Source: Cystobasidiopsis lactophilus (taxonomy: Eukaryota; Basidiomycota; Agaricostilbomycetes; Agaricostilbales; Chionosphaeraceae). From it: DNA of 64,000 nucleotides. The stretch is from positions 62,001 to 126,000 of the forward strand of contig BCIO01000005.1 of NCBI GenBank assembly GCA_001599975.1, in the 5' to 3' direction. A program made the translations under genes and the position numbers. Numbering within the stretch: the first letter of the stretch is position 1; every line of letters begins with the position of its first letter. Shown here piece after piece: positions 1 to 64,000 of this stretch. The notes under the pieces were generated by a model that did no database searches, was not told where the DNA came from, and was given only the letters and a program-made list of their open reading frames with translations.

Positions 1-1812
1 TCATTCTGCCCATGATTACTGGACACGAGATCACTGGCATTGTCCACCGAGTGGGCAGTGCGGTGAAAGAATTCAAGAAAGGCGACCGTGTTGGTGTGGG
101 CGCTCAGATTGGAGCGGTGGGTTCAATCTTTGTTGCTGCTTTCCGGCCACTGAACTCGCTGCGCAGTGCCTCTCTTGCTCTCGCTGCAAAGGGGACAACG
201 AACAATACTGCGCTGGCCAGATTGACGTAGGCTGCTCACCGTCGCATCTTGCGGCTTCGCACTGACCCGCACTTCGAAGACCTACAACGCCAAGTATGCC
301 AACGGTGACATTGCGCATGGTGGTTACTCGACCGGCATTCGGGCCAACGAACGCTTCGTTTTCGCAATTCCGGATGGCCTTGCCTTGTCCCAAGCCGCGA
401 CCATGCTGTGCGCCGGCATCACTACTTACTCTCCCTTGGTCCGCTTTGGCTGTGGACCTGGCAAAAAAGTAGCCGTCATCGGCATTGGCGGACTCGGCCA
501 TTTCGCTTTGCAGTGGGCCCGCGCTTTGGGAGCCGACGAGGTCATCGCAATTTCGCATACAGGAAGCAAGCGAGCAGACGCCTTCGACTTGGGCGCTACT
601 CGCTTTGTGGCCACTTCCGAGTTTCCCGACGGACTTGCTTCGGCTGGTTTAAGCGATATTGATATCATCGTGCGCTTGACCTCTACCATTCTTTTCAGAG
701 CCGACGTTGATTCCACGTGCTGGCCAGATCTCGACAATCGACCTCGCTTCTGCGATTCCACTTGCTGACCTGGCATCCATCACTTCAGTTCATGGAAATC
801 TCTTGAACTTGGCCATGCCCGACCAACCGCTCTCGCTGCGGGCCGATGATCTGGCTGGCAGCGGAACGCTCCTTGGCGTCACCCACATTGGTTCCAAGGT
901 TGAGATCAACGCCAGTGTGTTTTTTCGCTGTTGTCTTTCGATCCAGGCGGAGCTGACGGCCTGTGCAGTGTTAAAGCTGGCCGTCAAGAAGGGCGTTCGT
1001 GCTTGGACCCAAGAGATGCCCATGTCAGAGTGTGGCACCGCCGTCTCTAATCTTCATGGGGACACCAAGTCTGAGGTCCGCTATCGGTGAGTGCAGCTCG
1101 ATTTCCTAGTTGTATTTGAGATCTAATCGTCATTCGCCATCAGCCAAGTCCTCAAGCAGGACATCATCGACTACGGTTATGTCGAGCGTGCCCCGATTCC
1201 GAGCGCTTCAAGCAAACAGTCGGTCATTGTTGCACGACTTGGGCAGAACGCTGGTGCGTATTGGCCATATTCCTCACTGAGCTTGGTTGATGGCGTGCTT
1301 CAGGAATCCAAATCACCTTGGCCTGCATTAGTGAGTTTCGCCTTTCGCATTACTGATCTTGTGTATGTCTCAACCCCTTGGATCCAGGCTCCGTCACCCT
1401 TGTCGGCAGCTTCATGCAGCCCAACACCCTGGTATGCTCGGCCATGACTTTCGGCTTCCTACTGCTTTTTGCTATGATGGGCCAAGGTCAGTCCTGCATT
1501 TCAAATTCATGCTAATAGCTGACATGAATCCTAGCTGGCTCGTTTGCACGATTCCGCAGCGTCAGCTCCAAAACTTTGGCCAAAAGCGCCTTGCCTGTCC
1601 TGGTCTGGTTCACCGTCTATCCCGTCATCCTGCCCCTGTTGGAGCAAGCAGTTGGCATCTGGTTTGGGTCGGCCCTCTCTGCGAGCTTGGCCACCTTCGC
1701 CAACTTGATCGTCGCCTTCGTTGCCGGCAACGTCTCGTTCTTTGATGCCGCCGCAGACGTGGCCTTATGCTTTACTGTGGCCTTTGGATCCAGAATTATG
1801 CTTGGAAATTGA
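1..1812 (+). CDS. Zinc-dependent alcohol dehydrogenase (ADH6/cinnamyl-alcohol type), 5'-truncated by window edge, with possible C-terminal membrane tail
   Basis: This is an NADP-type medium-chain alcohol dehydrogenase, a cytosolic reducer of aldehydes. The frame is already open at base 1 and shows the catalytic zinc-site text GHEITGIVHRVG. After an intron comes the structural zinc loop CLSCSRCKGDNEQYC with its four cysteines. Then follow the family block TYSPLVRFGCGPGKK and the nucleotide-binding GIGGLG near base 485. The typical closing motif VRYR lies near base 1085. If the GT at 1087-1088 is used as a donor, the frame does not stop at the TGA there but continues through three more small exons. 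These add about 150 residues with three hydrophobic stretches and end at 1812. Without that splice the enzyme ends at 1090, just after VRYR. The enzyme call is secure. The tail may instead be a separate small membrane protein gene. Confidence 0.75.
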
Positions 1813-2042
1813 GCGTTTACATTATAAGCTTCTCTTCTTGATTGAAACATTGAAAACCACCCAACGGCCCGGGCTCGCAAAGTGACCAATAGCAACAAGT
1901 CTTCGGTGTAATTCCCGAGTACATTTCAAACCAGATCATGCACAGCTCAGTATATTTTATGAGCGTTAAGCAAGGGGGCGACCTCTTCTGCAGTCCGGAC
2001 CACGCCGCCTTTTGCAAAGTTTCAAGCCAATGGCCGTGATGC

Positions 2043-4600
2043 TCAATGGGCTTTGAAGGGCGGCGGACCTTTGTAAGTTTTGTGGGCGGCAACGTAATAC
2101 CAAAATGTCGAGAGCGCCATGAAGCCCGCAAGTACAACCCCGGCCCAATTCATGGATTTGACGGTGACGGGTCGGGCAGCGGGCTATCAGAGGGAGCGAT
2201 TCAGCCTTTATCGTGATCCAGTTTGCCGCGAGCGACCCACCATGCAGAAGAGAACGATCGACAGAGCAATCCAGGCCAAAGCGAGAACGTTTGCCACGAC
2301 GCCGAAGAGGCCCTTGTTCCACGGCGCACCTTCGAGTTGGCGTCGACCATTCCAGACCACCAGCAGGATGGGGATGCCGTATGCGACCTCCACGCCCACG
2401 ATACCGACCTGGGTCGGTGTCAGTCAAGGCTCCGTACGCAAAGTGGCGACTTACGCCGAGAATGGCATTGAAGGCGGTGGGTGATCCAAAGTAGATGCAG
2501 CTGAAAGCAATCTGGATGGCATCTGTGTTCGCCAATGGCTTAGCAAAAAACCTTTGAAGTTATAGTACTACGCACTGGCAAGAAGGAAAGCATTCAAGGC
2601 TATCCCAAAGGAGAGTGAGCTATACTCTTGGTGGAAAACATGCATAAACTCACGTTGCTTCCGGCTGTCCACCTTGGCAAAGGTTTCTGAAAAAGGAAGA
2701 GCGCCATCTCGAGCGACTGAGAAGTGAAGTGTGAGACGCTAGCTGCAGGTCTTATGAAAGAGTACTCACAAGCCCAGGTTGTCCGAGAGGAAGCAAACTG
2801 CATCGCTATGGCAGCAAAGACACCGGCTGTTGTGCAGATGGCGACCAAGACCTGTGTCCAAGGTGAGCTGAATTGTCACAAGTTCTATCGAGAGGCACCT
2901 ACCGTTCCACCCGCCTTGCTTCCGGTGACAAGAGCAAAGAGCATAGGGATAGGAGCGCCACCAGCTATTTTAAAGTAACAGTCAAAGGGCGATTCCGAAC
3001 GATCGTGGCAGCACTTACGAGCAGTGAGCAGAAGGCTTTGTACATCCTTTCGTCAGTCTCTACTATGGCCGACATACCACAGAGACTCACTCAACGTCTG
3101 GAAGGGTAAAGAGGACGGGCAACAGGAAGATCAAGCCTTGTACTATTCCGATAGGCGCGCCAATGAGCTAAGATGAGATTTTTAGCGCAGCCCACAGAAC
3201 GCAGACGGGTTTCGCTTACGAGAGCTTGAGGAATTTGTTTCTCTGGGCGGGACAGTTCTCTGGAGGAAGCGTCAGAGCTGAAGCAGGGAGAGCAGCGAGA
3301 GCAGCGTACTCGGACATGCAGCAAATGACTCCGACGGCGCAGTAGGAGTAGGCAGCCGGTAAGAGTCCAACAAAGAACGTCCAGACGGGACCCCAGCCAG
3401 AGTATTGGTAGTCGTAGTTCGTGAAGACGTATTTTGCCGACCTGTACCCTTCGTTCGCCGTGGCAGGCAGGCAGCACTGATGGGCCTATTAGTCCATGCA
3501 TCTGTCGATCGGCATGGCTACGCACTAAAACAGCAATCAAGGCCAAGGCAGTGATAGCAGCATTTGCGATCTGGCCAATCAGGTCAGAAATGGTGACACC
3601 CGTTACGCACAGAGCCACCTCACATCCAATTTGCCTCCGATGCTTGCACCGTAGTAAGCGATGGCGCCGGTGATCAAATAAAAGAGCCAAGTCATGAGAA
3701 CGATGACCCAAGCTGGGGCGACGTAGTCGGGGTACCAAACAGACTATCAGCCCAAAATTAATAAGCGCCATTACAAAAGGCGCCAAAAAGAAGGAACGCA
3801 CCACTGCTGCCATAACGAAGAGAGCAACTCCGACATTGGTAGACAGAGTTCTGTGATGGCAAGTCAGCTTTGGGGCCGAGCCGGAGGACTAGGCGGACGG
3901 CCCTCACAAAAACCAGACAGAGAGGGCATAGATGGCGCCAGTGACGTACGAGAGCACCAGGCGATACTTCTCACTGGCCAATTGAACTGAGAAGGAACAT
4001 CGAAATCAGCCAGGGACCCCGAGAAGAGGACGGTAGCCCACAAGACCAGTAATAGGGGCCCGCAGAGGTAGGGTACACCGAAGCAATCTCGCCCAAGCTG
4101 ATGGAGACGAACCACTCTGCAAGCCCAACCAGTACCGTACCCCAGACAAGAGAAGCAGCCCCGCCGCCGACTGCACGAAGTGAGCTCGTCAGTATTGGTG
4201 CTCAGATGACAAAAGGTGCTCACTGATTCCCGTGTAGAACGGAGTCGCAAAAGCGCTGCAAAGAGGGCATGAGTTCTGAACGAATTTGCCATTTGAACAT
4301 CTGATCAGCTTACAAAGGCACAGCAAATACTGATGCGAGAAGCACATTCGGCGTTGCGATTGCAAAGTAAAGCAGACAGCTTACAGGTCAGCAGCATGCA
4401 CTGAATCGCCATTTGGCCGCGGGTCCGCTTCAGCTGTGGCTTATAGCCCAAGGCCGCCAGCTCGCGGTCCGCGACATCGGCTGTAGTCGCCAGTGAATCT
4501 GCTGCCTCCGAGTGAGTTCCGTCACCTCTGCAAGTTACATGATTTGCCACTCACGAACGCTGACATTGGACGAGTCCTTCTCTGCGGTCTTGGCGTCCAT
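2043..4600 (-). CDS. APC-superfamily amino acid permease (GABA/choline permease type)
   Basis: This should be a plasma- or vacuolar-membrane carrier of amino acids, GABA or choline, with about 12 membrane spans spread over many short exons. The start at 4600 opens MDAKTAEKDSSNVSVRE. It is followed by the subfamily signature for the cytosolic N-terminus, ELAALGYKPQLKR, also present in the paralogue at 30.5 kb as ELRALGYSQELKR. Middle exons carry ASSRTTWA, and the last part carries VEVAYGIPILL and the closing MNWAGVVLAGF segment. The final intron (GTGGGT...GATAG) lies exactly where the 30.5-kb paralogue has one, which confirms the C-terminus KTYKGPPPFKAH and the stop at 2043. Substrate cannot be read from sequence. 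Internal exon limits are approximate. Confidence 0.8.
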
Positions 4601-5167
4601 TGTAGCAGCGGGCGATTTAGATTGATGAGAGGCAAGGTTGACGCTTGGGTTCCGTCTCCCAGAGGTGAGTCCTAAGTCTCCAAGAGCTGATGCGAGACGG
4701 CAGCATGCAGTCCGATAAGATAAATGACCTGGGGTTGCTAAACTGAAATTGGGTGGGATCAGGCTGCAGCCGCTCCAAGAATCCAGCTCGATGCGGGTCG
4801 GCGCGATCTAGCGTGGGGTCTCTCGAACAAGTATTCATATCTGCAAAAGGGTGTGAAAGAGCCATCGCGACAGTGGACGACAAAGGCAGAGAGGCCTGAA
4901 CTCGGTGCGGAAGTGCGCGGAAGCTCGGGATTTCTAGATGAACCGCTTCCGCATCTGCATTTGGTCGTGTTTGTGACCTTTCCAGCATCATTTGGGCCTT
5001 AAAAAGATGCCAGAAGCTGCTAAGTGGAGTCTGCGCGCAAGCAAAGCGAGTTCAGTGATCGCCGGAACGCCTGTCAGCCAAAAGGCGACTGCCGCTTCGG
5101 CTAACTCCAGTTTCGATAGATTGGGAGCCGCTCGTATGCTCCTGCTTCGACACGGACAGCCATCATC
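4601..5167. promoter_or_regulatory. Divergent promoter region between permease and MFS gene
   Basis: This 567-bp stretch separates the starts of the minus-strand permease and the plus-strand MFS carrier. I see no supported gene or repeat in it, so I take it as a shared promoter region by position only. Confidence 0.4.
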
Positions 5168-6723
5168 ATGGCAGAACGCGAGCCCCTTGTCAAGCCACAG
5201 GGCGAGGCAAACTATGGCACTCCGACAGCTCCGAGTGAAGACGCGCCTGCTGTCAAAGAGGAGAGCTTGACGTTCAAAATCTTCAGCGCCAACTTTACAA
5301 TGGGCACCATTGGATGGCAGGACGCTTGTTTAGGGCCTCTAGTTCCTTACATCCAGCAGACCTACGCCATTCCGTACTCGACAGTGTCGCTCATCTTCCT
5401 GGCTGTGTTCTTGGGGTTTTCGACCGGGACGTTCGTCAATGTGCCACTTGTGCAGCGGTTTGGAACGGGCAAGGTATGATGACATCCCTTATCATATGTG
5501 ATTCCGCCGCTAAAGGCGCACCAGGTCATGGTCTTGGGAGCAATTTGCCAGGCTGCAAGTTACCTCCCCATCGTCTTCTTCGCCCCCTTCCCTTTCGTCG
5601 CGGCTTCCTTCCTTTTTAATGGACTCGGAATGGCGCTGGCCGATGGTCAGGCGAACGCGTTTGCGGCTGGCCTGCCCTCGGCTTCTTATTACCTCTCTCA
5701 CATGCAAGGCTACTACGGTAAATCGAGCCTGGATCTGCCCCCTCTGCTTTCCCCTCTAAACGTACTTCATCAGGCATTGGTGCCTTCACCTCTCCGATCA
5801 TTGCTACCGCCATCATCCGAGCCGACCTTCCCTTCCAATTCTTCTTCTTCACGAGCCTTGGCCTCTCGACGCTGGCAGCCGTCTTTTTGGCCCTTTCATT
5901 CCAGTTCAAGGCTGAAGCGCTCCACAAGGACGAAGATGGGGAGGATATGGAGCATGAGCCTATCTGGGTGGTCCTTAAGCATCGTGCGGTCTGGGCGGGC
6001 TGCGTGTTTGCGGCGCTCTACGTTGGAGCCGAGCTCTCGCAAGCGGGATGGATTACCGCGTTGCTGTTGAATCGCCGAGGCGGTGGAGGCACTAAAGCGG
6101 GTTTCGTGCCAGCCGGCTTTTGGGGAGGGATGACAGTTTCAAGGTTCATCCTGTGGCCTCTCACCGACTATTTGGGCGAGAAGACGGCCCTGACGATCTA
6201 CGGCCTTCTCGCTCTTGGCCTCCAGTTTGCCATTTGGCTTGTTCCCGACTTCATGGTCGCCGCAGTCGCCGTTGCGTTCCAAGGCTTCTTCTTCGTACGT
6301 CCTTTGGTTCTGCGTTTTCACCCCCCACTGAAATCTCCCCTTGTGAATCCAGGGTCCGATGTTCCCAGGTCCGTTCTCTTTCCCAAATATGCTCCATTGA
6401 GTGCTTACCGCCAGCTTTCAGTCATGACATCGTTGATGACAGCGAACACTCCTCGCAACTACCACGCCGCGGCAGTATCGCTCGGTGTAAGTCCCTCATC
6501 AAGGTCAGAGTCCCTATATGACTGACTGATGAGGCTTTAGACTTGTGTCGGGCAAGCTGGTGGAGCCGTTTTCCCTTACATCATCGGCGGTTTGGCGAAT
6601 TGGCTCACCGTCTACGTCCTACAACCCACTGAAGTGATCTTACTTACTTTAATGCTTTTGGTCTGGGTGGCGTTGGTGCCTTCTAACCCCGCCACACGGA
6701 AGATTGCCAAGCCTGTGGCTTAG
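5168..6723 (+). CDS. MFS transporter, BSC6-like family, copy 1
   Basis: This is a major facilitator carrier with about 12 predicted membrane spans. The ATG at 5168 opens MAEREPLVKPQGEANYGTP, a soluble N-tail that recurs in the second copy at 15.5 kb. Exons then read FTMGTIGWQDACLGPLVPYI, the loop-2 region NVPLVQRFGTGK, a central LHKDEDG cytosolic loop, ALYVGAELSQAGWITALLL, FWGGMTVSRFILWPLTDYLG, and TANTPRNYHAAA near the end. At least six short introns are evident, and the frame closes at 6723 with RKIAKPVA. The yeast BSC6/'tetracycline-resistance-like' group is the best match by memory. The substrate is unknown. It is convergent with the Zn2Cys6 gene downstream. Confidence 0.8.
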
Positions 6724-6925
6724 CCTGCATTTTGCTTGTAAATGCCTTTCATCCTGCATGTAACGCATTCAGACATCTAGTCCATGCTATGTTTTCAATC
6801 TGCGACGCTGCAAACCCTCAGTCGCTTTGATTCACGGTATCAACGAACGGCGGTGTATCGAGAAGCGACGGAAATGAGGTGGATTCAGTGCACACCGAGA
6901 GCTAGATGACAACATATCGAGTGCA

Positions 6926-9324
6926 TCAGAACAGCGACGAGAAGAGGTGGTCGCCAAGGTCTGGCGCAAGCAGAGTGTTTGGTAGTTCGATATAAGACAT
7001 CAAGCCAGATTCGTTTTGACCGGGCCAAGGATACCCCAGTTGGGTCAGAATAGCGTCAAAGTCCATTTCGGTGTCAATCTGTGGCTCTTGAGTGAGCTTG
7101 GCTAGCTGGGAAAGGCATTCATCAGAGCCCACCAAGCCTTGCGAGTCACCAGAGAGTGCCATCGGTGTAGGATCCTTCATGTAGCCATCCACTTTGGCGA
7201 CTTCAGCTCTTAGTCGGACACTGGTGCCAACAACCCAGGCCAAGGTGCTTTCAATCGTCTCCAGCAGTTCGGCCATCCGAACCTGGGCTCGCCCTTAAGA
7301 TCTTTCGCTTTCCATACGACCAAAAGGATGGCCATTGCTCACCAATGCGCATCTGGCTTTGATGAAGAGCGATGGGGAGAGTTGCCCATTCAGCAGGGAT
7401 CCCAGAACGTTGGCGATGGCGCTAAGGAAGCGAAGTAAGAAAAATCGGCGTGTTGTTTACACCCGACACACCTCAAATGATAAAGCTGAAGAAGTAGCAT
7501 CAGCACCGAAGAATGTGGGAGCAAAATGACGTACCAGTGGCGCAGTCATCACAATGAAGTATTCCTTGGGGACTCGGGCCAGCCTTTCGAGCAACGCCAC
7601 CATTACGTCGCAGGAGGCTTCCACTTTCGACGGGTCCAAGCTGATTGCCGAAACCCGTAGGAGCTCTTCCGTACACAAAATGTTCATGGCCTGATACTAC
7701 AGGGTCAATGATCAGTCTTCTGGCTTCGTAATGGACGACTGGCCTGGAAGCCAAAAATATCCGACGAGGCGTCTCCAGTGAGCAGCCGGACTTCGGCAAA
7801 ACAGGGCTGGAGGGTTGCATCGAACTTGCTCAAGAGTTGCATAGTCTTCTCGTACATAGCCAGGGCTCCGGCGCCTAGAACAAAAAAACATTGGAAGTGC
7901 TCCGGGTCTAGCGCCACAGCGAAGGTGGACAGCCTACCGTCCGAGTTGCATTCAAGCACAGGGGAGCCAAAACCTTGCTTAGAGGGTGAAGCATCGGCTA
8001 CATGTTCGAGGATGCCTGTTCGAACGTTCTCAGCGGCCACTTGCGAAATCGGGAGAGCGGACTAACGGTAAAGGTCGGTCACTGAGGAGCCAGCGTCAAA
8101 TCGATTGAGGAGTGATAAAATCACGGAGCACACCTTTGTTCCAGCCTGCGACCCAGTTGGTCGTGCCTTCAGTCGCTGCGGCGACAGCGGCTGCTTCAGT
8201 CTCCGTGTCATCGGACAGCCACTCGTCGGCCTCGGTCGGGTAGTGAACGTGGCACTGCGCTTCTCGCAATCTGACGAGACCGTTCCAAACGGTGGCGATA
8301 TAGACTGCAAGTCCGCCAACAAGCGTCAGGCTGCGAAACAAACAGCAAAACAAGCGTCGGCGCCCACCATCCATTTGGTACAGGCTCCAGAAAGTTCTGC
8401 GGCGCTCTTCAATCTCCACCCGTCCCAGATTACTTGGCCACTTCCTCTCGTCGTGAAATTGCATGATGCCGGCGAGCGTGAGGCAGTCACCAAGTCGATT
8501 GTTGATCAAACCGACTTCGCCGTTTTGGACCGCCACATTGAGCAAAAATAGAGCAGCACGCAAGTACTCAAACTGGGCCGCATCATAGAGCGATCGAGGG
8601 AAAGCTCCGGTTACTGCCTCCAGAAAGTCTTCAGGAGGCGGTATGTCGGAACAATCGATTTCGGGTAAGGGCAAGATGGCACCGTCTCTGATTCGAGCTG
8701 ATGTAAGAGCACAGAGTGCCATGACGGTCGTGTAGAAGCCTCTAGAATGATAGTGCTCGCCATTTTTGACGCGTCGGAGGAAAGACGGCCAGTGGACATG
8801 ACAGTAGCTAGCTCCGGCCTAGTCAACTACAGCTCGGGCCATGAACGATGGCATCAGACACTTACACCGGGTATATGTTCACACAGTAAAGCTCGATAAT
8901 CCGAAGAATGGTGTCCTTCTTCGCCACCTCAAGCAAAGTCCAGCTGTCGTGCGACTGGGTGGCCCCGCTTGCTTTGGAAGGAGACGGGCATGGCAAGGAA
9001 GCTGGTGGATTTGGTGCTTCTGAAGAGGATTTGCGAGCAGATGCCGGCTGCAAGAGTACAAACTTGAGAGTCGCCCTGAAGGGCGGCGGAAGGCCTAGGG
9101 TCGAGCCTAGCCACTCACACCTCTTCGCTTCACAGGCCGATCGTTTGTGCACACTTGATCATAGTCTATACAGCTCTGACATGAGGCGGAGTCGTCGTCT
9201 TCGAGCCGAACGCACTAAATAAACAGCGAATCAGCTCCTGCCCCTCGACGACGAAGGCGCTCACTTTAATGCATCGTCTGTGGCAGAAGTCGCAGGCTCT
9301 GGACACTCTCTTTCGCTTCGTCAT
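6926..9324 (-). CDS. Zn2Cys6 fungal transcription factor with fungal-specific TF domain
   Basis: This is a nuclear DNA-binding regulator. The start at 9324 gives MTKRKRVSRACDFCHRRCIK. An intron then splits the zinc cluster, which resumes as CVRLEDDDSASCQSC and ends IDYDQVC, giving C-x2-C-x6-C-x10-C-x2-C-x6-C. The middle exon (about 8096-8722) carries the fungal-specific TF domain, recognisable by LYDAAQFEYLRAALFLLNVA and RVEIEERRRTFWSLYQMDG. The last exon ends at 6926 in an acidic tail with LFSSLF. The location between two related MFS carriers and a dioxygenase suggests it may control one of them, but this is inference. Exon borders in 7300-8100 are not resolved. Confidence 0.8.
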
Positions 9325-9743
9325 CGGCCTTCGACTCAGGAACGCAAGTCGAACAGTCTCCAGGTCAACAAAGCTGGATCCGGGACAAGAAGGAGTTTAG
9401 CAGTTTACCAATGCACGAGCGCCTTTATGGTCCGACAACTGCTGCTGCTGCTTTTGCCGCCCCTCTCGAGGAAACGGATGACTCTGGTCTTTGTGATATG
9501 CCTATGTTTTGTGCAATTTCGGCCTGAGTGTCGAGTAGAGGTTGCCGTGGCCCGGTAGCGACTCGAAGGTGCGGCCTCGAAGCGCTTGACGGTCCTCCGT
9601 CGTTGCAGCGAACTTGGACAAAGAAGTTATTGATGGCGATGAGTGTGGGTGTAGCACTGAGGGGAGGTCGAGAGACAAGTCGTTGGTGCGTCTAGACACT
9701 CTCAGCTTGCTTTTGGGTACGTGGTGAGCTGTCCGCCCTATGT
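9325..9743. other. Intergenic: upstream region of Zn2Cys6 gene
   Basis: No conserved reading frame is recognisable here. It is the likely promoter of the minus-strand regulator. Confidence 0.4.
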
Positions 9744-10059
9744 ATGAAATCGTTCTTTTCCTACACTTTTCGACGCTTTTCGTGCTGGTCGGAGGTCAGA
9801 CTTGACAGTGCAGGTGCTCGCATTGCCAATGTCCGCCGAATCGATGAAGATGTTCGCGCCGGTATGTTCACTTCGCGACTTGTTTTTGTTGTGGAAAACG
9901 CTCTAACATCACTATCAAGGCTTCACAATTACTTTGAGCGATGTGAGACTTCCAGCTCAGCGGTGGCAGTTTTTCTACGCCGAGCTTTTGCCTCAAGGCC
10001 TTGTACTGCATATGCTGGGACTGCATACGCTGGGCAAGCGCTGGACCAGACAAAGCTAG
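9744..10059 (+). CDS. Short hypothetical gene or gene fragment
   Basis: A possible two-exon frame reads through RIANVRRIDEDVRA, an intron GTATGT...TCAAG at about 9861-9920, and then FTITLSDVRLPAQRWQFFY and HTLGKRWTRQS before a stop at 10059. The second exon looks protein-like (aromatic and charged residues, no low complexity), but I recognise no family. It could be the displaced 5' end of the HNH gene that resumes at 11.5 kb, cut off by the element between them, or a spurious frame. Confidence 0.25.
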
Positions 10060-10289
10060 ATCTGCACGCCGTGATTGTGTAGCTTAAATGCAATCCCATG
10101 TTCAGCTTCCACGCGTGCTCGTATGATTCACGCCGCCACCTCCGAGTCAAAATCTGCGCATCATGACCTCGCAGGCTCGCCCCGCTACCGACCCCATTGT
10201 TGAGGTTTCGGCCTTGAACTGGAGTCCACTGTATGTCCACTGGAGTCCAATGGAGTCCAACGGATGCAGACCGGATCCCCTAATACTGA
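10060..10289. other. Intergenic block with short direct repeats
   Basis: This stretch contains three close copies of TGGAGTCCA at about 10220-10260. At 10113-10212 it also has a segment visibly related to 13044-13134, sharing CTCGTATGAT, TTCACGCC and CCGC-rich words. No gene is seen. Confidence 0.4.
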
Positions 10290-11458
10290 CATCAGCACCA
10301 GAGGGCAAAACCTGGGAGACCCGGATGACCTGGATGACCTGGATGACTCCTGGATTTGGCCTGGATAACCTTGAAACCTGGACAACTTCAGAGCCTGTGA
10401 ACTGTGTTTTCGCTAAGTCCTGCGCACCAGCAGTCGCCAGAGCAGTTTTGTTCCGCTCCCACGATGTTCATCCTTTGCAGCTAGTGCAGCATTTACGGAA
10501 ACTGCTGTTAAGTGACGAAGGCGGTCGATAGCTGCCCATTTATGGCCCGGAGCAACACCCTCAAGATTCTCTGGCCTACCCTGGTGCATCAACCTCCTCC
10601 GCAAGGACCGTGATTGGACTCGGTTGGGCTTCAGTACAAGCGCTCTTTGTTGGTACATGCTACTGCCAAGATGACGTTGGGACCGCCGGGTTCTGGACCA
10701 AGGGCATGGTGCGTTTGCGTGCAAGGCGCTGTTGTTTTCTTTGGTCTGTCTCTCTTCACTCGCCCGGTCCTCGATCTTCTCTAACCGCTTAGCCTCTGGA
10801 GCTCACAGTGTGCTGTCGCCTGGAAACCGAGTCTGTACCTCTAACGCTTGCCTGATGTCGCCATCCTCATGTTGTTGTTGTTTTTCATTTCTACTTCGGA
10901 CTAAGGCCAAGGCACAGGGTACGCTCACTCGCTGCTCCTTTCATACTCGATAGGAGTGCTGAATTCAGCGACAAGTCTCCAGGCTGTGGTCGTCCACCTA
11001 GAATGGTGTGTTGTTTCCTGCCACCTCAAGGTGTCTGCGGTCTGATCCAGCTTTCTGTATACACAGGCGCTTCATCCCGCTAAACGCTGCTCTAGCTCAA
11101 TGATTGGCTGCCGGTTGAGTGCCAGATCAACACTCAGTTCAACTTACAAATGCGTCACCCATCCGTGAAGACTTCTTTGAACTCGTGGCATCAACAGGCA
11201 GGCTGTATTGACTCGGGCGGACTACATAAGTACATGTCCAATACAGCTACATTGTTGTGCGCCGTTACATCTAGAGACGCGCCCTATTATTATGAGATGC
11301 GACTTTGAGCGAGTTTGCCTGGATGAGGCCTGGATTAGACCTGGATTTGACCTTGACATCCAGGTTTCCAGGTCACGGTCCTGGAGACCCGGAAAACCAG
11401 GATTTGCCTGGATCAAGGTTTCCAGGTCGAACCCAGGTTTTTCCTTCTTGTGCTGATG
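10290..11458. mobile_element. Putative non-autonomous DNA element with ~27-bp imperfect terminal inverted repeats
   Basis: The left end reads CATCAGCACCAGAGGGCAAA then ACCTGGG. The reverse complement of the right end, starting at 11458, reads CATCAGCACAAGAAGGAAAA then ACCTGGG, matching at 24 of 27 positions by eye. Just inside both ends are clusters of the word CCTGGAT and its complement (about 10310-10385 and 11320-11440). The interior holds no transposase-like frame, so if mobile it would depend on another element. A clear target-site duplication is not visible; only GA flanks both ends. It may instead be a chance inverted repeat of CCTGGAT-rich DNA. Confidence 0.4.
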
Positions 11459-11517
11459 GAGTTCGCCGTCAACTTGTGGACTTGGAGCGCAGCGACCAAG
11501 TTGAAGAGCCTCCTAAT

Positions 11518-12883
11518 ATGGCTTTGCAAGCCGTCGACGATCTCCTGCAAGCGCATAGAGGCTACTTCACTGCCGCTGAGGAGCGAAGCAACGATCTCCC
11601 ACTCTGCCCGAAGGGCAAGACGTTTGCTTTGATACGAGCGATATTACACCATTGTCCAGCGGCTGCCCAGCCCAGAATAGTGGACGATGTCGGCCTTCCC
11701 TTTGGAGCATTCCGCGCTAGAACCAGAGCGGAAGTAGCGGCAGCCGCTCCTTTCAAGGGCCGGATCGACGTGGCAGCATTTGGTGGCACCTTACCCGACG
11801 AGCTCATTGCTGATTACCTGGTAGCTTTGGCGCTCTACTACTGGACCAACCTGTTGCTTCCATTGAGTAGCTGCTCCCTCAATGATGTGAGGCCATTATG
11901 AAGCTCTTGATCCAGTCGTGGCGAGAGGTCCAACGCCTTTCCCTTCATCGCATCCGTCCCGCCAAGCGGAATTAGCCCAAACCATAGCCAACTTAAACAT
12001 ATCTTCAGCCTCGCGCCGGCAAAAGGCCTTTTGTGATATTGTTAGTTTGCTCATTTGGAAAGACTTCGACTCGAGATGCTGAGTGATGTGAATGCAGCTG
12101 GCTAAACGTCAAGACTTCCTCTCGGCTGCGTCAAATAGCTTCTCCACCATGTTGTTTAAGTCCGAGTACCAACAACAGAAGGCTCGTCTGCTCACCCCGG
12201 CGAATCGCGGAGCCACCCGACCCACCGCTGGATCACACATTGTTCCTTACTCGTACAACGACTTCTCGGAGCTGAGTAATGAGGCAAGTTTTCAGAGTCG
12301 CGCATTCGTACTAGAGATGACGAACAGAATCGCAGGACGTGCTCAAGAAAAGCTTGGTGTGGCAGGCTTTAGAACTCTTTTACCCTCCAGAGCAGCTCGT
12401 CGACTTTCTGGCCGGATTTAACATCAACCGGCCCGAAAACGGTGTTCTACTAACTGAAGAAGAGCACACATTGTTTGGAAAGTCGGCCCAGCTGGCATTT
12501 CGACCTCTCGCTGTACGTTTGATTTGTGAGATTGGTTCCATTATGTGCAACGATCTCACCACAATTCGCAGGGCCAGCAAAACAACTATGAGGTCATTCG
12601 GTACTATACTCCTGAAGAGATTGACGGCAAGGAGCTCGACCTCGACGTCATTCACACCGTCGATCTATCTTGCTCTCCTCACTGCTCTCCTGCCGTCAAC
12701 CCGCCTTCCCCAATTCTTTTACAAATCCACCACAGCTGCGTCAAAGTTCTTCAAGCCACTGGCGCCGCAGATAGCTTCGCCGAGTGGGAGGACGAGATGG
12801 GCGACACGCGTGTATTGTCGGACGATGGCGGCCTGGACACCCTGCAGTTGGCTTTCGCGAAGAAGGGCATTCTTATAGCCTAG
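11518..12883 (+). CDS. HNH_2-type nuclease-domain protein, integrity doubtful
   Basis: The second half matches the fungal HNH_2 family: AGSHIVPYSYNDFSELSNE, then an intron starting GC (12284-12335), then LVDFLAGFNINRPENGVLL, EEEHTLFG, and NYEVIRYYTPEEIDGKELD, ending at 12883. The His-Ile-Val-Pro, the INRPENG turn and the second His match the expected metal-binding nuclease core. The first half (11518-11830) gives MALQAVDDLLQAHRGYFTAA and ELIADYLVALALYYW, and a middle exon gives HPSRQAELAQTIANLNI. Joining the pieces needs an unusually short 37-nt intron at about 11853. Around 12073-12090 the frame breaks with no credible intron, in the place where a Cys of the domain is expected. No start codon with context is evident upstream, where the putative mobile element begins. 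It may be decaying. Confidence 0.5.
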
Positions 12884-13472
12884 AGTTTGAATTTCATTGA
12901 CCAAGAGACCAACAGCATTTAGGACTAGCCACCCTAAACGGCCAATGCCATTTGCGCTGCGGATTCATTGGCGATGGTGGTGACGAGAGTCGCACTAAGG
13001 CCCTCACCAGGTTCAGCAAGCTTATTCCGAGTGCAATGTCATGCGTACTCGTATGATGCCATTCACGCCACCTCACAAAACCGGGCCCGCAGGCCCGCTT
13101 GACCACGCCCCGCCACTGACCTCTTGTTGATGCCTTGATCCTCGTAGTTACTGCATTTTCGTGTCGGTCTTGACTAGAGAGCATCTCCTACTGCCTACAA
13201 CAGCCAGCCATGGCGACTCCCGCCCCGAGGTTCGAGATGTCGCGCGCGCTCCGTCTCATGCTCGCTCTCGGTAGCAGCGCCTCTGTGCACAGCATGCAGA
13301 TATCATTACTTTCAATTTATCAGCCCCGTATCACGCGACAAGGCTGAGGGCGCTTCGAGAGATTGGACCCCCTTGCCGAGCCGCCGCCGCTCGCTCCAGA
13401 TACCCACCCAATTCCCGTTTAACCACTCCATCGCGAGCGGGGTTCTCTCTTGTCCTTCAACAGCCCGCAAGT
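12884..13472. other. Intergenic: HNH terminator and PhyH promoter
   Basis: The stretch contains the second copy of the block also seen at 10113-10212 (here about 13044-13134). Pyrimidine-rich sequence follows just before the downstream start. No gene is supported. Confidence 0.4.
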
Positions 13473-15007
13473 ATGTCCGGAACTGCTACTGTGTTGCCCG
13501 CTACGACTCCCATCGAGGAGATTCTTGCTGTCCTCGAGCGCGAAGGGGCTTTGGGTGCGCTTCGTTCCTACCCGCAATCAATCCGCTCTGATCAGCATGT
13601 GCGCATCTACCATGCTAGTTGTCAGCGGATTGATCACCCCCCAAGAAGCGCAGGAGCTTAATGATGCCTGTAATCCTTACTTTGATGTCGCCACCCGCAA
13701 AATGTTCGACGACTTCGAAATGGGCGACAAGGATCAGCCTTTTGTCCCAAGCAATACCGTCCACGTCTATGGGCTGTAAGCCACGGTCGCCCTTCACTCA
13801 AATGGCGTGGTTGCTGACTCCGATTCCAGGTTCGGAAAGGCTCGTGAGTCGAAAGTCAGCCCTTCACGTTGCCGAGACTGACTATTGACACCCAGCCAAG
13901 GTCTGCACAAAAGTCATCACGCATCCCGTCTAGTAAGCGGTCTTTGTCCAGTCCGATGACCTTGCTGAGCCGCAGTGCAGCGTCGCGATTTGCGACAAGT
14001 TTCTTAATGGCAAAACATCCTTCATGCACGGCACCAAGAAAGTGGAGCAGACCACTGGCTGGACGATGAGCGTCACCAACGGCTTTCGCGTCTCGCCCGG
14101 CGCCGAAGATCAGATCTTGCAGTGGGTTCAAGCCTAGATCTTCCCCAGCCGTCGCTGAGACGTTTCCCTTTCAGTCGAGATCAGACTATTCACAGCTGCC
14201 ACGTTCCTCCCGAGGGATCGCTGTACACTTCTATGATCCAAGTGTTGGTCGCAGGTGTCAATACGACAGCAAAAAACGGTGCGCACCAGCGACGGGAAGC
14301 GACGGGATCAGCGAAGAACTCATCTGCTCTTGCTGTCGTTATCAGGTGCCACCCGCGTCGTTCCTGGAAGCCACCTCTGGGGACCAGACCGGGGTCCGCT
14401 GACTGAAGAAGCTGTTTACGCTTGCATGGAGAAAGGCTCGGCATGCTTTGTGCTTGGTTGGTTCCTTACTTCCTACCTCCATCCCCTTCTCACTCCCGGG
14501 TATAAAGGTACCACTTATCACGGCGCTTCGGCAAACGTCTCTAAGGTTGGTGACCCGGACTATTTGCGACAGCTCTACGCATGTAGGTCGTTGTCTTCAG
14601 CTCTTCTATGTCGCTTACCGGTATTTCCAGTGGCCGCCTGCCGAGACTACTACCGTCCCGGTACGTTTGATATTTGATATTTGAATCACGTCTGTCAGCT
14701 TAATCCGGGATTTGCAGAGGAGAACCAAGTTCTCTCCATCCCCTTAGATGTTGTTCGCGATTTGCCACGCGAAATCAAGCAGAAGATTGGCTGGTCGGTC
14801 CTATTGTGTACCTGTACAACTGGCATCTCTAATATGTTCGCACAGGGGCAAGAGCGCTGGTGGCTCCAACTTCTATGGTAAACATTCGTATCATTGGGCA
14901 CTGGAGACCTGGCTAAGCCCTCTACAGCCATGCAGCACCCCATGGACGTTTATCCTGGTATGCTGCCAGGTGCAACCGCAAAGACTGTGGAGGCTGTTGG
15001 GGCCTGA
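13473..15007 (+). CDS. Phytanoyl-CoA dioxygenase (PhyH)-family oxygenase
   Basis: This is a non-haem Fe(II)/2-oxoglutarate dioxygenase that hydroxylates a small molecule; its substrate is unknown. About ten small exons join cleanly: MSGTATVLPATTPIEEILAV, LVVSGLITPQEAQELNDACN, VPSNTVHVYGL, FMHGTKKVEQTTGW, then QILHRDQTIHSCHVP with the metal-binding His-Arg-Asp. The oxoglutarate region follows as NGATRVVPGSHLWGPDR, then TYHGASANVSKVGDPDYLR with the distal His, YYRPEENQVLSIP, and the terminal AMQHPMDVYPGMLPGATAKT, stopping at 15007. All joins use GT-AG sites and the protein is full length for the fungal branch of the family. It lies just upstream of the second MFS copy on the same strand, which may point to a shared substrate. 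Confidence 0.85.
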
Positions 15008-15494
15008 TGGGGGCAAAGGTTTCGAAGACTATGGGATGGGGTTCGCTTCTTATTGTTCTCTGGCTTCAATCCGCTCCCGAATTAGAATTGTACAGAATTA
15101 GAATTGAACTTTTAAGCTGTGCACGCGTCCTTTGCTGCGTGCGGGACCAGAAGCAACCACACCTGCCGCCACCTTCCCCAGCTCCTCAGTTTATCCCCGA
15201 AGGTGATCTGCTCCTGATCGTCCGTCGCTCGCAAGCGGACCTTATGTTACAGGCTCTTTGAATGATTGCTTCCTATGTCATTAGTAGCCCGGCGCGGTTA
15301 CCCTGGCTGAGGGCGCGGCCCGCGTGCTTCCAACTGCCTCCGGACTGCTAAACTGGCTCAAAGCTGAAATGCCCTTGGTTCTGCTTAATTTGTTGGGACT
15401 GCTGTTCTTTTTACCTGCTCACACTTCCCTGTTCAGCAACTGCGACTCTTCGAGCCCGGATCTACTGCTGTTTAAACCCTTGAAGAGCAAAAGA
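15008..15494. other. Intergenic between PhyH and MFS copy 2
   Basis: A small direct repeat (AGAATTAGAATTG twice, about 15080-15105) is the only structure seen. It serves as terminator and promoter region by position. Confidence 0.4.
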
Positions 15495-17291
15495 ATGTCG
15501 GATTCGGAGCGAGACGTCCTTTTCAAGGGCCAAGGGCAGCCCAACTATGGCACTCCAGGACCTGCTCCTGAAAGTGAAGACAAGGTTGAGCGTATGGGCT
15601 TCAAGATTTTCAGCTGCAACTTCACTATGGGGACCATCGCTTGGCAAGACGCGTGCTTGGGCCCTCTTGTTCCTTACATCCAGGTCAGTCAGGATGCCCT
15701 TGTCTAGTGTAGACCTACATTGATGTATGTTCTATCGTGCAGCAAACTTACGGCGTTCCATATTCGTCTGTCTCGTTCATTTTCTTGTGCGCGTTTGGGG
15801 GATTCTGCACGGGAACCACCGGTGAGTCGTTTTGGCTTCCCTGCCGCTATGTCACTAAGACTAGTCTAGTCAACGTACCATTGGTCCAGCGCTTCGGCAC
15901 GGGAAAGGTAGGACGGCCAAAGCTTTCGTTGGCAGTTTGCCACCAAGACTTACGTTAATGCCCCAGGTCATGGTGTTTGGCGCCTTCTGCCAAGTCATGA
16001 GCTACCTTCCGATCGTGCTCTTTGGTCCATTCCCCTGGGTGGTCGCGTCTTTCTGGCTGAACGGACTAGGTACAGACTCCCTCGCTACGAAACCCGCAAC
16101 TTTGCTAAAAGGCGAGCAATCGAAGGAATGAGCTTAATGGACGGCCAGTGCAATGCCTTTGCAGCCGGGCAGCGCAAATCGAGCATGCACATGAGCCTAA
16201 TGCAGGGGTGCTATGGCGAGTTGATCTGATCTTAGACCATGCCCGAGTTAGCCCTTATTCTCTGCTAGGTATTGGCGCCTTCATCTCTCCGATTGTGGCC
16301 ACCTGGTTCATGAAGATCAACATTCCCTTCCAGACCTTCTTCCTCACCAACATGGGATTTTCCGCCATGGCAATGGTCACCCTGGCTTTGTCTTTCCGCC
16401 TAAAGGCCGAAAAGCTGCACAAGGACGAGAGTGGCGCGGATCTGGCGCATGCTCCCATCTGGATCGTTTTGCGCAACCGAGCGGTCTGGCCTGCGTGCGC
16501 ATTCGCAGCCCTCTACGTCGGGGCTGAGCTCTGTCAAGCGGGCTGGATCACCGCTTTACTTCTGAATCGCCCCGGTGGTGGCAAAAAGGCTGGATTTGTT
16601 CCTGCAGGCTTTTGGGGAGGGTGAGCGAGATCCAATGTTGAGCATGCAAGGCTCAATTGTCGCCCAGGATGACAATCTCTCGTTTCGTCTTGTGGCCCTT
16701 GACCGACTACGTCGGCGAGAAGACTGCCGTTACCATTTACGGCCTCTTGGCCCTTGGCCTGCAGTTCGTCGTCTGGCTCGTTCCCGATTTCATGGTTGCT
16801 GCCGTAGCTGTTGGTTTTCAGGGCTTCTTCTTCGTGAGTTCCCACTCTCCATTGAAAGACTCCTATTCATCCTGCCAATGCAGGGCCCGATGTTCCCAAG
16901 TGCGTATGTTGTCCTTGTCAGTATGAGCTCTTTTGAAGGGCTTTGTAGTCATGATGTCTTTGGTGACGGCCAACACGCCTCGCAACTACCACGCCGCAGC
17001 AGTGTCGATTGCCGTGAGATGATTCGTCATGAGACGCTAGAGTTAGGCTGACGGGATACCTAGACCTGCTTCGGCCAAGCTGGCGGAGCAATCTTCCCAT
17101 ACATCATTGGAGGGTTGGCCACCTGGTTGTCGCTTGGCATTCTTCATCCTATCATGGTCATCCTCTGCACGGTCATGCTCTTCGTACGTCGCTCCGTATC
17201 GTGTCATGGTCAAACTTATCCTTCGTTTCAGTTCTGGGCTTTGATGCCTTCGAACCCGGCTTCAAGGGGAGGCGCGGTGACTCTAGCTTAG
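15495..17291 (+). CDS. MFS transporter, BSC6-like family, copy 2
   Basis: This is a close paralogue of the carrier at 5.2 kb, collinear along its length. I chose the ATG at 15495 because it gives MSDSERDVLFKGQGQPNYGT, equivalent to copy 1's MAEREPLVKPQGEANYGTP; an earlier in-frame ATG exists at 15324. Shared blocks are FTMGTIAWQDACLGPLVPYI, NVPLVQRFGTGK, IGAFISPIVATWF, LHKDESG, ALYVGAELCQAGWITALLL, SRFVLWPLTDYVG and TANTPRNYHAAA. Copy 2 has an additional intron before NVPLVQRF and another near the end (GTACGT at about 17183). The stop is at 17291. Carriers, regulator and dioxygenase together could form a small uptake or export module, but that is inference. Confidence 0.8.
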
Positions 17292-17358
17292 GGCTTCAGG
17301 GCAGGTTCGCATCAGGTTCATTCTTTCATTGTTAGACGTTCATCACCCGCATTCATAA

Positions 17359-18530
17359 TCAAGACTGGTCCTTTGCTATCTTGATTTCCGTGACTTCGGC
17401 AGGCCCCGTCTCCATCAGGAAGACTGTGACTTCGTAAGACTGCCCCGAGCGTTGGGAGGACAACACTTCAAGTACCAATGGCTCCTCTAAGACCTTGCCG
17501 AAGTACACAGGTCCAGTCCGCCAACAAGAGGTGACAGGAGTCGACCCGGTGAATTTCACGCGGAAGCCAATAATGGAGAGATCCTTCTTGGGGTTGGGCT
17601 CGATGGTGACCTTGCGTTTCGGGCTCATCTTGCGCAACTCTGAAGAGAGACCTTGGCTAGCCTGCACGGGGCCACTCGAGACGTAGCCTGCGGTGACACC
17701 GTCAGCATGAGAAGCGTGCCACTTCGAAGGTGAGAAAGACTTGCCAAACTCCCAGACTTGGTTCTTAGCAGGAACAAAGCAGGCTCGGTCGAGATCGGTT
17801 CTCCTGATGGGTGCTGTCAGCGAGAATGTGGGTGAGGAAGGAAGAGTGCCATTACATGTCAGGGCGGTCCGCTTGCGAGCGGAGGGCGACGATGTGGTGG
17901 TTGAGAGCTCGAATCTCAGCGTCTGAGCTCACCTTCGCAGCCTCCATGCTGCGCACACGACTCTCTTGCAAGGCGGACTGGGCCCGGCAGGCTTCGAGCA
18001 GGCCAGCGGTGTAGTTCGAGTACTGGTGCGCCTGCTTGAGGCTCGATTCGAGTTGGCCGGCCCGCAGGTTGCCCTGAACGACGGCTTGGCCGAGACTCTT
18101 GGTAGTCTGCTTGCATTCAGTGACCGTTCTGTAGGCCATCATCAAGCTGTCCTTCGCTTGGTTCAACTCCGTGCCAGCTCGAAGGTTGGCCATGGCGAGC
18201 TTGAGGAATCCCACATGGGTGGGGTAGACGATGAAAGCCAGCAAGGCGCTGCCGACGAATAGGACCAAGCCCAAGGTTGACAGGTTGCGGCAGGACTCTG
18301 AGGGCGTAGGCGGCGAGGCCTCATCCGGGTCGAACTCGCTCGTCCTGGATTCCAAAGGCGGCATAGAGTCGTCTGAGATCAGTGACGAGGTGGGGAGGTG
18401 CTCCGATGAGTTATTGAGGGAGGAAACCGATTCCCAGCTGGCGCTCTTGACCGACAGCGCTGGGCTGGGGCTGCGGCGTCCAAACCTTTAGGCCATAGCG
18501 TGCGTATCCTAGGAAGGAACGCACTTCATA
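17359..18530 (-). CDS. Type II membrane protein with luminal coiled coil, paralogue 1
   Basis: No family is recognised. The protein has a Ser/Pro-rich N-terminus, one transmembrane segment around LSTLGLVLFVGSALLAFIVY, and then about 110 residues of heptad-like helix containing KDSLMMAYRTVTECKQTTKS and SALQESRVRSMEAAKVSSDA. A C-terminal region with FVPAKNQVWEFG, TAGYVSSG and SIIGFRVKF follows, ending at 17359. The topology suggests a secretory-pathway or cell-surface protein. The start at 18530 (MK) requires a short 39-nt intron before FGRRSPSPALSVKS; the next in-frame ATG is at 18364. Its neighbour at 18.9 kb has the same architecture and related C-terminal blocks, so this is a tandem duplication. 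Confidence 0.6.
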
Positions 18531-18852
18531 GGGCCGAAAAGATTCGTGTTCATGTGTGATGACAGTTTGAGTCCAACGAAATTTCCAACGGCGGAAGCGG
18601 GGCTGTCTTGTCGTGGAAGGCACGTGAAAACGGTTGAAGAGCTGTCACCTCATGTGGTTTGGCAATCCTTTCTTGCTCCAAAGAAGTGCGACAGCGCGTA
18701 TTTGAACGATCCAGGAAGTCTCAGCTAGACCGGCAGAAAGGTTGGGACCAGGGGACTGAAATTTCAACAAACTTTGCCTAAACAACTGTGTTGATGACCT
18801 GCATGAGCAAAAATCTCAAAGCAGAGAGATAAGCGAAGCGAAGCCTACCAGT

Positions 18853-19825
18853 TCAGACGGTTTCAACGGCAGGCGCATGCGACAATTCGACGGTGAAGAC
18901 TTCCACTTCATACGTCGCCGAACGCCAAGCTGGACCTCGGGCTTCAAATGTGACCGGGATCGAAATGATTTCGCCAAAATGGATCGAGGATGCGCGCCAC
19001 CATCCATTGCCCGCCCTCTGCATGGAATGGACCGAGAAGCCAACAATCACGCTTCGATTGGACGGATAGAACGTAGCCGGAAAGTTGTCAGTGAAGGCTT
19101 GCCTAGAGCTTTGAATCTCGACTCTAGGGTCTGGCGCCAAGGTAGACACATAGCCTGCGCTGGCTGTCAGGACTTTCCTCGCCTACATCAATGATCGCAA
19201 ACGCACCGAAATTCCAGACCGCATTCGTCTCCGAAGGAATGTATGAGCTACTCGAGTCTCTGTCAAGACAGCGTGGATGCATATGAGGCCGAGTAGTGGG
19301 AGCATTGGGCAGGAAGACCTACCCGCCAGAGCCGATGGACTTGAGGAGTTCAAGAAAGCGAATACTGTAGCCTCCTTCGATTTGGCCGCGGAGGCTTTCC
19401 ACTTCTTCGACAAGGTTCGCGACTTGGAGACGACTTTTGCGAAGTTCATCCTTGGTTTCGTTGAGCTGAGTCCGAGTCTTGACTAAATGGCGCTCGCTGC
19501 TTTCTCGCTGTTTCTCGCACATGGCCAGCCGACTCTGGAATAGCGCAACGTGGTCTTCAACGTTGGCCAGGTCGGTCCGAAGCTCCTGGATGTCGATCTC
19601 CCGTTGGGATATTTCGTGCCGAAGAGCAACGCCATCATGTTCGCATGCGCCAAGAGCTCGCTTAGCCATAACAAGATCATCCTGGGCTTGCTGGAGGTCG
19701 TGGCCAGATCGACAAGCTGCCAGGCGTCGTCCGAGGATTTTCGCAGGAATGCCGAAGGAAAGCGCGGCAGTAAGAAGGTTGGCCAAAACGAAAACGGCGA
19801 TGAAGCAAGTCGCCCTTCGTTTCAT
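18853..19825 (-). CDS. Type II membrane protein with luminal coiled coil, paralogue 2
   Basis: It has the same layout as the gene at 17.4 kb. A transmembrane segment (FIAVFVLANLLTAALSF) is followed by a long predicted coiled coil with KRALGACEHDGVALRHEISQ, IDIQELRTDLANVEDHVALF and TQLNETKDELRKSRLQV. The C-terminal region has YIPSETNAVWNFG, SAGYVSTLAPD and SVIVGFSVHSM, parallel to the paralogue's VWEFG, TAGYVSSG and SIIGFRV. The first in-frame ATG is at 19825 (MKRRATC). The frame stays open upstream to about 20011 with GEREPLISGR, so an upstream exon carrying the true start is likely. Function is unknown. Confidence 0.6.
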
Positions 19826-20458
19826 ATCCTGCTTTTGCGTAGAGCCTTCAGCCTGGCCAAGACGTGTTGAAGGCTGAGAAGCGGCGGCACGATTCAAGCG
19901 AGCGCGGTGAGATCGGCCGGAGATGAGCGGTTCTCGTTCGCCATGCAGAGGTCTGTGAAGTTGGCTTTGCCCCTTGAGCTCTGCCGTGGGTACTCGAAGA
20001 AGAGAGCACAAGGCTCCTCACAAATTTGTCGACGCCATTTCCAGCCAGTCTCGGTCGTCTCGGTCTAAGCTAGCCATGAGTCGCCACAGAAGAGGGAAGC
20101 TAAAGAAAAGAAGCCGGCCACGCGTAATTTGAGGGCTGTGGGAAACGATGAACAGAGCACGACTGACAGGAGAGATTAAGTTCTCACTGCACCGAATTAC
20201 GTACGATTCGACCGCTCCGGGACTAATGGCATCGAACGCACACGTCGGGCAGCAGGAATAACAGCAGAGGAAACGCCAGAACATAGGGGAAGAGAGCAAG
20301 AGCCAGCAAAGAAAAAAGTTCTCCGCTGTCTGAATTGAACAATCCACCCTGCGTGCATCATTGCGGCAAACTCCAGCTAGAAGCGTGGAGGAACACAATA
20401 GGGACGCTGTGGATGGTGCGGGGGATCAGATCTACAAGACCGGGAGAACAGTAAAGAG
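19826..20458. other. Upstream region of type II membrane gene and terminator of WD40 gene
   Basis: The part next to 19826 is probably 5' coding or leader sequence of the minus-strand membrane protein. The rest (20018-20398) holds an unconvincing 126-codon open frame on the minus strand with no family resemblance. Confidence 0.35.
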
Positions 20459-21704
20459 TCACTGACCTGTGTTCAAGCTAAGAGTGACCAACATCTTGCC
20501 GCTCTTGTCCACGTCGACGCAGACCACGGTGTCCACGTGGGCTTGCCAAGCGGTGACAACGTCGCGGGACTGGATGTCGAACAGGTACACTTTGCCATCT
20601 TCCGATCCACCACGACGTAGGACGTCGGGGTACCAGAGGTCGAGGGGAGGGTGGGGAAGGTTGGGACGACGCCACACCTGTTCGTGCAAAGATTGTTGAC
20701 ATCTCAATCAGAGAAGAAAAGAGATGAAAGGGAACAAGTGGACGAACTTGACATTGGTATGCCCTTGAAACACCTTCAACGGCTTCTCTTCCACAGCGGA
20801 CCAAAGCCGAATGACCGAGTCCAAAGTGCAAGCGAGGATGAACTTGCCGGTGGGCGAGAAGCGGACGTTGGACACGGGCGGGTTGGTAGCGTCGACCAAG
20901 GTCTTGATGCATTGCCCGGTGGCGGCGTTCCACATTCGTCTGTCCGAAAGACCCAGGCCAAATAAGGCTTCTGCAAGCATTATAAAGCAGGTAGAGGTGA
21001 CGAACATTAGGTCGTCGCGGGAGGCCGAGACGATCATGGTGCCGTCCATATTGGACTGGCAGGCCGAGATGGGGTCCCAACGGACGGGGATGGTCTTGAT
21101 GCATGTTCCTGTCAAACCCAAGACTTCTTGAGCTCAAAGAACGAGAGCAAACAGAGTAAGGAGGCCGCTGACCGCGCTTTACATGCCCAAGCCGCATAGT
21201 CTCGTAGCGCGAGCCGGAGACGATGACGGAGCCTTGGGGGTTGTAGTTGACGCAGAACACGTGGCTGGTGTGGCCGTTCAAGATCCTCCTGACCTCTCCT
21301 TGTAGGTCCATTGTCTCGACTTAGCCTCACTTCGAGTGGAGCTTCAGGTGCGAAATGAGAAACCCCACGGGTTTGACATGCCACACCTTGAGCGACTTGA
21401 CATCTGAGACGAACGCGACGTATTGACCATTGGGAGCCCGAGCGCAGTCGTTGATGCCCATGGGCTGGCCTTCGAAGCTGCGGGCGAAAGCGAAGGGCTC
21501 GGCTTGGGAGGCCTTGATCGAACAGCAGCATCTGGGCGTCCGTGTCTGTTGTCACAAGAACCCGAAAGGTCAGGGCCAGACGGTGACTGAAAGAGAGGGA
21601 ACAAACCCAGGGAGATGACCCATCAATTTGTACGGCGCTGGGCGGACGAGCTGCCTTCGTCGTCGCCCAGGACTGGTCTTTCCCCAATGAAGGGACTTGG
21701 ACAT
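20459..21704 (-). CDS. WD40-repeat protein resembling WDR5/Swd3
   Basis: The blade order follows WDR5 (COMPASS histone H3K4 methylation core): GINDCARAPNGQYVAFVSDV with SLKVWHVK, then ILNGHTSHVFCVNYNPQG with SVIVSGSRYETMRLG, then GTCIKTIPVRWDPISACQSN with IVSASRDDLIRMWN. ATGQCIKTLVDATNPPVSNV and KFILACTLDSVIRLW follow, and finally SEDGKVYLFDIQSRDVVTAW. The match to WDR5's [21 protein letters not shown] region is especially close. Oddly, the first blade is reduced, and several Trp-Asp ends and structural Asp residues are lost (GSRYET where WDR5 has GSFDES). The start at 21704 (MSKSLHWGK) is the best downstream of VPS28. A last exon after the GT at about 20464 is possible. It may be a diverged Swd3 or another WD40 protein. 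Confidence 0.55.
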
Positions 21705-21827
21705 AGACACAGTGCTTGTATGCATGTGCACACATCTGCAAAAGGAAACGCGGACAAGTCCGTATAAGAACAACCTAAGGTCTTGAAGAAGGAAGCATCA
21801 CTCTCACCTGGCTTTCCCGTCCCAGCC

Positions 21828-22774
21828 TCAATTGAGGTTCCTGAAGAACTCGCCATAGCTTTGTTCCACATCAAATGCCATCTGCAAGAGCGTTTAAAGC
21901 AAGATCAGCTTCGGGCGAGCTGAAGATGGTGGGATCAACCTGCCTGCCTCGACTGCTCCTCCGAGATCTCCTCGGCGGCCTTCATTTGGTTCAAAGTAAT
22001 CAACCAGTGCACCAGCTTCGGCCGGCCCTCCCACTCGGACGACTTGCTGAACTTGGAGTAGCCAGACATGAGCTCAGTCAGGATAGGGTGCAGCTGGTCT
22101 TTGGCCCGCATCTTGAGCTTTAAGGCGTCCATGAGGGTGATGAAGTTCTGTTCGCCACCAGAAAGCGTTGAGCCAGCCAAGGGATGGCTAGACGAGGGAA
22201 GGACGAACCTGGGTAGTTTCCGCGATCCACTTGGCAGTCTCAACAGCGGGCTGGGCCGAATGCTCGACGGTAGCCGGCACGCCCGTCCTGAGACGATGAA
22301 CAGCGGCCGTGCAGTCCATCTGTGGGCGATGTTGTTGTCCCTTCAGACCCTGGTCGAAGGTGTCTGCAAGTGAAAGCGGGAACCCACCCGGTACTCAGAA
22401 ACGAAAGCTTCCAACGAAGGCACGTCCTCCGCCAGAAGTTTGAGCACCGTCTTGTACTGGGCCAGCAATCGCATGCACTCCGTAGCGTATCTGTCCCATT
22501 GCACCCATTTCAGCCAAGGAATTCGGCTGGTGTGGAGGACGAAAACGGACTGGTCTTGAGGGATCGCATCCCTGACATAGGCTCTTTCAAGATAGTCAAG
22601 CGAGACGATCAAGCTGAACAGGTTGGACAGCGTCTCTAGGCGGTCCCGGTCTGCATTGGTCGTGAACAGCCGGACTTCCTGTCCAGCCCAGCTTCCACAT
22701 TAGAGCGCACCCTCTAGAGTGGGTAAAGCCAGGAAACTGACCTCGTCCAAGTTGAAAGCGTGGAGGCCAGACAT
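21828..22774 (-). CDS. VPS28: VPS28, ESCRT-I subunit
   Basis: This ESCRT-I component sorts ubiquitinated membrane proteins into multivesicular endosomes and links ESCRT-I to ESCRT-II. The start at 22774 gives MSGLHAFNLDE. It continues EVRLFTTNADRDRLETLSNL and FSLIVSLDYLERAYVRDAIP for the N-terminal core, then CMRLLAQYKTVLKLLAEDVP. The C-terminal four-helix domain follows as NFITLMDALKLKMRAKDQLH, EWEGRPKLVHWLITLNQMKA and EISEEQSRQ. The last exon, MAFDVEQSYGEFFRNLN, ends at 21828. Joining it in frame requires a GC donor (GCAGGT; intron 21882-21943); a GT donor 4 nt further would hit a stop. Length and domains are those of a complete Vps28. Confidence 0.92.
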
Positions 22775-23301
22775 CGTGAGAACTCAAAGCGGGAAGAAGG
22801 GCAAAGATGGTGGGAGCAGGCCAAAGAGGTCGTCTCGCTCGCACGCCGAGCTTGGGCTTGGCTCAGTGCTGGGATGGCTTCAAAGGCTATGGAAATGCGA
22901 TTTGTTGAAGGATCAGATGTGTATTACAAGACGAGCCAGAGCCCGAGTCCAAATTGCCCAAACATCAACACATGGCATCTGCCCACCACCGCTTCCCCGG
23001 CCTCTCCCTCACAACCGGCATGGAGGACGCCCAGCTCTTGAAGTAGCCTAGAAGGTGGCCAACAAGTTCCATGAGCCAGAAAAGTGCAATTGAAAGGGAT
23101 TGGGTGTGGGTCAACGGATTGGAGGATTGCCAAGTTTGCCTTGCTGGGGCAATGGACCGGGCTAAGAGCTGGTCGACATGATTCTAGGGCGCGAGAGAGT
23201 GGTGTTGGTAGTTCGTCTGTGTGCCAACCATCATCGGTTAGCCCAAGACAATAGAAGGCTAAGGTAAAGAGCTGAGGCCCACCATCAAAATCCAGTTGGC
23301 C
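22775..23301. other. Intergenic between VPS28 and Tom6-like gene
   Basis: A 527-bp stretch, the VPS28 promoter by position. Open frames here are short and unconvincing, and no structure was noted. Confidence 0.4.
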
Positions 23302-23541
23302 TCATGCGATTAACGGCACCAAGGTCTGCCCAAAGTTGCGCAGGAAAGCGACGCCCAAAGCGAAGAAGCCGACCGACACCACTGTGCGCCGTATCCTTAA
23401 GTCATAAGCCATTCCGAGGCAAGGGCAAAGGCAGAACGCACTGAGTTGCGTGTTGGCCGCCCGAGCTGCCGGGTTGTCCCATTCGGCCGCTTTGATGCTC
23501 GACCAAGTCGACTGCTGCGTGCCCGTCACTCGCTTGACCAT
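23302..23541 (-). CDS. Small single-span protein, Tom6-like
   Basis: A two-exon mini-gene encodes about 60 residues. MVKRVTGTQQSTWSSIKAAE and ARAANTQL form a soluble N-tail. An intron GTGCGT...GCACAG is removed, and MVSVGFFALGVAFLRNFGQT plus LVPLIA form one C-terminal membrane span. The arrangement resembles Tom6 of the mitochondrial outer-membrane TOM complex, whose yeast C-terminus has a comparable FFVAGVAF...L.PQ text. The match rests on size, topology and a few residues only. Other tiny tail-anchored mitochondrial proteins (Tom5, Tom7) are alternatives. Confidence 0.5.
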   Translation of the reverse strand: MVKRVTGTQQSTWSSIKAAEWDNPAARAANTQLSAFCLCPCLGMAYDLRIRRTVVSVGFFALGVAFLRNFGQTLVPLIA

Positions 23542-23906
23542 TGCTGAAGCTGGATGTCCAAGTCCAAGAGAGGCTCGCAAAATTTCAGAGGGGAGGGATG
23601 TCGGCGACGTCCGGTTTGCCACCGGGACATCCGATAGGCGGGCGAAAGGGTTTGAGAGCCTCTCGAGCTGCAGCGACGACCTCGAATCCTTCAGGAGTCC
23701 ACTGTACCTGCTCAGAGAGGCCTTCTCCTAGTCGCGAAGCCGCGCCTGACCCGCTCTGTGCACCTTGAACGCGCCACTGTCCTCGCAGACTCTTTCGTGG
23801 CCAAGTGTATCTTTTGGACGCCGCGACGCTCCGAATAAGGTAGTTTGATGCTCGCACATTCATGAATTGAAGTCTGAGAGCAATCAAGGACAACCAGGCC
23901 CCAAGA
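23542..23906. promoter_or_regulatory. Divergent promoter between Tom6-like and F-box genes
   Basis: A 365-bp gap between oppositely oriented starts. A 92-codon minus-strand frame (MNVRASNYLIRSVAASKRYT start, about 23585-23860) lies inside it and could be an extra upstream exon, but nothing ties it to the downstream gene. Confidence 0.35.
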
Positions 23907-24659
23907 ATGCTGCTCACCGACCTCCCGATAGAAATCCTTTCCGAAATCGGCTCCTACCTCACAGGACCGCAGCTCACTCTGTGCTACGATGCGGCCTCCG
24001 CTCTCGGCCGCCTGGTCCTCTGCTGCGCCTGGCTGGGTCCGGTGGATGATATGGCTACAGCCCGATCATGTCGTAGACTGTACGAAGCTTTCATGCCTTC
24101 TCTCTGGCTTCGCCTGTCGGTTCAACTACGGCACCTCGGCCATTTGCCTTACAGCGATCATATGTCCCACACTCAGCACCGACCTCAAAGCTTCGAAATT
24201 GCATCCCGCATCATGCCTTTGGTGCTCGCTCGTCTTAGGCGACCCCTGCAGCACGTTCGCATCCTGCGCTTCTGCCTCCAGCGGACGCAAATCGATCGAG
24301 TAACCAACGATGTCTTCTCGGACGCCAGCGACTTGATCTCCGCCCTTCCTTCCGCCAATATTGAACCTTTGATCGACTTGAATGTTTACCTCGCGGATGA
24401 CTTTTGGAGTCCGACTTTCGAAAGCCTGCTACCAAACGATAACTGGTGGTCAGAAAGAGTGACACTCCTGAGCTTTGACTGGATGAAGCAATTCCAACAG
24501 CCCGTCTCCCTCGACCGCTTCACCCGCTTGCAAAAGGTGGTGGCGACGTCAAGCTGGCTCACATTGATCCTCGGAGGCCGCCAGTATCACGCAAGATATG
24601 CAAATCCTGTCGAGTGGCGGGTGCAAGACGGCCGACTGGTCGAGGTTCCGCGGAGCTAG
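23907..24659 (+). CDS. F-box domain protein
   Basis: An intronless frame of 250 residues opens with MLLTDLPIEILSEIGSYLTG, a standard F-box start (LPxEIL..I..YL), followed by QLTLCYDAASALGRLVLCC and ATARSCRRLYEAFMPSLWLR. F-box proteins bind Skp1 and bring substrates to SCF ubiquitin ligases. The remainder has Leu-rich helical text such as LQHVRILRFCLQRTQIDRVT but no recognised substrate-binding repeat. The start is well defined because the F-box begins at residue 4. Confidence 0.75.
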   Translation: MLLTDLPIEILSEIGSYLTGPQLTLCYDAASALGRLVLCCAWLGPVDDMATARSCRRLYEAFMPSLWLRLSVQLRHLGHLPYSDHMSHTQHRPQSFEIASRIMPLVLARLRRPLQHVRILRFCLQRTQIDRVTNDVFSDASDLISALPSANIEPLIDLNVYLADDFWSPTFESLLPNDNWWSERVTLLSFDWMKQFQQPVSLDRFTRLQKVVATSSWLTLILGGRQYHARYANPVEWRVQDGRLVEVPRS

Positions 24660-25035
24660 GATGTGCCACCTCCCGATCGTCGACTACGCTCAAACAATGC
24701 TCCTACACCAACCGCCCCATCGATATCTTCCTTAACACTCGCAACTTACGAGATGTCAAGCAAACGAACACCGAACACAAAGACGGTGGCGACCCAAGTG
24801 CACCGCCTCCTCCGTCCAGCCTGTCCGAACGGTGACCACCTTCCCGCCGCTGTACACTGATACATGCAGTGCCCTCCAGACTTCCTTTTACGAACCATTT
24901 AATTCTTTCTTTCCCGTTCACCGCACTCTCCTCTCTCTTGTCGAGGGATACAATCCGCTTTCAAAAGTCTTCAGCTCAACTCCAACCCCTCCAGCGCTCT
25001 TTCCCAACTCCAGCTCCTAAAGACCTGCCACCAAA
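24660..25035. other. Intergenic between F-box and membrane-protein genes
   Basis: Pyrimidine-rich leader sequence lies just upstream of 25036 (runs of CTCTC and TTCTTTCTTT), typical of fungal core promoters. No coding signal is seen. Confidence 0.4.
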
Positions 25036-26266
25036 ATGAACACCGGCCGAGGAATGCACGTCATGTTCGCTTGGTTCTGCGCTGGTGCCGTCGGCCTCGC
25101 ATGCGCCTTGGAGGTCATTCGCTTCTGGCAAGAAGTCACCCGCTTAAACGACCGCTACCATGCGTTCGTCAAAGGCGAGCTGTCGTCTTACGATGCGTAG
25201 GTTCCGCCCTCCGCTGGTGAGGCAAGAAGCCTGAGACTGGAAGAAACAGGACGTATACTTCCGGGTGTCTGTTCTTACCTTCGACGGATGTGGCGAGTCT
25301 TGCTCTGCCTTATCAGATCTTGGTAAATCATGCTGATGCATCTCTCACAGCCATTACATCGTGAGTGTCACTCGCCCCCTGATTCCACTGCAAGCAGCAT
25401 CTGAAGTAGGATCGCACCACAGCGGCCGCGGTGGCTTTCACTCCTTGGTGGCGCCTGATGAACGCCATCTTCCTCTTCCTCTTCTTCATCGTCGAAATCC
25501 CAAACTTCAAGTATCCGACTTATGCTTGGGGCCCTTGGTTTCTGTACGCCACTCCCTCGTCTCTCACCGACTTGCCTTTTTCTGACTCTAGTCCTTATGG
25601 CGCCACTTACAGGCTGTTCAATCGAGATGTCTCGATCTGGTACATGGGCCTCATCGAGTTCTGGATCGCTCTGTCTTGGCTGGGCTCGCTCATCGTCTTC
25701 GTATGTGTGAATCCCCTCCTAGCCCTTTCACGCGGTGCCTAAATCAAGTCGTTTTCGTACAGCCACTCGGACCTGATTTGGGCGTCAACGAGGATTCTGT
25801 AAGCGCTCCCATCGTCTTCAGGCATTTGCCGTCCGCCAAAGGCCGCAAATCTTAAACTACGTGTTCTACAGTTAACCTGGGCTCGCTACGTCGGTGCCTG
25901 GCTGCTTTTAGGCGCTGGGTTCTTCAACATCTTCTTTGGCGTCATATACGGCCCTCGCATCCGGATTCTCCGCGGCCAAGCCTTCCCTCGCTTTGGCGCG
26001 CCAGCTGCTGCTCCTGGTTTGAAGATCAAGATGATTTGGCCTTCGATGAGGGGGCAGATCATGGCTGTTTCTGGCGGCGGCTTCGGCGTGAGTGGCCGTC
26101 TCTTGTGTCATTTGAAGCAAGAAGCTGAGCCAGGTTGGGTGGCGATGACAGCCAATCACGGCCGCGATTGCAGAAATGGACTACGCAGTCTCCATGCTCT
26201 AAGCCCACTTTGACAATCAGAGAAGCAAGAGTCAGTGCGGTGGCAAACTCGTCAAAACCGATCTAG
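25036..26266 (+). CDS. Multi-span membrane protein of unknown function
   Basis: I do not recognise the family. The start at 25036 gives MNTGRGMHVMFAWFCAGAVG with an immediate first hydrophobic span. Later spans are MNAIFLFLFFIVEIP, YMGLIEFWIALSWLGSLIVF and YVGAWLLLGAGFFNIFFGVI, giving four to five segments with short loops (NRDVSIW, GPRIRILRGQAFPRFG). At least five short introns are evident, and splicing at GTACGC...CTCTAG restores WGPWFLPYGATYRLFNRD. After GGGFG a GTGAGT donor at about 26089 joins a last exon ending at 26266; read-through would end at 26213. Short polar ends suggest an ER or plasma-membrane protein. Confidence 0.6.
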
Positions 26267-26484
26267 CCGAGGACGACCGAGAGACGGACGAGGGATCGCT
26301 TTGCTCTCGAGGGCCTCTCTCGCAAAGGGCGCCGTTGCTATCGCCACCAAAATGTTGAAACATAGAGTTGTGGCAAACAAATTAACCGGAAGCCCCGCGA
26401 GTGCCAGCAGGTCACACCACCTGCAAGGTCGCGCCGTCATGAGAGCGGCACAAACTTCTTTCGCCCACAGCGACCTCAATAGTA

Positions 26485-27412
26485 ATGATTCCAGCTCGTC
26501 AAGGTTTCTCAAAAGCTGCTTCGCTCTCCAAAGCCTGGCAGAGGTCAGCCCTCGCAGCCTCGACGCCAGCGCTGAGGTCGACCTCGTTCTCCACGTCGAG
26601 CCGAACTTCCGACTCGTTGGTCGCCAAATCTGCTGCTGCTGCCGGCTCGAAGTCTTGGAGCAACAGCAACAAGGGCAAAGCGTCCTTGTTCGCACTAGCC
26701 CTCTCAGCCGGCCTGCTCTGGGGCTCGGCGTTCGCTGTCGCCAGTGCGGAAGAGCCTTCTGGCGGTCCCATCTTTTCCGCCGACGAAGTCGAGGTGGGCT
26801 TCTGTGCTCCCTGCTACTTTCTAGAAGCCAGTTTTTGACCGCTTGTGTCCGATCAGGTCATTTGCGTGATTGGGCCGCCGTAAGTGCTCGAATTCACCAA
26901 CGCAAGGCTTGGAGTGCCCAAACTCAAGCGCGCTTGCCAACAGCCTGTGCGGTAAAGCGACACAAACCCTCAGGATTGCCAAGAGGTTTGATGCTCTCGC
27001 CTTGGGTCCGGAAGATGTGAGCCGCTCGACGAGCCCTTTTTGTTCGAGAAACTTAAAAGGGCGCTGGCACCGGGCAATGTAGGACTTTTTCGCCGAAATC
27101 TCGACGCACCAGACCATCTCCTCAAAGGGCAAGGAGCGGCTGCGCGTGGTGATCAACTCGTTTCCCAAGACGCTCGGCGAGGCGCAGTGGTTCGAGGAGG
27201 AGATCGCACCCATCACCGCCATCGTGTACGTCGACCTGCCGGCCGAGAAGGCCAACAAGCGCACCATCGAGCGTGCCTTTTCTGCTGTCAACAGCGGCCA
27301 CAAGCTGTTCGGCAGGGAGACGGCTTCGTTGATCGAGGCCTTCAGGTCCAAGGGCAACATTTTGGAGATTGACGGTGCCCAGTCTCTAGAGGCCACTTGG
27401 AAACAAATGTGA
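26485..27412 (+). CDS. Degenerate UMP/CMP-kinase-like (URA6-like) protein with mitochondrial-type N-terminus
   Basis: The N-terminus (MIPARQGFSKAASLSKAWQR, then Ser/Ala/Arg-rich) looks like a mitochondrial presequence. It is followed by a hydrophobic span (ASLFALALSAGLLWGSAF). The kinase region starts EVICVIGPP and, across an intron, continues LCGKATQTLRIAKRF, aligning with the P-loop GPPGSGKGTQ but with Gly replaced at two positions. After another intron comes RLRVVINSFPKTLGEAQWFE, equivalent to the IDGFPR block of UMP kinases but with Asn-Ser for Asp-Gly and Lys for the catalytic Arg. IVYVDLPAEKANKR and SKGNILEIDG complete the core, ending at 27412. The SAGDLLR nucleotide-binding block is missing. 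I infer a pseudoenzyme or mis-spliced relic of a Ura6 paralogue. Confidence 0.6.
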
Positions 27413-27684
27413 GTTGCACTGTCTTACAGAAACTACCAACAAGCCTCTGAAGGCGATGGGCGCTCCTACAGTGAGGCAAAAGTCGACCAAGCGCTTCAGC
27501 TGAATGCGTCCAAAAAACTATAGTGAATGATTAAAAGATTAAACTTCTCATCAAAATGGGTCATAGCCTTGCATTCCTATGTCTAAAGAGCCGACCACAA
27601 CCCATCCGCGAGACCCGAACGATCGCCACGCCGTCCTGCGGCCCGCTTGATCTTAATTCACCACTTCCTGGCATTACGTCAACG

Positions 27685-28542
27685 ATGTCCAAGTACGAAT
27701 TGTGAGGCGCTGCTTGGCCCTTTGAGAGCGGATCTGAGGTGTCAACGCAGGACGCATTTGCTGTCCCATGTTAAAGGAGAGCAGTCGGCGCCCTTTCCCA
27801 AGCCATCGTTCGATGCCGGCGTGGAGCTCGTGGAGCTCGCTGAAACCGAGTGGGCTGCCTGAATTCTGCTCAGATCCTCAGACTAGCTCAACAGAGAGTG
27901 TAGAGATTGGATGGTGTCGGCGCAGTACGCCATCCGCGACGTCGAGCGGTCCGAAGGCGTTGGGCAATTTTCGCTCTTGATCATCGACCGTAAGTCTGCC
28001 TTTGCTTTCGTCCTAAGTCTACTGACGATCTGCGCCAACAGGTGACCTAATACGACCGACAAAGTTCCAAGAAGCCATTGCCAGAGCGGAGCCCGAGCTG
28101 GTCAACTTGGCAGGAGAGCTATTCGATGAGGATGGAGCCTTCACAGAGGACGCCCTATCGACCGCTTCTCCAACTCTTTACCCAAAGGAAATGGAGGCGC
28201 TTCAAGAGGGACCCATCGTTTTGCTTCAGAAACTCGCTGTCCCCGACGACGCAGACCGGCCCGACTTTTACAACTGGTTGTTCGGCGAGATCTTCGAGCT
28301 GCCGGCAATGTCCCGCGCCTTTGTCTCCAACGAGCTCGAGAGGGGACGCTCCAATGCGGCCATGGCGAGCAGCGCTGAACCGTCCAATTTTTTTCTGCTC
28401 GACACCACGGTGAAAGCCGACAGCCTCGAGGTTTGCTTGTTGCTTTGTGATGGATTTGCTTCTTTGCTTAGCGACTGTTCTGCAGGGAATCGTTTCAATA
28501 GGGCACGGGAGTTTGCGAGTTGTGTTTCGGCAGTCCGAATAG
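27685..28542 (+). CDS. Conserved-looking hypothetical protein
   Basis: Four or five exons join in frame but match no family I know. MSKYEL is followed, after GTGAGG...ACGCAG, by THLLSHVKGEQSAPFPKPSF and ELVELAETE. Then come DWMVSAQYAIRDVERSEGVG and, after GTAAGT...AACAG, DLIRPTKFQEAIARAEPELV, LYPKEMEALQEGPIVLLQKL and DFYNWLFGEIFELPAMSRAF. The final exon, read after the GTTTGC...CTGCAG intron, ends VSIGHGSLRVVFRQSE at 28542. It would be about 210 residues, soluble and acidic with helical text. It is convergent with the 2OG oxygenase, with only 52 bp between stops. Confidence 0.5.
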
Positions 28543-28594
28543 AACACTCATTATCATCTAGCATTAGCATAGTCCGCAGACAGGCCGCCATGGA

Positions 28595-29952
28595 TTATTT
28601 CGCTTCCACGCGTCCCACATAACTCGCGTTGAGACGGGCATGCAGGTGCTCTAGCGCCGTCAGCTTCCTGTCCGCATCGATCCCCTTGCCCTCCATTCGC
28701 TTGACACCCGCTGATGGGCCGTGTTCATCTTTGGCCTTTTTACTAAGCTGGGAAAGCGCACCTTCTGATACACTGTCCGAGTCAACGACTGCTTCCAACA
28801 GGGCTTCTGGGTTGGGCTGCGAGAAGAAGGCGATCGAATAGCGATCTCCTTTGGCCTGTGGGCTCGAGACGACTCGGTGCACAGTGGACTGCAGGGCTGT
28901 ATGAGCTTCGAAGTTCAGTTCTTAGTAGATCATTGTAGATCACCCGGTATTTAGATCGCGTCCAGAATCTGCCCATACTTGAGCAGAGGTCAAACATGGG
29001 CGCGAAGATACATACTCGAGGGCGTCACCGATGTTCACAAGCACCCCGGGCTGTAGCGCAACATCTTCAAAGGCATCGTTGTCCCCAATCGCAGCTGTAG
29101 GTGGCAAGACTTGCAAACCCGCGCTGCCTTCTCCCGGATCGATGAACAGCAGCGTCAAAGTCCCGTCTGCAACACGATCTACTGAGCCAGTAGCTTTCGG
29201 GTATAAGCACTACTCACAGTCTGAATGCGCTCCTGCGCGAATGTGTGCGGGTGAAGGCGGGTATCGAAGGAGCCGCAAGATGGACACATTGTCTTTAGCC
29301 GCGAACGTGTGATTGCCGGCGAAGAATTTCGGCGACAGATGCAGCGCGCATGCAAACGCCTCCAACAGTTTCAGACAGACGTTGTGACAGTCCTGTGGGC
29401 CACATAGCTGCATAAGCCTGCGTGGCGTTCTGAAGGCTTGGGCGAACGCCACCTTTTGGAATTGACAGATGGTTGCAACATGCTCTGCTAACACTGCTGG
29501 GAGAGGCTGCGTGGGCTCGCCATTCCAAAACATGCCAAGGTTGAACACTCTGATGGCCAAAAGTTCAGCGCTCCTCGCCACTGCTCTTCGAGGCAAAAGG
29601 TTGAAGCTAACTCTTTTGGATCCCCTTTGTCTGTGGGGTCGAGCGCTTCTTGCCCTATCCTTGCATATCCCTTGTTCGCAGTCTGAAGTCGTAACAAGCC
29701 GATTAGGCGATGGGCGCCTCAGGAGGCTCGGCGCAGCTTGGCACTGACCGTAATCGCGCATCGCTCCTTGTCCTCCATCGGCGTCTCCAGGAACAGTTTC
29801 TTGCTCAAATCAAACATAGAAGCAGCAGCAGCCTCCAGTCCGGTGTTGGAAAGGTACAAGAAGCCAAGGCCGACTGCTGCCGCGTCGAGCTGGGTGGCCA
29901 AATCTTGCTCGCCCAGAGCCGCCAAATCAATCAACGGGATGCTGGCGGCCAT
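28595..29952 (-). CDS. 2-oxoglutarate/Fe(II) oxygenase, isopenicillin-N-synthase-like
   Basis: The start at 29952 gives MAASIPLIDLAALGEQDLAT, the DIOX_N opening with I-P-x-I-D. The helix VGLGFLYLSNTGLEAAAASM and KLFLETPMEDKERCAI follow. NKGYARIGQEALDP matches the family's GY.x.G.E motif. The jelly-roll core has LRYPPSPAHIRAGAHSDCE with the metal-binding His-x-Asp, then TLLFIDPGEGSAGLQVL and GVLVNIGDALEY. The third ligand His sits in STVHRVVSSPQAKGDRYSIA, with the 2-oxoglutarate-binding Arg-x-Ser (RYS). The stop is at 28595. The length (about 350 residues) and all four key residues indicate an active enzyme. The substrate is unknown; fungal members hydroxylate secondary metabolites, flavonoid-like compounds or thymine. 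Confidence 0.85.
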
Positions 29953-30489
29953 GTCTTCTCGTCAAGAATGCCCTTGATCTCTCAAAAAGTGTCGAGAGAC
30001 TGCCTTTACAACGAAAAGTGTGGATGTCGCTCTCCAAGTCCTGCTGCTGTCACGGTGTCGTCTTCAACGAAAATTTGGTGGCTGCCATCTGTTATCCTGC
30101 ATTGCTTCCAATACATGCTCTCGAACCACGAGACAACGCGTCGTCTTAGATATCCTGTCTTATCGTCTTAAAGACTGGGCCTGCTCCAACTCGTCTCGGT
30201 GCGCTTGTTTTGAAGTCCGCCTTGTATCTCCCTGGTTCCCCTGATTTCCGAACCGTGGATTGCTCTCCACATGCCCGCAAAGGCTCTTGGAAATCAAAAG
30301 AGCAATGCAGCCTGCCTGGGAATCATACGCGCGCTTATCGAGGAACACAGGCACGCTATCGGGGAGCGGGGCGTGAGGGATCACCTGCCGCCGCGAACCT
30401 GCGTTTGTGCAGCTTCCACCACACCCGTTCTTGTGCTTCGTACAGATACCTCGGTCTGTGAATACAACATTCGCTGTACAAAGAGCAGG

Positions 30490-32655
30490 ATGGTCGAGGA
30501 GAAAAAGGGCTACACCGATGCGGAGAAGGCGCCGCATGCCGTTTCTCAAGTGGTGTCGAGAGAATCGGGACGAGCGTCGGTATTGGCCGGTGACAGAGAG
30601 ATTGAAGAGCTGAGGGCCTTGGGATACTCGCAAGAGCTGAAGCGCAACCGATCTCTGTTCACGTTGCTTTTCCAATCGCTGGCCAGTGAGTGCTTGGTTG
30701 ATTCCTGTGCGGAACCGGTGCCAATCTTTGCTACTCAGTTGCTGCCATCCCTTATGGTGAAGGAGGTCCTCTTATCAGCGCCATCTACGGCGGAGGTCAA
30801 CTGTAAGCCTTTCACGGGAAGCTCTTGCTCGTCGATGTTGATCTCCGGGACAGCTCGATCTTCCTCGGCTGGATCCTTATTCTCATTCTCGACGAGTGCA
30901 TCGCTCTCAGTATTGCCGAGATTGCCTCTCGCTACCCTACATCGGCTGGTCCTGTGCGTGCCCGTTGTGTCTTTCCCTTGCTTGCATAACGCTGACAAGT
31001 CGCTTCAGTACTACTGGGCGTTCCAAATGGTGCCGGAAAAGCATCGTGTTCTGTTCGTTATATATTCAGAACCATCGCGGCGAAGCAAGTGCTTATCCTC
31101 AGCCGCATCACGCAGGCTGTCATATGTTGTTGGCTGGATCTGGCTCATTGGTAACTGGACTATCACTCTTTCGGTATGTTCTTTGAGCGTTCAAATGACC
31201 GTTGCTGATCACATTATGCTTCAAGGTCAACTTCGGCTTTGCCAGGCAAGTCGATCGACTCATTCTGGCTTGACTTGCACTTACCTTTGGCCTCCTCACA
31301 GCTTGGTCTCCGCCTTGATCTCGATGTTTCACCCTGATTTCGTTGCTGAGGCCTGGCAGCTGCTGGTGCGTCCGATTCTGACGCCGCTTTTGGCGTGCAG
31401 CTGACCCACATTCCGATTAGCTCATCTTCTACGCCATCACTCTGCTCACGTTGGTGATTGCTGTCTTTGCTAACGATCATTTGCCGCTGGTGGACACCAT
31501 TTGCGCCGCCTTCACCCTGGCCGCCATTCTCATCATCTGCGTGTGCTTATCAGCTAAGGCAGACGTCGGAAGGCACAGCGCAGCGTATGCATTGGGGCAC
31601 TACGACAAGTCTCTCAGCGGTTGGGGAGGTTTTACCTTTTTTAGTGCGTGCTCTCGACGCCACAGACGCCACTTTTACTGATGCAACAGAGTAGTCGGCC
31701 TGCTTCCTGCTGCTTACACCTTCTCTGCCATCGGAATGATCTCAAGCATGGCTGAAGAGTGCGCCGAGCCCAAGACCAAGCTTCCGTGGGCCATCTCGCT
31801 CTGCGTTCCTGTTGGCGGCATTGCCGGCCTCTTCTTCGTCATCCCCATCTGCGCAACTCTTCCTCCTCTGGAAGACTTGATCCTCGCACCTGCCGGTCAA
31901 GCTTTGCCTTATATCTTCCAACTCGTCATGGGCTCCAAGGGCGGTGGATTGGGCCTCACCTTCTTGGGTATGCCCACCTCCCTCACTGCTCCTATCTTAT
32001 TTAAGCGTCTGCACAGTCCTGGTCGTCACCCTTTTCTGCGCCATCTCGATCACTGTGGCGGCTTCTCGCACGACCTGGGCTTTTGCTCGCGACCACGCCA
32101 TTCCCGGCTCCAAGTGGTTTGGCACGATTAACCGCGGCCTCGGCGTTCCACTCTGGGCTTTGATTTTGGTCACCGTTGTCCAAATGCTCCTCGGACTCAT
32201 TGTGCTTGGCTCCACCACGGCTTTCAACGCTTTCGTCTCGGTCGGCGTCATTGCGCTCGAAGTTTCCTACGCCATCCCCATCGGCATCTCCTTCTTCCAA
32301 GGCCGCAGGGCTGTTTCGTCCGCCGAGTTCTACCTGGGCAAGTTTGGGGCCGCTGCCAATGTCGTTGCTTTGTGCTGGGTGCGCTCTCTTGCTTGGTGAC
32401 TGTTGGAAGTCTGACTGATGACTACACCAGATCGCTTTCCTCTGCGTTCTCTTCTCAATGCCGACTACTCTCCCCACCTCCCTCGTCTTCATGAACTGGG
32501 CGTCGGTCGTCTTGGTCGGCTTTTTGTGCCTCAGCACCATCTGGTACATCGTGTATGCACGAAAAGGTGCGTTGCTTGAAGTTTTGTTTCGACGATCAAA
32601 GCTAAGGCTGAGAGCAGTCTACGTGGGGCCGCCCGAGTCGGATGCCGTACTTTAG
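30490..32655 (+). CDS. APC-superfamily amino acid permease (GABA/choline permease type), copy 2
   Basis: This carrier is of the same subfamily as the genes at 2.0 and 60.6 kb. The ATG at 30490 opens MVEEKKGYTDAEKAP; the signature ELRALGYSQELKRNRSLFTL follows, then SIAEIASRYPTSAGP with YYWAFQMVPEKH in the TM2-TM3 region. Middle exons give AEECAEPKTKLPWAISLCVP, the conserved TM6-region motif. Later text is AASRTTWAFARDHAIPGSKW, LGSTTAFNAFVSVGVIALEV, SYAIPIGISFFQGRR and FMNWASVVLVGFLCLSTIWY. The last intron (GTGCGT...GAGCAG) joins VYVGPPESDAVL, parallel to TYKGPPPFKAH of the first copy. About 12 spans are expected. The substrate is not determinable. Confidence 0.82.
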
Positions 32656-33162
32656 GGCCTGCGTGTATCAGGGAGCAGAATGATCATCAATGCACTATAA
32701 TAGAAGACTTGTGTTTGGATGGCTGCACTCGTTCCGGGCGTCATGCAATCAATGTAACGAATCAAGTTGCAAGAGATGATCTATACGCCCTCCTACTCTT
32801 GTGCCAGCAGCAAGAGAGGACGAGTCGCAGATGGAGGAGAGCATGCTAGAGGGAAGAGGCGGCATATCGATGTGGCGAAAGAAAGTTTGGGATTCAGCGA
32901 CGTGCCGCAGCGTCCCAGGCGTCCCAGGCTTTTTGAGGATCTTTTGCAGCGCCAGGGAGATCTTGGGCCCGCTTGAGGTAAGCGAAGGCTGCCTGCACTC
33001 GACCCTCGTTGGCCTGCTGACGCAATATCGCAGGATCCGAATGATGGTCTGTACAATGCTTGCAGCCCTCGCCCGAGCACGCCACTTGACCGAGGGGTAA
33101 GCCGGTGTGTTGAGCAGTCTGAACTCAGAAGAAAGTGGCGAATGAATGACAAGTTAGGTTAG
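32656..33162. other. Intergenic (convergent 3' ends)
   Basis: A 507-bp gap between converging genes. No frame on either strand looks conserved, and no repeat was noted. Confidence 0.4.
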
Positions 33163-34000
33163 TTAACCATAGATTTCACTCACTCCTTGGCGGCCAACCC
33201 AAAAGAAGAGGCAACTCGCGTAGCCTGGGTACACGCGGGACAACCTCCAGTGCTGGGATGCAATGAAAGGGAACAGGAGCTCGTCGTCCACCGGTTTGCC
33301 GTATTCCGCCACGAGGACGTCGGACGTCGGTTCCAAGGATGCCATCGCTTTGCCGAGAAGGTTTGTCGGAAGGAGTGGATGCTTCACTTTGGCATCCGCT
33401 GGAATGGTGAAGCGTCCAAACTCAGCCACAAAGTGAATGAGCATGTCCTGTAATTCCGAGGGGTTGTGTCGGCCTTGGATACGAACTTCGAGAAACAGAT
33501 TTCTGGCCCCGGATTGAATTGTATTCTGCAAGCCTCCCATGTCGTAACAAGTGGTCACAGCCTCTATGCCAAGGTCGCAATGGATGACGGCCAGCAGCGG
33601 TCCACTCGGTTTGTCTTGGTACTTGTAATGAAGGGCGAACTCCATTTTCTGACCCTTATCATAGAATCTAGCGGTTGTCGCGTAATGATGGTTGTCAGGC
33701 ATGAGCGCGACGATCGAGTTCTAAACAGAATCTAAGTGGGTAGCACGAAGGTTGCGCGAAAACCTACTCAACGATGTATAAGAGGATACGCAATTCAAGC
33801 AGGCAAGACTTCAATGGTTCGAAGAGGAGACGCCCGGGGGAGCAAATGGCAGTTCCTGCTAGTCAAGTCCTTCAAGATATGCCCGCTTTCAGGAAGAGAC
33901 TACTCACTCTCTGTTTGACTTGATGGACTCTATCGGGCTGATACTTGTTGAAAGACTCGAACGGTGGAAAAGGACGCAGAGCGAGAACCAGAAGGTACGA
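33163..34000 (-). CDS. Unknown family A, member 1 (paralogue of the gene at 50.2 kb)
   Basis: I recognise no domain, but the protein clearly pairs with the gene at 50.2-51.4 kb. Shared landmarks are PDNHHYATTARFYDKG against RPNHDYAIATRFYSHEG, MEFALHYK against MEMALHYR, GPLLAVIHCDLGIEAV against GPKLADLTCELGVAAV, and QDMLIHFVAEFGRFTIP against DDMLIHFMSEFHGYCIP. The stretch LLPTNLLGKAMASLEPTS also has a counterpart, LLPEKLRGAAVSSLWPTS. Upstream exons give SFNKYQPDRVHQVKQR and DLTSRNCHLLPRASP, matching VQR and ELTDFALSFSRLIYFAP of member 2. A hydrophobic segment lies further upstream (about 34000-34040). The N-terminal exon and start are not resolved. The last exon ends at 33163. Confidence 0.5.
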
Positions 34001-35102
34001 GAACGACGGCCGTTAGAGCTAATAGAGACCGTAAAAGCTTCAGGCTGCGCAGACGCAACGTTGAGACAGTGCAGGGCGATTGAAGATCTTGAGAGTCGTC
34101 TCAGACACGGTGGAGAGGTGCAAACCCTCCGGTCCGAGGGCATGGCAAACAGCGCCACTGCTACTCTAGATCAACAGGACTCATGGTGCAACTCTGGTAA
34201 TAATTTTGCCTCCTTGCCGGCATTGGTCAAAGAAAAAGAGAACGAAACACAAGAGAAGGCACTGAAGCCGACCAAGAGTCGCTTTGCCAAGTGGCGACTT
34301 CACTTAAGGGCGACATGTCAAACTTGATTCAGCTCAGCATTTCCCGCGCTGGCGAAGGTGGTCCATCGTCGACCATGAGGTTGCCTGATGAGCGTAAGCA
34401 TTCGGAATCACATCCATAAAAGCACCTGGCGGACATTTCCCGCGTCGCGCTGCGGTCTTTCTGCTCTCCCTTTCATGCCCATGGACTCGCCGCCCCTGGA
34501 TCCCTCGCAGCCTGGCTCGTGCAGTCGGCGTTTTAATTGGTGTCTTACTTGCCTATTGTTTGCCTATGCCGACTCCTCTCTGTGTGCGCTTATTGTCCCG
34601 GACGCCTCATGGCCAAATCTGTGGAGTGGCAGGCTATCTACTCGCCTCTCGCACACCGGGACGCAGTGCATCTTTCATTGCCCGTCATGCTGCTCTAATG
34701 TTCGAGACTTCACTTTAATTGTCCTAAGAGCAAGATCATTGGCGAAGGCGAAGTGGCGAGCCGACGAATCTTGAGTTTCGACCGCCTTTTGTCCCTTGCC
34801 ACGCTCTTTCTGACCAACCCTCTATTTTGTCGATCTTTCACGGCACCATGTGGAATGTCGTGATGTCTTAGGCTGGAAAGAACAGTTTAAGCCATCATTT
34901 TGGTGAAGACTTTCCCAACGGCTGCGAGCTCGTGGAAAGCTGGCTTGGTCTATTGTGCTCAGCTTCCTCTTTGACCGCTCCCAACGGTTCTCGAGTCAGA
35001 ACTTGAGTATAAAAACCGCTCAAATTTCTTGCTCTCGGTCCACCGCTTTCCACCTCCCTTCCTTCGCCATCTTGGCCACGAGCTCCCTCGGAGGTCCTCA
35101 GC
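34001..35102. other. Intergenic and unresolved 5' region
   Basis: The part up to about 34160 probably holds 5' exon material of the minus-strand family A gene. The remainder is upstream sequence of the RING gene and shows no convincing coding frame. A 135-codon plus-strand frame (33920-34327) overlaps the minus-strand exons and looks spurious. Confidence 0.35.
35008..35015 (+). promoter_or_regulatory. TATA box of RING-finger gene
   Basis: TATAAAAA lies 95 bp upstream of the ATG at 35103, followed by pyrimidine-rich sequence up to the start. This is a typical fungal core promoter spacing. Confidence 0.45.
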
Positions 35103-36483
35103 ATGGCGACCGATCAGTCTTCAGGAACCTCCAACGCAAATATCAGACGTCCACCTCACCAGTACGGAATTCGTGCCGCAACTGCCCGCCGAGTTTTGTT
35201 CTCGGTTGGCTTCCCTGTGGAGACGTTCTTTGCCACTGTTCACGAGAAGGCGCCGCCTGCTTTCGAGTTTGTCGACAACCTTACATTTCTTGGCGTAAGT
35301 TTCTTTTGAGACTCTCTGAGAGCATACTAAATGTCGGCGCAGTGCCCCTTCGTCGAAGAAGAGATTCGCATGTATTATGAGGCCATCGTCAAGGAGCACT
35401 TCCCCACATACAGCTTCGTAAGTGATGTCTAGAGCTGGGCGAGCCAAGCACGCTGTATCCGAACTGGGCGGTGGAAGCTGGCGTTGAAACAAAGACAGCC
35501 TCCCTCTGCCAAGTCCTCTGCGAAGAAGAGACACCCCTTTGGGGCCTCATCGGAGTACGTCGTGGTATGGATGTGCCCTTTGTGGAAGGTCGGACGAGAT
35601 CGTTTCGGGGGTGAATGCAGGAGAGCGGGTGGCCCGGGCGATCCGCCGTCTCGATGATGACATTGCTTACCTGCCTTTGGGCAGAGTCGCGCTTGGGAAC
35701 ACACCAGCTGCAAGCTCGCTTTCAATCGATACATTGATGTCTCCAACGCTCGCATCCGGGCTTACAAGCGGCCCTTTGATGTGGCACTTGAAGACTCGGA
35801 AGACCCCGATCAAAGTTTGGATGTTCTGTAAGCTTAGTTCGGGCATCTTTGGTTTGCTTGGGTCTAAGCGTGTCCTCTGTCAGGTTGAGGTGTGGAGTCT
35901 GTTTGGACACAGTGAAGGATCCTGTCGGTCTCCCCAACTGCGGCCACACAGTGAGCTGAACTTTCTCTGATCCCGTTCCTTCAGTTGAGATACGTCATCC
36001 AGTTCTGCGTTGGCTGCTTCCCTCCTGCCTACCGCTACTCGAATGGGGCTGCCGTGGGTCAACGATCCGTCGCTGCTTTGGTAATAAGCTGAATTGTTTC
36101 GTTGGGCCAGCGCTATCGATGCCACCTGTGCAACGCCGAATCACACGCTCTGACGCCAAAGAACATACGGATCGCTGATGTCGCTGACTATCATGCGGTG
36201 CGTCTTTTTTCTCAGGAAGAATGTCCGCGTTCGCTCTAAAGCTTGAGATCCTACTCAGGCAAAGAAAGCTCGCGTCGGCCTGCCTCCGACTCTGGAGGAA
36301 ATCCTCTCAAGGCACAGCGACGCGCTGGCTGGTTTGCAAGCCCAGTTCGCGGCTTTCGCCACCAAGAATGCCGACGAGCCGACTTTGAAGGACGCTTCCG
36401 TCTCGACTCTTATCTGGCAGGCTCTCTCTGCTAGTTTGTGGTCCACAGTGGACACGGCAAAGGCCATCCGCAACCTCTTCTGA
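35103..36483 (+). CDS. RING-finger (C3HC4-like) protein
   Basis: This is a probable E3 ubiquitin ligase or related RING adaptor. Seven or so exons join: MATDQSSGTSNANIRRPPHQ, AFEFVDNLTFLG, CPFVEEEIRMYYEAIVKEHF, and QVLCEEETPLWGLIGVRRGM. Next is RAWEHTSCKLAFNRYIDVSN with FDVALEDSEDPDQSLDVL. The RING follows: LRCGVCLDTVKDPVGLPNCG, HTFCVGCF and RYRCHLCN, giving C-x2-C, C-x-H-x2-C-x2-C, then C-x2-C. The RING loop before the last pair holds an insertion (YRYSNGAAVGQRSVAAL). After it, LTPKNIRIADVADYHA and a helical tail LPPTLEEILSRHSDALAGLQ end at 36483 (AKAIRNLF). The N-terminal half resembles nothing I know. Confidence 0.75.
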
Positions 36484-36703
36484 CGCACGCGACTACCTGG
36501 ATGCCTGACGCACGCCACCTTGGTGCTCGCTCTGCCTGGTTCCATTTCATTTCGGTCTTCATCTTCCATACACAATGACTTCCCTTCATGCCAGTGCATT
36601 ACATTCTTCCACTTGTAACGAAACAATTACGTATGCTCTTTTGCACTTTTATGCCCTCTGCGTTTTGCGCTCCTCTTCCGCATCCCGCCACCATGTTCCC
36701 GCA

Positions 36704-37483
36704 ATGACTCCCCAAACAACTCGTTCTTCGTCTTACCTGATCGCCAAAGAGCTGGGATCGTCCAAGCATCTGGCTGTAGGCTCAGTCCGCACTCGCCAGC
36801 CGGCCAGTCATGCAGAATCGAGCCCGCCGCATGAATCGCCGCGCAGGCTCGTTCCGGCCTGGATTCGCGAAGTGCTGGAGCCGGAACAGCTAGAAGCACC
36901 TTTGCGTCCAAGTTCAGCGCTTTTGGATCCCTTCCTGGCGCCCGAGAGCCCGCCCCTGGAGTCCCCTCGCCTGGCTTCGGACTTCGGCTTTGCGTCGGCT
37001 TCTGCTGCAAGCGAGGGACGGTCACCGTCGCCTGTGATCGATCTTTGGACCAGCTCTCGTTCGCGTTCGCGTTTGACTGACAGAGCTCTCCCCGCGTCGA
37101 CAAACGAGCTTCGCGATGGGTTCGACCATGAGCCTGTCAACCTGCCTTCCCACTCGGATCTGTGGGAAGGCACTTACTCTCCTGTGCTGTCATTTGAAGG
37201 CCTGCTGGAGGAAGGGGGCGACCACTGGGACACGTTGTCCGTGGAAGCGGCGCTGTGGAAGAGGCCGCCTCCTCTCCTAGCTTCAAGATCTGCCTTTGGC
37301 GTCTGGCATGATTCGCCCCCTCACTCCCCTTCTCATGAAGAACAATACGAACTTCAAGCCTTTTCACCCCCTCCAGCGGCTTTTCCGCACGTCTCCGACA
37401 ACGACGCTTCTTTCTGGCGCTCCGTGCCTCGACCCTCGGTTTACGGCCAATTCTTTGAGGAGTCACCCCTCCACACACTGTGA
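36704..37483 (+). CDS. Ser/Pro-rich disordered hypothetical protein
   Basis: An intronless frame of about 260 residues. I chose the ATG at 36704 (MTPQTTRSSSYLIAKELGSS); an in-frame ATG at 36575 exists, but the intervening text is Cys/His-rich and unlike the rest. The protein is dominated by Ser, Pro and acidic patches (SPPHESPRRLVPAWIREVLE, FLAPESPPLESPRLASDFGF, SRSRSRLTDRALPASTNELR). Such sequence is usually disordered and phosphorylated. There is no domain or signal peptide. It is convergent with LYAR, with 45 bp between stops. Confidence 0.5.
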   Translation: MTPQTTRSSSYLIAKELGSSKHLAVGSVRTRQPASHAESSPPHESPRRLVPAWIREVLEPEQLEAPLRPSSALLDPFLAPESPPLESPRLASDFGFASASAASEGRSPSPVIDLWTSSRSRSRLTDRALPASTNELRDGFDHEPVNLPSHSDLWEGTYSPVLSFEGLLEEGGDHWDTLSVEAALWKRPPPLLASRSAFGVWHDSPPHSPSHEEQYELQAFSPPPAAFPHVSDNDASFWRSVPRPSVYGQFFEESPLHTL

Positions 37484-37528
37484 AATCATCCATCGAGCTC
37501 TTGTCGGCCCACTCTTTTCAAGAGAAGA

Positions 37529-38522
37529 CTACGGCAAGATAACGCGCAGGCCCTTCTTCCCGCCCTGGATGCGAATCGAGGTCAAGAATAGCTGGCGAAT
37601 GTCATCCTCCGCCACTGAAGCGCCGCCGACCTGCGCCTCTTGAGTGACGATCTTGATCAAGTCCTCCAAGGTCTTATTGGCGCCCGCCACCGTGAGCTTT
37701 TCCCTGATGATGGTCGACAGCTGAGCCGGAGCAAAGGCAGAACCAGTCTTCCTCTTCTTTGCGACCGGCTCTTCGATCGGAGCACTCTCTTTGGCAGCAC
37801 TCGCAGGCACTTCAACCTCGACGCCGTTCGCCTCCGCAGCAGCAGCCTCCTCCGCCTCCCGCTTGCGCTTCTTTTTCTCCTTCTTCTCCTTCTTCTTCCT
37901 CTCCTTCTCAGCGGCCAGTGTCGCTTTTTCATCCTCAGCTTTGCTATCCGTCACGTCTGGAGGCACTCAAGCAATTAGCTGAATACTTGCGCCCGACTGT
38001 GTTTTTCGACTCGCCTGGTTCCACCTCAGCAGCTGGTTGCGAGACTGCTGGCTCGACGGCTGGCTTTGTCTCTGGATATCAATGTGAGCTCCAAGGATCT
38101 AAGCCTGCCTTGCTCGACTGACCTTGTGCTGGAGGCGCCGCTTCTGGCTTGCCCGACTTTTTGGCGCCCTTCTCCTTATACAAGCTCTTCTGGTACTTCT
38201 GGGCCTCTGTGATAGCGTGTCAGCCAACACTCCTTGCAGCTTTTGGGCCAGCCTACCAGAGATGCAAGAGGTGTGGGCCTGATAGGAGCCGCCTTCGAAG
38301 GTCGTGTTGCAATCGATGCAAGTGAAGACCGCATCCCGGCATCGTCCAAAGTGCTTGTTCAGCTGGGGCTGCAATGCGTCGTTAACCATTGAGCTTCAGT
38401 CTGCCTGGCAAAGCAAAACTTCGAACCTTTTTAAGCGTGTCACCTAGCCACCGAAAATTTGAGCATTCGAACAGCGAGGGCTGCCTCGACTTACCGCAGA
38501 CTTCACACTGAAATGAGACCAT
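37529..38522 (-). CDS. LYAR: LYAR-type C2HC zinc-finger nucleolar protein
   Basis: The start at 38522 gives MVSFQCEVCG. Two short introns lead to DTLKK and then PQLNKHFGRCRDAVFTCIDC, TTFEGGSYQAHTSCIS and EAQKYQKSLYKEKGAKKSGK. This is the two-zinc-finger LYAR head, including the diagnostic TSCIS.xQKYQ stretch. The C-terminal part is Lys/Glu/Arg-rich (EKERKKKEKKEKKKRKREAE), a nucleolar-type tail. It ends with a small helical domain, LSTIIREKLTVAGANKTLED and IRIQGGKKGLRVILP, closing at 37529. LYAR proteins act in ribosome biogenesis and nucleolar regulation. Domain order and size (about 280 residues) fit fungal homologues. Confidence 0.85.
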
Positions 38523-38887
38523 CCTTGCTCTGCCCGCTGTTTGAAATGGCTACTTGGTTGTAAAGAGCAACAAGAAAATTTGTGAGAGGCAAATGAGGGA
38601 AAAGCACCGACTGGTCACGTTGCGATCGGCGGAATGCGTTCACGTCTCTTGCACCGCTTCCCCCCTCGCAACGACCTTCTCCGACAGCCAGAGACCTTCG
38701 TTTTGACAAGTACAGATCATTTGGCGAGATCGACGCCGCAGTTGCAGCTTTCTGTCGCCGCAAATCGTCATTTTTTCATCGCCCTGCGCATCTTGCACGT
38801 CCGTCGCCCATCACCGCAAGGACCTGGTCTTTGCTCCGCATTTTTGAAGCCTTTGGAGAGCAATGAATCGGACGGGGAGCGCCAGCC

Positions 38888-40812
38888 ATGTTGTTCAAAT
38901 TCCCCAAGCCCGTGCTCACGCCCTGTCCTCCGCCGCCCTTGCCTTCGCTTGAGCCCGAGATCTTTCGCAAGGCTTTTAAACCGCCCTCGACCATCCAGAA
39001 TGCGTCAAAATTCGAGTACGACTCGGAGCACGTGGACAATGACCGCTTGGAATAGTGAGTGCGACCTTGCATGAGTTGACTCGGTGCGAGGCTGACGCTG
39101 ATTCGCCACAAGCCTTGGCGACGCTTTCCTCTATTCGATCGCCGCCGAGCTCTTGTTTCGCAAATACCCGCGCCTCAAGGTTCAGTTCTTGACGGTGCGC
39201 CGATGTTCATGCTCCAGGTCTTTCCTTTACCTGAACCCTTGTTCTTCAATCGCACAGCTGATTCGCCAGCGCCTGGTTCAAAATGAAACCCTGGCCCTTT
39301 TTGCGCGTCTCTATCACCTGGAGTCTGCCCTCCAACTTGCGCCGGACCAGGAGTTCCAGCGCAACGAACAAAAGGTTCAAGCCGACGCCTTCGAGGCGTA
39401 TGTGGGCACCTTGGTGACGACTCTAGGCAAAGAGGTGGTGAACGAATGGATCGTCAGCTTGTTTGAGCCGTACGCTGAACAGGTTAGTGACTGTTCCGAT
39501 TGTCACTCCGTTCTCCAGCTGAAGGCGAATCCAGTTGCACGAATACTACCGACAGCAGTACGGAAGCACCTCAAATGGTCCGGAGCCGTCGGACCCCGAT
39601 GGAGAGCTCTCTGAGTACAAGGAGTATCGGTTTTGTGGCCTGCTCTTGTTCCGACGTCGCACCGCTCCTTCGCTTGGTGCCAGCGCGCCTAATCCTCCCG
39701 CTCAGATCGGTCCGCCCTCGCCCGGACTTATCGCTCAAGATCACCCCAAGGCGTCTACCAGCAGCGTTCAAACTCCGAAAAGCAAGACTAAAGCGGGTCA
39801 TCTGCCAAAGCCCGGCAAGCAGGATTCCAAGTCCCAGACGCCCAAGTCAAGCAAGTCCCCTGCGGACTTCTCGCTCCTGTTGGACGCCTCCAAGCTGCAA
39901 TGTCTCCTGTGCTCGCGGCAATTCAAAGATGTGGACCAACTGCGTCGACACTCGGTCGAATCTCAACTGCACATTGTGAGTCATTGTGCAAGCTTTTGAT
40001 CTCCGGCTCAAATATCTGCAATAGACCAACTTGGACAACTCCGAGCTGGTGCAGTCCATTCTGGCCAAGAGAGGCGGCATTGGCAAGATCAAATCGGCAT
40101 TGGCAACTGACGCTCCCTCGTCGCCCACTCCTAAGCGAGCCGGCCCGAGCAGCACCGCCAAAGATGCAAGCGGATTGTATCAACAAGGTGGCCTGGTCTT
40201 CCCTGCCCAAGTCCTCGAGTCGATGCCCAGCGCCGCCGCCGAACATGATCAGCGCTTCTACGTCCTCAGCTGCGGCGGTCCCGTCTGCCAGCAGTGGTAT
40301 GCAGCTGTCTTCAACGCTGAGCGAAGGTTGCTCGGACACGCCACCGGCACTTCGAAGCATGCCGTTTTGGAGGGAGCCATGGCCAACGCGGTCGAGAGCA
40401 AGGTGCGCACTCTTGCCGGTCGAACTGCAGAAACCAGCTTTAACGCCATGTCAAATGTTAAAGCCCAAAAAGGTCACTTACTCTTTCACGACTACCGAAG
40501 CCCGCGTGCCACGAATCGAAAACACCGACGACTTTGACGGTGCACCAGGTGAGCCGCTCTTTCCCGTCCACCAGTTGCCCTTTGTCCTAATCTTGCCAAT
40601 TGAGAGGCGCCCCAACTCGCTTGTTGCACCACGTGAAGCAAGATGGCCCGGCCCGTGTGGTCTGGTTGTCTTGGTATGTTGGCAAAGTTTGGAAGGACGT
40701 CTGCCTGGTGGATGGCAAGTTCCGAGGCGCGGGCAAGGATGCGGACCCCAAGGTGGCACGGATCACCAGCTCGAAGAAGGCGGTCGAAAGCTTGAAGGAC
40801 GACCAGAAGTGA
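38888..40812 (+). CDS. RNase III-family endoribonuclease (Rnt1/Pac1-like) with embedded C2H2-like finger
   Basis: This enzyme should cleave double-stranded RNA such as rRNA and snRNA precursors. Exon 1 starts MLFKFPKPVLTPCPPPPLPS and, across an intron, yields the catalytic signature DNDRLEYLGDAFLYSIAAEL. The second acidic cluster is QKVQADAFEAYVGTLVTTLG. After YAEQ an intron (GTTAGT...ATCCAG) joins LHEYYRQQYGSTSNGPEPSD and a Pro/Ser/Lys linker. Then comes an unexpected finger, LQCLLCSRQFKDVDQLRRHS followed by VESQLH, like the RBM5/RBM10 C2H2 type. The region QQWYAAVFNAERRLLGHATG with KHAVLEGAMANAV resembles a dsRNA-binding fold, and KVWKDVCLVDGKFRGAG with TSSKKAVESL resembles a second. The stop is at 40812. 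The splice near 40470 is unresolved (only a 28-nt intron would restore the frame). Confidence 0.75.
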
Positions 40813-40925
40813 AAAGGCTGGCCGGCGAGGGAAAGCTGGAAAACACAAGTCTTTCTCAAAACATGTTGAAAAACATGGGAGGCCGCATTTCTTCTTTCCT
40901 CGGGTGTTAAAGCTGCCCGCGCTTC

Positions 40926-41726
40926 TTATACCCGGGAGGCAGAGACTGCTTTGCCTAGATCGAACAGCAGCTTTTGCATCTGCAGAGTTCAGGGGTTCAG
41001 CATTGGTCCTCGCTTTGAGACTTGAACTCACCAAATCCGACTCTTCTGCCGTTGCTTTCAGCGGCCCCGTACTTCCAAGCGCTGTTGGCTCTTGAGATGC
41101 TGGCTCTAGTAGTTCTGAACTCTTGAGCGCCGCATCGGCGTTCTCCGAAGCTGGCGAGCCAGCGGACGCGGTTGCGAAAGACAGCTCGTTGGACTCTGTG
41201 GACGCTTTGTTCTGTCGAATGGTCTTCATAGTATGTATTGAGCCGTCCGCCTTTGTCCAAATGAGAACTTGTCGAGCGGAAAGAAAGAAGGGTGGAAATT
41301 CTCACTTGATGCCTCCACACGTCCTGGGGCGCTGGTTGGGCCTGACTGTTCTCGTAGATTTGAAGATAAGGATCTGAACTGCTGGCGTTGACCATTTGAT
41401 CGGCCACGTCGGCTACGATGGCCCGCAGAGCCTCTTGATACTGCCTCTCGGCTTCGACGTTTCTGGGCGAACGGGAAGGCCTGGGCGGTGGCGGCTGCGC
41501 ACTGTTGACCAACTCGGACTTTAGTCTACAAATTGACTAGCTAAGGAGCAGCAAGCCTACACAGGAAGGACGTCGGGCAACAGCGGCGCTCTTTCGTCGA
41601 GACTCTTTTCATAGGCGCAAAACCTTGAGCTTTTGGCCGCGGACTGAGTTTGGGACGAGCGGATGGGCTTACATTGCTCCTGTTTCTTTTGCGCAAGCAA
41701 CCACAACAGCCCAAAAGAGCCTCCAT
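40926..41726 (-). CDS. LAMTOR1/Meh1-like Ragulator-EGO lipid-anchored subunit
   Basis: This subunit anchors the Rag GTPase complex on the vacuole/lysosome for TORC1 signalling. The start at 41726 gives MEALLGCCGCLRKRNRSN, with three cysteines suited to palmitoylation. After a GTAAGC intron, FCAYEKSLDERAPLLPDVLP carries the ERxPLLP element. Next, LKSELVNSAQPPPPRPSRSP leads to RQYQEALRAIVADVADQMVN and ASSSDPYLQIYEN, matching the LAMTOR1 core where a helix precedes the IDVS/VNAS turn. A last intron (GTGAGTTC...CTGCAG) joins MQKLLFDLGKAVSASRV, ending at 40926; reading through instead would run antisense into RNase III coding sequence. Other members start MGC, whereas here Gly2 is replaced by Glu, so palmitoylation alone may anchor it. 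Confidence 0.75.
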
Positions 41727-41834
41727 TCGACGTTGCTCGCCAAAAAACAGCGGCCGGAACTGAGCCGAGCTTTCAGAAACGACCCGCTATGTTCTGCTAA
41801 GTCTGGCCACTGACGAGGTTGGAGGGCAGCAGCC

Positions 41835-43114
41835 ATGGCTCCGCCACCTATTTTGATGTACGAGCAATCGTCGCAGTTCAAGAACTGGCAGTTCTCGCCC
41901 GACAAGCTGGCCGAGCAGCGCAACCTGCTCAATCAAAGCGCCGTCTCTCGAGTTCGCGAGAAGCTCAAAGAGGAGCAGGTGCGCTCCTTTACCTCGACCA
42001 ACTCCTCGTCGAAAGTCGACTGAGACGGTGCGATCAAGGTCGAAGAAGGGCACGCCGAGCAGGCCCCGGCGGCGGCCAATGTGCAATACCTCTCGGTCGA
42101 GGACGAGATCAGCCTCGTGCTTTTTTACCTGTTCAAGATCCCGGCCCTAGCCCAGGCATTTCAGTTCTCCGACACGGTCGCTTCCACGGCCATGACCTAC
42201 CTCAAACGCTTCTACCTCAGCAATACCTGCATGGATTATCATCCAAAAAATGTCATGTCCGTTTGCCACTCCCCGCAAGCGTGGACCGAGCTTACCTCAA
42301 TCTTGGTGAATGGACAGGCTAACATGTTTGTTTCTGGCGACAAAAACGGAGAACCAAGTCATCTCCATCGCCCAGTTCTCCACCAAGATCAAGTCCACCA
42401 CGCCCTCAGACATCCTCTCGCTCGAATTCCTAGTCTCCCAGTCCCTCAAGTTCCAGTACAAAGTCCATCACGCTCATCTCGCCGCCTATGGGATCTACCT
42501 CGACCTCCAGCTCACCAATGACCACGCCTTGCCAGAAGTCGAAGCAGCCTACGCGACGGCCCATAAGCTGGTTCTTCGAACCCGACCTTCGGATCTGGAG
42601 TTCCTCTACACACCTTCTCAAATCGCCCTGGCGGCGTTCTACAGCGCAGACGCGGCGATGATGACCACCTGGCTGTACTCCAAGGCGGTGCCGGAGGGGT
42701 CGAGCTTGAGCTCGCAGGACGACTTGATGGCTACGATCCAGGGTTTGGCGGCGGAGGTGAAGACGTGGGAGAACAAGGCGGTGGATGTGGACCAGGTCAG
42801 AGAGGTGGACAAGCGGCTGCGGTTGTGTCGGAACCCGGAGAAGGACCCGAATTCAGCTTTGTGGGTTGTTCCTCTGCCACCAGCCTACTCCATAAGACTC
42901 AGTGCGTGGCTTCGATGTCCACAGGTACAAGAAGAAGGCGGCAGAGACGGAAGCGGCGTTGACGGAGCGGCGGAACAAGAAGGCCAAGCTGGAGGCTTTG
43001 GAGGACCCATTCGCGTCCGAGCCAGTGTCGGACGCGGCTCGCTCGGCTGCTGCTTCCCAAGAGACCACCGCTCTGAGACCAGTGTCGAGCCCACGACAGG
43101 CGCGTCTGCCGTAG
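41835..43114 (+). CDS. Cyclin H (TFIIH/CAK cyclin, Ccl1-like)
   Basis: This is the cyclin partner of Cdk7/Kin28 in TFIIH, needed for RNA polymerase II CTD phosphorylation. The start at 41835 gives MAPPPILMYEQSSQFKNWQF and SPDKLAEQRNLLNQSAVSRV, the cyclin H N-terminal helix pattern (W.FSxExLxxxR...N). The first cyclin fold has YLSVEDEISLVLFYLFKIPA, STAMTYLKRFYLSNTCMDYH and PKNVMLTCLFLATKTENQVI. The second has ILSLEFLVSQSLKFQYKVHH and SQIALAAFYSADAAMMTTWL. A basic helical tail (YKKKAAETEAALTERRNKKA) ends at 43114. Exon joins are clean at GTGGGT...CCACAG and others. Confidence 0.88.
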
Positions 43115-43252
43115 CAATCGATTGTTTTTGTAAACAACGCGTGACCTTCAAACAATGCATCGCTCAAAACAGTTGTTTGTTCTCTTCCATCCACCTCCCT
43201 GCCTGTTATGGCCTTCTAGACCCACTACTACCATCAATACCAACCACACAAG

Positions 43253-45424
43253 ATGCCCAACCGATCGCCGCTGTCCCGCAAGACGGCCAACCGAGTCGTC
43301 GTCGCCGCAACAAACAACAAGTCGGTGTCGGCCTCGAAGCGCAAAGCCGTGGACGAGGAGGAGCAGCAGGAGCCCAGCAAGCGGCTCAAGGCAGCGCCGT
43401 TGTCCCCGGTCAAGCAGCAGCAACAGCAGCAGCCATCGGCTACCAAAGCCGCCCGGAAAGCCGCCAAGAAGCAGGCAGCCCAGGATGTCCCCGCCGACCT
43501 CGAGGAATGGCGCGGGCGGATGTCCAAGGCGATCAAGGCCTACGTCTTCTACTTTGACACCGACTCGACCTCGTCAGCCAAGGACGCGGCGGCGTACATC
43601 AAATCCGTCGAGCTGCTGGGCGCCGTGCGTGGCGCTTTGAGTTGTTGTTTATTATTCGGCGCTGACAGCCGCGCAGACCGTCGAGCCCTTCTTCTCCAAC
43701 AAAATCACCCACGTCGTAGCACTACGCACCAACCAGGACCAACCGGCCGCTGCCCAGGCTGGCAACGCCGCCAAAAAAGCCGTCAACAAAGGCCCCTCCC
43801 CGGCCCGTCTCCCTCGAGCGTGCGTTCCATGCCTGGCATCCGAGTCCGCGCATGGTCGACTGATGTCGTTGGTTGTGTGCACAGTCTCAAGGGATCGCCT
43901 AACGAGAAGAACCCGTTCGACGTGGAATATGACATCGTCTCGAAGGCTCAAGAGATGGGCAAGAAGATCTGGCACCGCGAGAGTAGGCCGGCCCGCTCCG
44001 TTGTTTTCGCACACAGTTTGTTTACGATGAGCCTTGGACGACTGCAGAGATCGACAAGGTGCTGGGCGCCCTGTTCGAGGTCAACTCGCCCGCCAAGCCG
44101 GCCACCACCAAGCCCCTCTCCCTCCCTCACCTCCTCCGCACCGAGGCCATCTCCGGCATCACCCACGAGCGCGACCCAGAAGCTCAGCGCCCGGACTACT
44201 ACTACTTCCCCGCCCGGTCCTATTACCTCCTCGTCGAGGACTCGACCTCGGAGCACAAGACCATCATCTCCAAAGAGTACGAGCGGCCCCGCCGAGGCCA
44301 ATCACCGGAATGGCCTGTTCTCCATGGTGGTGTCGAGGGTCGAGGCGCTTTCTGTTCCCGAGAGCAGACCGTCCCGCCTTTGCCCGCTGGCGTCGAGCCT
44401 TTGCCTTTGGTCGGCGAGCGCATCCTCACCGACGAGGATGAGGAAGCCGCCTCTTCCTCTCCCGTGCTGCCCGCTGCCCAGCATCAACCGCAGTCCAAGC
44501 AGCTCATGCCGCCCCCTCCAGCTTTCACCGAAAAGTCCAAAACCGGCAGCTTGACCTCGCTCCGCAAGAACCTCCTCAAGAAGCACGCCGCCCAAGAGCT
44601 GCCCCCTCCTCCTCCCGCCGTTGCAGCCAAAGACGAGGCGCACGGCTTCCTCGCCGCGTCCGGCAACTCCCAAATCCTCACTTCCAACATCGCGTCCATG
44701 ACCTCGGGCGCCGTCCACCCCACTGCCGTCAACCACCAAGACCAGCGCCTGGCCATCCTCGACCGCCGACACGTCACCACCACTTTGCCACTCGTCGCCA
44801 AAGTCGGCTTGGCCTCCAAGCCTTTCCCCTATGGCGCTGTCACCAAGCTCAGCAAGCAGCCTCTGCTCAAGAAGCAGCAAGCCAGGCGCGCTCGCAAGAA
44901 GTCCTTCTCTCGCACCCAGGCCCTCAGGAACCCCAACCCGAACCCGCCGTGCGAGGCGGACAAGCCGGGCTACTGCGAGAACTGCCGCTTGCGCTACGAC
45001 GACTTTCGAGCTGTTCGTCTTGTCCCCCTCCTTCCCTTCACTTTGAACCCATGCTGATTCGCAATGGGGATCCTTTGAACAGCATATCGTCTCCCGCAAG
45101 CACCGCAAGTTCGCCCTGAACGAGGAGAACTGGATCGAGCTCGACTCCTTCTTAGAAGAGGTCGCCAGGGAGCACCGAGACGACGTGCCCATGCCCATCT
45201 GGTCTGACCCAGAAGCACCCGAGGCGGACTCCGATTCGTGCCACCAGCCTTCGGAGGAGGACGAGGGCTCGGACGCGCCTTTGGCCGGCGAGTGGGTCAA
45301 CGGCGTCGAGGGCGGAGAGGAAGACGAAGAGGAGGACGAGGAAGAGGAAGATGAAGAGGACAGCGTCCCGTTGGCTGGCCACTACGACGAAGAAGTCCAA
45401 GAGGAAGAAGAGAGCGAAGAGTAA
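43253..45424 (+). CDS. Dbf4/Dfp1/Him1-like regulatory subunit of Cdc7 kinase
   Basis: This subunit activates and targets the Cdc7 kinase that fires replication origins. The start at 43253 gives MPNRSPLSRKTANRVVVAAT, then a basic stretch with a short poly-Gln run. A BRCT-like N motif follows: IKAYVFYFDTDSTSSAKDAA, VELLGA and, across an intron, TVEPFFSNKITHVVALRTNQ. Exon 3 has DVEYDIVSKAQEMGKKIWH. The M-motif region is YYYFPARSYYLLVEDSTSEH and IISKEYERP. The diagnostic Dbf4 zinc finger is KPGYCENCRLRYDDFRA plus HIVSRKHRKFALNEENW, split by an intron, with C-x2-C and H-x5-H. A very acidic tail of Glu/Asp ends at 45424. All three Dbf4 motifs are in order. Confidence 0.92.
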
Positions 45425-45918
45425 CGCACACTTCAAGCACCGCGTCTTCTCTCAAGATATTCCTTACGACCTGGTCTCGCTTGCATCCACCCATTACGCA
45501 CACACGCTCCTTTTTACCCTTCCTAGACCTTTTCGCTTGTAGCATACTCTATTCCCGCCTCCCAATGCATCTTCGGCATTTTGTAATGTCTGCACCGGCG
45601 CACATGGTGACTCTCAATCGTCGGTGGCAAGGGCCCTCCACGAGAAAGCAGGGGAAAGAAGCCACGCATGTCAATGCATCCAGAAGAGAGCAAGACAGCT
45701 GAGGCACGTCATTAAGAGGAGAAGTTGATGGCAATATTCCACATCGTCTCTTGCGATTTGAGACACGAATTGAAGGCGCTGAGGAGATACTTATATACAT
45801 CGCGAGTTCGTGGGCGAGCGGATGATCTATCGGGTGAGGCTGTGCCGCCTGCTTGAGCGTCTAGGCGAAACTTTAGAAAGGGAGACAAGGGCGCACCAGT
45901 GTACTGCCTGGCTGGCCC
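45425..45918. other. Intergenic (convergent 3' ends of Dbf4 and homeodomain genes)
   Basis: A 494-bp gap; no convincing frame or repeat is visible. Confidence 0.4.
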
Positions 45919-47741
45919 TTACCTCACCATGTAGCTGAAACGGGAAGAACAAGCAACTGACGCGCCTTTTCGAAAGCGAGCCACAGCCTGTTGATGATAC
46001 CTATAGATCAAAAGTGCTGCCATTGGTGTCAGCGAGAAGCGACGCATCAAGGCAGCAACACGCACCGACAAAGGGTTCATGGAGGCAAATGGTTGAATCA
46101 GAAGAGGCTGAATGAGAGGAGAGTCAGCAAACAACCATAGTGGTGGGCAGGAAGCAAACCATACCTCTCGGCCTGGGCGTAGTCAGGGAGGCCGGGGGCA
46201 GGCGTTGGCGGGCCCAAAAGGGCGGAGAAGTCAAAGAGGCCCTGCTTCGAGCGAGCTGGAGTAGGAACAAGCGTGTAAGCGCCGAGGTTCTGGCCCAAGC
46301 CCGGGGTGAAGGGCGAGAGAGAGGCGTAGAACGCATCGCTCTTGGGCTGGTAATACGCCTTGGCATCCGAAGGCTGGAGAAAGATCTCATTGGGGATGCT
46401 CTGGGGCACTTGGTGTGGCAAATGCATGTCAGACGTGGGCGAAGGTCGGAGCGTCGCCGATGGGTGAGGCGAGGGCGGGAAGACGCGGCTGGGCTCGGTC
46501 GTGGTCAGAGATTGGAGAAGGCCGAATTGGTTGACTTTATCAAACGAGGTGTAAGATACGCCGGGGTAGGGGTACGAAAAGTTGAAAGCAGGGCTGCTGC
46601 TGCCGACGCGAGGGTTTTGGTGAGGCCCTGTGTGTGGCTGTCAGTCTCATCTTCACATTCAAAACTGGGAACAGAGACAACTAGGGTAGGCTTGGATTGT
46701 CTCAGGCTGGGAGAGAAAGGCTGGAGGCGTGATGGAGGCGTCGCCCCTCGAGACAGCAAAGAGATGAGCGGTTTCCTCGAGGACCGAGGGCAAGCGCGGC
46801 ACAGCAACAGCAGAGGCGGGCCAAGCGGTGACGGGGTGAGGCAAGTAAGTCATTCCAGAAGGCTCGGTCGAGTGAGATCTGAGAGCGTAGTTCGCGGGTT
46901 CGGTCGAGCAGGGCACGGGGCTCGAGACGTCCAGCGCCGACAACGGAGAGGAAGCGGCGGATGGAGAAGGCTCGAATTGGCCCGAATCACTCTGGGCTTG
47001 GTACTCGCTGCTGGTTTGATCCATGTCAGGGTAAAGCTCGGGGTCGCTGACAGCAGTGACAGCCTCGGGCGCGCGAAGAGTAGGGATGCTGATTTTGAGC
47101 GACAGGCCGCCCTGTATGGGCTGTGGGACGTGCGAAGACACGGAAGAAGCGGATTCGGAATCATCAGTAGTCATGGCCGGAGTCTCGCTTCGGGCGACGC
47201 TGGAAGCGCGGACAGTGCTGGGCTTCTTCCCGTCCTCGAGGCGTTTGCGCTGACGAACGAACCAGTTCGAGACTTGCCTGCGCTGTTGATTCAGCACTTT
47301 TGCTATTCTCAGGGTCCAGGGGGTTCTCACAATTCCGTGCGGTTGAGCTGCTTGGCCAGGGCTTGCATTTGCTCTCGGGTTGGGTTTTTGTTGGTCTGCG
47401 TGCCACAGTTCAGGTCGAGCTCACTCTGGTAAAGGTAAACTGACCACAAAGGCTTCTTGCAGCTCGATGCAGTGCACCGTGTGGCGGCCTCCCGGCAGCT
47501 TGGAGACCGAAGACGAGGTCGAGGCAGCTCTGGGCATGATTTTGCTTGTTTGGCGCTCTCTGTAGCGCGAGGTTTGAGTCGAGGGGGTCTCGGGTGATGT
47601 TTGAGGAGGTGTAAAGAAGGGTGAGTCGTGATGGGTGAGAGTCGTGGTGTTGGAGGAAGAGTTTGACAGCTCGGAGTCGCTTGCTCGGGGTATGTGGCGG
47701 GAGGGCTGCTTCTGGGTTTGTGCGCTTTCTGTCTCTAGCAT
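45919..47741 (-). CDS. Homeodomain transcription factor with atypical recognition helix
   Basis: This should be a nuclear regulator. The start at 47741 gives MLETESAQTQKQPSRHIPRA; a later in-frame ATG gives MPRAASTSSSVSKLPGGRHT. The homeodomain spans three exons: VHCIELQEAFV, TNKNPTREQMQALAKQLNRT and RRQVSNWFVRQRKRLEDGKK. Helix 3 keeps the invariant Trp48, Phe49 and Arg53 but has Arg at position 51, where homeodomains have Asn, and Val at 50. The remaining 350 or so residues are Ser/Pro-rich activation-type sequence (SISIPTLRAP, DPELYPDMDQTSSEYQAQSD) with SDMHLPHQVPQSIPNEIFLQ and YTLVPTPARSKQGLFDFSAL. The 3' end after about 46130 is uncertain: small exons end near 45919. Confidence 0.7.
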
Positions 47742-48106
47742 CGATCAAGATGAAAGTGTGTCTGTTGGGGTGGCAGAGTTGCACTCAGTGCTAACGAGGG
47801 CGAGCTCAGGGCGCGATGGCTCAGCTCGGCCCGATGGTGGCGCAACTCTCACGCCCGAAAGACTTCACATCTGATTGCACTATTGAAATGAGAAGATAGA
47901 CATTTCTATTCTGCACGCGATGGTACAATGGAGCCGCGGGAGGCGATATTCTATAAGGTCGGCAGCAGGTGGCGGAGAAAAGGTCGTGGTATGGGGACTG
48001 TGCTTCGCAGGGAAGACGTGGCTGAAATTAAATGGGCAGAACTAGGCTCTCCAGAGGCCTGAAGAAATTTCGAGATGGCAAGTTGGGGTGCAGCTCTTGA
48101 TCCCAG
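47742..48106. other. Upstream region of homeodomain gene
   Basis: Promoter region by position. No gene is supported. Confidence 0.4.
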
Positions 48107-48721
48107 TCATTTGACGCCAGCGGCGGCGCTCCGCGCAGGGTTGATCACTGGGTCTCTCTGTACAAATGCATGTGCTGCTTGTTCTGAGATGCCATACCCA
48201 GAAGCTAGCCAGAATTTCAATTCGCGCGCACAACTGCCAAAATGGGAAACGCCACCTACTGCTGCCGGAGGTCGAGGTGTAAAGTACACGCCCGAATGAG
48301 ACTGTAGGAGGCCAGACCTTGCTTCTTTGTTATGCGGTACCCAACAACCAGTCTCCTCAAAAGGCCGCTTTTTCTGATTATCGCCAATGGCCAAAAAGCA
48401 ATCCGTGGCCGGCGCAAGTTCGTACAGCTTGCGATGCTTCAAGTGTCCAATTCGATCATGGAGCTTCTGAAATCCGGAGGAGGTCTGCATGGTCGAAGGG
48501 AAGGAAGACAGTAAAAAGAGAATGGTGCGAAGTTTGCGTATCTCGAGGCTAGGGTGGCTGCTATTCAAGGTTCGACTGTCTTCGTAAGAAACTGAAGTAA
48601 GGCAACAAAGGTTAGGAAAGTTGGCCCGGTCCTCGTGGTAGCCCAAAGTGGCCGTGATCGTCATCAGCAAGTGCGTTGGTCCTAGCGCATTCTCGTAAAT
48701 CCGCAAAGATAGCTTGAACAT
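48107..48721 (-). CDS. Doubtful open frame, 204 codons
   Basis: An uninterrupted minus-strand frame starts MFKLSLRIYENALGPTHLLM and ends RDPVINPARSAAAGVK. It resembles no family, and its composition (many His, Cys and Ser, little helical pattern) is unlike the neighbouring genes. It is listed because it is long for an intron-rich genome. It may be non-coding. Confidence 0.2.
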   Translation of the reverse strand: MFKLSLRIYENALGPTHLLMTITATLGYHEDRANFPNLCCLTSVSYEDSRTLNSSHPSLEIRKLRTILFLLSSFPSTMQTSSGFQKLHDRIGHLKHRKLYELAPATDCFLAIGDNQKKRPFEETGCWVPHNKEARSGLLQSHSGVYFTPRPPAAVGGVSHFGSCARELKFWLASGYGISEQAAHAFVQRDPVINPARSAAAGVK

Positions 48722-48858
48722 GGATGGTGCGCTACTTCGGTCTTCGGAAACCTCAAGAGGTCCACAAAGTATCCTGTCGCTTGTCCCGGTAAAGTGCGAA
48801 AGCCCGGTGTGCGATCCAGGGTCAACGTCGGAGAAGTGCTAGCGAATGAACTATCGTC

Positions 48859-49416
48859 TCAATCCCTCTTCGCTAACCAATGGAGCTGAATGCTTACGTG
48901 CTTATTTGACAAAGCATAAAATTGAACAGCAGAGGCGCTTTTTCGCTTCTTCCAGCACTTGTTCAGAACCGCACCAAAGACTGCTTTTGAACAGAGGGCG
49001 GGGCTTTGGAAAAGGATTTTGGTGTCTCCCTCCTGATTAAGAGGCAGCAAAACCGATCTTCTATCGAGGTCATAGAGAGTGTTGGCGCCAAAAGCGCTCG
49101 GGTTCACAGGGACTCGATGTGACAGGAACATATCGGTGAAAGGTAGGATGATGGCAGCATGGCCCTCCAGAAGAGATATATGTTTCTCATCGACAATATA
49201 GTTGAACTCGTCGAGCTTCCAGATATGATCCATGGCAACCGATCCCGCCGACTCGACTTCGGTGGCGTGAGAGCGGCGTTGCAATCTGGCAACGATTTTG
49301 ACCACCGCCGGGAAAACCGGCATTTGTGCGTAGAGAGACATGCTGAGCCAGTAGGCTCCATCTGATCCGGTGGCAACGAGAGGACCGCAGACAAAATTGA
49401 CTTCGCCGCCACCCAT
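48859..49416 (-). CDS. Hypothetical protein, possible 3' exon(s) of a larger gene
   Basis: A minus-strand frame of 185 codons reads MGGGEVNFVCGPLVATGSDG, AYWLSMSLYAQMPVFPAVVK, MDHIWKLDEFNYIVDEKHIS and RRSVLLPLNQEGDTKILFQS, ending LHWLAKRD at 48859. The text is protein-like. A weak likeness to the PTPA phosphatase-activator core (GxGHE.nF ... AGS..xWxLDxF) was noted but is too thin to use. The frame stays open upstream of the ATG, and a leucine-rich membrane-like segment (LQLVGLVLLGFLLVLLLDSY) lies at about 49660-49720 on the same strand. The whole may therefore be one membrane-anchored protein with introns. Confidence 0.35.
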   Translation of the reverse strand: MGGGEVNFVCGPLVATGSDGAYWLSMSLYAQMPVFPAVVKIVARLQRRSHATEVESAGSVAMDHIWKLDEFNYIVDEKHISLLEGHAAIILPFTDMFLSHRVPVNPSAFGANTLYDLDRRSVLLPLNQEGDTKILFQSPALCSKAVFGAVLNKCWKKRKSASAVQFYALSNKHVSIQLHWLAKRD

Positions 49417-50155
49417 GGCAAGGTCGAATCAAGGCGCCGGAACGAGCGACGACAGAGCAAGTCAGACCATAAGCGCCGAAAAGGAGCAAGCGGCGCTACC
49501 GTAATCTAAAATGATGCAATTGCTCGCCTCGAAGGGACGGACAAGTCAAGGGCAGGAAAAAGAGCGACGAATCGGCCAGGACGAGAGGCAGACGCCTTCT
49601 AAGGCGTTCCAGTCCGAGAGGCAGTAGGGAAGGCAACTCAGGGAGCTTTCTCGGACTCTTGAATAGCTGTCGAGCAGCAACACGAGCAAAAATCCAAGCA
49701 GAACGAGGCCAACCAGCTGCAAGGACCTTCGGCAGCTTCCGCGGCGGCCGTGGTTTGGCCAAAACGCCAGCTTGCTTGTGGGCGGTGGCGCCAATGGTAT
49801 CTCGAGCGTCAAGAACAAGCTATGAGGTCTATGAGTGCTATACAAAAGAGGGATCTAAAGCACGCCCTCAATCCCGCCAACTCTTGCAAGGCCAGCCAGC
49901 AAAGAGAAGGTGAGCGAGGAGGCGTCCGGTTTGAATGTCGAGGTTGGATTCATAATAGAAGAACATAGTCGAGAGAAATGGGCATGGAAGAGCTGCAAGT
50001 CGAGCTACTGGCGATTGTTGCCGAACTGCGCTGGCTGTGGCCTGGGCACATGGAAATCGGGGCAGTGAGGGCAGCCAGTGTCGCGGCATTTGACTTGACC
50101 AAAGGGTATGCCTTGCACACGGGGTCGGAGCTACACAGCCAAATCTGAGAACTGT
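49417..50155. other. Region with a possible membrane-anchor exon on the minus strand
   Basis: A minus-strand frame at 49546-49845 carries a strongly hydrophobic run of about 20 residues preceded by Arg/Ser. This is the layout of the type II anchors seen in family A and the 17-20 kb genes. I cannot link it to a full gene. Nothing else is seen. Confidence 0.3.
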
Positions 50156-51400
50156 TCAACCTTGCTGGCTTGGAAAACGTACTTGGACAGGAGGGTTCCA
50201 CCACTTCCAGAGCTCGCCCTTCCCGCCCGGTTGAGCGTACATCTTGAGCCAACGTTTGGAGCGCTCGAATGCAGTGGCCATAGCTTTGTCATCCTGTTCA
50301 CGGCTAGGGTCCAGAAACATGGGTGCAGAAGTGGGCCAAAGGGACGACACGGCGGCGCCGCGGAGTTTTTCGGGCAGCAGAATGTTGTTGTCGTCCCTTT
50401 GCGCTTTGGGGATACAATATCCATGGAACTCGGACATGAAATGAATCAGCATGTCGTCCACTTCTTCTCCTGTGTGGCGCTGCAAGCCTTCTTGTGTAAC
50501 GACAAGGGCACAGTTTCTGGCGCCAGACATCTCCTCATTCTTATCGTCCTTCCATTCACTTGAAGAACTTGAAGAAAGAGGTTGATATCGGTGGAAGTAC
50601 ACGACCGCAGCCACTCCCAATTCGCAGGTGAGATCAGCCAGCTTCGGGCCGGCGGGCTCTCCATTCGCGCCGCGGTAGTGCAAGGCCATCTCCATGCAAT
50701 GGACCTGACCGGGGACTTGAAAAAGCTCGCCCTTGATCTTGATGGCTCCTTTGCCGCCTTCGTGAGAGTAAAACCTGGTGGCAATGGCGTAATCGTGGTT
50801 TGGACGCCGCAATTGCAGCCGCTTGTTGGTTTCTGCCGTTGGTAGTGGCGTTGGAGACTCCGTTCGCGGATCCCTAGAATACCAGCACGAAGATGACCGA
50901 AGAGCCAAAAAGTCCCGAGGGCGCAAAGTAGATCAGGCGGCTGAACGACAAGGCGAAGTCGGTCAGCTCTAGGCAAGACCAGACAGGAGATGGGCTCGAG
51001 TAGAGGAGGAGCGGGTGGTGGGCTCGAACCAATTGAATGAACTGCGGTCTGTCAGTTCAACCTCGAGAATGCAATTCCGTTACCCTCTGAACAAACACCG
51101 TCTCGCCAGCGCAGCACTCGATCTCGACGTGCCATGTAGAATCGTGAAGAGCACAGCAGATCAGCGCTAGAGCTGGTGCTCGTACGGCTTTGAGTCCGAC
51201 TCGTCGTCCCCAACCGGGCTCGTGGCAGATGATCCAACCAACATATCCAAGCCAGGAAACTCTTTCAGTCCTTCAAATCCAGGCACAAGAAGCAGTAGCA
51301 GCAGAGTTACAAGCGCAAAGAAGCCACGGTCCAAGAGCAACCTTCGCCCCCCCGGGCCGGCCAAGTTGCCCGCCGGCTCACTCCCTTCGCCCTGACATAT
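50156..51400 (-). CDS. Unknown family A, member 2 (paralogue of the gene at 33.2 kb)
   Basis: Shared blocks with member 1 are given there. Here the core reads RPNHDYAIATRFYSHEG, MEMALHYRGANGEPAGPKLA, LTCELGVAAVVYFHRYQ, ARNCALVVTQEGLQ, DDMLIHFMSEFHGYCIP and LRGAAVSSLWPTSAP. It closes KRWLKMYAQPGGKGELWKWW before the stop at 50156. Upstream exons supply RLQLR (after GTATTC...CAACAAG), ELTDFALSFSRLIYFAPSGL and HVEIECCAGETVFVQR. An N-terminal membrane anchor is likely: RGFFALVTLLLLLLVPGFEG at about 51285-51340. The precise start is unresolved and must lie below 51463, where WRAP73 ends. I infer a single-pass secretory-pathway or surface protein of unknown function. Confidence 0.5.
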
Positions 51401-51462
51401 GGTATATCCCTCCCCTCTGCACCCCTCCCAAAACCGCCCTTGAAAGGGAAGGAGGCCAAAAA

Positions 51463-53112
51463 TCAATGCCTCTCCTCCTCCCCCGCGCCCGAAAGCGGGA
51501 ACCCGACGCAAAACGCCTCTTTGTCCTTGAGCAACAGCAGCTTGCCCGAGTCGGCCCAGGTGGCGCTCCGACATGCAAAGGCGGCGCGGTTGGGCAATGG
51601 GAAGCCTTCAGCTCGACCTGTTGGAGAGCCGTCGTCGAACCCTTTTTAACCCCCACACACCCAATCAATCTTTGAGACGAGGAAGAGAAGGAAGGGCGTA
51701 CAGAGGCCAATGGCTTTCTTGCTATAAGCCAAAACCAACACGTCCGCCTCTTCCTCTTCGGGTAAGGTGTGAGGCCTCCAGCTGAACTTATCCAGCGCTC
51801 CCTCCAACTCCACAATCGCCCTCAACCCCTTCGCCTCTGCCGCCAAGGAATAAAGGAACGCATGCTGTGGAAACCCGGCGTCCCTGACGGCCAGCCAATT
51901 GCCAGAAGGGGAAAAGTCCAATTGGCTAATGCCGCTTTTCAAAGGTTTGGTCGGGTCGGGTCGGAGGGCGTTTTGCTGGGTGAAGGCCGAGGGTGCAATG
52001 GAGGTGAGGGGGAAGGAGACGATGGTGGAGGAAGAAGCGGTCTGGGAGATCCAGTCTTGCGATGGGGGTCGGAAAATGGGGATCGTCGAGGAGAGGGAGG
52101 AGAGGTCGAAGGAGAAGATTTTGGGCCAGGTCAAAGTGGACAAGATGGCGATCTGCTCTTGTCACCATCAAGAAACGAAAGAAGAGGAAGAAGGAGAGGA
52201 GGAGACGAACTTGGGAAGAGTGGTCGCCGATAGCGAGGAACTTGGACTGGGGGTGCCAAGCGACTTGCCGGATCCCTAAGCCCGTAGAAGAAGGAGGCTT
52301 GAAAGCGCACATTCGCCGCCCGTCCAGAGTGTAGATGTAGACAGCGCTCTGTGTGGTTTCACCATGGTCATTAGAACCCTTGTGGCAAGTTTTCAAGAGG
52401 GAAAGGGGAAAGCCCGCACCTCTAGCAAGGACTCCCAGACGGCGATGTACATGCCACAAGGCGAGCAGGACAAGTTGACCAAGTCGGTAGTGTCCACTTC
52501 AAAGTGCTGTCCGGCCATATTCGACGCTAAGAGCACTTTCAAAGCTCATAAGTGGAGGGGACGAACCCTGACCAACTTGCAAGCCTCTTGCACATCGTAC
52601 ACGCCAATGCAGTCCTTGTGGCCGTGCCTCTCAGCGAGGAGCAAGAACCTCTTCTCCGGCTCTTGCAGTGCCCAACCAGCTTGGGGGGAGCACTTGAGGC
52701 GCTCAATGACCACTGCCGCCTTGGCCGCTGAATCTCCCAAAGTCGGCTTGGACAAGTCCCACACGGTCAACCTGAGCTTGAAATCGGAGAACAAGCCAAC
52801 GGTCGAGTCTGAGAGCCAAACGCCGCTTTTCAAGCCTTCCGAACCGGGCTCGATGACGGCCACATGCTGGTCTGTTGTAGTGGAGAGGACTATGGCCTTG
52901 TTAGGGCAAAGGACCAAGAGGTGTAAGGCGGAAGGTGAGAAGTGTAAGGACGAGATGGTGCTGCCTTCTTGGGAGAGGTTGTGGGTGGCTAAGACTTGCA
53001 AGGAGAGGGCGTCGCGGATGACCACGCGGTTGTTGATTGAGATCGCTAAGAAGGGGCCATTGACACTGGAGGAGACGGTGGCGTGGCCCGGGAAAGTCGC
53101 GCTGAAGTCCAT
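51463..53112 (-). CDS. WRAP73/WDR8-like WD40 protein
   Basis: WDR8 proteins work at spindle poles and microtubule-organising centres (fission yeast Wdr8 with Ssx2ip/Msd1 and kinesin-14). The start at 53112 gives MDFSATFPGHATVSSSVNGP, then FLAISINNRVVIRDALSLQV, equivalent to human LASCVQYRLVVRDVNTLQI. Subsequent blades are TISSLHFSPSALHLLVL, VWLSDSTVGLFSDFKLRLTV with WDLSKP, FLLLAERHGHKDCIGVYDVQ, VNLSCSPCGMYIAVWESLLE, YIYTLDGRRMCAFKPPSSTG and LGIRQVAWHPQSKFLAIGDH. ISQLDFSPSGNWLAVRDAGF comes next, and FACRSATWADSGKLLLLKDK with EAFCVGFPLSGAGEERH forms the last blade, ending at 51463. The order matches WRAP73 throughout. Confidence 0.88.
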
Positions 53113-53952
53113 CACTTGAGCAACAGAAGGGCGACAATTTGTTCCAGCTCGGAATGTCCTTGTGAAGTTGACGATTTGTCCCTGAGCGCAAGACAATTTG
53201 TACCTGTCAAATCGTAGCTTTTCAAGGGCCAAAAACTGTCGGAGCCGGAAGCCACGCTCTCTGTGCCAGTAGATCTGAGCGCGATCGTGTGAGCAGCATT
53301 ACTCTCAAGCATATAAGAGAGTGCCAGATGCGTACCAGCAATGTAGCCGACGGAGTCTCTATCGCGCTCGCAAAGGTAAACAAGAACTTGCTGAGGTGCG
53401 TGCGAAGTAAGAATCAACGCAAAGCACATGTGCGCATGGCTGCCAGTCGCAACACGATATGGACAACGCTCGCACGAAGAAATAGACGATTTGAGGTTGC
53501 CAGTTCGCTGTAGCGAAAGGAAAGGCTCCGCCCGCACGTCCTCCGCTTCTTTGCACCCGCTGGTGCGCTTGTGGTGCCAAAGGACTTAGCGAAATCGCTG
53601 AGCTGGGTGAAACTTTGTCCCTCCACTTTGACCTGGCGCCTGGGCCAAATTGACCCATTCACAAAACGCCCCTCGCGAAAGGACAATTTGTCTGGCCAAA
53701 GGACAAATTGCCCACCTTTTTTTCCCCAGTGCATCTTTGACAACTTGGACAGCCACACTTCCTTGCTTGCTGCTTGTCTCCCTTTTGAGTTTTGTGTTTG
53801 GAAGTTGGAATTGAATTGGATGCACGCGTGGATTTGGGAGTGACTTGACGATTGACTGTGGCCGCTTTCGAAGAAGCCTTCCCTGTTCCTTTTCAACTTG
53901 AAGAAGATGAAATCTGCCTGTTTGCCACTGCCAACCATGAGCTTGGGTCAAG
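53113..53952. promoter_or_regulatory. Divergent promoter with repeated GACAATTTGTC-like motif
   Basis: This region lies between the starts of WRAP73 and the NYN-LOTUS gene. It holds five copies of an 11-bp near-palindrome: GACAATTTGTT (53133), GACGATTTGTC (53170), GACAATTTGTA (53192), GACAATTTGTC (53682) and GACAAATTGCC (53702). Looser relatives are CCAAATTGACC (about 53645) and GACGATTTGAG (about 53482). They form two clusters, each near one gene. Their symmetry fits a dimeric DNA-binding protein, but none is identified. Confidence 0.4.
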
Positions 53953-55347
53953 ATGGGCTGCTTCGTTAGTCGCACCAAGCCTCCTCCTCTTGAAGAAGGG
54001 GCGGCTATTGGTCCCGTCAACGAGCCTCCGAAGCATGTAGGAGTGCTGATTGATGGGGACGGCTGTCTGTGAGTGGCTACTTTGCATTAGCTCTTAAAAG
54101 TGAGCTAAGGTGTCTAATGTCACTTCACAGCTTCCACAACACCTACGTCCTCCAAGGCAAAGCGGGAGGCCAACTCGCCGCTCAGACCTTACACCGCGCC
54201 CTCAGGCAGCTCGCCGACGTCGGGCCCACAGCCACCATCTTTGCTTGTGTGTGCACCAACAAGTCTGGCTTGAAGCGGGTGCGTTCTCGTCCCTTCCCTT
54301 ACATCTCCTCTGGATGTCGAAGAATTTGTCTGGGCCGCACAGGTATTGCATGTGGACATCGACCTGCTCGAGGCTTTCATGGAAGGCTTCTCAGAGCACC
54401 AGTTGGACAACTTCACCTCCCTCATGGTCGACACCGGCAGCCGCAAGCAGTCCGCCGATGTAAGGCTCAATTGTGCGCTTGCCCTCTCCCTTTCCTGCTC
54501 TTCTCGGGCTAACTCTATAGTCGATGGGCGCACAGCACTGTTGATATACTTCTCCACCCAAGCCGACTTGATCATCTTTGGCGGGACGCACGACAAGGTG
54601 CGCCGCCGTTCCTCCCAAAATTTTATCGGTCAGGGAGCACCACCTTTACTCTCACAAAGGGCTACGACGTCGCTTTGAACCGGTGCGGTTTGTCCACCAA
54701 GCTGTTGATCCTTCGCACCTGGCCCACCTACGAGCGCTTGCCATTCACGCACGTCCGCCTGCCCACTTTGTTCAGGGAGGACCGGGCCTACTTCCCTTGT
54801 TACCGCTACTACCATGAAGGTCGCTGTGCGTCTTTGTCCTTTTACTCTTATCTGCTCTTTCAAAAGCTGATCGGGCGGCTGTGCCTGACGCACAGGCAAC
54901 AAGAAGAAGTGCGGGTACAGCCACTACAACCTAACCCCGGTTCAAGTCCAAAGCATGCTCCGCTCCTCCCCTCCTTCTTCCCCTTCCTCCCCTCAAAAGA
55001 AAGCGCTTGCACCACCTCATCAAGGTCCCTTCGCCTCCCCCTCCCTGGCTCCAGAAGGCAGCCCGGACAAATCCGAGGACAGCTCGAACCACACCGACCC
55101 ACTTCTCCCTTCCGACGATCGCCTAGCCTTCCAACCACTGATCGAAGCCGTTCGTTTGGTTTCGGCTCAGAAGGGGACGGCGAGGCCTCTGAGGTCGAGC
55201 GTGGGAGGGGCGATGAATGGCTTGTGGAGGCATAGAGGATATGGCTCGTTCGCCGAGTACACGTCGGCCGCGGTCAGGTTTGGGCTGGTCAGGATGGGCT
55301 CGCAGGGCAGGCCGGGCACGGAGTGGATCTCGGTGGCGGATTCCTGA
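53953..55347 (+). CDS. NYN-domain nuclease with CCCH-like finger and C-terminal LOTUS domain, lipidation-type N-terminus
   Basis: This is a likely RNA-binding and RNA-cleaving protein of the MARF1/limkain type. The start at 53953 gives MGCFVSRTKPPPLEEGAAIG; Gly2-Cys3 with a basic residue soon after is a myristoylation/palmitoylation pattern. The NYN (PIN-like) core has HVGVLIDGDG, the first catalytic Asp, then KAGGQLAAQTLHRALRQLAD. ATIFACVCTNKSGLKR and LEAFMEGFSEHQLDNF precede VDTGSRKQSAD, with further acidic residues, and ADLIIFGGTHDKGYDVALNR. YFPCYRYYHEGNKKKCGYSH resembles a CCCH finger lacking one Cys. A Ser/Pro linker leads to the LOTUS domain: FQPLIEAVRLVSAQKGTARP and YGSFAEYTSAAVRFGLVRMG, ending at 55347. 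The splice around 54458-54518 is uncertain: the GT-AG intron would shift frame, retention would not. Confidence 0.75.
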
Positions 55348-55729
55348 ACGCGCCCCCTTTCGTCATTTTAGCTTTTGATCCCGCTGATGGCGCTTGGGAT
55401 AGGTTGAAAGAGGTTGATAGGACCAAATGACACGTCGACCCTTCATGCATTTTGTTGAGCCTTTTCCCACTTGTTGACTCTTGCCGCATAAAAATCTGGG
55501 ATTCGAGGTGGCCCTTTGTTCTTTCTCTGGAGACGGCCATTGTTCGCCTCGCTTGGACTTGAAAGGCCACCTCCAGGAGAGCCACAACCCAGCTCGGCGC
55601 TGAGGGCCAAGCCTCTCGACGCACGCTCACGTTTTAACGCCACCCTCTTGAAGCGCATTGACATCTTTAACGCTGTCAACTTTCGACTTTCAAAACAAAG
55701 AAGGACCAGAAGACCTGGGTTGAAGCCCA

Positions 55730-57052
55730 ATGGCGAGGACGATAGACCTCTCCTTGTCCAGCCCCATCGACATCCTCGCTTCGGCCTGCTCCAAAGGCGA
55801 CCTCTGGCTCGCCCTGCGCTGCCTGCTCACCTGCGACGTGAACGTGAATGATTTCTCAGGCTTGAGTCCGTCTCCTCTCTCCCAAGACCTTTGGCCTTTT
55901 GGCTGATTGGGCATTGTCAAGATGGCTATCGTACGTACTGCCGTGGCCAAAAGCGTCAAGGTCGAAAGTCTTATAAGGCAAACTTGGATTTTGACCTAGT
56001 GGCCACGCCCCTCTGCGAGCTGTTGATCCATTGGCAAGAGGGCAAGCAGCTCGAGCGCTTCCGCATCGCCTGCATCCTCCTCGCCCAGGACGCCGACCCG
56101 GCGCTCTTCACGCTCGGCCGGGAGGACATCTTCTTCCCGGACACCGAGGCCCGCAGTCTGTCGCAGGGTGAGTGCTCGCCTCTTTGAACTTGCCGTGGGA
56201 CAGCTCACTAACTTGTGAGGGGCTCAGACGTCGCTGATCAATTCGACTTGGCTTCCGCGGGCCAGTACAAAGTCCGTAAGTCTTCTGCCACCTCCTCGGT
56301 AGTCTCTTGATGGTTTTAGTCTGAATACTTGTTTGTCGAAGCCGACGTGCTCCAGTTCTATTTGGCAATGAGCGCGTCCGAGCTGGACAAGCACTTCTCT
56401 CGCAAGTGGAGGTTCCCCTCCTCGCGCAGCCCCAACTCGCCAGACTCCAAAGTCTTGATGAGCACAGTCAGCCTCTCTCTTATAGTTCCGGGAGCAATGC
56501 GTCGAGTTGACACAGCACATCCAGACTCCCTCACAGGCCACCGTTTGGGCACCCACACTTCCAACTGCCGCATCGAGGCCCCAGCCCAAAGGCGAGGATC
56601 CCTCTAGAGGCCACAAAAGAAAAGAAAGGGAGGGCACCAGCGACTCCGAGTACGGCTCGCCGCCCCCGCCCAAGCGTCGCCCAGCCGCTCCCACCTTCCC
56701 TGCGGCAACGCCCTATCGCAGCGAGCGCCAATGCGATCCCTCTGCACCTGTTCCTCCCCGCCAACCAGTATCTCCCCCTTGGATCAACCCGAAAAACCGA
56801 GCCGCCAATGGCTTGCCGCCATACTCGCCAGCCCGCCCATTCCAGCCTTTGATCGACGCCCTGTCTGTCACTCTCGCCAGAACCGGGACGCGCCGACCAG
56901 GCAACTCCGCCATTGCGGGCATGCTGCAAGGGGTGCATAAGGACATGGGCTACGCGTCTTGGGGGGCCTACATTGCGTCGGCGGCGTTCAAAGGGTTCAT
57001 CACGAAGCAGGAGGGCGACGTGCACGGCAACAGCTGGGTTTCCTTGCCTTGA
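55730..57052 (+). CDS. Ankyrin-like/LOTUS protein, cluster copy 1
   Basis: The start at 55730 gives MARTIDLSLSSPIDILASAC, then SKGDLWLALRCLLTCDVNVN, an ankyrin-like helix pair. TPLCELLIHWQEGKQLERFR and IACILLAQDADP form a second. A middle segment VLQFYLAMSASELDKHFSRK carries the LDKHF motif shared by the next two genes. A long linker rich in Pro, Lys and Arg (HKRKEREGTSDSEYGSPPPP) follows. The LOTUS domain is FQPLIDALSVTLARTGTRRP, GMLQGVHKDMGYASWGAYIA and AAFKGFITKQEG...WVSLP, ending at 57052. It has no nuclease domain. LOTUS domains bind RNA, including G-quadruplexes, and partner helicases in animals. The role here is unknown. Exon borders in 55850-56350 are approximate. Confidence 0.65.
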
Positions 57053-57412
57053 GATGGCTTTTGGGGGACATTGTACAATTCTTCTCCTTTTGACACCGAA
57101 AGTTGCCACCCACTGCCTGTCGGTGGGCACCTCCGAGCGTTGACCATTCAAGCGGGCTTGACCGCCAATCGCCAATCCAAGCTCGTTTTTGCGCGCTGGT
57201 CCTCAGCTGACCGATTCGAGCGTCGCGTGCAGCGCGCTGTCCTGGGGGCCTCCCGAAGCCTCAGCTTTAGAAATCGGCCTCTCGAAGGGAGAACTTGAAG
57301 AAGACGACAGCGCGCTGCCTTCCCAGCTCCTGCCTAGCTCACTCACCTGGCAACCAAACGTTACTCATCACTATTGCAAACATCGGTACCCAGCGCCCGC
57401 GCTTTCGTATCC

Positions 57413-58783
57413 ATGGGCTCTGCGCCAATTGACATTTTGGCAAGAGCCTGCCGGGCTGGCTCCCTCCATCAAGTCCTTGCCGCGTTGTTGGACAGCAGCA
57501 TCAATGTGGACGACTTCAGTGAGATTGGTGAGTCCTATCCGAGCAGCCGATGAAGCTGCAAGCCTGACTGGTTCTCGAATCAGACGGCGAGTGTGCGCGG
57601 CTGCCTGCTTTCACCCAGTCGCTCGTAAGGCTCATTGTGTGCCCAAGTGACGACCCCTCTTGTGGAAGTCCTTGTGCACTGCTCGCCTGAGGAAGAAGGG
57701 ACGGACCGAGTGCACATCGCCTGCGCGCTCCTGGCCAAAGGCGCCTCCGCTGAAGTTTCCAGCATGGGCCAGAATCCGTATTGTCCGCTCTGGGACGCCC
57801 AAGACAACTCCTACCGTTAGTATCTGCTCTCTGAAATGCGCACTCGTTTCGCACCCGCTTATTGTTCAGGCAGAGATCGCTGCTCAGATCGAGTTGGCTC
57901 AGCACCCTCCTTATGAGCCCCGTAAGGCCGTAGTCTGTCGTCCACCTTCTGAACAGAGAGTGAACTCAAACGATTTCCAGCCTCTTTCGTTGCTACGCTG
58001 CTGTCCATGGACCGCAATCAGCTTGACCAGCACTTTGCCAAAGAGAGTGGTCTGCTCCCTTCTGCTACCGGTCAAGTCAAAACTTTGCGTACATAGATAA
58101 CCCAAGGGCACGTCAGGTCTGATAGCCAGTACCAGCTTGAACCTCCACCTACCGCCCCCAAAGCCACGCTTGCCCGCACGCCCCACCAGGGCCAAAGCTT
58201 GACCGCCGCTTCTCCCAACGATCCTAGACCAGCACTGTGTCCAGCTACAAACTCGGCTTCAGATCCGATAGCTGAGATCCGGCCCTTGCCAGAGCAGCCG
58301 GTCAAACAGCCACACGTTGCTGCAGACAACTCCCTCTTGGCGAGCTGTGTTGACATTGGCCGCCGGCAGTGGCAAGCGCATCTATGTGGCGGATCAAGCT
58401 CTTCCGTCGAAACACAAACCTCAGCGCCTCCCCCTCGCTCCCAAGGGCACCAACCCATGCCCGCGGCGCCTCTGCGCAAAAGAAGACGACCGTCGACTTC
58501 GTCGCTCGAGTCACCCCCCACCAGCAGCCCCTTTCGCTCGCGCTTCATGAAGTCTTCCTATTCGCATCCCTTCGAGCCGCTGCGCGATGGGCTGCGTTAC
58601 ATGCTCATTCGCAAGAATCAGAGGCGCCCTACTCAAAGCGCTCTGGGCGGCGCTCTTCAAGGTGCTCACAAAAATTTCGGCTTCTCCTCCTACTCGGCCT
58701 ACTTGAAGGCAGCACAAGAAGCGGGAGTGATCAAGATGGGTTGGGATTCGGAAAAGCAGGAGGCCTGGGTGTCGTTGTTTTGA
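57413..58783 (+). CDS. Ankyrin-like/LOTUS protein, cluster copy 2
   Basis: It is built like its upstream neighbour. The ATG at 57413 gives MGSAPIDILARACRAGSLHQ and VLAALLDSSINVDDFSEI, parallel to copy 1's SPIDILASACSKGDLWLALR. TPLVEVLVHCSPEEEGTDRV and HIACALLAKGASAEV form the second ankyrin-like unit. The middle motif appears as MDRNQLDQHFAKESG. A Pro/Ser/Arg linker follows, and the LOTUS domain FEPLRDGLRYMLIRKNQRRP, GALQGAHKNFGFSSYSAYLK and AAQEAGVIKMG...AWVSLF ends at 58783. The spacing of 361 bp from copy 1 and the same orientation support tandem duplication. Internal splices are partly inferred from the paralogue. Confidence 0.65.
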
Positions 58784-58971
58784 TTGCCCAGATTACCTGT
58801 TCTATCGCAAATTGAGCGCGTAGCGCATTGTAAACGCTGCTTGTGAACTTCAGCCTTGGCTCTTCCGGGTTCTGGAAAAGCTAACGACCACAAATGGCGG
58901 GCTGGCCATTGACCCCGCCACCGGCCGCGAGGCTTCTCTTCTTCTGTCAGCCAAAGTCTTTGCGTCGACCA

Positions 58972-60425
58972 ATGCCCCTGCCCTCTGGTTCTCATATAGG
59001 TCCTGGAACCTCGAAAACTGGCGATGGCTTGACGCCTGCTCAACTGCTTATGGTGGCATGCTTCGAGGGCGATCTCTACCTTGTTTTACGGCTCTTCCGC
59101 ACAATCGAGTCCCTCGATCCCAACTGTGTGATAGACCAAGGTAGGTTTGAACCAACTGAGCTTAATTTCGTTCAGCTGAAGACTTCTGCAGACGGAAATT
59201 GTGAGGCTCGCCGCTCTGGAGTCGCCAAACAAGCTGTCCTCATGCATCGTACGGCAGCGATCACCCCATTATGCGCCACCCTCCATGGCTTTGATAGGTT
59301 CCATTCAAAAAATCGCGTGCGAATCACTTGCATTCTGCTGGCCAAGGGCGCGAAGCCGAAGCAGGCGTCGCCCTCATTGGGCTCGAGCTCGCATTCCAAC
59401 GTCAAAGCCGCCAAAATCCCTTCTGGTTAGCTGAGCCACGTTTTTGACTTCTGTGATGGCAGTGACCGGGCCTAGCAGAGATTGCATCCGAATATGCTCG
59501 CGCTGCCGCTGGCCAATATCAGCCCCGTACGTTCGAGCTTTCGCTCTGTTTGCCAAATCAAAGGCTAAATAGTCGTGTACCAGCCCCCGAGATCCGAACT
59601 TACCTATCATTCGATGGGCCTCGCCTGGACAAGCACTTCAGAAGGCATTTCTCCGCGTTCTCCATTGCAGACTGCCAGCAGGCCGCGCCGAGTCCCGCCA
59701 TAAGCGCTCCTCGACCTTGGGGTAGCCCGTTGCAGAATAGATCTCAGAGCCACCAAGACCTTGCGCCCACTTCTTCGCCACCGCCTACCCAGCCGACGAA
59801 CATTCGCTCTTCTTCAAGCGAAAACGACTCGCGATCACCGCCACCAATTGTCAACTCGCCGCCCAGCATCAGTCTGGTCAGCAAAGCTATGCGATACTTA
59901 GAGTCCTCGACTGGTTCCAAGACGACTGCTCCGCCACTTATAAGGCGAAAGCCCTCGGGAGTCAACAGCAGTCCATCCCAATCTCAAGCGGGCCCTTCCA
60001 AAAAGCGAACCGTGATAGAGATTGAAGACTCAGACACGGATGATGGCGGTATTGCCGCTGTGGATCAGTGGCAGTGGCAAGCCGACGTCGTCCAACGTCT
60101 CGAGAAGAAGCGAAAAGACGTCCACCCCTCTTCGGACCGGCAGTGGCAGGCTCCAAGGGGTACTTCGCCGCAATCCCATTTCTCACCCTTGTTGGATGCC
60201 ATCCGAGCGGCTACCGTGGCTAACGGTTCGGCCAGACCCTCGTTCGCCAAAGTCGCCCAAAGCATGAACGTCTCAGGAAATCAGAACCTAGCTGAATTTG
60301 CGAGCTATGTCGATGCGGCGCTTCGTGCAGGTGTGATAGAGGCGGGCGGTGCGATGGATTCGAGTCGGTGGATCAGTCTCAAAGCGCCTTGGGCGCAGAG
60401 ATCGGACCAGAAACCCCATTGGTGA
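58972..60425 (+). CDS. Ankyrin-like/LOTUS protein, cluster copy 3
   Basis: The start at 58972 gives MPLPSGSHIGPGTSKTGDGL; an in-frame ATG at 58894 would add 26 residues. TPAQLLMVACFEGDLYLVLR and LFRTIESLDPNCVIDQ form the first ankyrin-like pair, and RVRITCILLAKGAKPKQA belongs to the second. The shared middle motif is EIRTYLSFDGPRLDKHFRRH. The linker is very long and Ser/Pro-rich, with an acidic patch TVIEIEDSDTDDGG that could be a SUMO-interaction-like element. The LOTUS domain FSPLLDAIRAATVANGSARP, SFAKVAQSMNVSGNQNLAEF and ASYVDAALRAGVIEAGG...WISL ends at 60425. It is the most diverged of the three, lacking the GYxS turn before the conserved Tyr. Confidence 0.65.
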
Positions 60426-60620
60426 ATTGGTGCCAAGCACAGCTTAGCCAGCCAAGGCTGTTTGGAATCACAACGTCTTTTCATCGTCAAAACACTTCTA
60501 TAGGCCCTTTGTTATAATTTTTATTGAACATGATCGCTTGTTTCACTTTTCTTCGGGAGTCGAAGGTGCGATATGGTCTTCGTGGGGTTGGGTACTGCTC
60601 CAACAACCGGTCAGCAATCG

Positions 60621-62963
60621 TCAAGCCCGGCACCTGGCTAAGAAGACGAACGGAAGAACGGCATCGACGCCTTCGAAATCGCTGAGATGCTTCACATTGT
60701 TTGCAGGTCCCTTGAACCAATGGCGAGCCGAAATGAGCCAATAAGCGAGAGAGATTGACATTGTGCCCAGGTAGAGGCATGCGGTGTAGTTCATGTCTGC
60801 ATGGCGGATGAGAGAATGCTCGGGCCTCACGAAGAAAGTGCACCCACTCAAGGAGTTCAAGCCTTTGCCTATTGGGACGGCAGGGAAACACAGGATGGGG
60901 ACAATGAAGATAACGAAAATGCTGTGTAGCCTAAAATCAGTTGAGTTCGGCGCTTCTCAAATGGACGCAACGTACACCGACACCCAGTTGATGAAAATCG
61001 AGTATCTGCCCAGGTTCCAAGGACCTGGGATAAACTTCTGCTTGCCGGTGTGGTGGCTGTAGAGCTTGATAGCGACGGGCCAGGTAAAAGCCATGAACTG
61101 GGCGATGCAGACCAGGGAGAAGACGGCGAACACGGCGACTTCGGACGCCAAAGCCAGAAGACCAACACTGCAGAGACAATGCGTTAGTACATGTTTGTAG
61201 GAAAACAGAAAGAAACTCGTGCCTCGCTCCATAGACCCAAATCACGATCACGGCACGAGCCGGAGTCTTAGTGCGCTGGTTAACAACGGCGAGCCACTTC
61301 GATCCGGGAAGGCAGCCTGGCGAAGTACATTGAGATCACTCCTATGCAACAGTTTTCAGAGACTCTTACCGTCTCTGGCGTATGCGAAGGCCATTCTCGA
61401 AGATGCCGTGAAGCAGCCCATGCCGCAGGTCCAGATGCTGATGCAGCATAGGATAATCATCGCAAGGGCCGCCGGCTTGTTCAACAGGGTAACAAAGTAG
61501 CCGGCCAGAGGCTGGCTGTAGTCCTCGAAGCTGCGCAGGCAGTGAGGTTTCATCATGTGCCAAATCGACGGCGCACTCACATGCTTTGATAGTCCCAGAT
61601 GGTGTAAGCAAAAACAATGCCGACGACCCAGCCAAGAATCTGCAAATAGCGAGTGAGCGCAGGGGTATCGAAGCCTGCATCCAGACGTACCGCAGTGGTG
61701 ACCACCGTGCCCACAATGGCCCGCGGCACAGATCGAGAAGCATCAGAGCACTCTTCAGACAGATGAAAGGGCGCGTCACAGCCGGCTAGACAGAAGACAA
61801 CACCGAGGAACGAGCTGATAAACGCAAAGCCATCGGGCCAGCCTGTTGCGCCTCGTCAGTTTGGCATCAAACGCGCCAGAGAGCCAGCAAGACGAACCGG
61901 TGCCATTGATGAAGGACCCGCTGCCCCAAACCGTACTAGTCGTTTGGAATTTGGGCTCGTGGGTGGTAGCGGACGGCATCACGGCGATCCAGACAAAAAT
62001 CAGCACGACTTGCACGGTGGCTCCGGCCGTACTGGGACACATTCTCAACTTCCTGTTAGAACAAATGGCCACAATACACCTACTTCACATACGCCAGGTA
62101 TCGAGTAGGCATGATGGCAAGGCAGGCGTCTGTTACGAAGAATAAGGATCAACTTTGAGCGAAGGCAAGCCGTTCAGAATCGCAAACTTACGCATAGTTT
62201 GTGCCGACAAGTACACCAAGTAGGTTTGCCATGCAGTGGGCGTAAAGTCGTAATAGAAAGACGCGCAGGCCATCTGTCCATGGATGCGTCAGTCGCAAGT
62301 AAAGAGAGAGGCAGGACGGTCTCCATACAATGAATGAAGCGAAAATCCAATTGGTGGATGGTGCACAAGTTGCCTGGCCAAGCATGTTGTGCCAGCCTGC
62401 TCGTGGTGATGAGCACCCAGTCACGAAGCAGTAGCCCATGCCAAAACTGACCAGCGATCCACGCGCAAATGGGGCCATAGCCGGGAGGAGCCAGGCGATA
62501 GGAGGCGTAGTACAAGCCACCAGCGGTGGGCATAGAGGATGCCAGCTCGCCCATGGACATGAAGACGCAGATGGCGAAGATTGAAGTCAGAGGCCACGCC
62601 CAAACCAACCCCGCATATCCGGAGTATCCGATGGTGGCATAAAGAGAGCCGGCAATGCCGACGAAGAGACCAGTAACGGCAAATGACAGGCAGTAGACCG
62701 TGAATGTGTTGAACTCGCGCTGGGTGGCGAATCGGATTAAAATAAATCTGCGGTGAGCAAAAGGGAAGCCAACCTTGAACTCAGCACGGTAACCTGATGC
62801 GCACAGCTCTGTTAGCCTGTACCTAGAGTCAAGTGAGTAGATCGCACCCACCCAGAGACTCGAGGTGGTCGTTGTCCGCTGCATGGGTCGCGCTCAGTCT
62901 GCTGAGGGATTCGCCGCTGTCAGCTACCGAAGCAACGCCAGTGTCAACTTCGTCTTTGCCCAT
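60621..62963 (-). CDS. APC-superfamily amino acid permease (GABA/choline permease type), copy 3
   Basis: The start at 62963 gives MGKDEVDTGVASVADSGESL and, after splicing, NDHLESLGYRAEFK, the subfamily's pre-TM1 signature. TM1-TM3 follow: NTFTVYCLSFAVTGLFVGIA, FAICVFMSMGELASSMPTAG and GLYYASYRLAPPGYGPICAW. Late exons have SSRMAFAYARDGK, AVFAVFSLVCIAQFMAFTWP, KLYSHHTGKQKFIPGPWNLG and RYSIFINWVSVYVA, then FVIFIVPILCFPAVPIG in the last spans. The C-terminus continues through MNYTACLYLGTMSISLAYWL to a stop at 60621. It is more distant from the copies at 2.0 and 30.5 kb than those are from each other (GKQKFIPGPWNLGR is typical of another fungal permease branch). Confidence 0.8.
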
Positions 62964-63728
62964 CCTGGATGATATGGGAAGAACAAGAGATAAAGAAACC
63001 TATCACTTCGTAGGAGTCCGAGTCCCAGTCCTGAGCCAATTCGCGGAGAGATTAAGCGTTCAAGCGTCGTCCAAATTTTAGCAGCGCAATCAGTAATGTA
63101 CACGCCCATTACACGTCTCAAGCCATGATTTCTCCACACTGACGAATGAGTGCGAGGGATTCGAAAGCAGACAGGCAGCAAGGCTCCTTCAGAATTGTGC
63201 AAGGCTCAGGCGTAGTACAGCGGGACTGGCAAGTTTGGCAGCGACTTGGGGTCTGTTTAGGGGTCCCTTATCTTCGATAGTCTCCCATCTTGGCATTTGC
63301 AATTGTTTCAGTCTCGCGAGAGGCAGATCGAAAGAGCAGAGAGCGCAGGCGCCACAGCAGTTCAACAGCGGGCCGGATCATCCTGCTCGGCATCGCACAT
63401 CGCGTGTCGTGGGCTGCTGGCACCGGGCGTACGTCTTCATTCGTGCATACGGGGTGTAAAAGAGGGTGCCGGTGAAGCCTTTTATTGGAAATGGTGGCGA
63501 AAAAGGCTCAAGAGGGCGGTTCCAGCGGCGAAGGTAATTTTGATGGCATCATGGCGCTTCTGGGTTGATGTTTCGTGGCCACTGAGCAGTTACAAGGTAG
63601 TGCCTTCCAAAGTCGTACAATCGACATTGAGCTCCAAATGCACGTAAACCCGTTTCTAGCTTCCAATCCGCCCCTGCCTTCTCCACAAGGTCCACAGCAA
63701 CAAAAGCACGATACCAGCGTGACTAAAA
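62964..63728. other. Intergenic: permease promoter and terminator of PAN-like gene
   Basis: A 765-bp gap. Open frames are short and without family resemblance, and no repeat was noted. Confidence 0.4.
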
Positions 63729-64000
63729 TCAATGTTTGATGCAGCCTGTTAAAATGGAGAGGAGATCAGCGCGCTAGGCCAGGAAAGATGAGGCTCTGAA
63801 CAGAATCGAACTGACCTGCATCGAAGAACGAGGTCAGAGACTTTGCGTTCTTGACTAAGCCCGATAGATTCGCCACGTATTTGCTGTAGGTGATGCACTT
63901 TCCAGAGCCAAACGAGTAGGCACGGCAGGTCTGGTTTGAGGTGCAATATGATTGACAGCTTGCAAAGCTCGAAACGCCGCTGTAGGTGGCAATGGTCTGT
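63729..64000 (-). CDS. C-terminal part of PAN/apple-like cysteine-rich protein, cut by window end
   Basis: The frame enters from the window edge: QTIATYSGVSSFASCQSYCT, SNQTCRAYSFGSGKCITYSK, YVANLSGLVKNAKSLTSFFD. A short intron (GTCAGT...TAACAG) then joins the final GCIKH before the stop at 63729. The pattern S.x.CxxxC...C.xysF..gkC.xY is that of PAN/apple domains in secreted or wall-associated fungal proteins, where disulfides stabilise a carbohydrate- or protein-binding fold. The N-terminus lies outside the window. Confidence 0.55.

Follow-up and report, generated by a model that had tools for sequence, protein, structure and literature searches.

Gene structure of the cluster

Four consecutive intron-containing gene models lie on the plus strand at positions 53953-60425 of the window, i.e., the whole 64-kb stretch of DNA that was analysed (Table 1). 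They contain no internal stops, are separated by intergenic gaps of 110-382 bp, and each close with the same domain of about 70 residues. All four are predicted models, built by hand from the sequence: splice sites were chosen from GT-AG signals, reading frames and similarity among paralogues, and those of gene 1 were additionally guided by the usual features of DUF7923-type sequences. The least certain junctions of gene 2 are 55865/56000 and 56451/56516. Gene 4 is more diverged and has a longer linker, and its start codon is uncertain, being either 58894 or an in-frame ATG further downstream. The C-terminal domain of each of the four genes is located wholly within the last exon, along with most of the linker; this arrangement would make it easy for the domain to spread by exon-scale duplication.

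Table 1. Positions of the predicted genes, domain copies and N-terminal modules in the window
Feature	Position	Strand	Product and layout	Exons	Basis
Gene 1	53953-55347	+	362 aa, 6 exons; DUF7923 (residues 27-195), C-x8-C-x4-C-x3-H from residue 204, low-complexity linker, C-terminal domain	53953-54068, 54131-54278, 54343-54472, 54521-54597, 54660-54825, 54896-55347	hand-built model
Gene 2	55730-57052	+	332 aa, 5 exons; ankyrin-like N-terminus, LDxHF motif, linker, C-terminal domain	55730-55865, 56000-56167, 56228-56275, 56342-56451, 56516-57052	hand-built model; paralogy with genes 3 and 4
Gene 3	57413-58783	+	358 aa, 5 exons; architecture as gene 2	57413-57527, 57648-57815, 57874-57921, 57981-58049, 58107-58783	hand-built model
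Gene 4	58894-60425	+	435 aa, 4 exons; architecture as genes 2 and 3	58894-59140, 59258-59425, 59476-59526, 59584-60425	hand-built model
Domain copy 1 (gene 1)	55126-55344	+			alignment; AlphaFold2
Domain copy 2 (gene 2)	56840-57049	+			alignment, profile search
Domain copy 3 (gene 3)	58571-58780	+			alignment, profile search, single-sequence hhalign
Domain copy 4 (gene 4)	60180-60395	+	most diverged copy		leave-one-out profile; AlphaFold2
Ankyrin-like module and LDxHF segment (gene 2)	55730-56451	+			alignment; PDB profile search
Equivalent of this module (gene 3)	57413-58049	+			
Equivalent of this module (gene 4)	58894-59526 and start of last exon	+			

Domain shared by the four C-termini

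The four C-termini can be aligned over 75 columns with 28-33% identity to the first row, and ten columns are invariant: F, P, L, Arg-Pro, Tyr, Ala, Gly, Trp and Ser. When a profile was built from three copies and searched against the 1611 six-frame ORFs of the window (each at least 25 aa), the omitted copy was recovered with E-values of 1.5e-17, 3.4e-17, 1.3e-17 and 9.1e-9 for copies 1-4, respectively, while the best non-member ORF in these four runs had an E-value of 0.59. BLASTP matches of gene 1 to genes 2, 3 and 4 also covered the C-terminal domain (E = 9e-11, 3e-11 and 2e-8). Since these two results rule out chance, the domain is, as judged from the sequences, common to all four genes. 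A preliminary description of this DNA had reported four same-strand genes ending in one domain; this is confirmed here, and the invariant residues agree with its description. The profile search found no fifth copy within the window. WISL-like tail endings may also occur in other basidiomycete proteins.

Relatives outside the window were sought with a copy-1 scan of genome contigs and with scans of viral contigs, which returned no usable relatives; the exact short-peptide seeds used there reach close relatives only. A lone tblastn match (L002), located inside a 968-aa phage ORF resembling a tail tape measure, was rejected as chance.

Predicted fold of the domain

AlphaFold2 was run with copies 1 and 4 as the first sequence and the remaining copies as alignment rows, and both copies are predicted to be winged helices. 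The copy 1 model (mean pLDDT 93.2, pTM 0.81) consists of helices at residues 3-16, 23-30, 33-36 and 42-51 and strands at 55-59 and 66-70, with the invariant Tyr (residue 45) inside the last helix. The copy 4 model (mean pLDDT 81.5, pTM 0.69) has no short insert helix.

In Foldseek searches, neither model had a match at E ≤ 0.001. For copy 1, the top matches were chains from structures of the origin recognition complex (ORC), the winged-helix domain of KAT6A ranked 16th (TMq 0.63), and LOTUS chains were absent among the best 50 matches listed. For copy 4, TMq was 0.78 for ORC chains and 0.71 for KAT6A (rank 10) versus 0.43-0.52 for Oskar LOTUS; by E-value, a putative bacterial DNA-binding protein came first and the best Oskar LOTUS chain fifth. 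By superposition, the ORC winged helices were the best among the matches named. These rankings would fit a generic winged helix of the ORC/KAT6A/linker-histone kind, one that binds DNA or chromatin, is related to LOTUS by fold alone and is carried by chromatin or transcription proteins; so would a sub-threshold match of copy 4 to Linker_histone (E = 0.02 for the copy by itself and 0.26 for the whole exon). We consider this explanation somewhat unlikely. The best DALI match of a solved OST-HTH structure was the winged helix of CDC6 (PMC2848206), so that an ORC/CDC6-like ranking is expected of a true OST-HTH domain as well. Against linker-histone kinship, the hhalign score with one histone H5 sequence was 12.4, inside its shuffles (maximum 14.8), compared with 26.8 for OST-HTH (see below), and the CCCH pattern present in gene 1 also argues against a generic DNA-binding role.

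Possible relationship to OST-HTH domains

The preliminary description had called the domain LOTUS (OST-HTH), and this label is plausible but unproven. The Pfam search did not bear it out: none of the four copies had a PF12872 match listed at E ≤ 10, in searches where the filters of HMMER remove most matches with E above about 0.1. Searches of PDB sequences with the domain profile gave no match at E ≤ 10, either. Under the first of the two refuting alternatives in that description, a profile hit and a predicted winged helix would both have to be lacking; the former is lacking, and the latter was obtained for both copies modelled as the first sequence. The claim is weakly supported: profile-profile comparison with bacterial OST-HTH domains gave a match of modest size, and the Pfam result speaks against it together with the Foldseek rankings, which show no preference for LOTUS.

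In this profile-profile comparison, hhalign of the four-copy profile against 35 bacterial OST-HTH sequences gave a score of 26.8 (probability 60.8%, P = 8.2e-5 for a single comparison), while the maximum among 100 column-shuffles was 17.7. The winged-helix controls scored 12.4 (MarR), 9.4 (HTH_5) and 13.7 (FUR), in addition to the value for histone H5; the NYN profile, whose family has a different fold from the winged helix, scored 19.7 across 11 columns and exceeded the other controls. Among the single copies, copy 3 (22.3) was the sole one above the maximum of the profile shuffles and copy 1 (17.7) equalled it, and copies 2 and 4 alone gave no signal (9.4 and 10.5). The score depends on the rows chosen: when 12 OST-HTH rows were drawn at random 30 times, it ranged from 11.9 to 31.5 (median 18.8, median probability 6.9%). 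Against animal LOTUS fragments the domain scored 10.0, with shuffles of up to 15.4, and the accepted bacterial-animal pair itself scored just 15.8.

OST-HTH domains are described as carrying an inserted helical segment that separates helix 2 from helix 3, along with a Ghxph motif (PMC2848206). The profile alignment sets the window RGYGSF beside the OST-HTH YGYxKL, which is the region of this motif, and Ghxph-like motifs are found in copies 1-3 (GYGSF, GYASW and GFSSY). An insert helix is present in the copy 1 model (residues 33-36). Together with the winged-helix topology of the two modelled copies and the companion modules (what may be a nuclease, the CCCH pattern and an ankyrin-like module), these are the features in which the cluster resembles OST-HTH proteins. 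On the other hand, the cluster domains differ in the invariant Arg-Pro before helix 2 and in the strand W(V/I)S(L/V) that closes the domain, both of which are missing from the corresponding positions of the 35 bacterial sequences, as well as in the Pfam result and in copy 4, whose NLAEF has no motif G and whose model has no insert helix. One of the 35 bacterial sequences has WVSL, located before its helix 2.

Fusions of OST-HTH to nuclease, CCCH and, in plants, ankyrin-repeat modules have already been described (PMC2848206); in the text of that survey, fungi are not named among the eukaryotic holders. Our literature search found no paper combining OST-HTH and basidiomycete.

DUF7923 and CCCH-type finger of gene 1

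The spliced product of gene 1 matched Pfam PF25540 (DUF7923) with an E-value of 5.8e-23 (82.1 bits against a cut-off of 24.5) over profile positions 5-185 of 185, and one unspliced ORF matched it with an E-value of 0.0094. A regular expression detected one CCCH-type pattern in gene 1 (Table 1), for which no Pfam zinc-finger match was listed at E ≤ 10. CCCH fingers are usually RNA-binding modules.

The DUF7923 of gene 1 may be nuclease-like. A single-sequence hhalign comparison with NYN pairs SRKQSADVRLNFD and GGTHD with NYN stretches; its score of 20.4 is close to the best of 100 shuffles (19.9), the reversed sequence (18.9) and the FUR control (17.7). No NYN match was listed for gene 1 in Pfam. 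The preliminary description had counted one member with a nuclease domain and three without; the additional N-terminal domain of gene 1 is there, and it may be a nuclease. In combining a possibly nuclease-like N-terminus with a C-terminal winged helix, gene 1 is similar to MARF1/limkain b1 and the bacterial NYN-OST-HTH proteins. It differs from them in carrying DUF7923 instead of a detectable NYN, the relation between these two being not significant, and in having a single winged helix, with no RRM found by Pfam. DUF7923 was found in none of 100 bacterial genomes and none of 14 controls, a result that is no proof of absence, and our literature search found no paper naming DUF7923.

Ankyrin-like N-termini of genes 2-4

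The N-termini of genes 2-4 are homologous by BLASTP: the E-values were 1e-35 for genes 2 and 3 (over 370 columns), 2e-18 for genes 2 and 4, and 2e-10 for genes 3 and 4. The match between genes 4 and 2 with E = 2e-18 lies over the N-terminus, and that of the tail had an E-value of 5e-6 or better. By these similarities, genes 2-4 are tandem paralogues, in agreement with the local expansion proposed in the preliminary description; its view that the four N-terminal modules differ was rejected, since genes 2-4 share one.

When the N-terminal profile was searched against the PDB, the best match was tankyrase-1, with an E-value of 2.6e-6 summed over repeats and i-E-values of about 6-10 for the best single stretches, and nine of the ten matches listed were named tankyrase or ankyrin-repeat proteins. 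No Pfam ankyrin match was listed for genes 2-4 at E ≤ 10, and no nuclease domain was found in them. Like the plant ankyrin-OST-HTH fusions (PMC2848206), these genes combine an ankyrin-like module and a winged helix in one protein; unlike them, they have about two degenerate repeats (by eye), an LDxHF segment and three tandem copies.

Possible roles of the cluster

Based on these features, we tentatively regard the locus as a small, tightly packed tandem array of genes, eukaryotic and probably fungal, in which a single OST-HTH-like winged helix is the common element, a reading that is possible and whose RNA-related part we infer. The winged helix would bind RNA or RNA-protein complexes as a common recognition tail. 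In gene 1, this tail is joined to the CCCH-type finger and to a possibly nuclease-like domain, and the protein would cleave the bound RNA or keep hold of it. In genes 2-4, no nuclease was detected and an ankyrin-type module for protein binding is present instead, so that their products would recruit partners to the same class of RNA or, alternatively, would compete with gene 1 for it. The more specific proposal of an RNA-silencing or mRNA-decay cluster, in which a DUF7923-CCCH nuclease and three nuclease-free ankyrin adaptors act on the same RNAs, or compete for them, through one divergent LOTUS-type tail, is improbable. Should the tail prove to be a genuine OST-HTH domain, it would represent a divergent branch that escapes the Pfam model, has expanded side by side and is fused to modules of the ankyrin-like and DUF7923-CCCH types. 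Bacterial, fungal and plant LOTUS domains have been flagged as interesting to investigate (PMC5458760). A small cluster in which a single tail is shared by one member that may be nuclease-like and three members without a nuclease would make a convenient system for testing the domain's own role.

The cluster may also have arisen by ordinary tandem duplication and divergence, with ankyrin-like genes 2-4 lying beside a DUF7923 gene and no joint pathway. We judge this unlikely, even though genes 2-4 are tandem paralogues and the identity of about 30% suggests old duplications: gene 1, whose architecture differs, ends in the C-terminal domain of the other three, and no further copy was found in the 64 kb, so that domain sharing within the cluster or chance retention is needed.

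A protein-docking role of the winged helix, comparable to that of the extended LOTUS domain for the Vasa helicase, is very improbable. Extended LOTUS (eLOTUS) domains bind and stimulate Vasa; however, their C-terminal extension is required for this binding, and fungal LOTUS domains seem to be without it (PMC5458760). In genes 1, 2 and 3, the closing W-x-S-x is followed by 3, 1 and 1 residues, respectively, and the helical extension is absent; in gene 4, it is followed by 14 residues, five of which were kept in the folded piece and were non-helical.

Gene structures in the cluster

The exon joins of the four consecutive genes (genes 1–4) were picked by hand on the basis of GT-AG signals, open reading frames and the similarity between paralogues, and the introns of the resulting models are 48–134 bp long; introns in the window look like spliceosomal ones. 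In genes 2–4, exon 2 is 168 bp in all three, exon 3 is 48, 48 and 51 bp, and each of the first three introns is in phase 1; since this agreement was partly used for choosing the sites, it represents consistency rather than proof. DUF7923 (PF25540), a fungal family, scores 82.1 bits on the spliced gene 1 protein as compared with 16.2 bits on one unspliced ORF, which supports the gene 1 model. This support is not fully independent, because known sequences of the DUF7923 type aided one splice choice. The spliceosomal-looking introns mark the window as eukaryotic, and their shortness, together with the DUF7923 gene, makes it likely to be fungal.

Features of the cluster and of other parts of the window
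Feature	Position	Strand	Remark
Gene 1	53953–55347	+	open model, hand-joined exons
Gene 2	55730–57052	+	open model, hand-joined exons
Gene 3	57413–58783	+	open model, hand-joined exons
Gene 4	58894–60425	+	open model, hand-joined exons
Conserved segment of gene 3	57981–58049
Tail of gene 4 (copy 4)	60180–60395	+	most diverged copy
ORF	42310–43554	+	Cyclin_C_2, E 7.3e-15
Exon	62177–62893	−	AA_permease_2, E 7.4e-8
Exon	5722–6522	+	MFS_1, E 6e-9

The C-terminal domain

The preliminary description of four same-strand genes ending in a common domain was borne out: the four C-termini align with ten invariant columns (28–33% identity to the first row), each copy is recovered by a leave-one-out profile of the other three (E ≤ 9.1e-9), and the last exon carries the domain in all four genes. 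The four-copy profile, run on 1611 window ORFs, recovered those of genes 1–4 (all at E ≤ 2.5e-30), and the remaining ORFs gave no match better than E 1.8; no fifth copy was seen, although an intron-split one could escape.

The proposed LOTUS (OST-HTH) identity of this tail is plausible rather than established: winged-helix models of copies 1 and 4 and the profile score favor it, whereas no Pfam match to OST-HTH was listed at E ≤ 10. The tail is termed OST-HTH-like here and is not assigned as a member. In hhalign, the four-copy profile scored 26.8 against 35 bacterial OST-HTH sequences, as compared with no more than 17.7 for any of 100 shuffles, and with 12.4 (MarR), 9.4 (HTH_5) and 13.7 (FUR) in the controls; the NYN profile, which is not a winged helix, reached 19.7 over 11 columns. 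On row subsets, the OST-HTH score ranged from 11.9 to 31.5 (median 18.8). Singly, only copy 3 (22.3) exceeded the shuffle maximum against the bacterial sequences; copy 1 scored 17.7, and copies 2 and 4 gave no signal. Animal LOTUS fragments did not match the tail (10.0), a weak test in which the accepted bacterial-animal pair scored just 15.8.

The hallmarks of OST-HTH are, in the available part of PMC2848206, an insert between helices 2 and 3 and a Ghxph motif. Copies 1–3 have GYGSF, GYASW and GFSSY, and a loose pattern of this motif is present in 33 of the 35 bacterial sequences fetched. Helices 2 and 3 are separated by a short helix in the confident copy 1 model; the fair copy 4 model lacks it. 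The same part of PMC2848206 lists eukaryotic holders without fungi in its text and has Aspergillus nidulans among its Figure 1 abbreviations; PMC5458760, as far as available, describes the domain as conserved in fungi.

Neither model had a Foldseek match at E ≤ 0.001. For copy 1, origin-recognition-complex (ORC) chains came out on top and LOTUS chains were absent among the best 50 of 791 matches. Among the best 50 of 910 for copy 4, 11 were Oskar LOTUS chains (TMq 0.43–0.52; the best ranked fifth by E-value), and better superposition was seen with ORC chains (TMq up to 0.78) and KAT6A (0.71). This ORC ranking is not decisive, because CDC6 is reported in the available part of PMC2848206 as the best structural neighbour of a genuine OST-HTH domain. 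Copy 4 also gave a sub-threshold linker-histone match (E 0.02). A tblastn match to copy 3 at 5001–5183 of the IMG/VR viral contig L002 lies within a large tape-measure-like phage ORF and was judged to be chance.

The N-terminal regions

Different N-terminal modules had been supposed for all four genes; this was incorrect for genes 2–4, which share one. Genes 2 and 3 are similar along the whole length (E 1e-35), and the gene 4 N-terminus matches genes 2 (E 2e-18) and 3 (E 2e-10), its tail matching separately. Judged from these comparisons, genes 2–4 are paralogues, and gene 1 has the tail alone in common with them. About 70 common residues of genes 2–4 read as two degenerate ankyrin-like units. 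No Pfam ankyrin match was listed for these genes; against the PDB, the top match of their profile was tankyrase-1 (E 2.6e-6), and of the 10 matches listed, 9 were named tankyrase or ankyrin-repeat protein. The ankyrin-like assignment is likely but not certain, because the individual stretches match weakly (i-E of about 6–10 at best). After this part, all three paralogues carry a conserved segment ending in L-x6-LD(K/Q)HF, for which no Pfam family was listed.

The suggestion of one nuclease-bearing member stands only in part: the DUF7923 match of gene 1 is clear in sequence, but this domain, as a single sequence, scored 20.4 against 26 NYN sequences, with 19.9 for the best of 100 shuffles, 18.9 for the reversed control and 17.7 for FUR. 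The alignment sets SRKQSADVRLNFD and GGTHD against stretches of NYN that contain acidic residues; this is no more than suggestive. Gene 1 is possibly a nuclease-like member. In human MARF1, an endoribonuclease, an NYN-like domain is joined to LOTUS domains (PMC6294520, available part).

Possible roles, and other genes of the window

What is shown is the architecture of genes 1–4, the paralogy of genes 2–4 and the fold prediction for tail copies 1 and 4. In the mechanism that we propose, the tail would bind nucleic acid, gene 1 would cleave or capture RNA, and genes 2–4 may serve as adaptors or competitors. Docking of a Vasa-type helicase by the tail is disfavoured, because eLOTUS requires a C-terminal extension (PMC5458760, available part) and genes 1–3 end 1–3 residues past the closing motif. 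Likenesses of each module pairing have already been described (PMC2848206, available part); the new part is that a member that is possibly nuclease-like and three nuclease-free ones lie side by side and have one divergent tail, an arrangement of which no earlier description was found in the open-access papers searched.

Downstream of the cluster, the exon on the opposite strand belongs to an amino-acid permease gene, and another exon in the window matches MFS_1. The ORF with the significant Cyclin_C_2 match presumably encodes a cyclin H/Ccl1-type cyclin.
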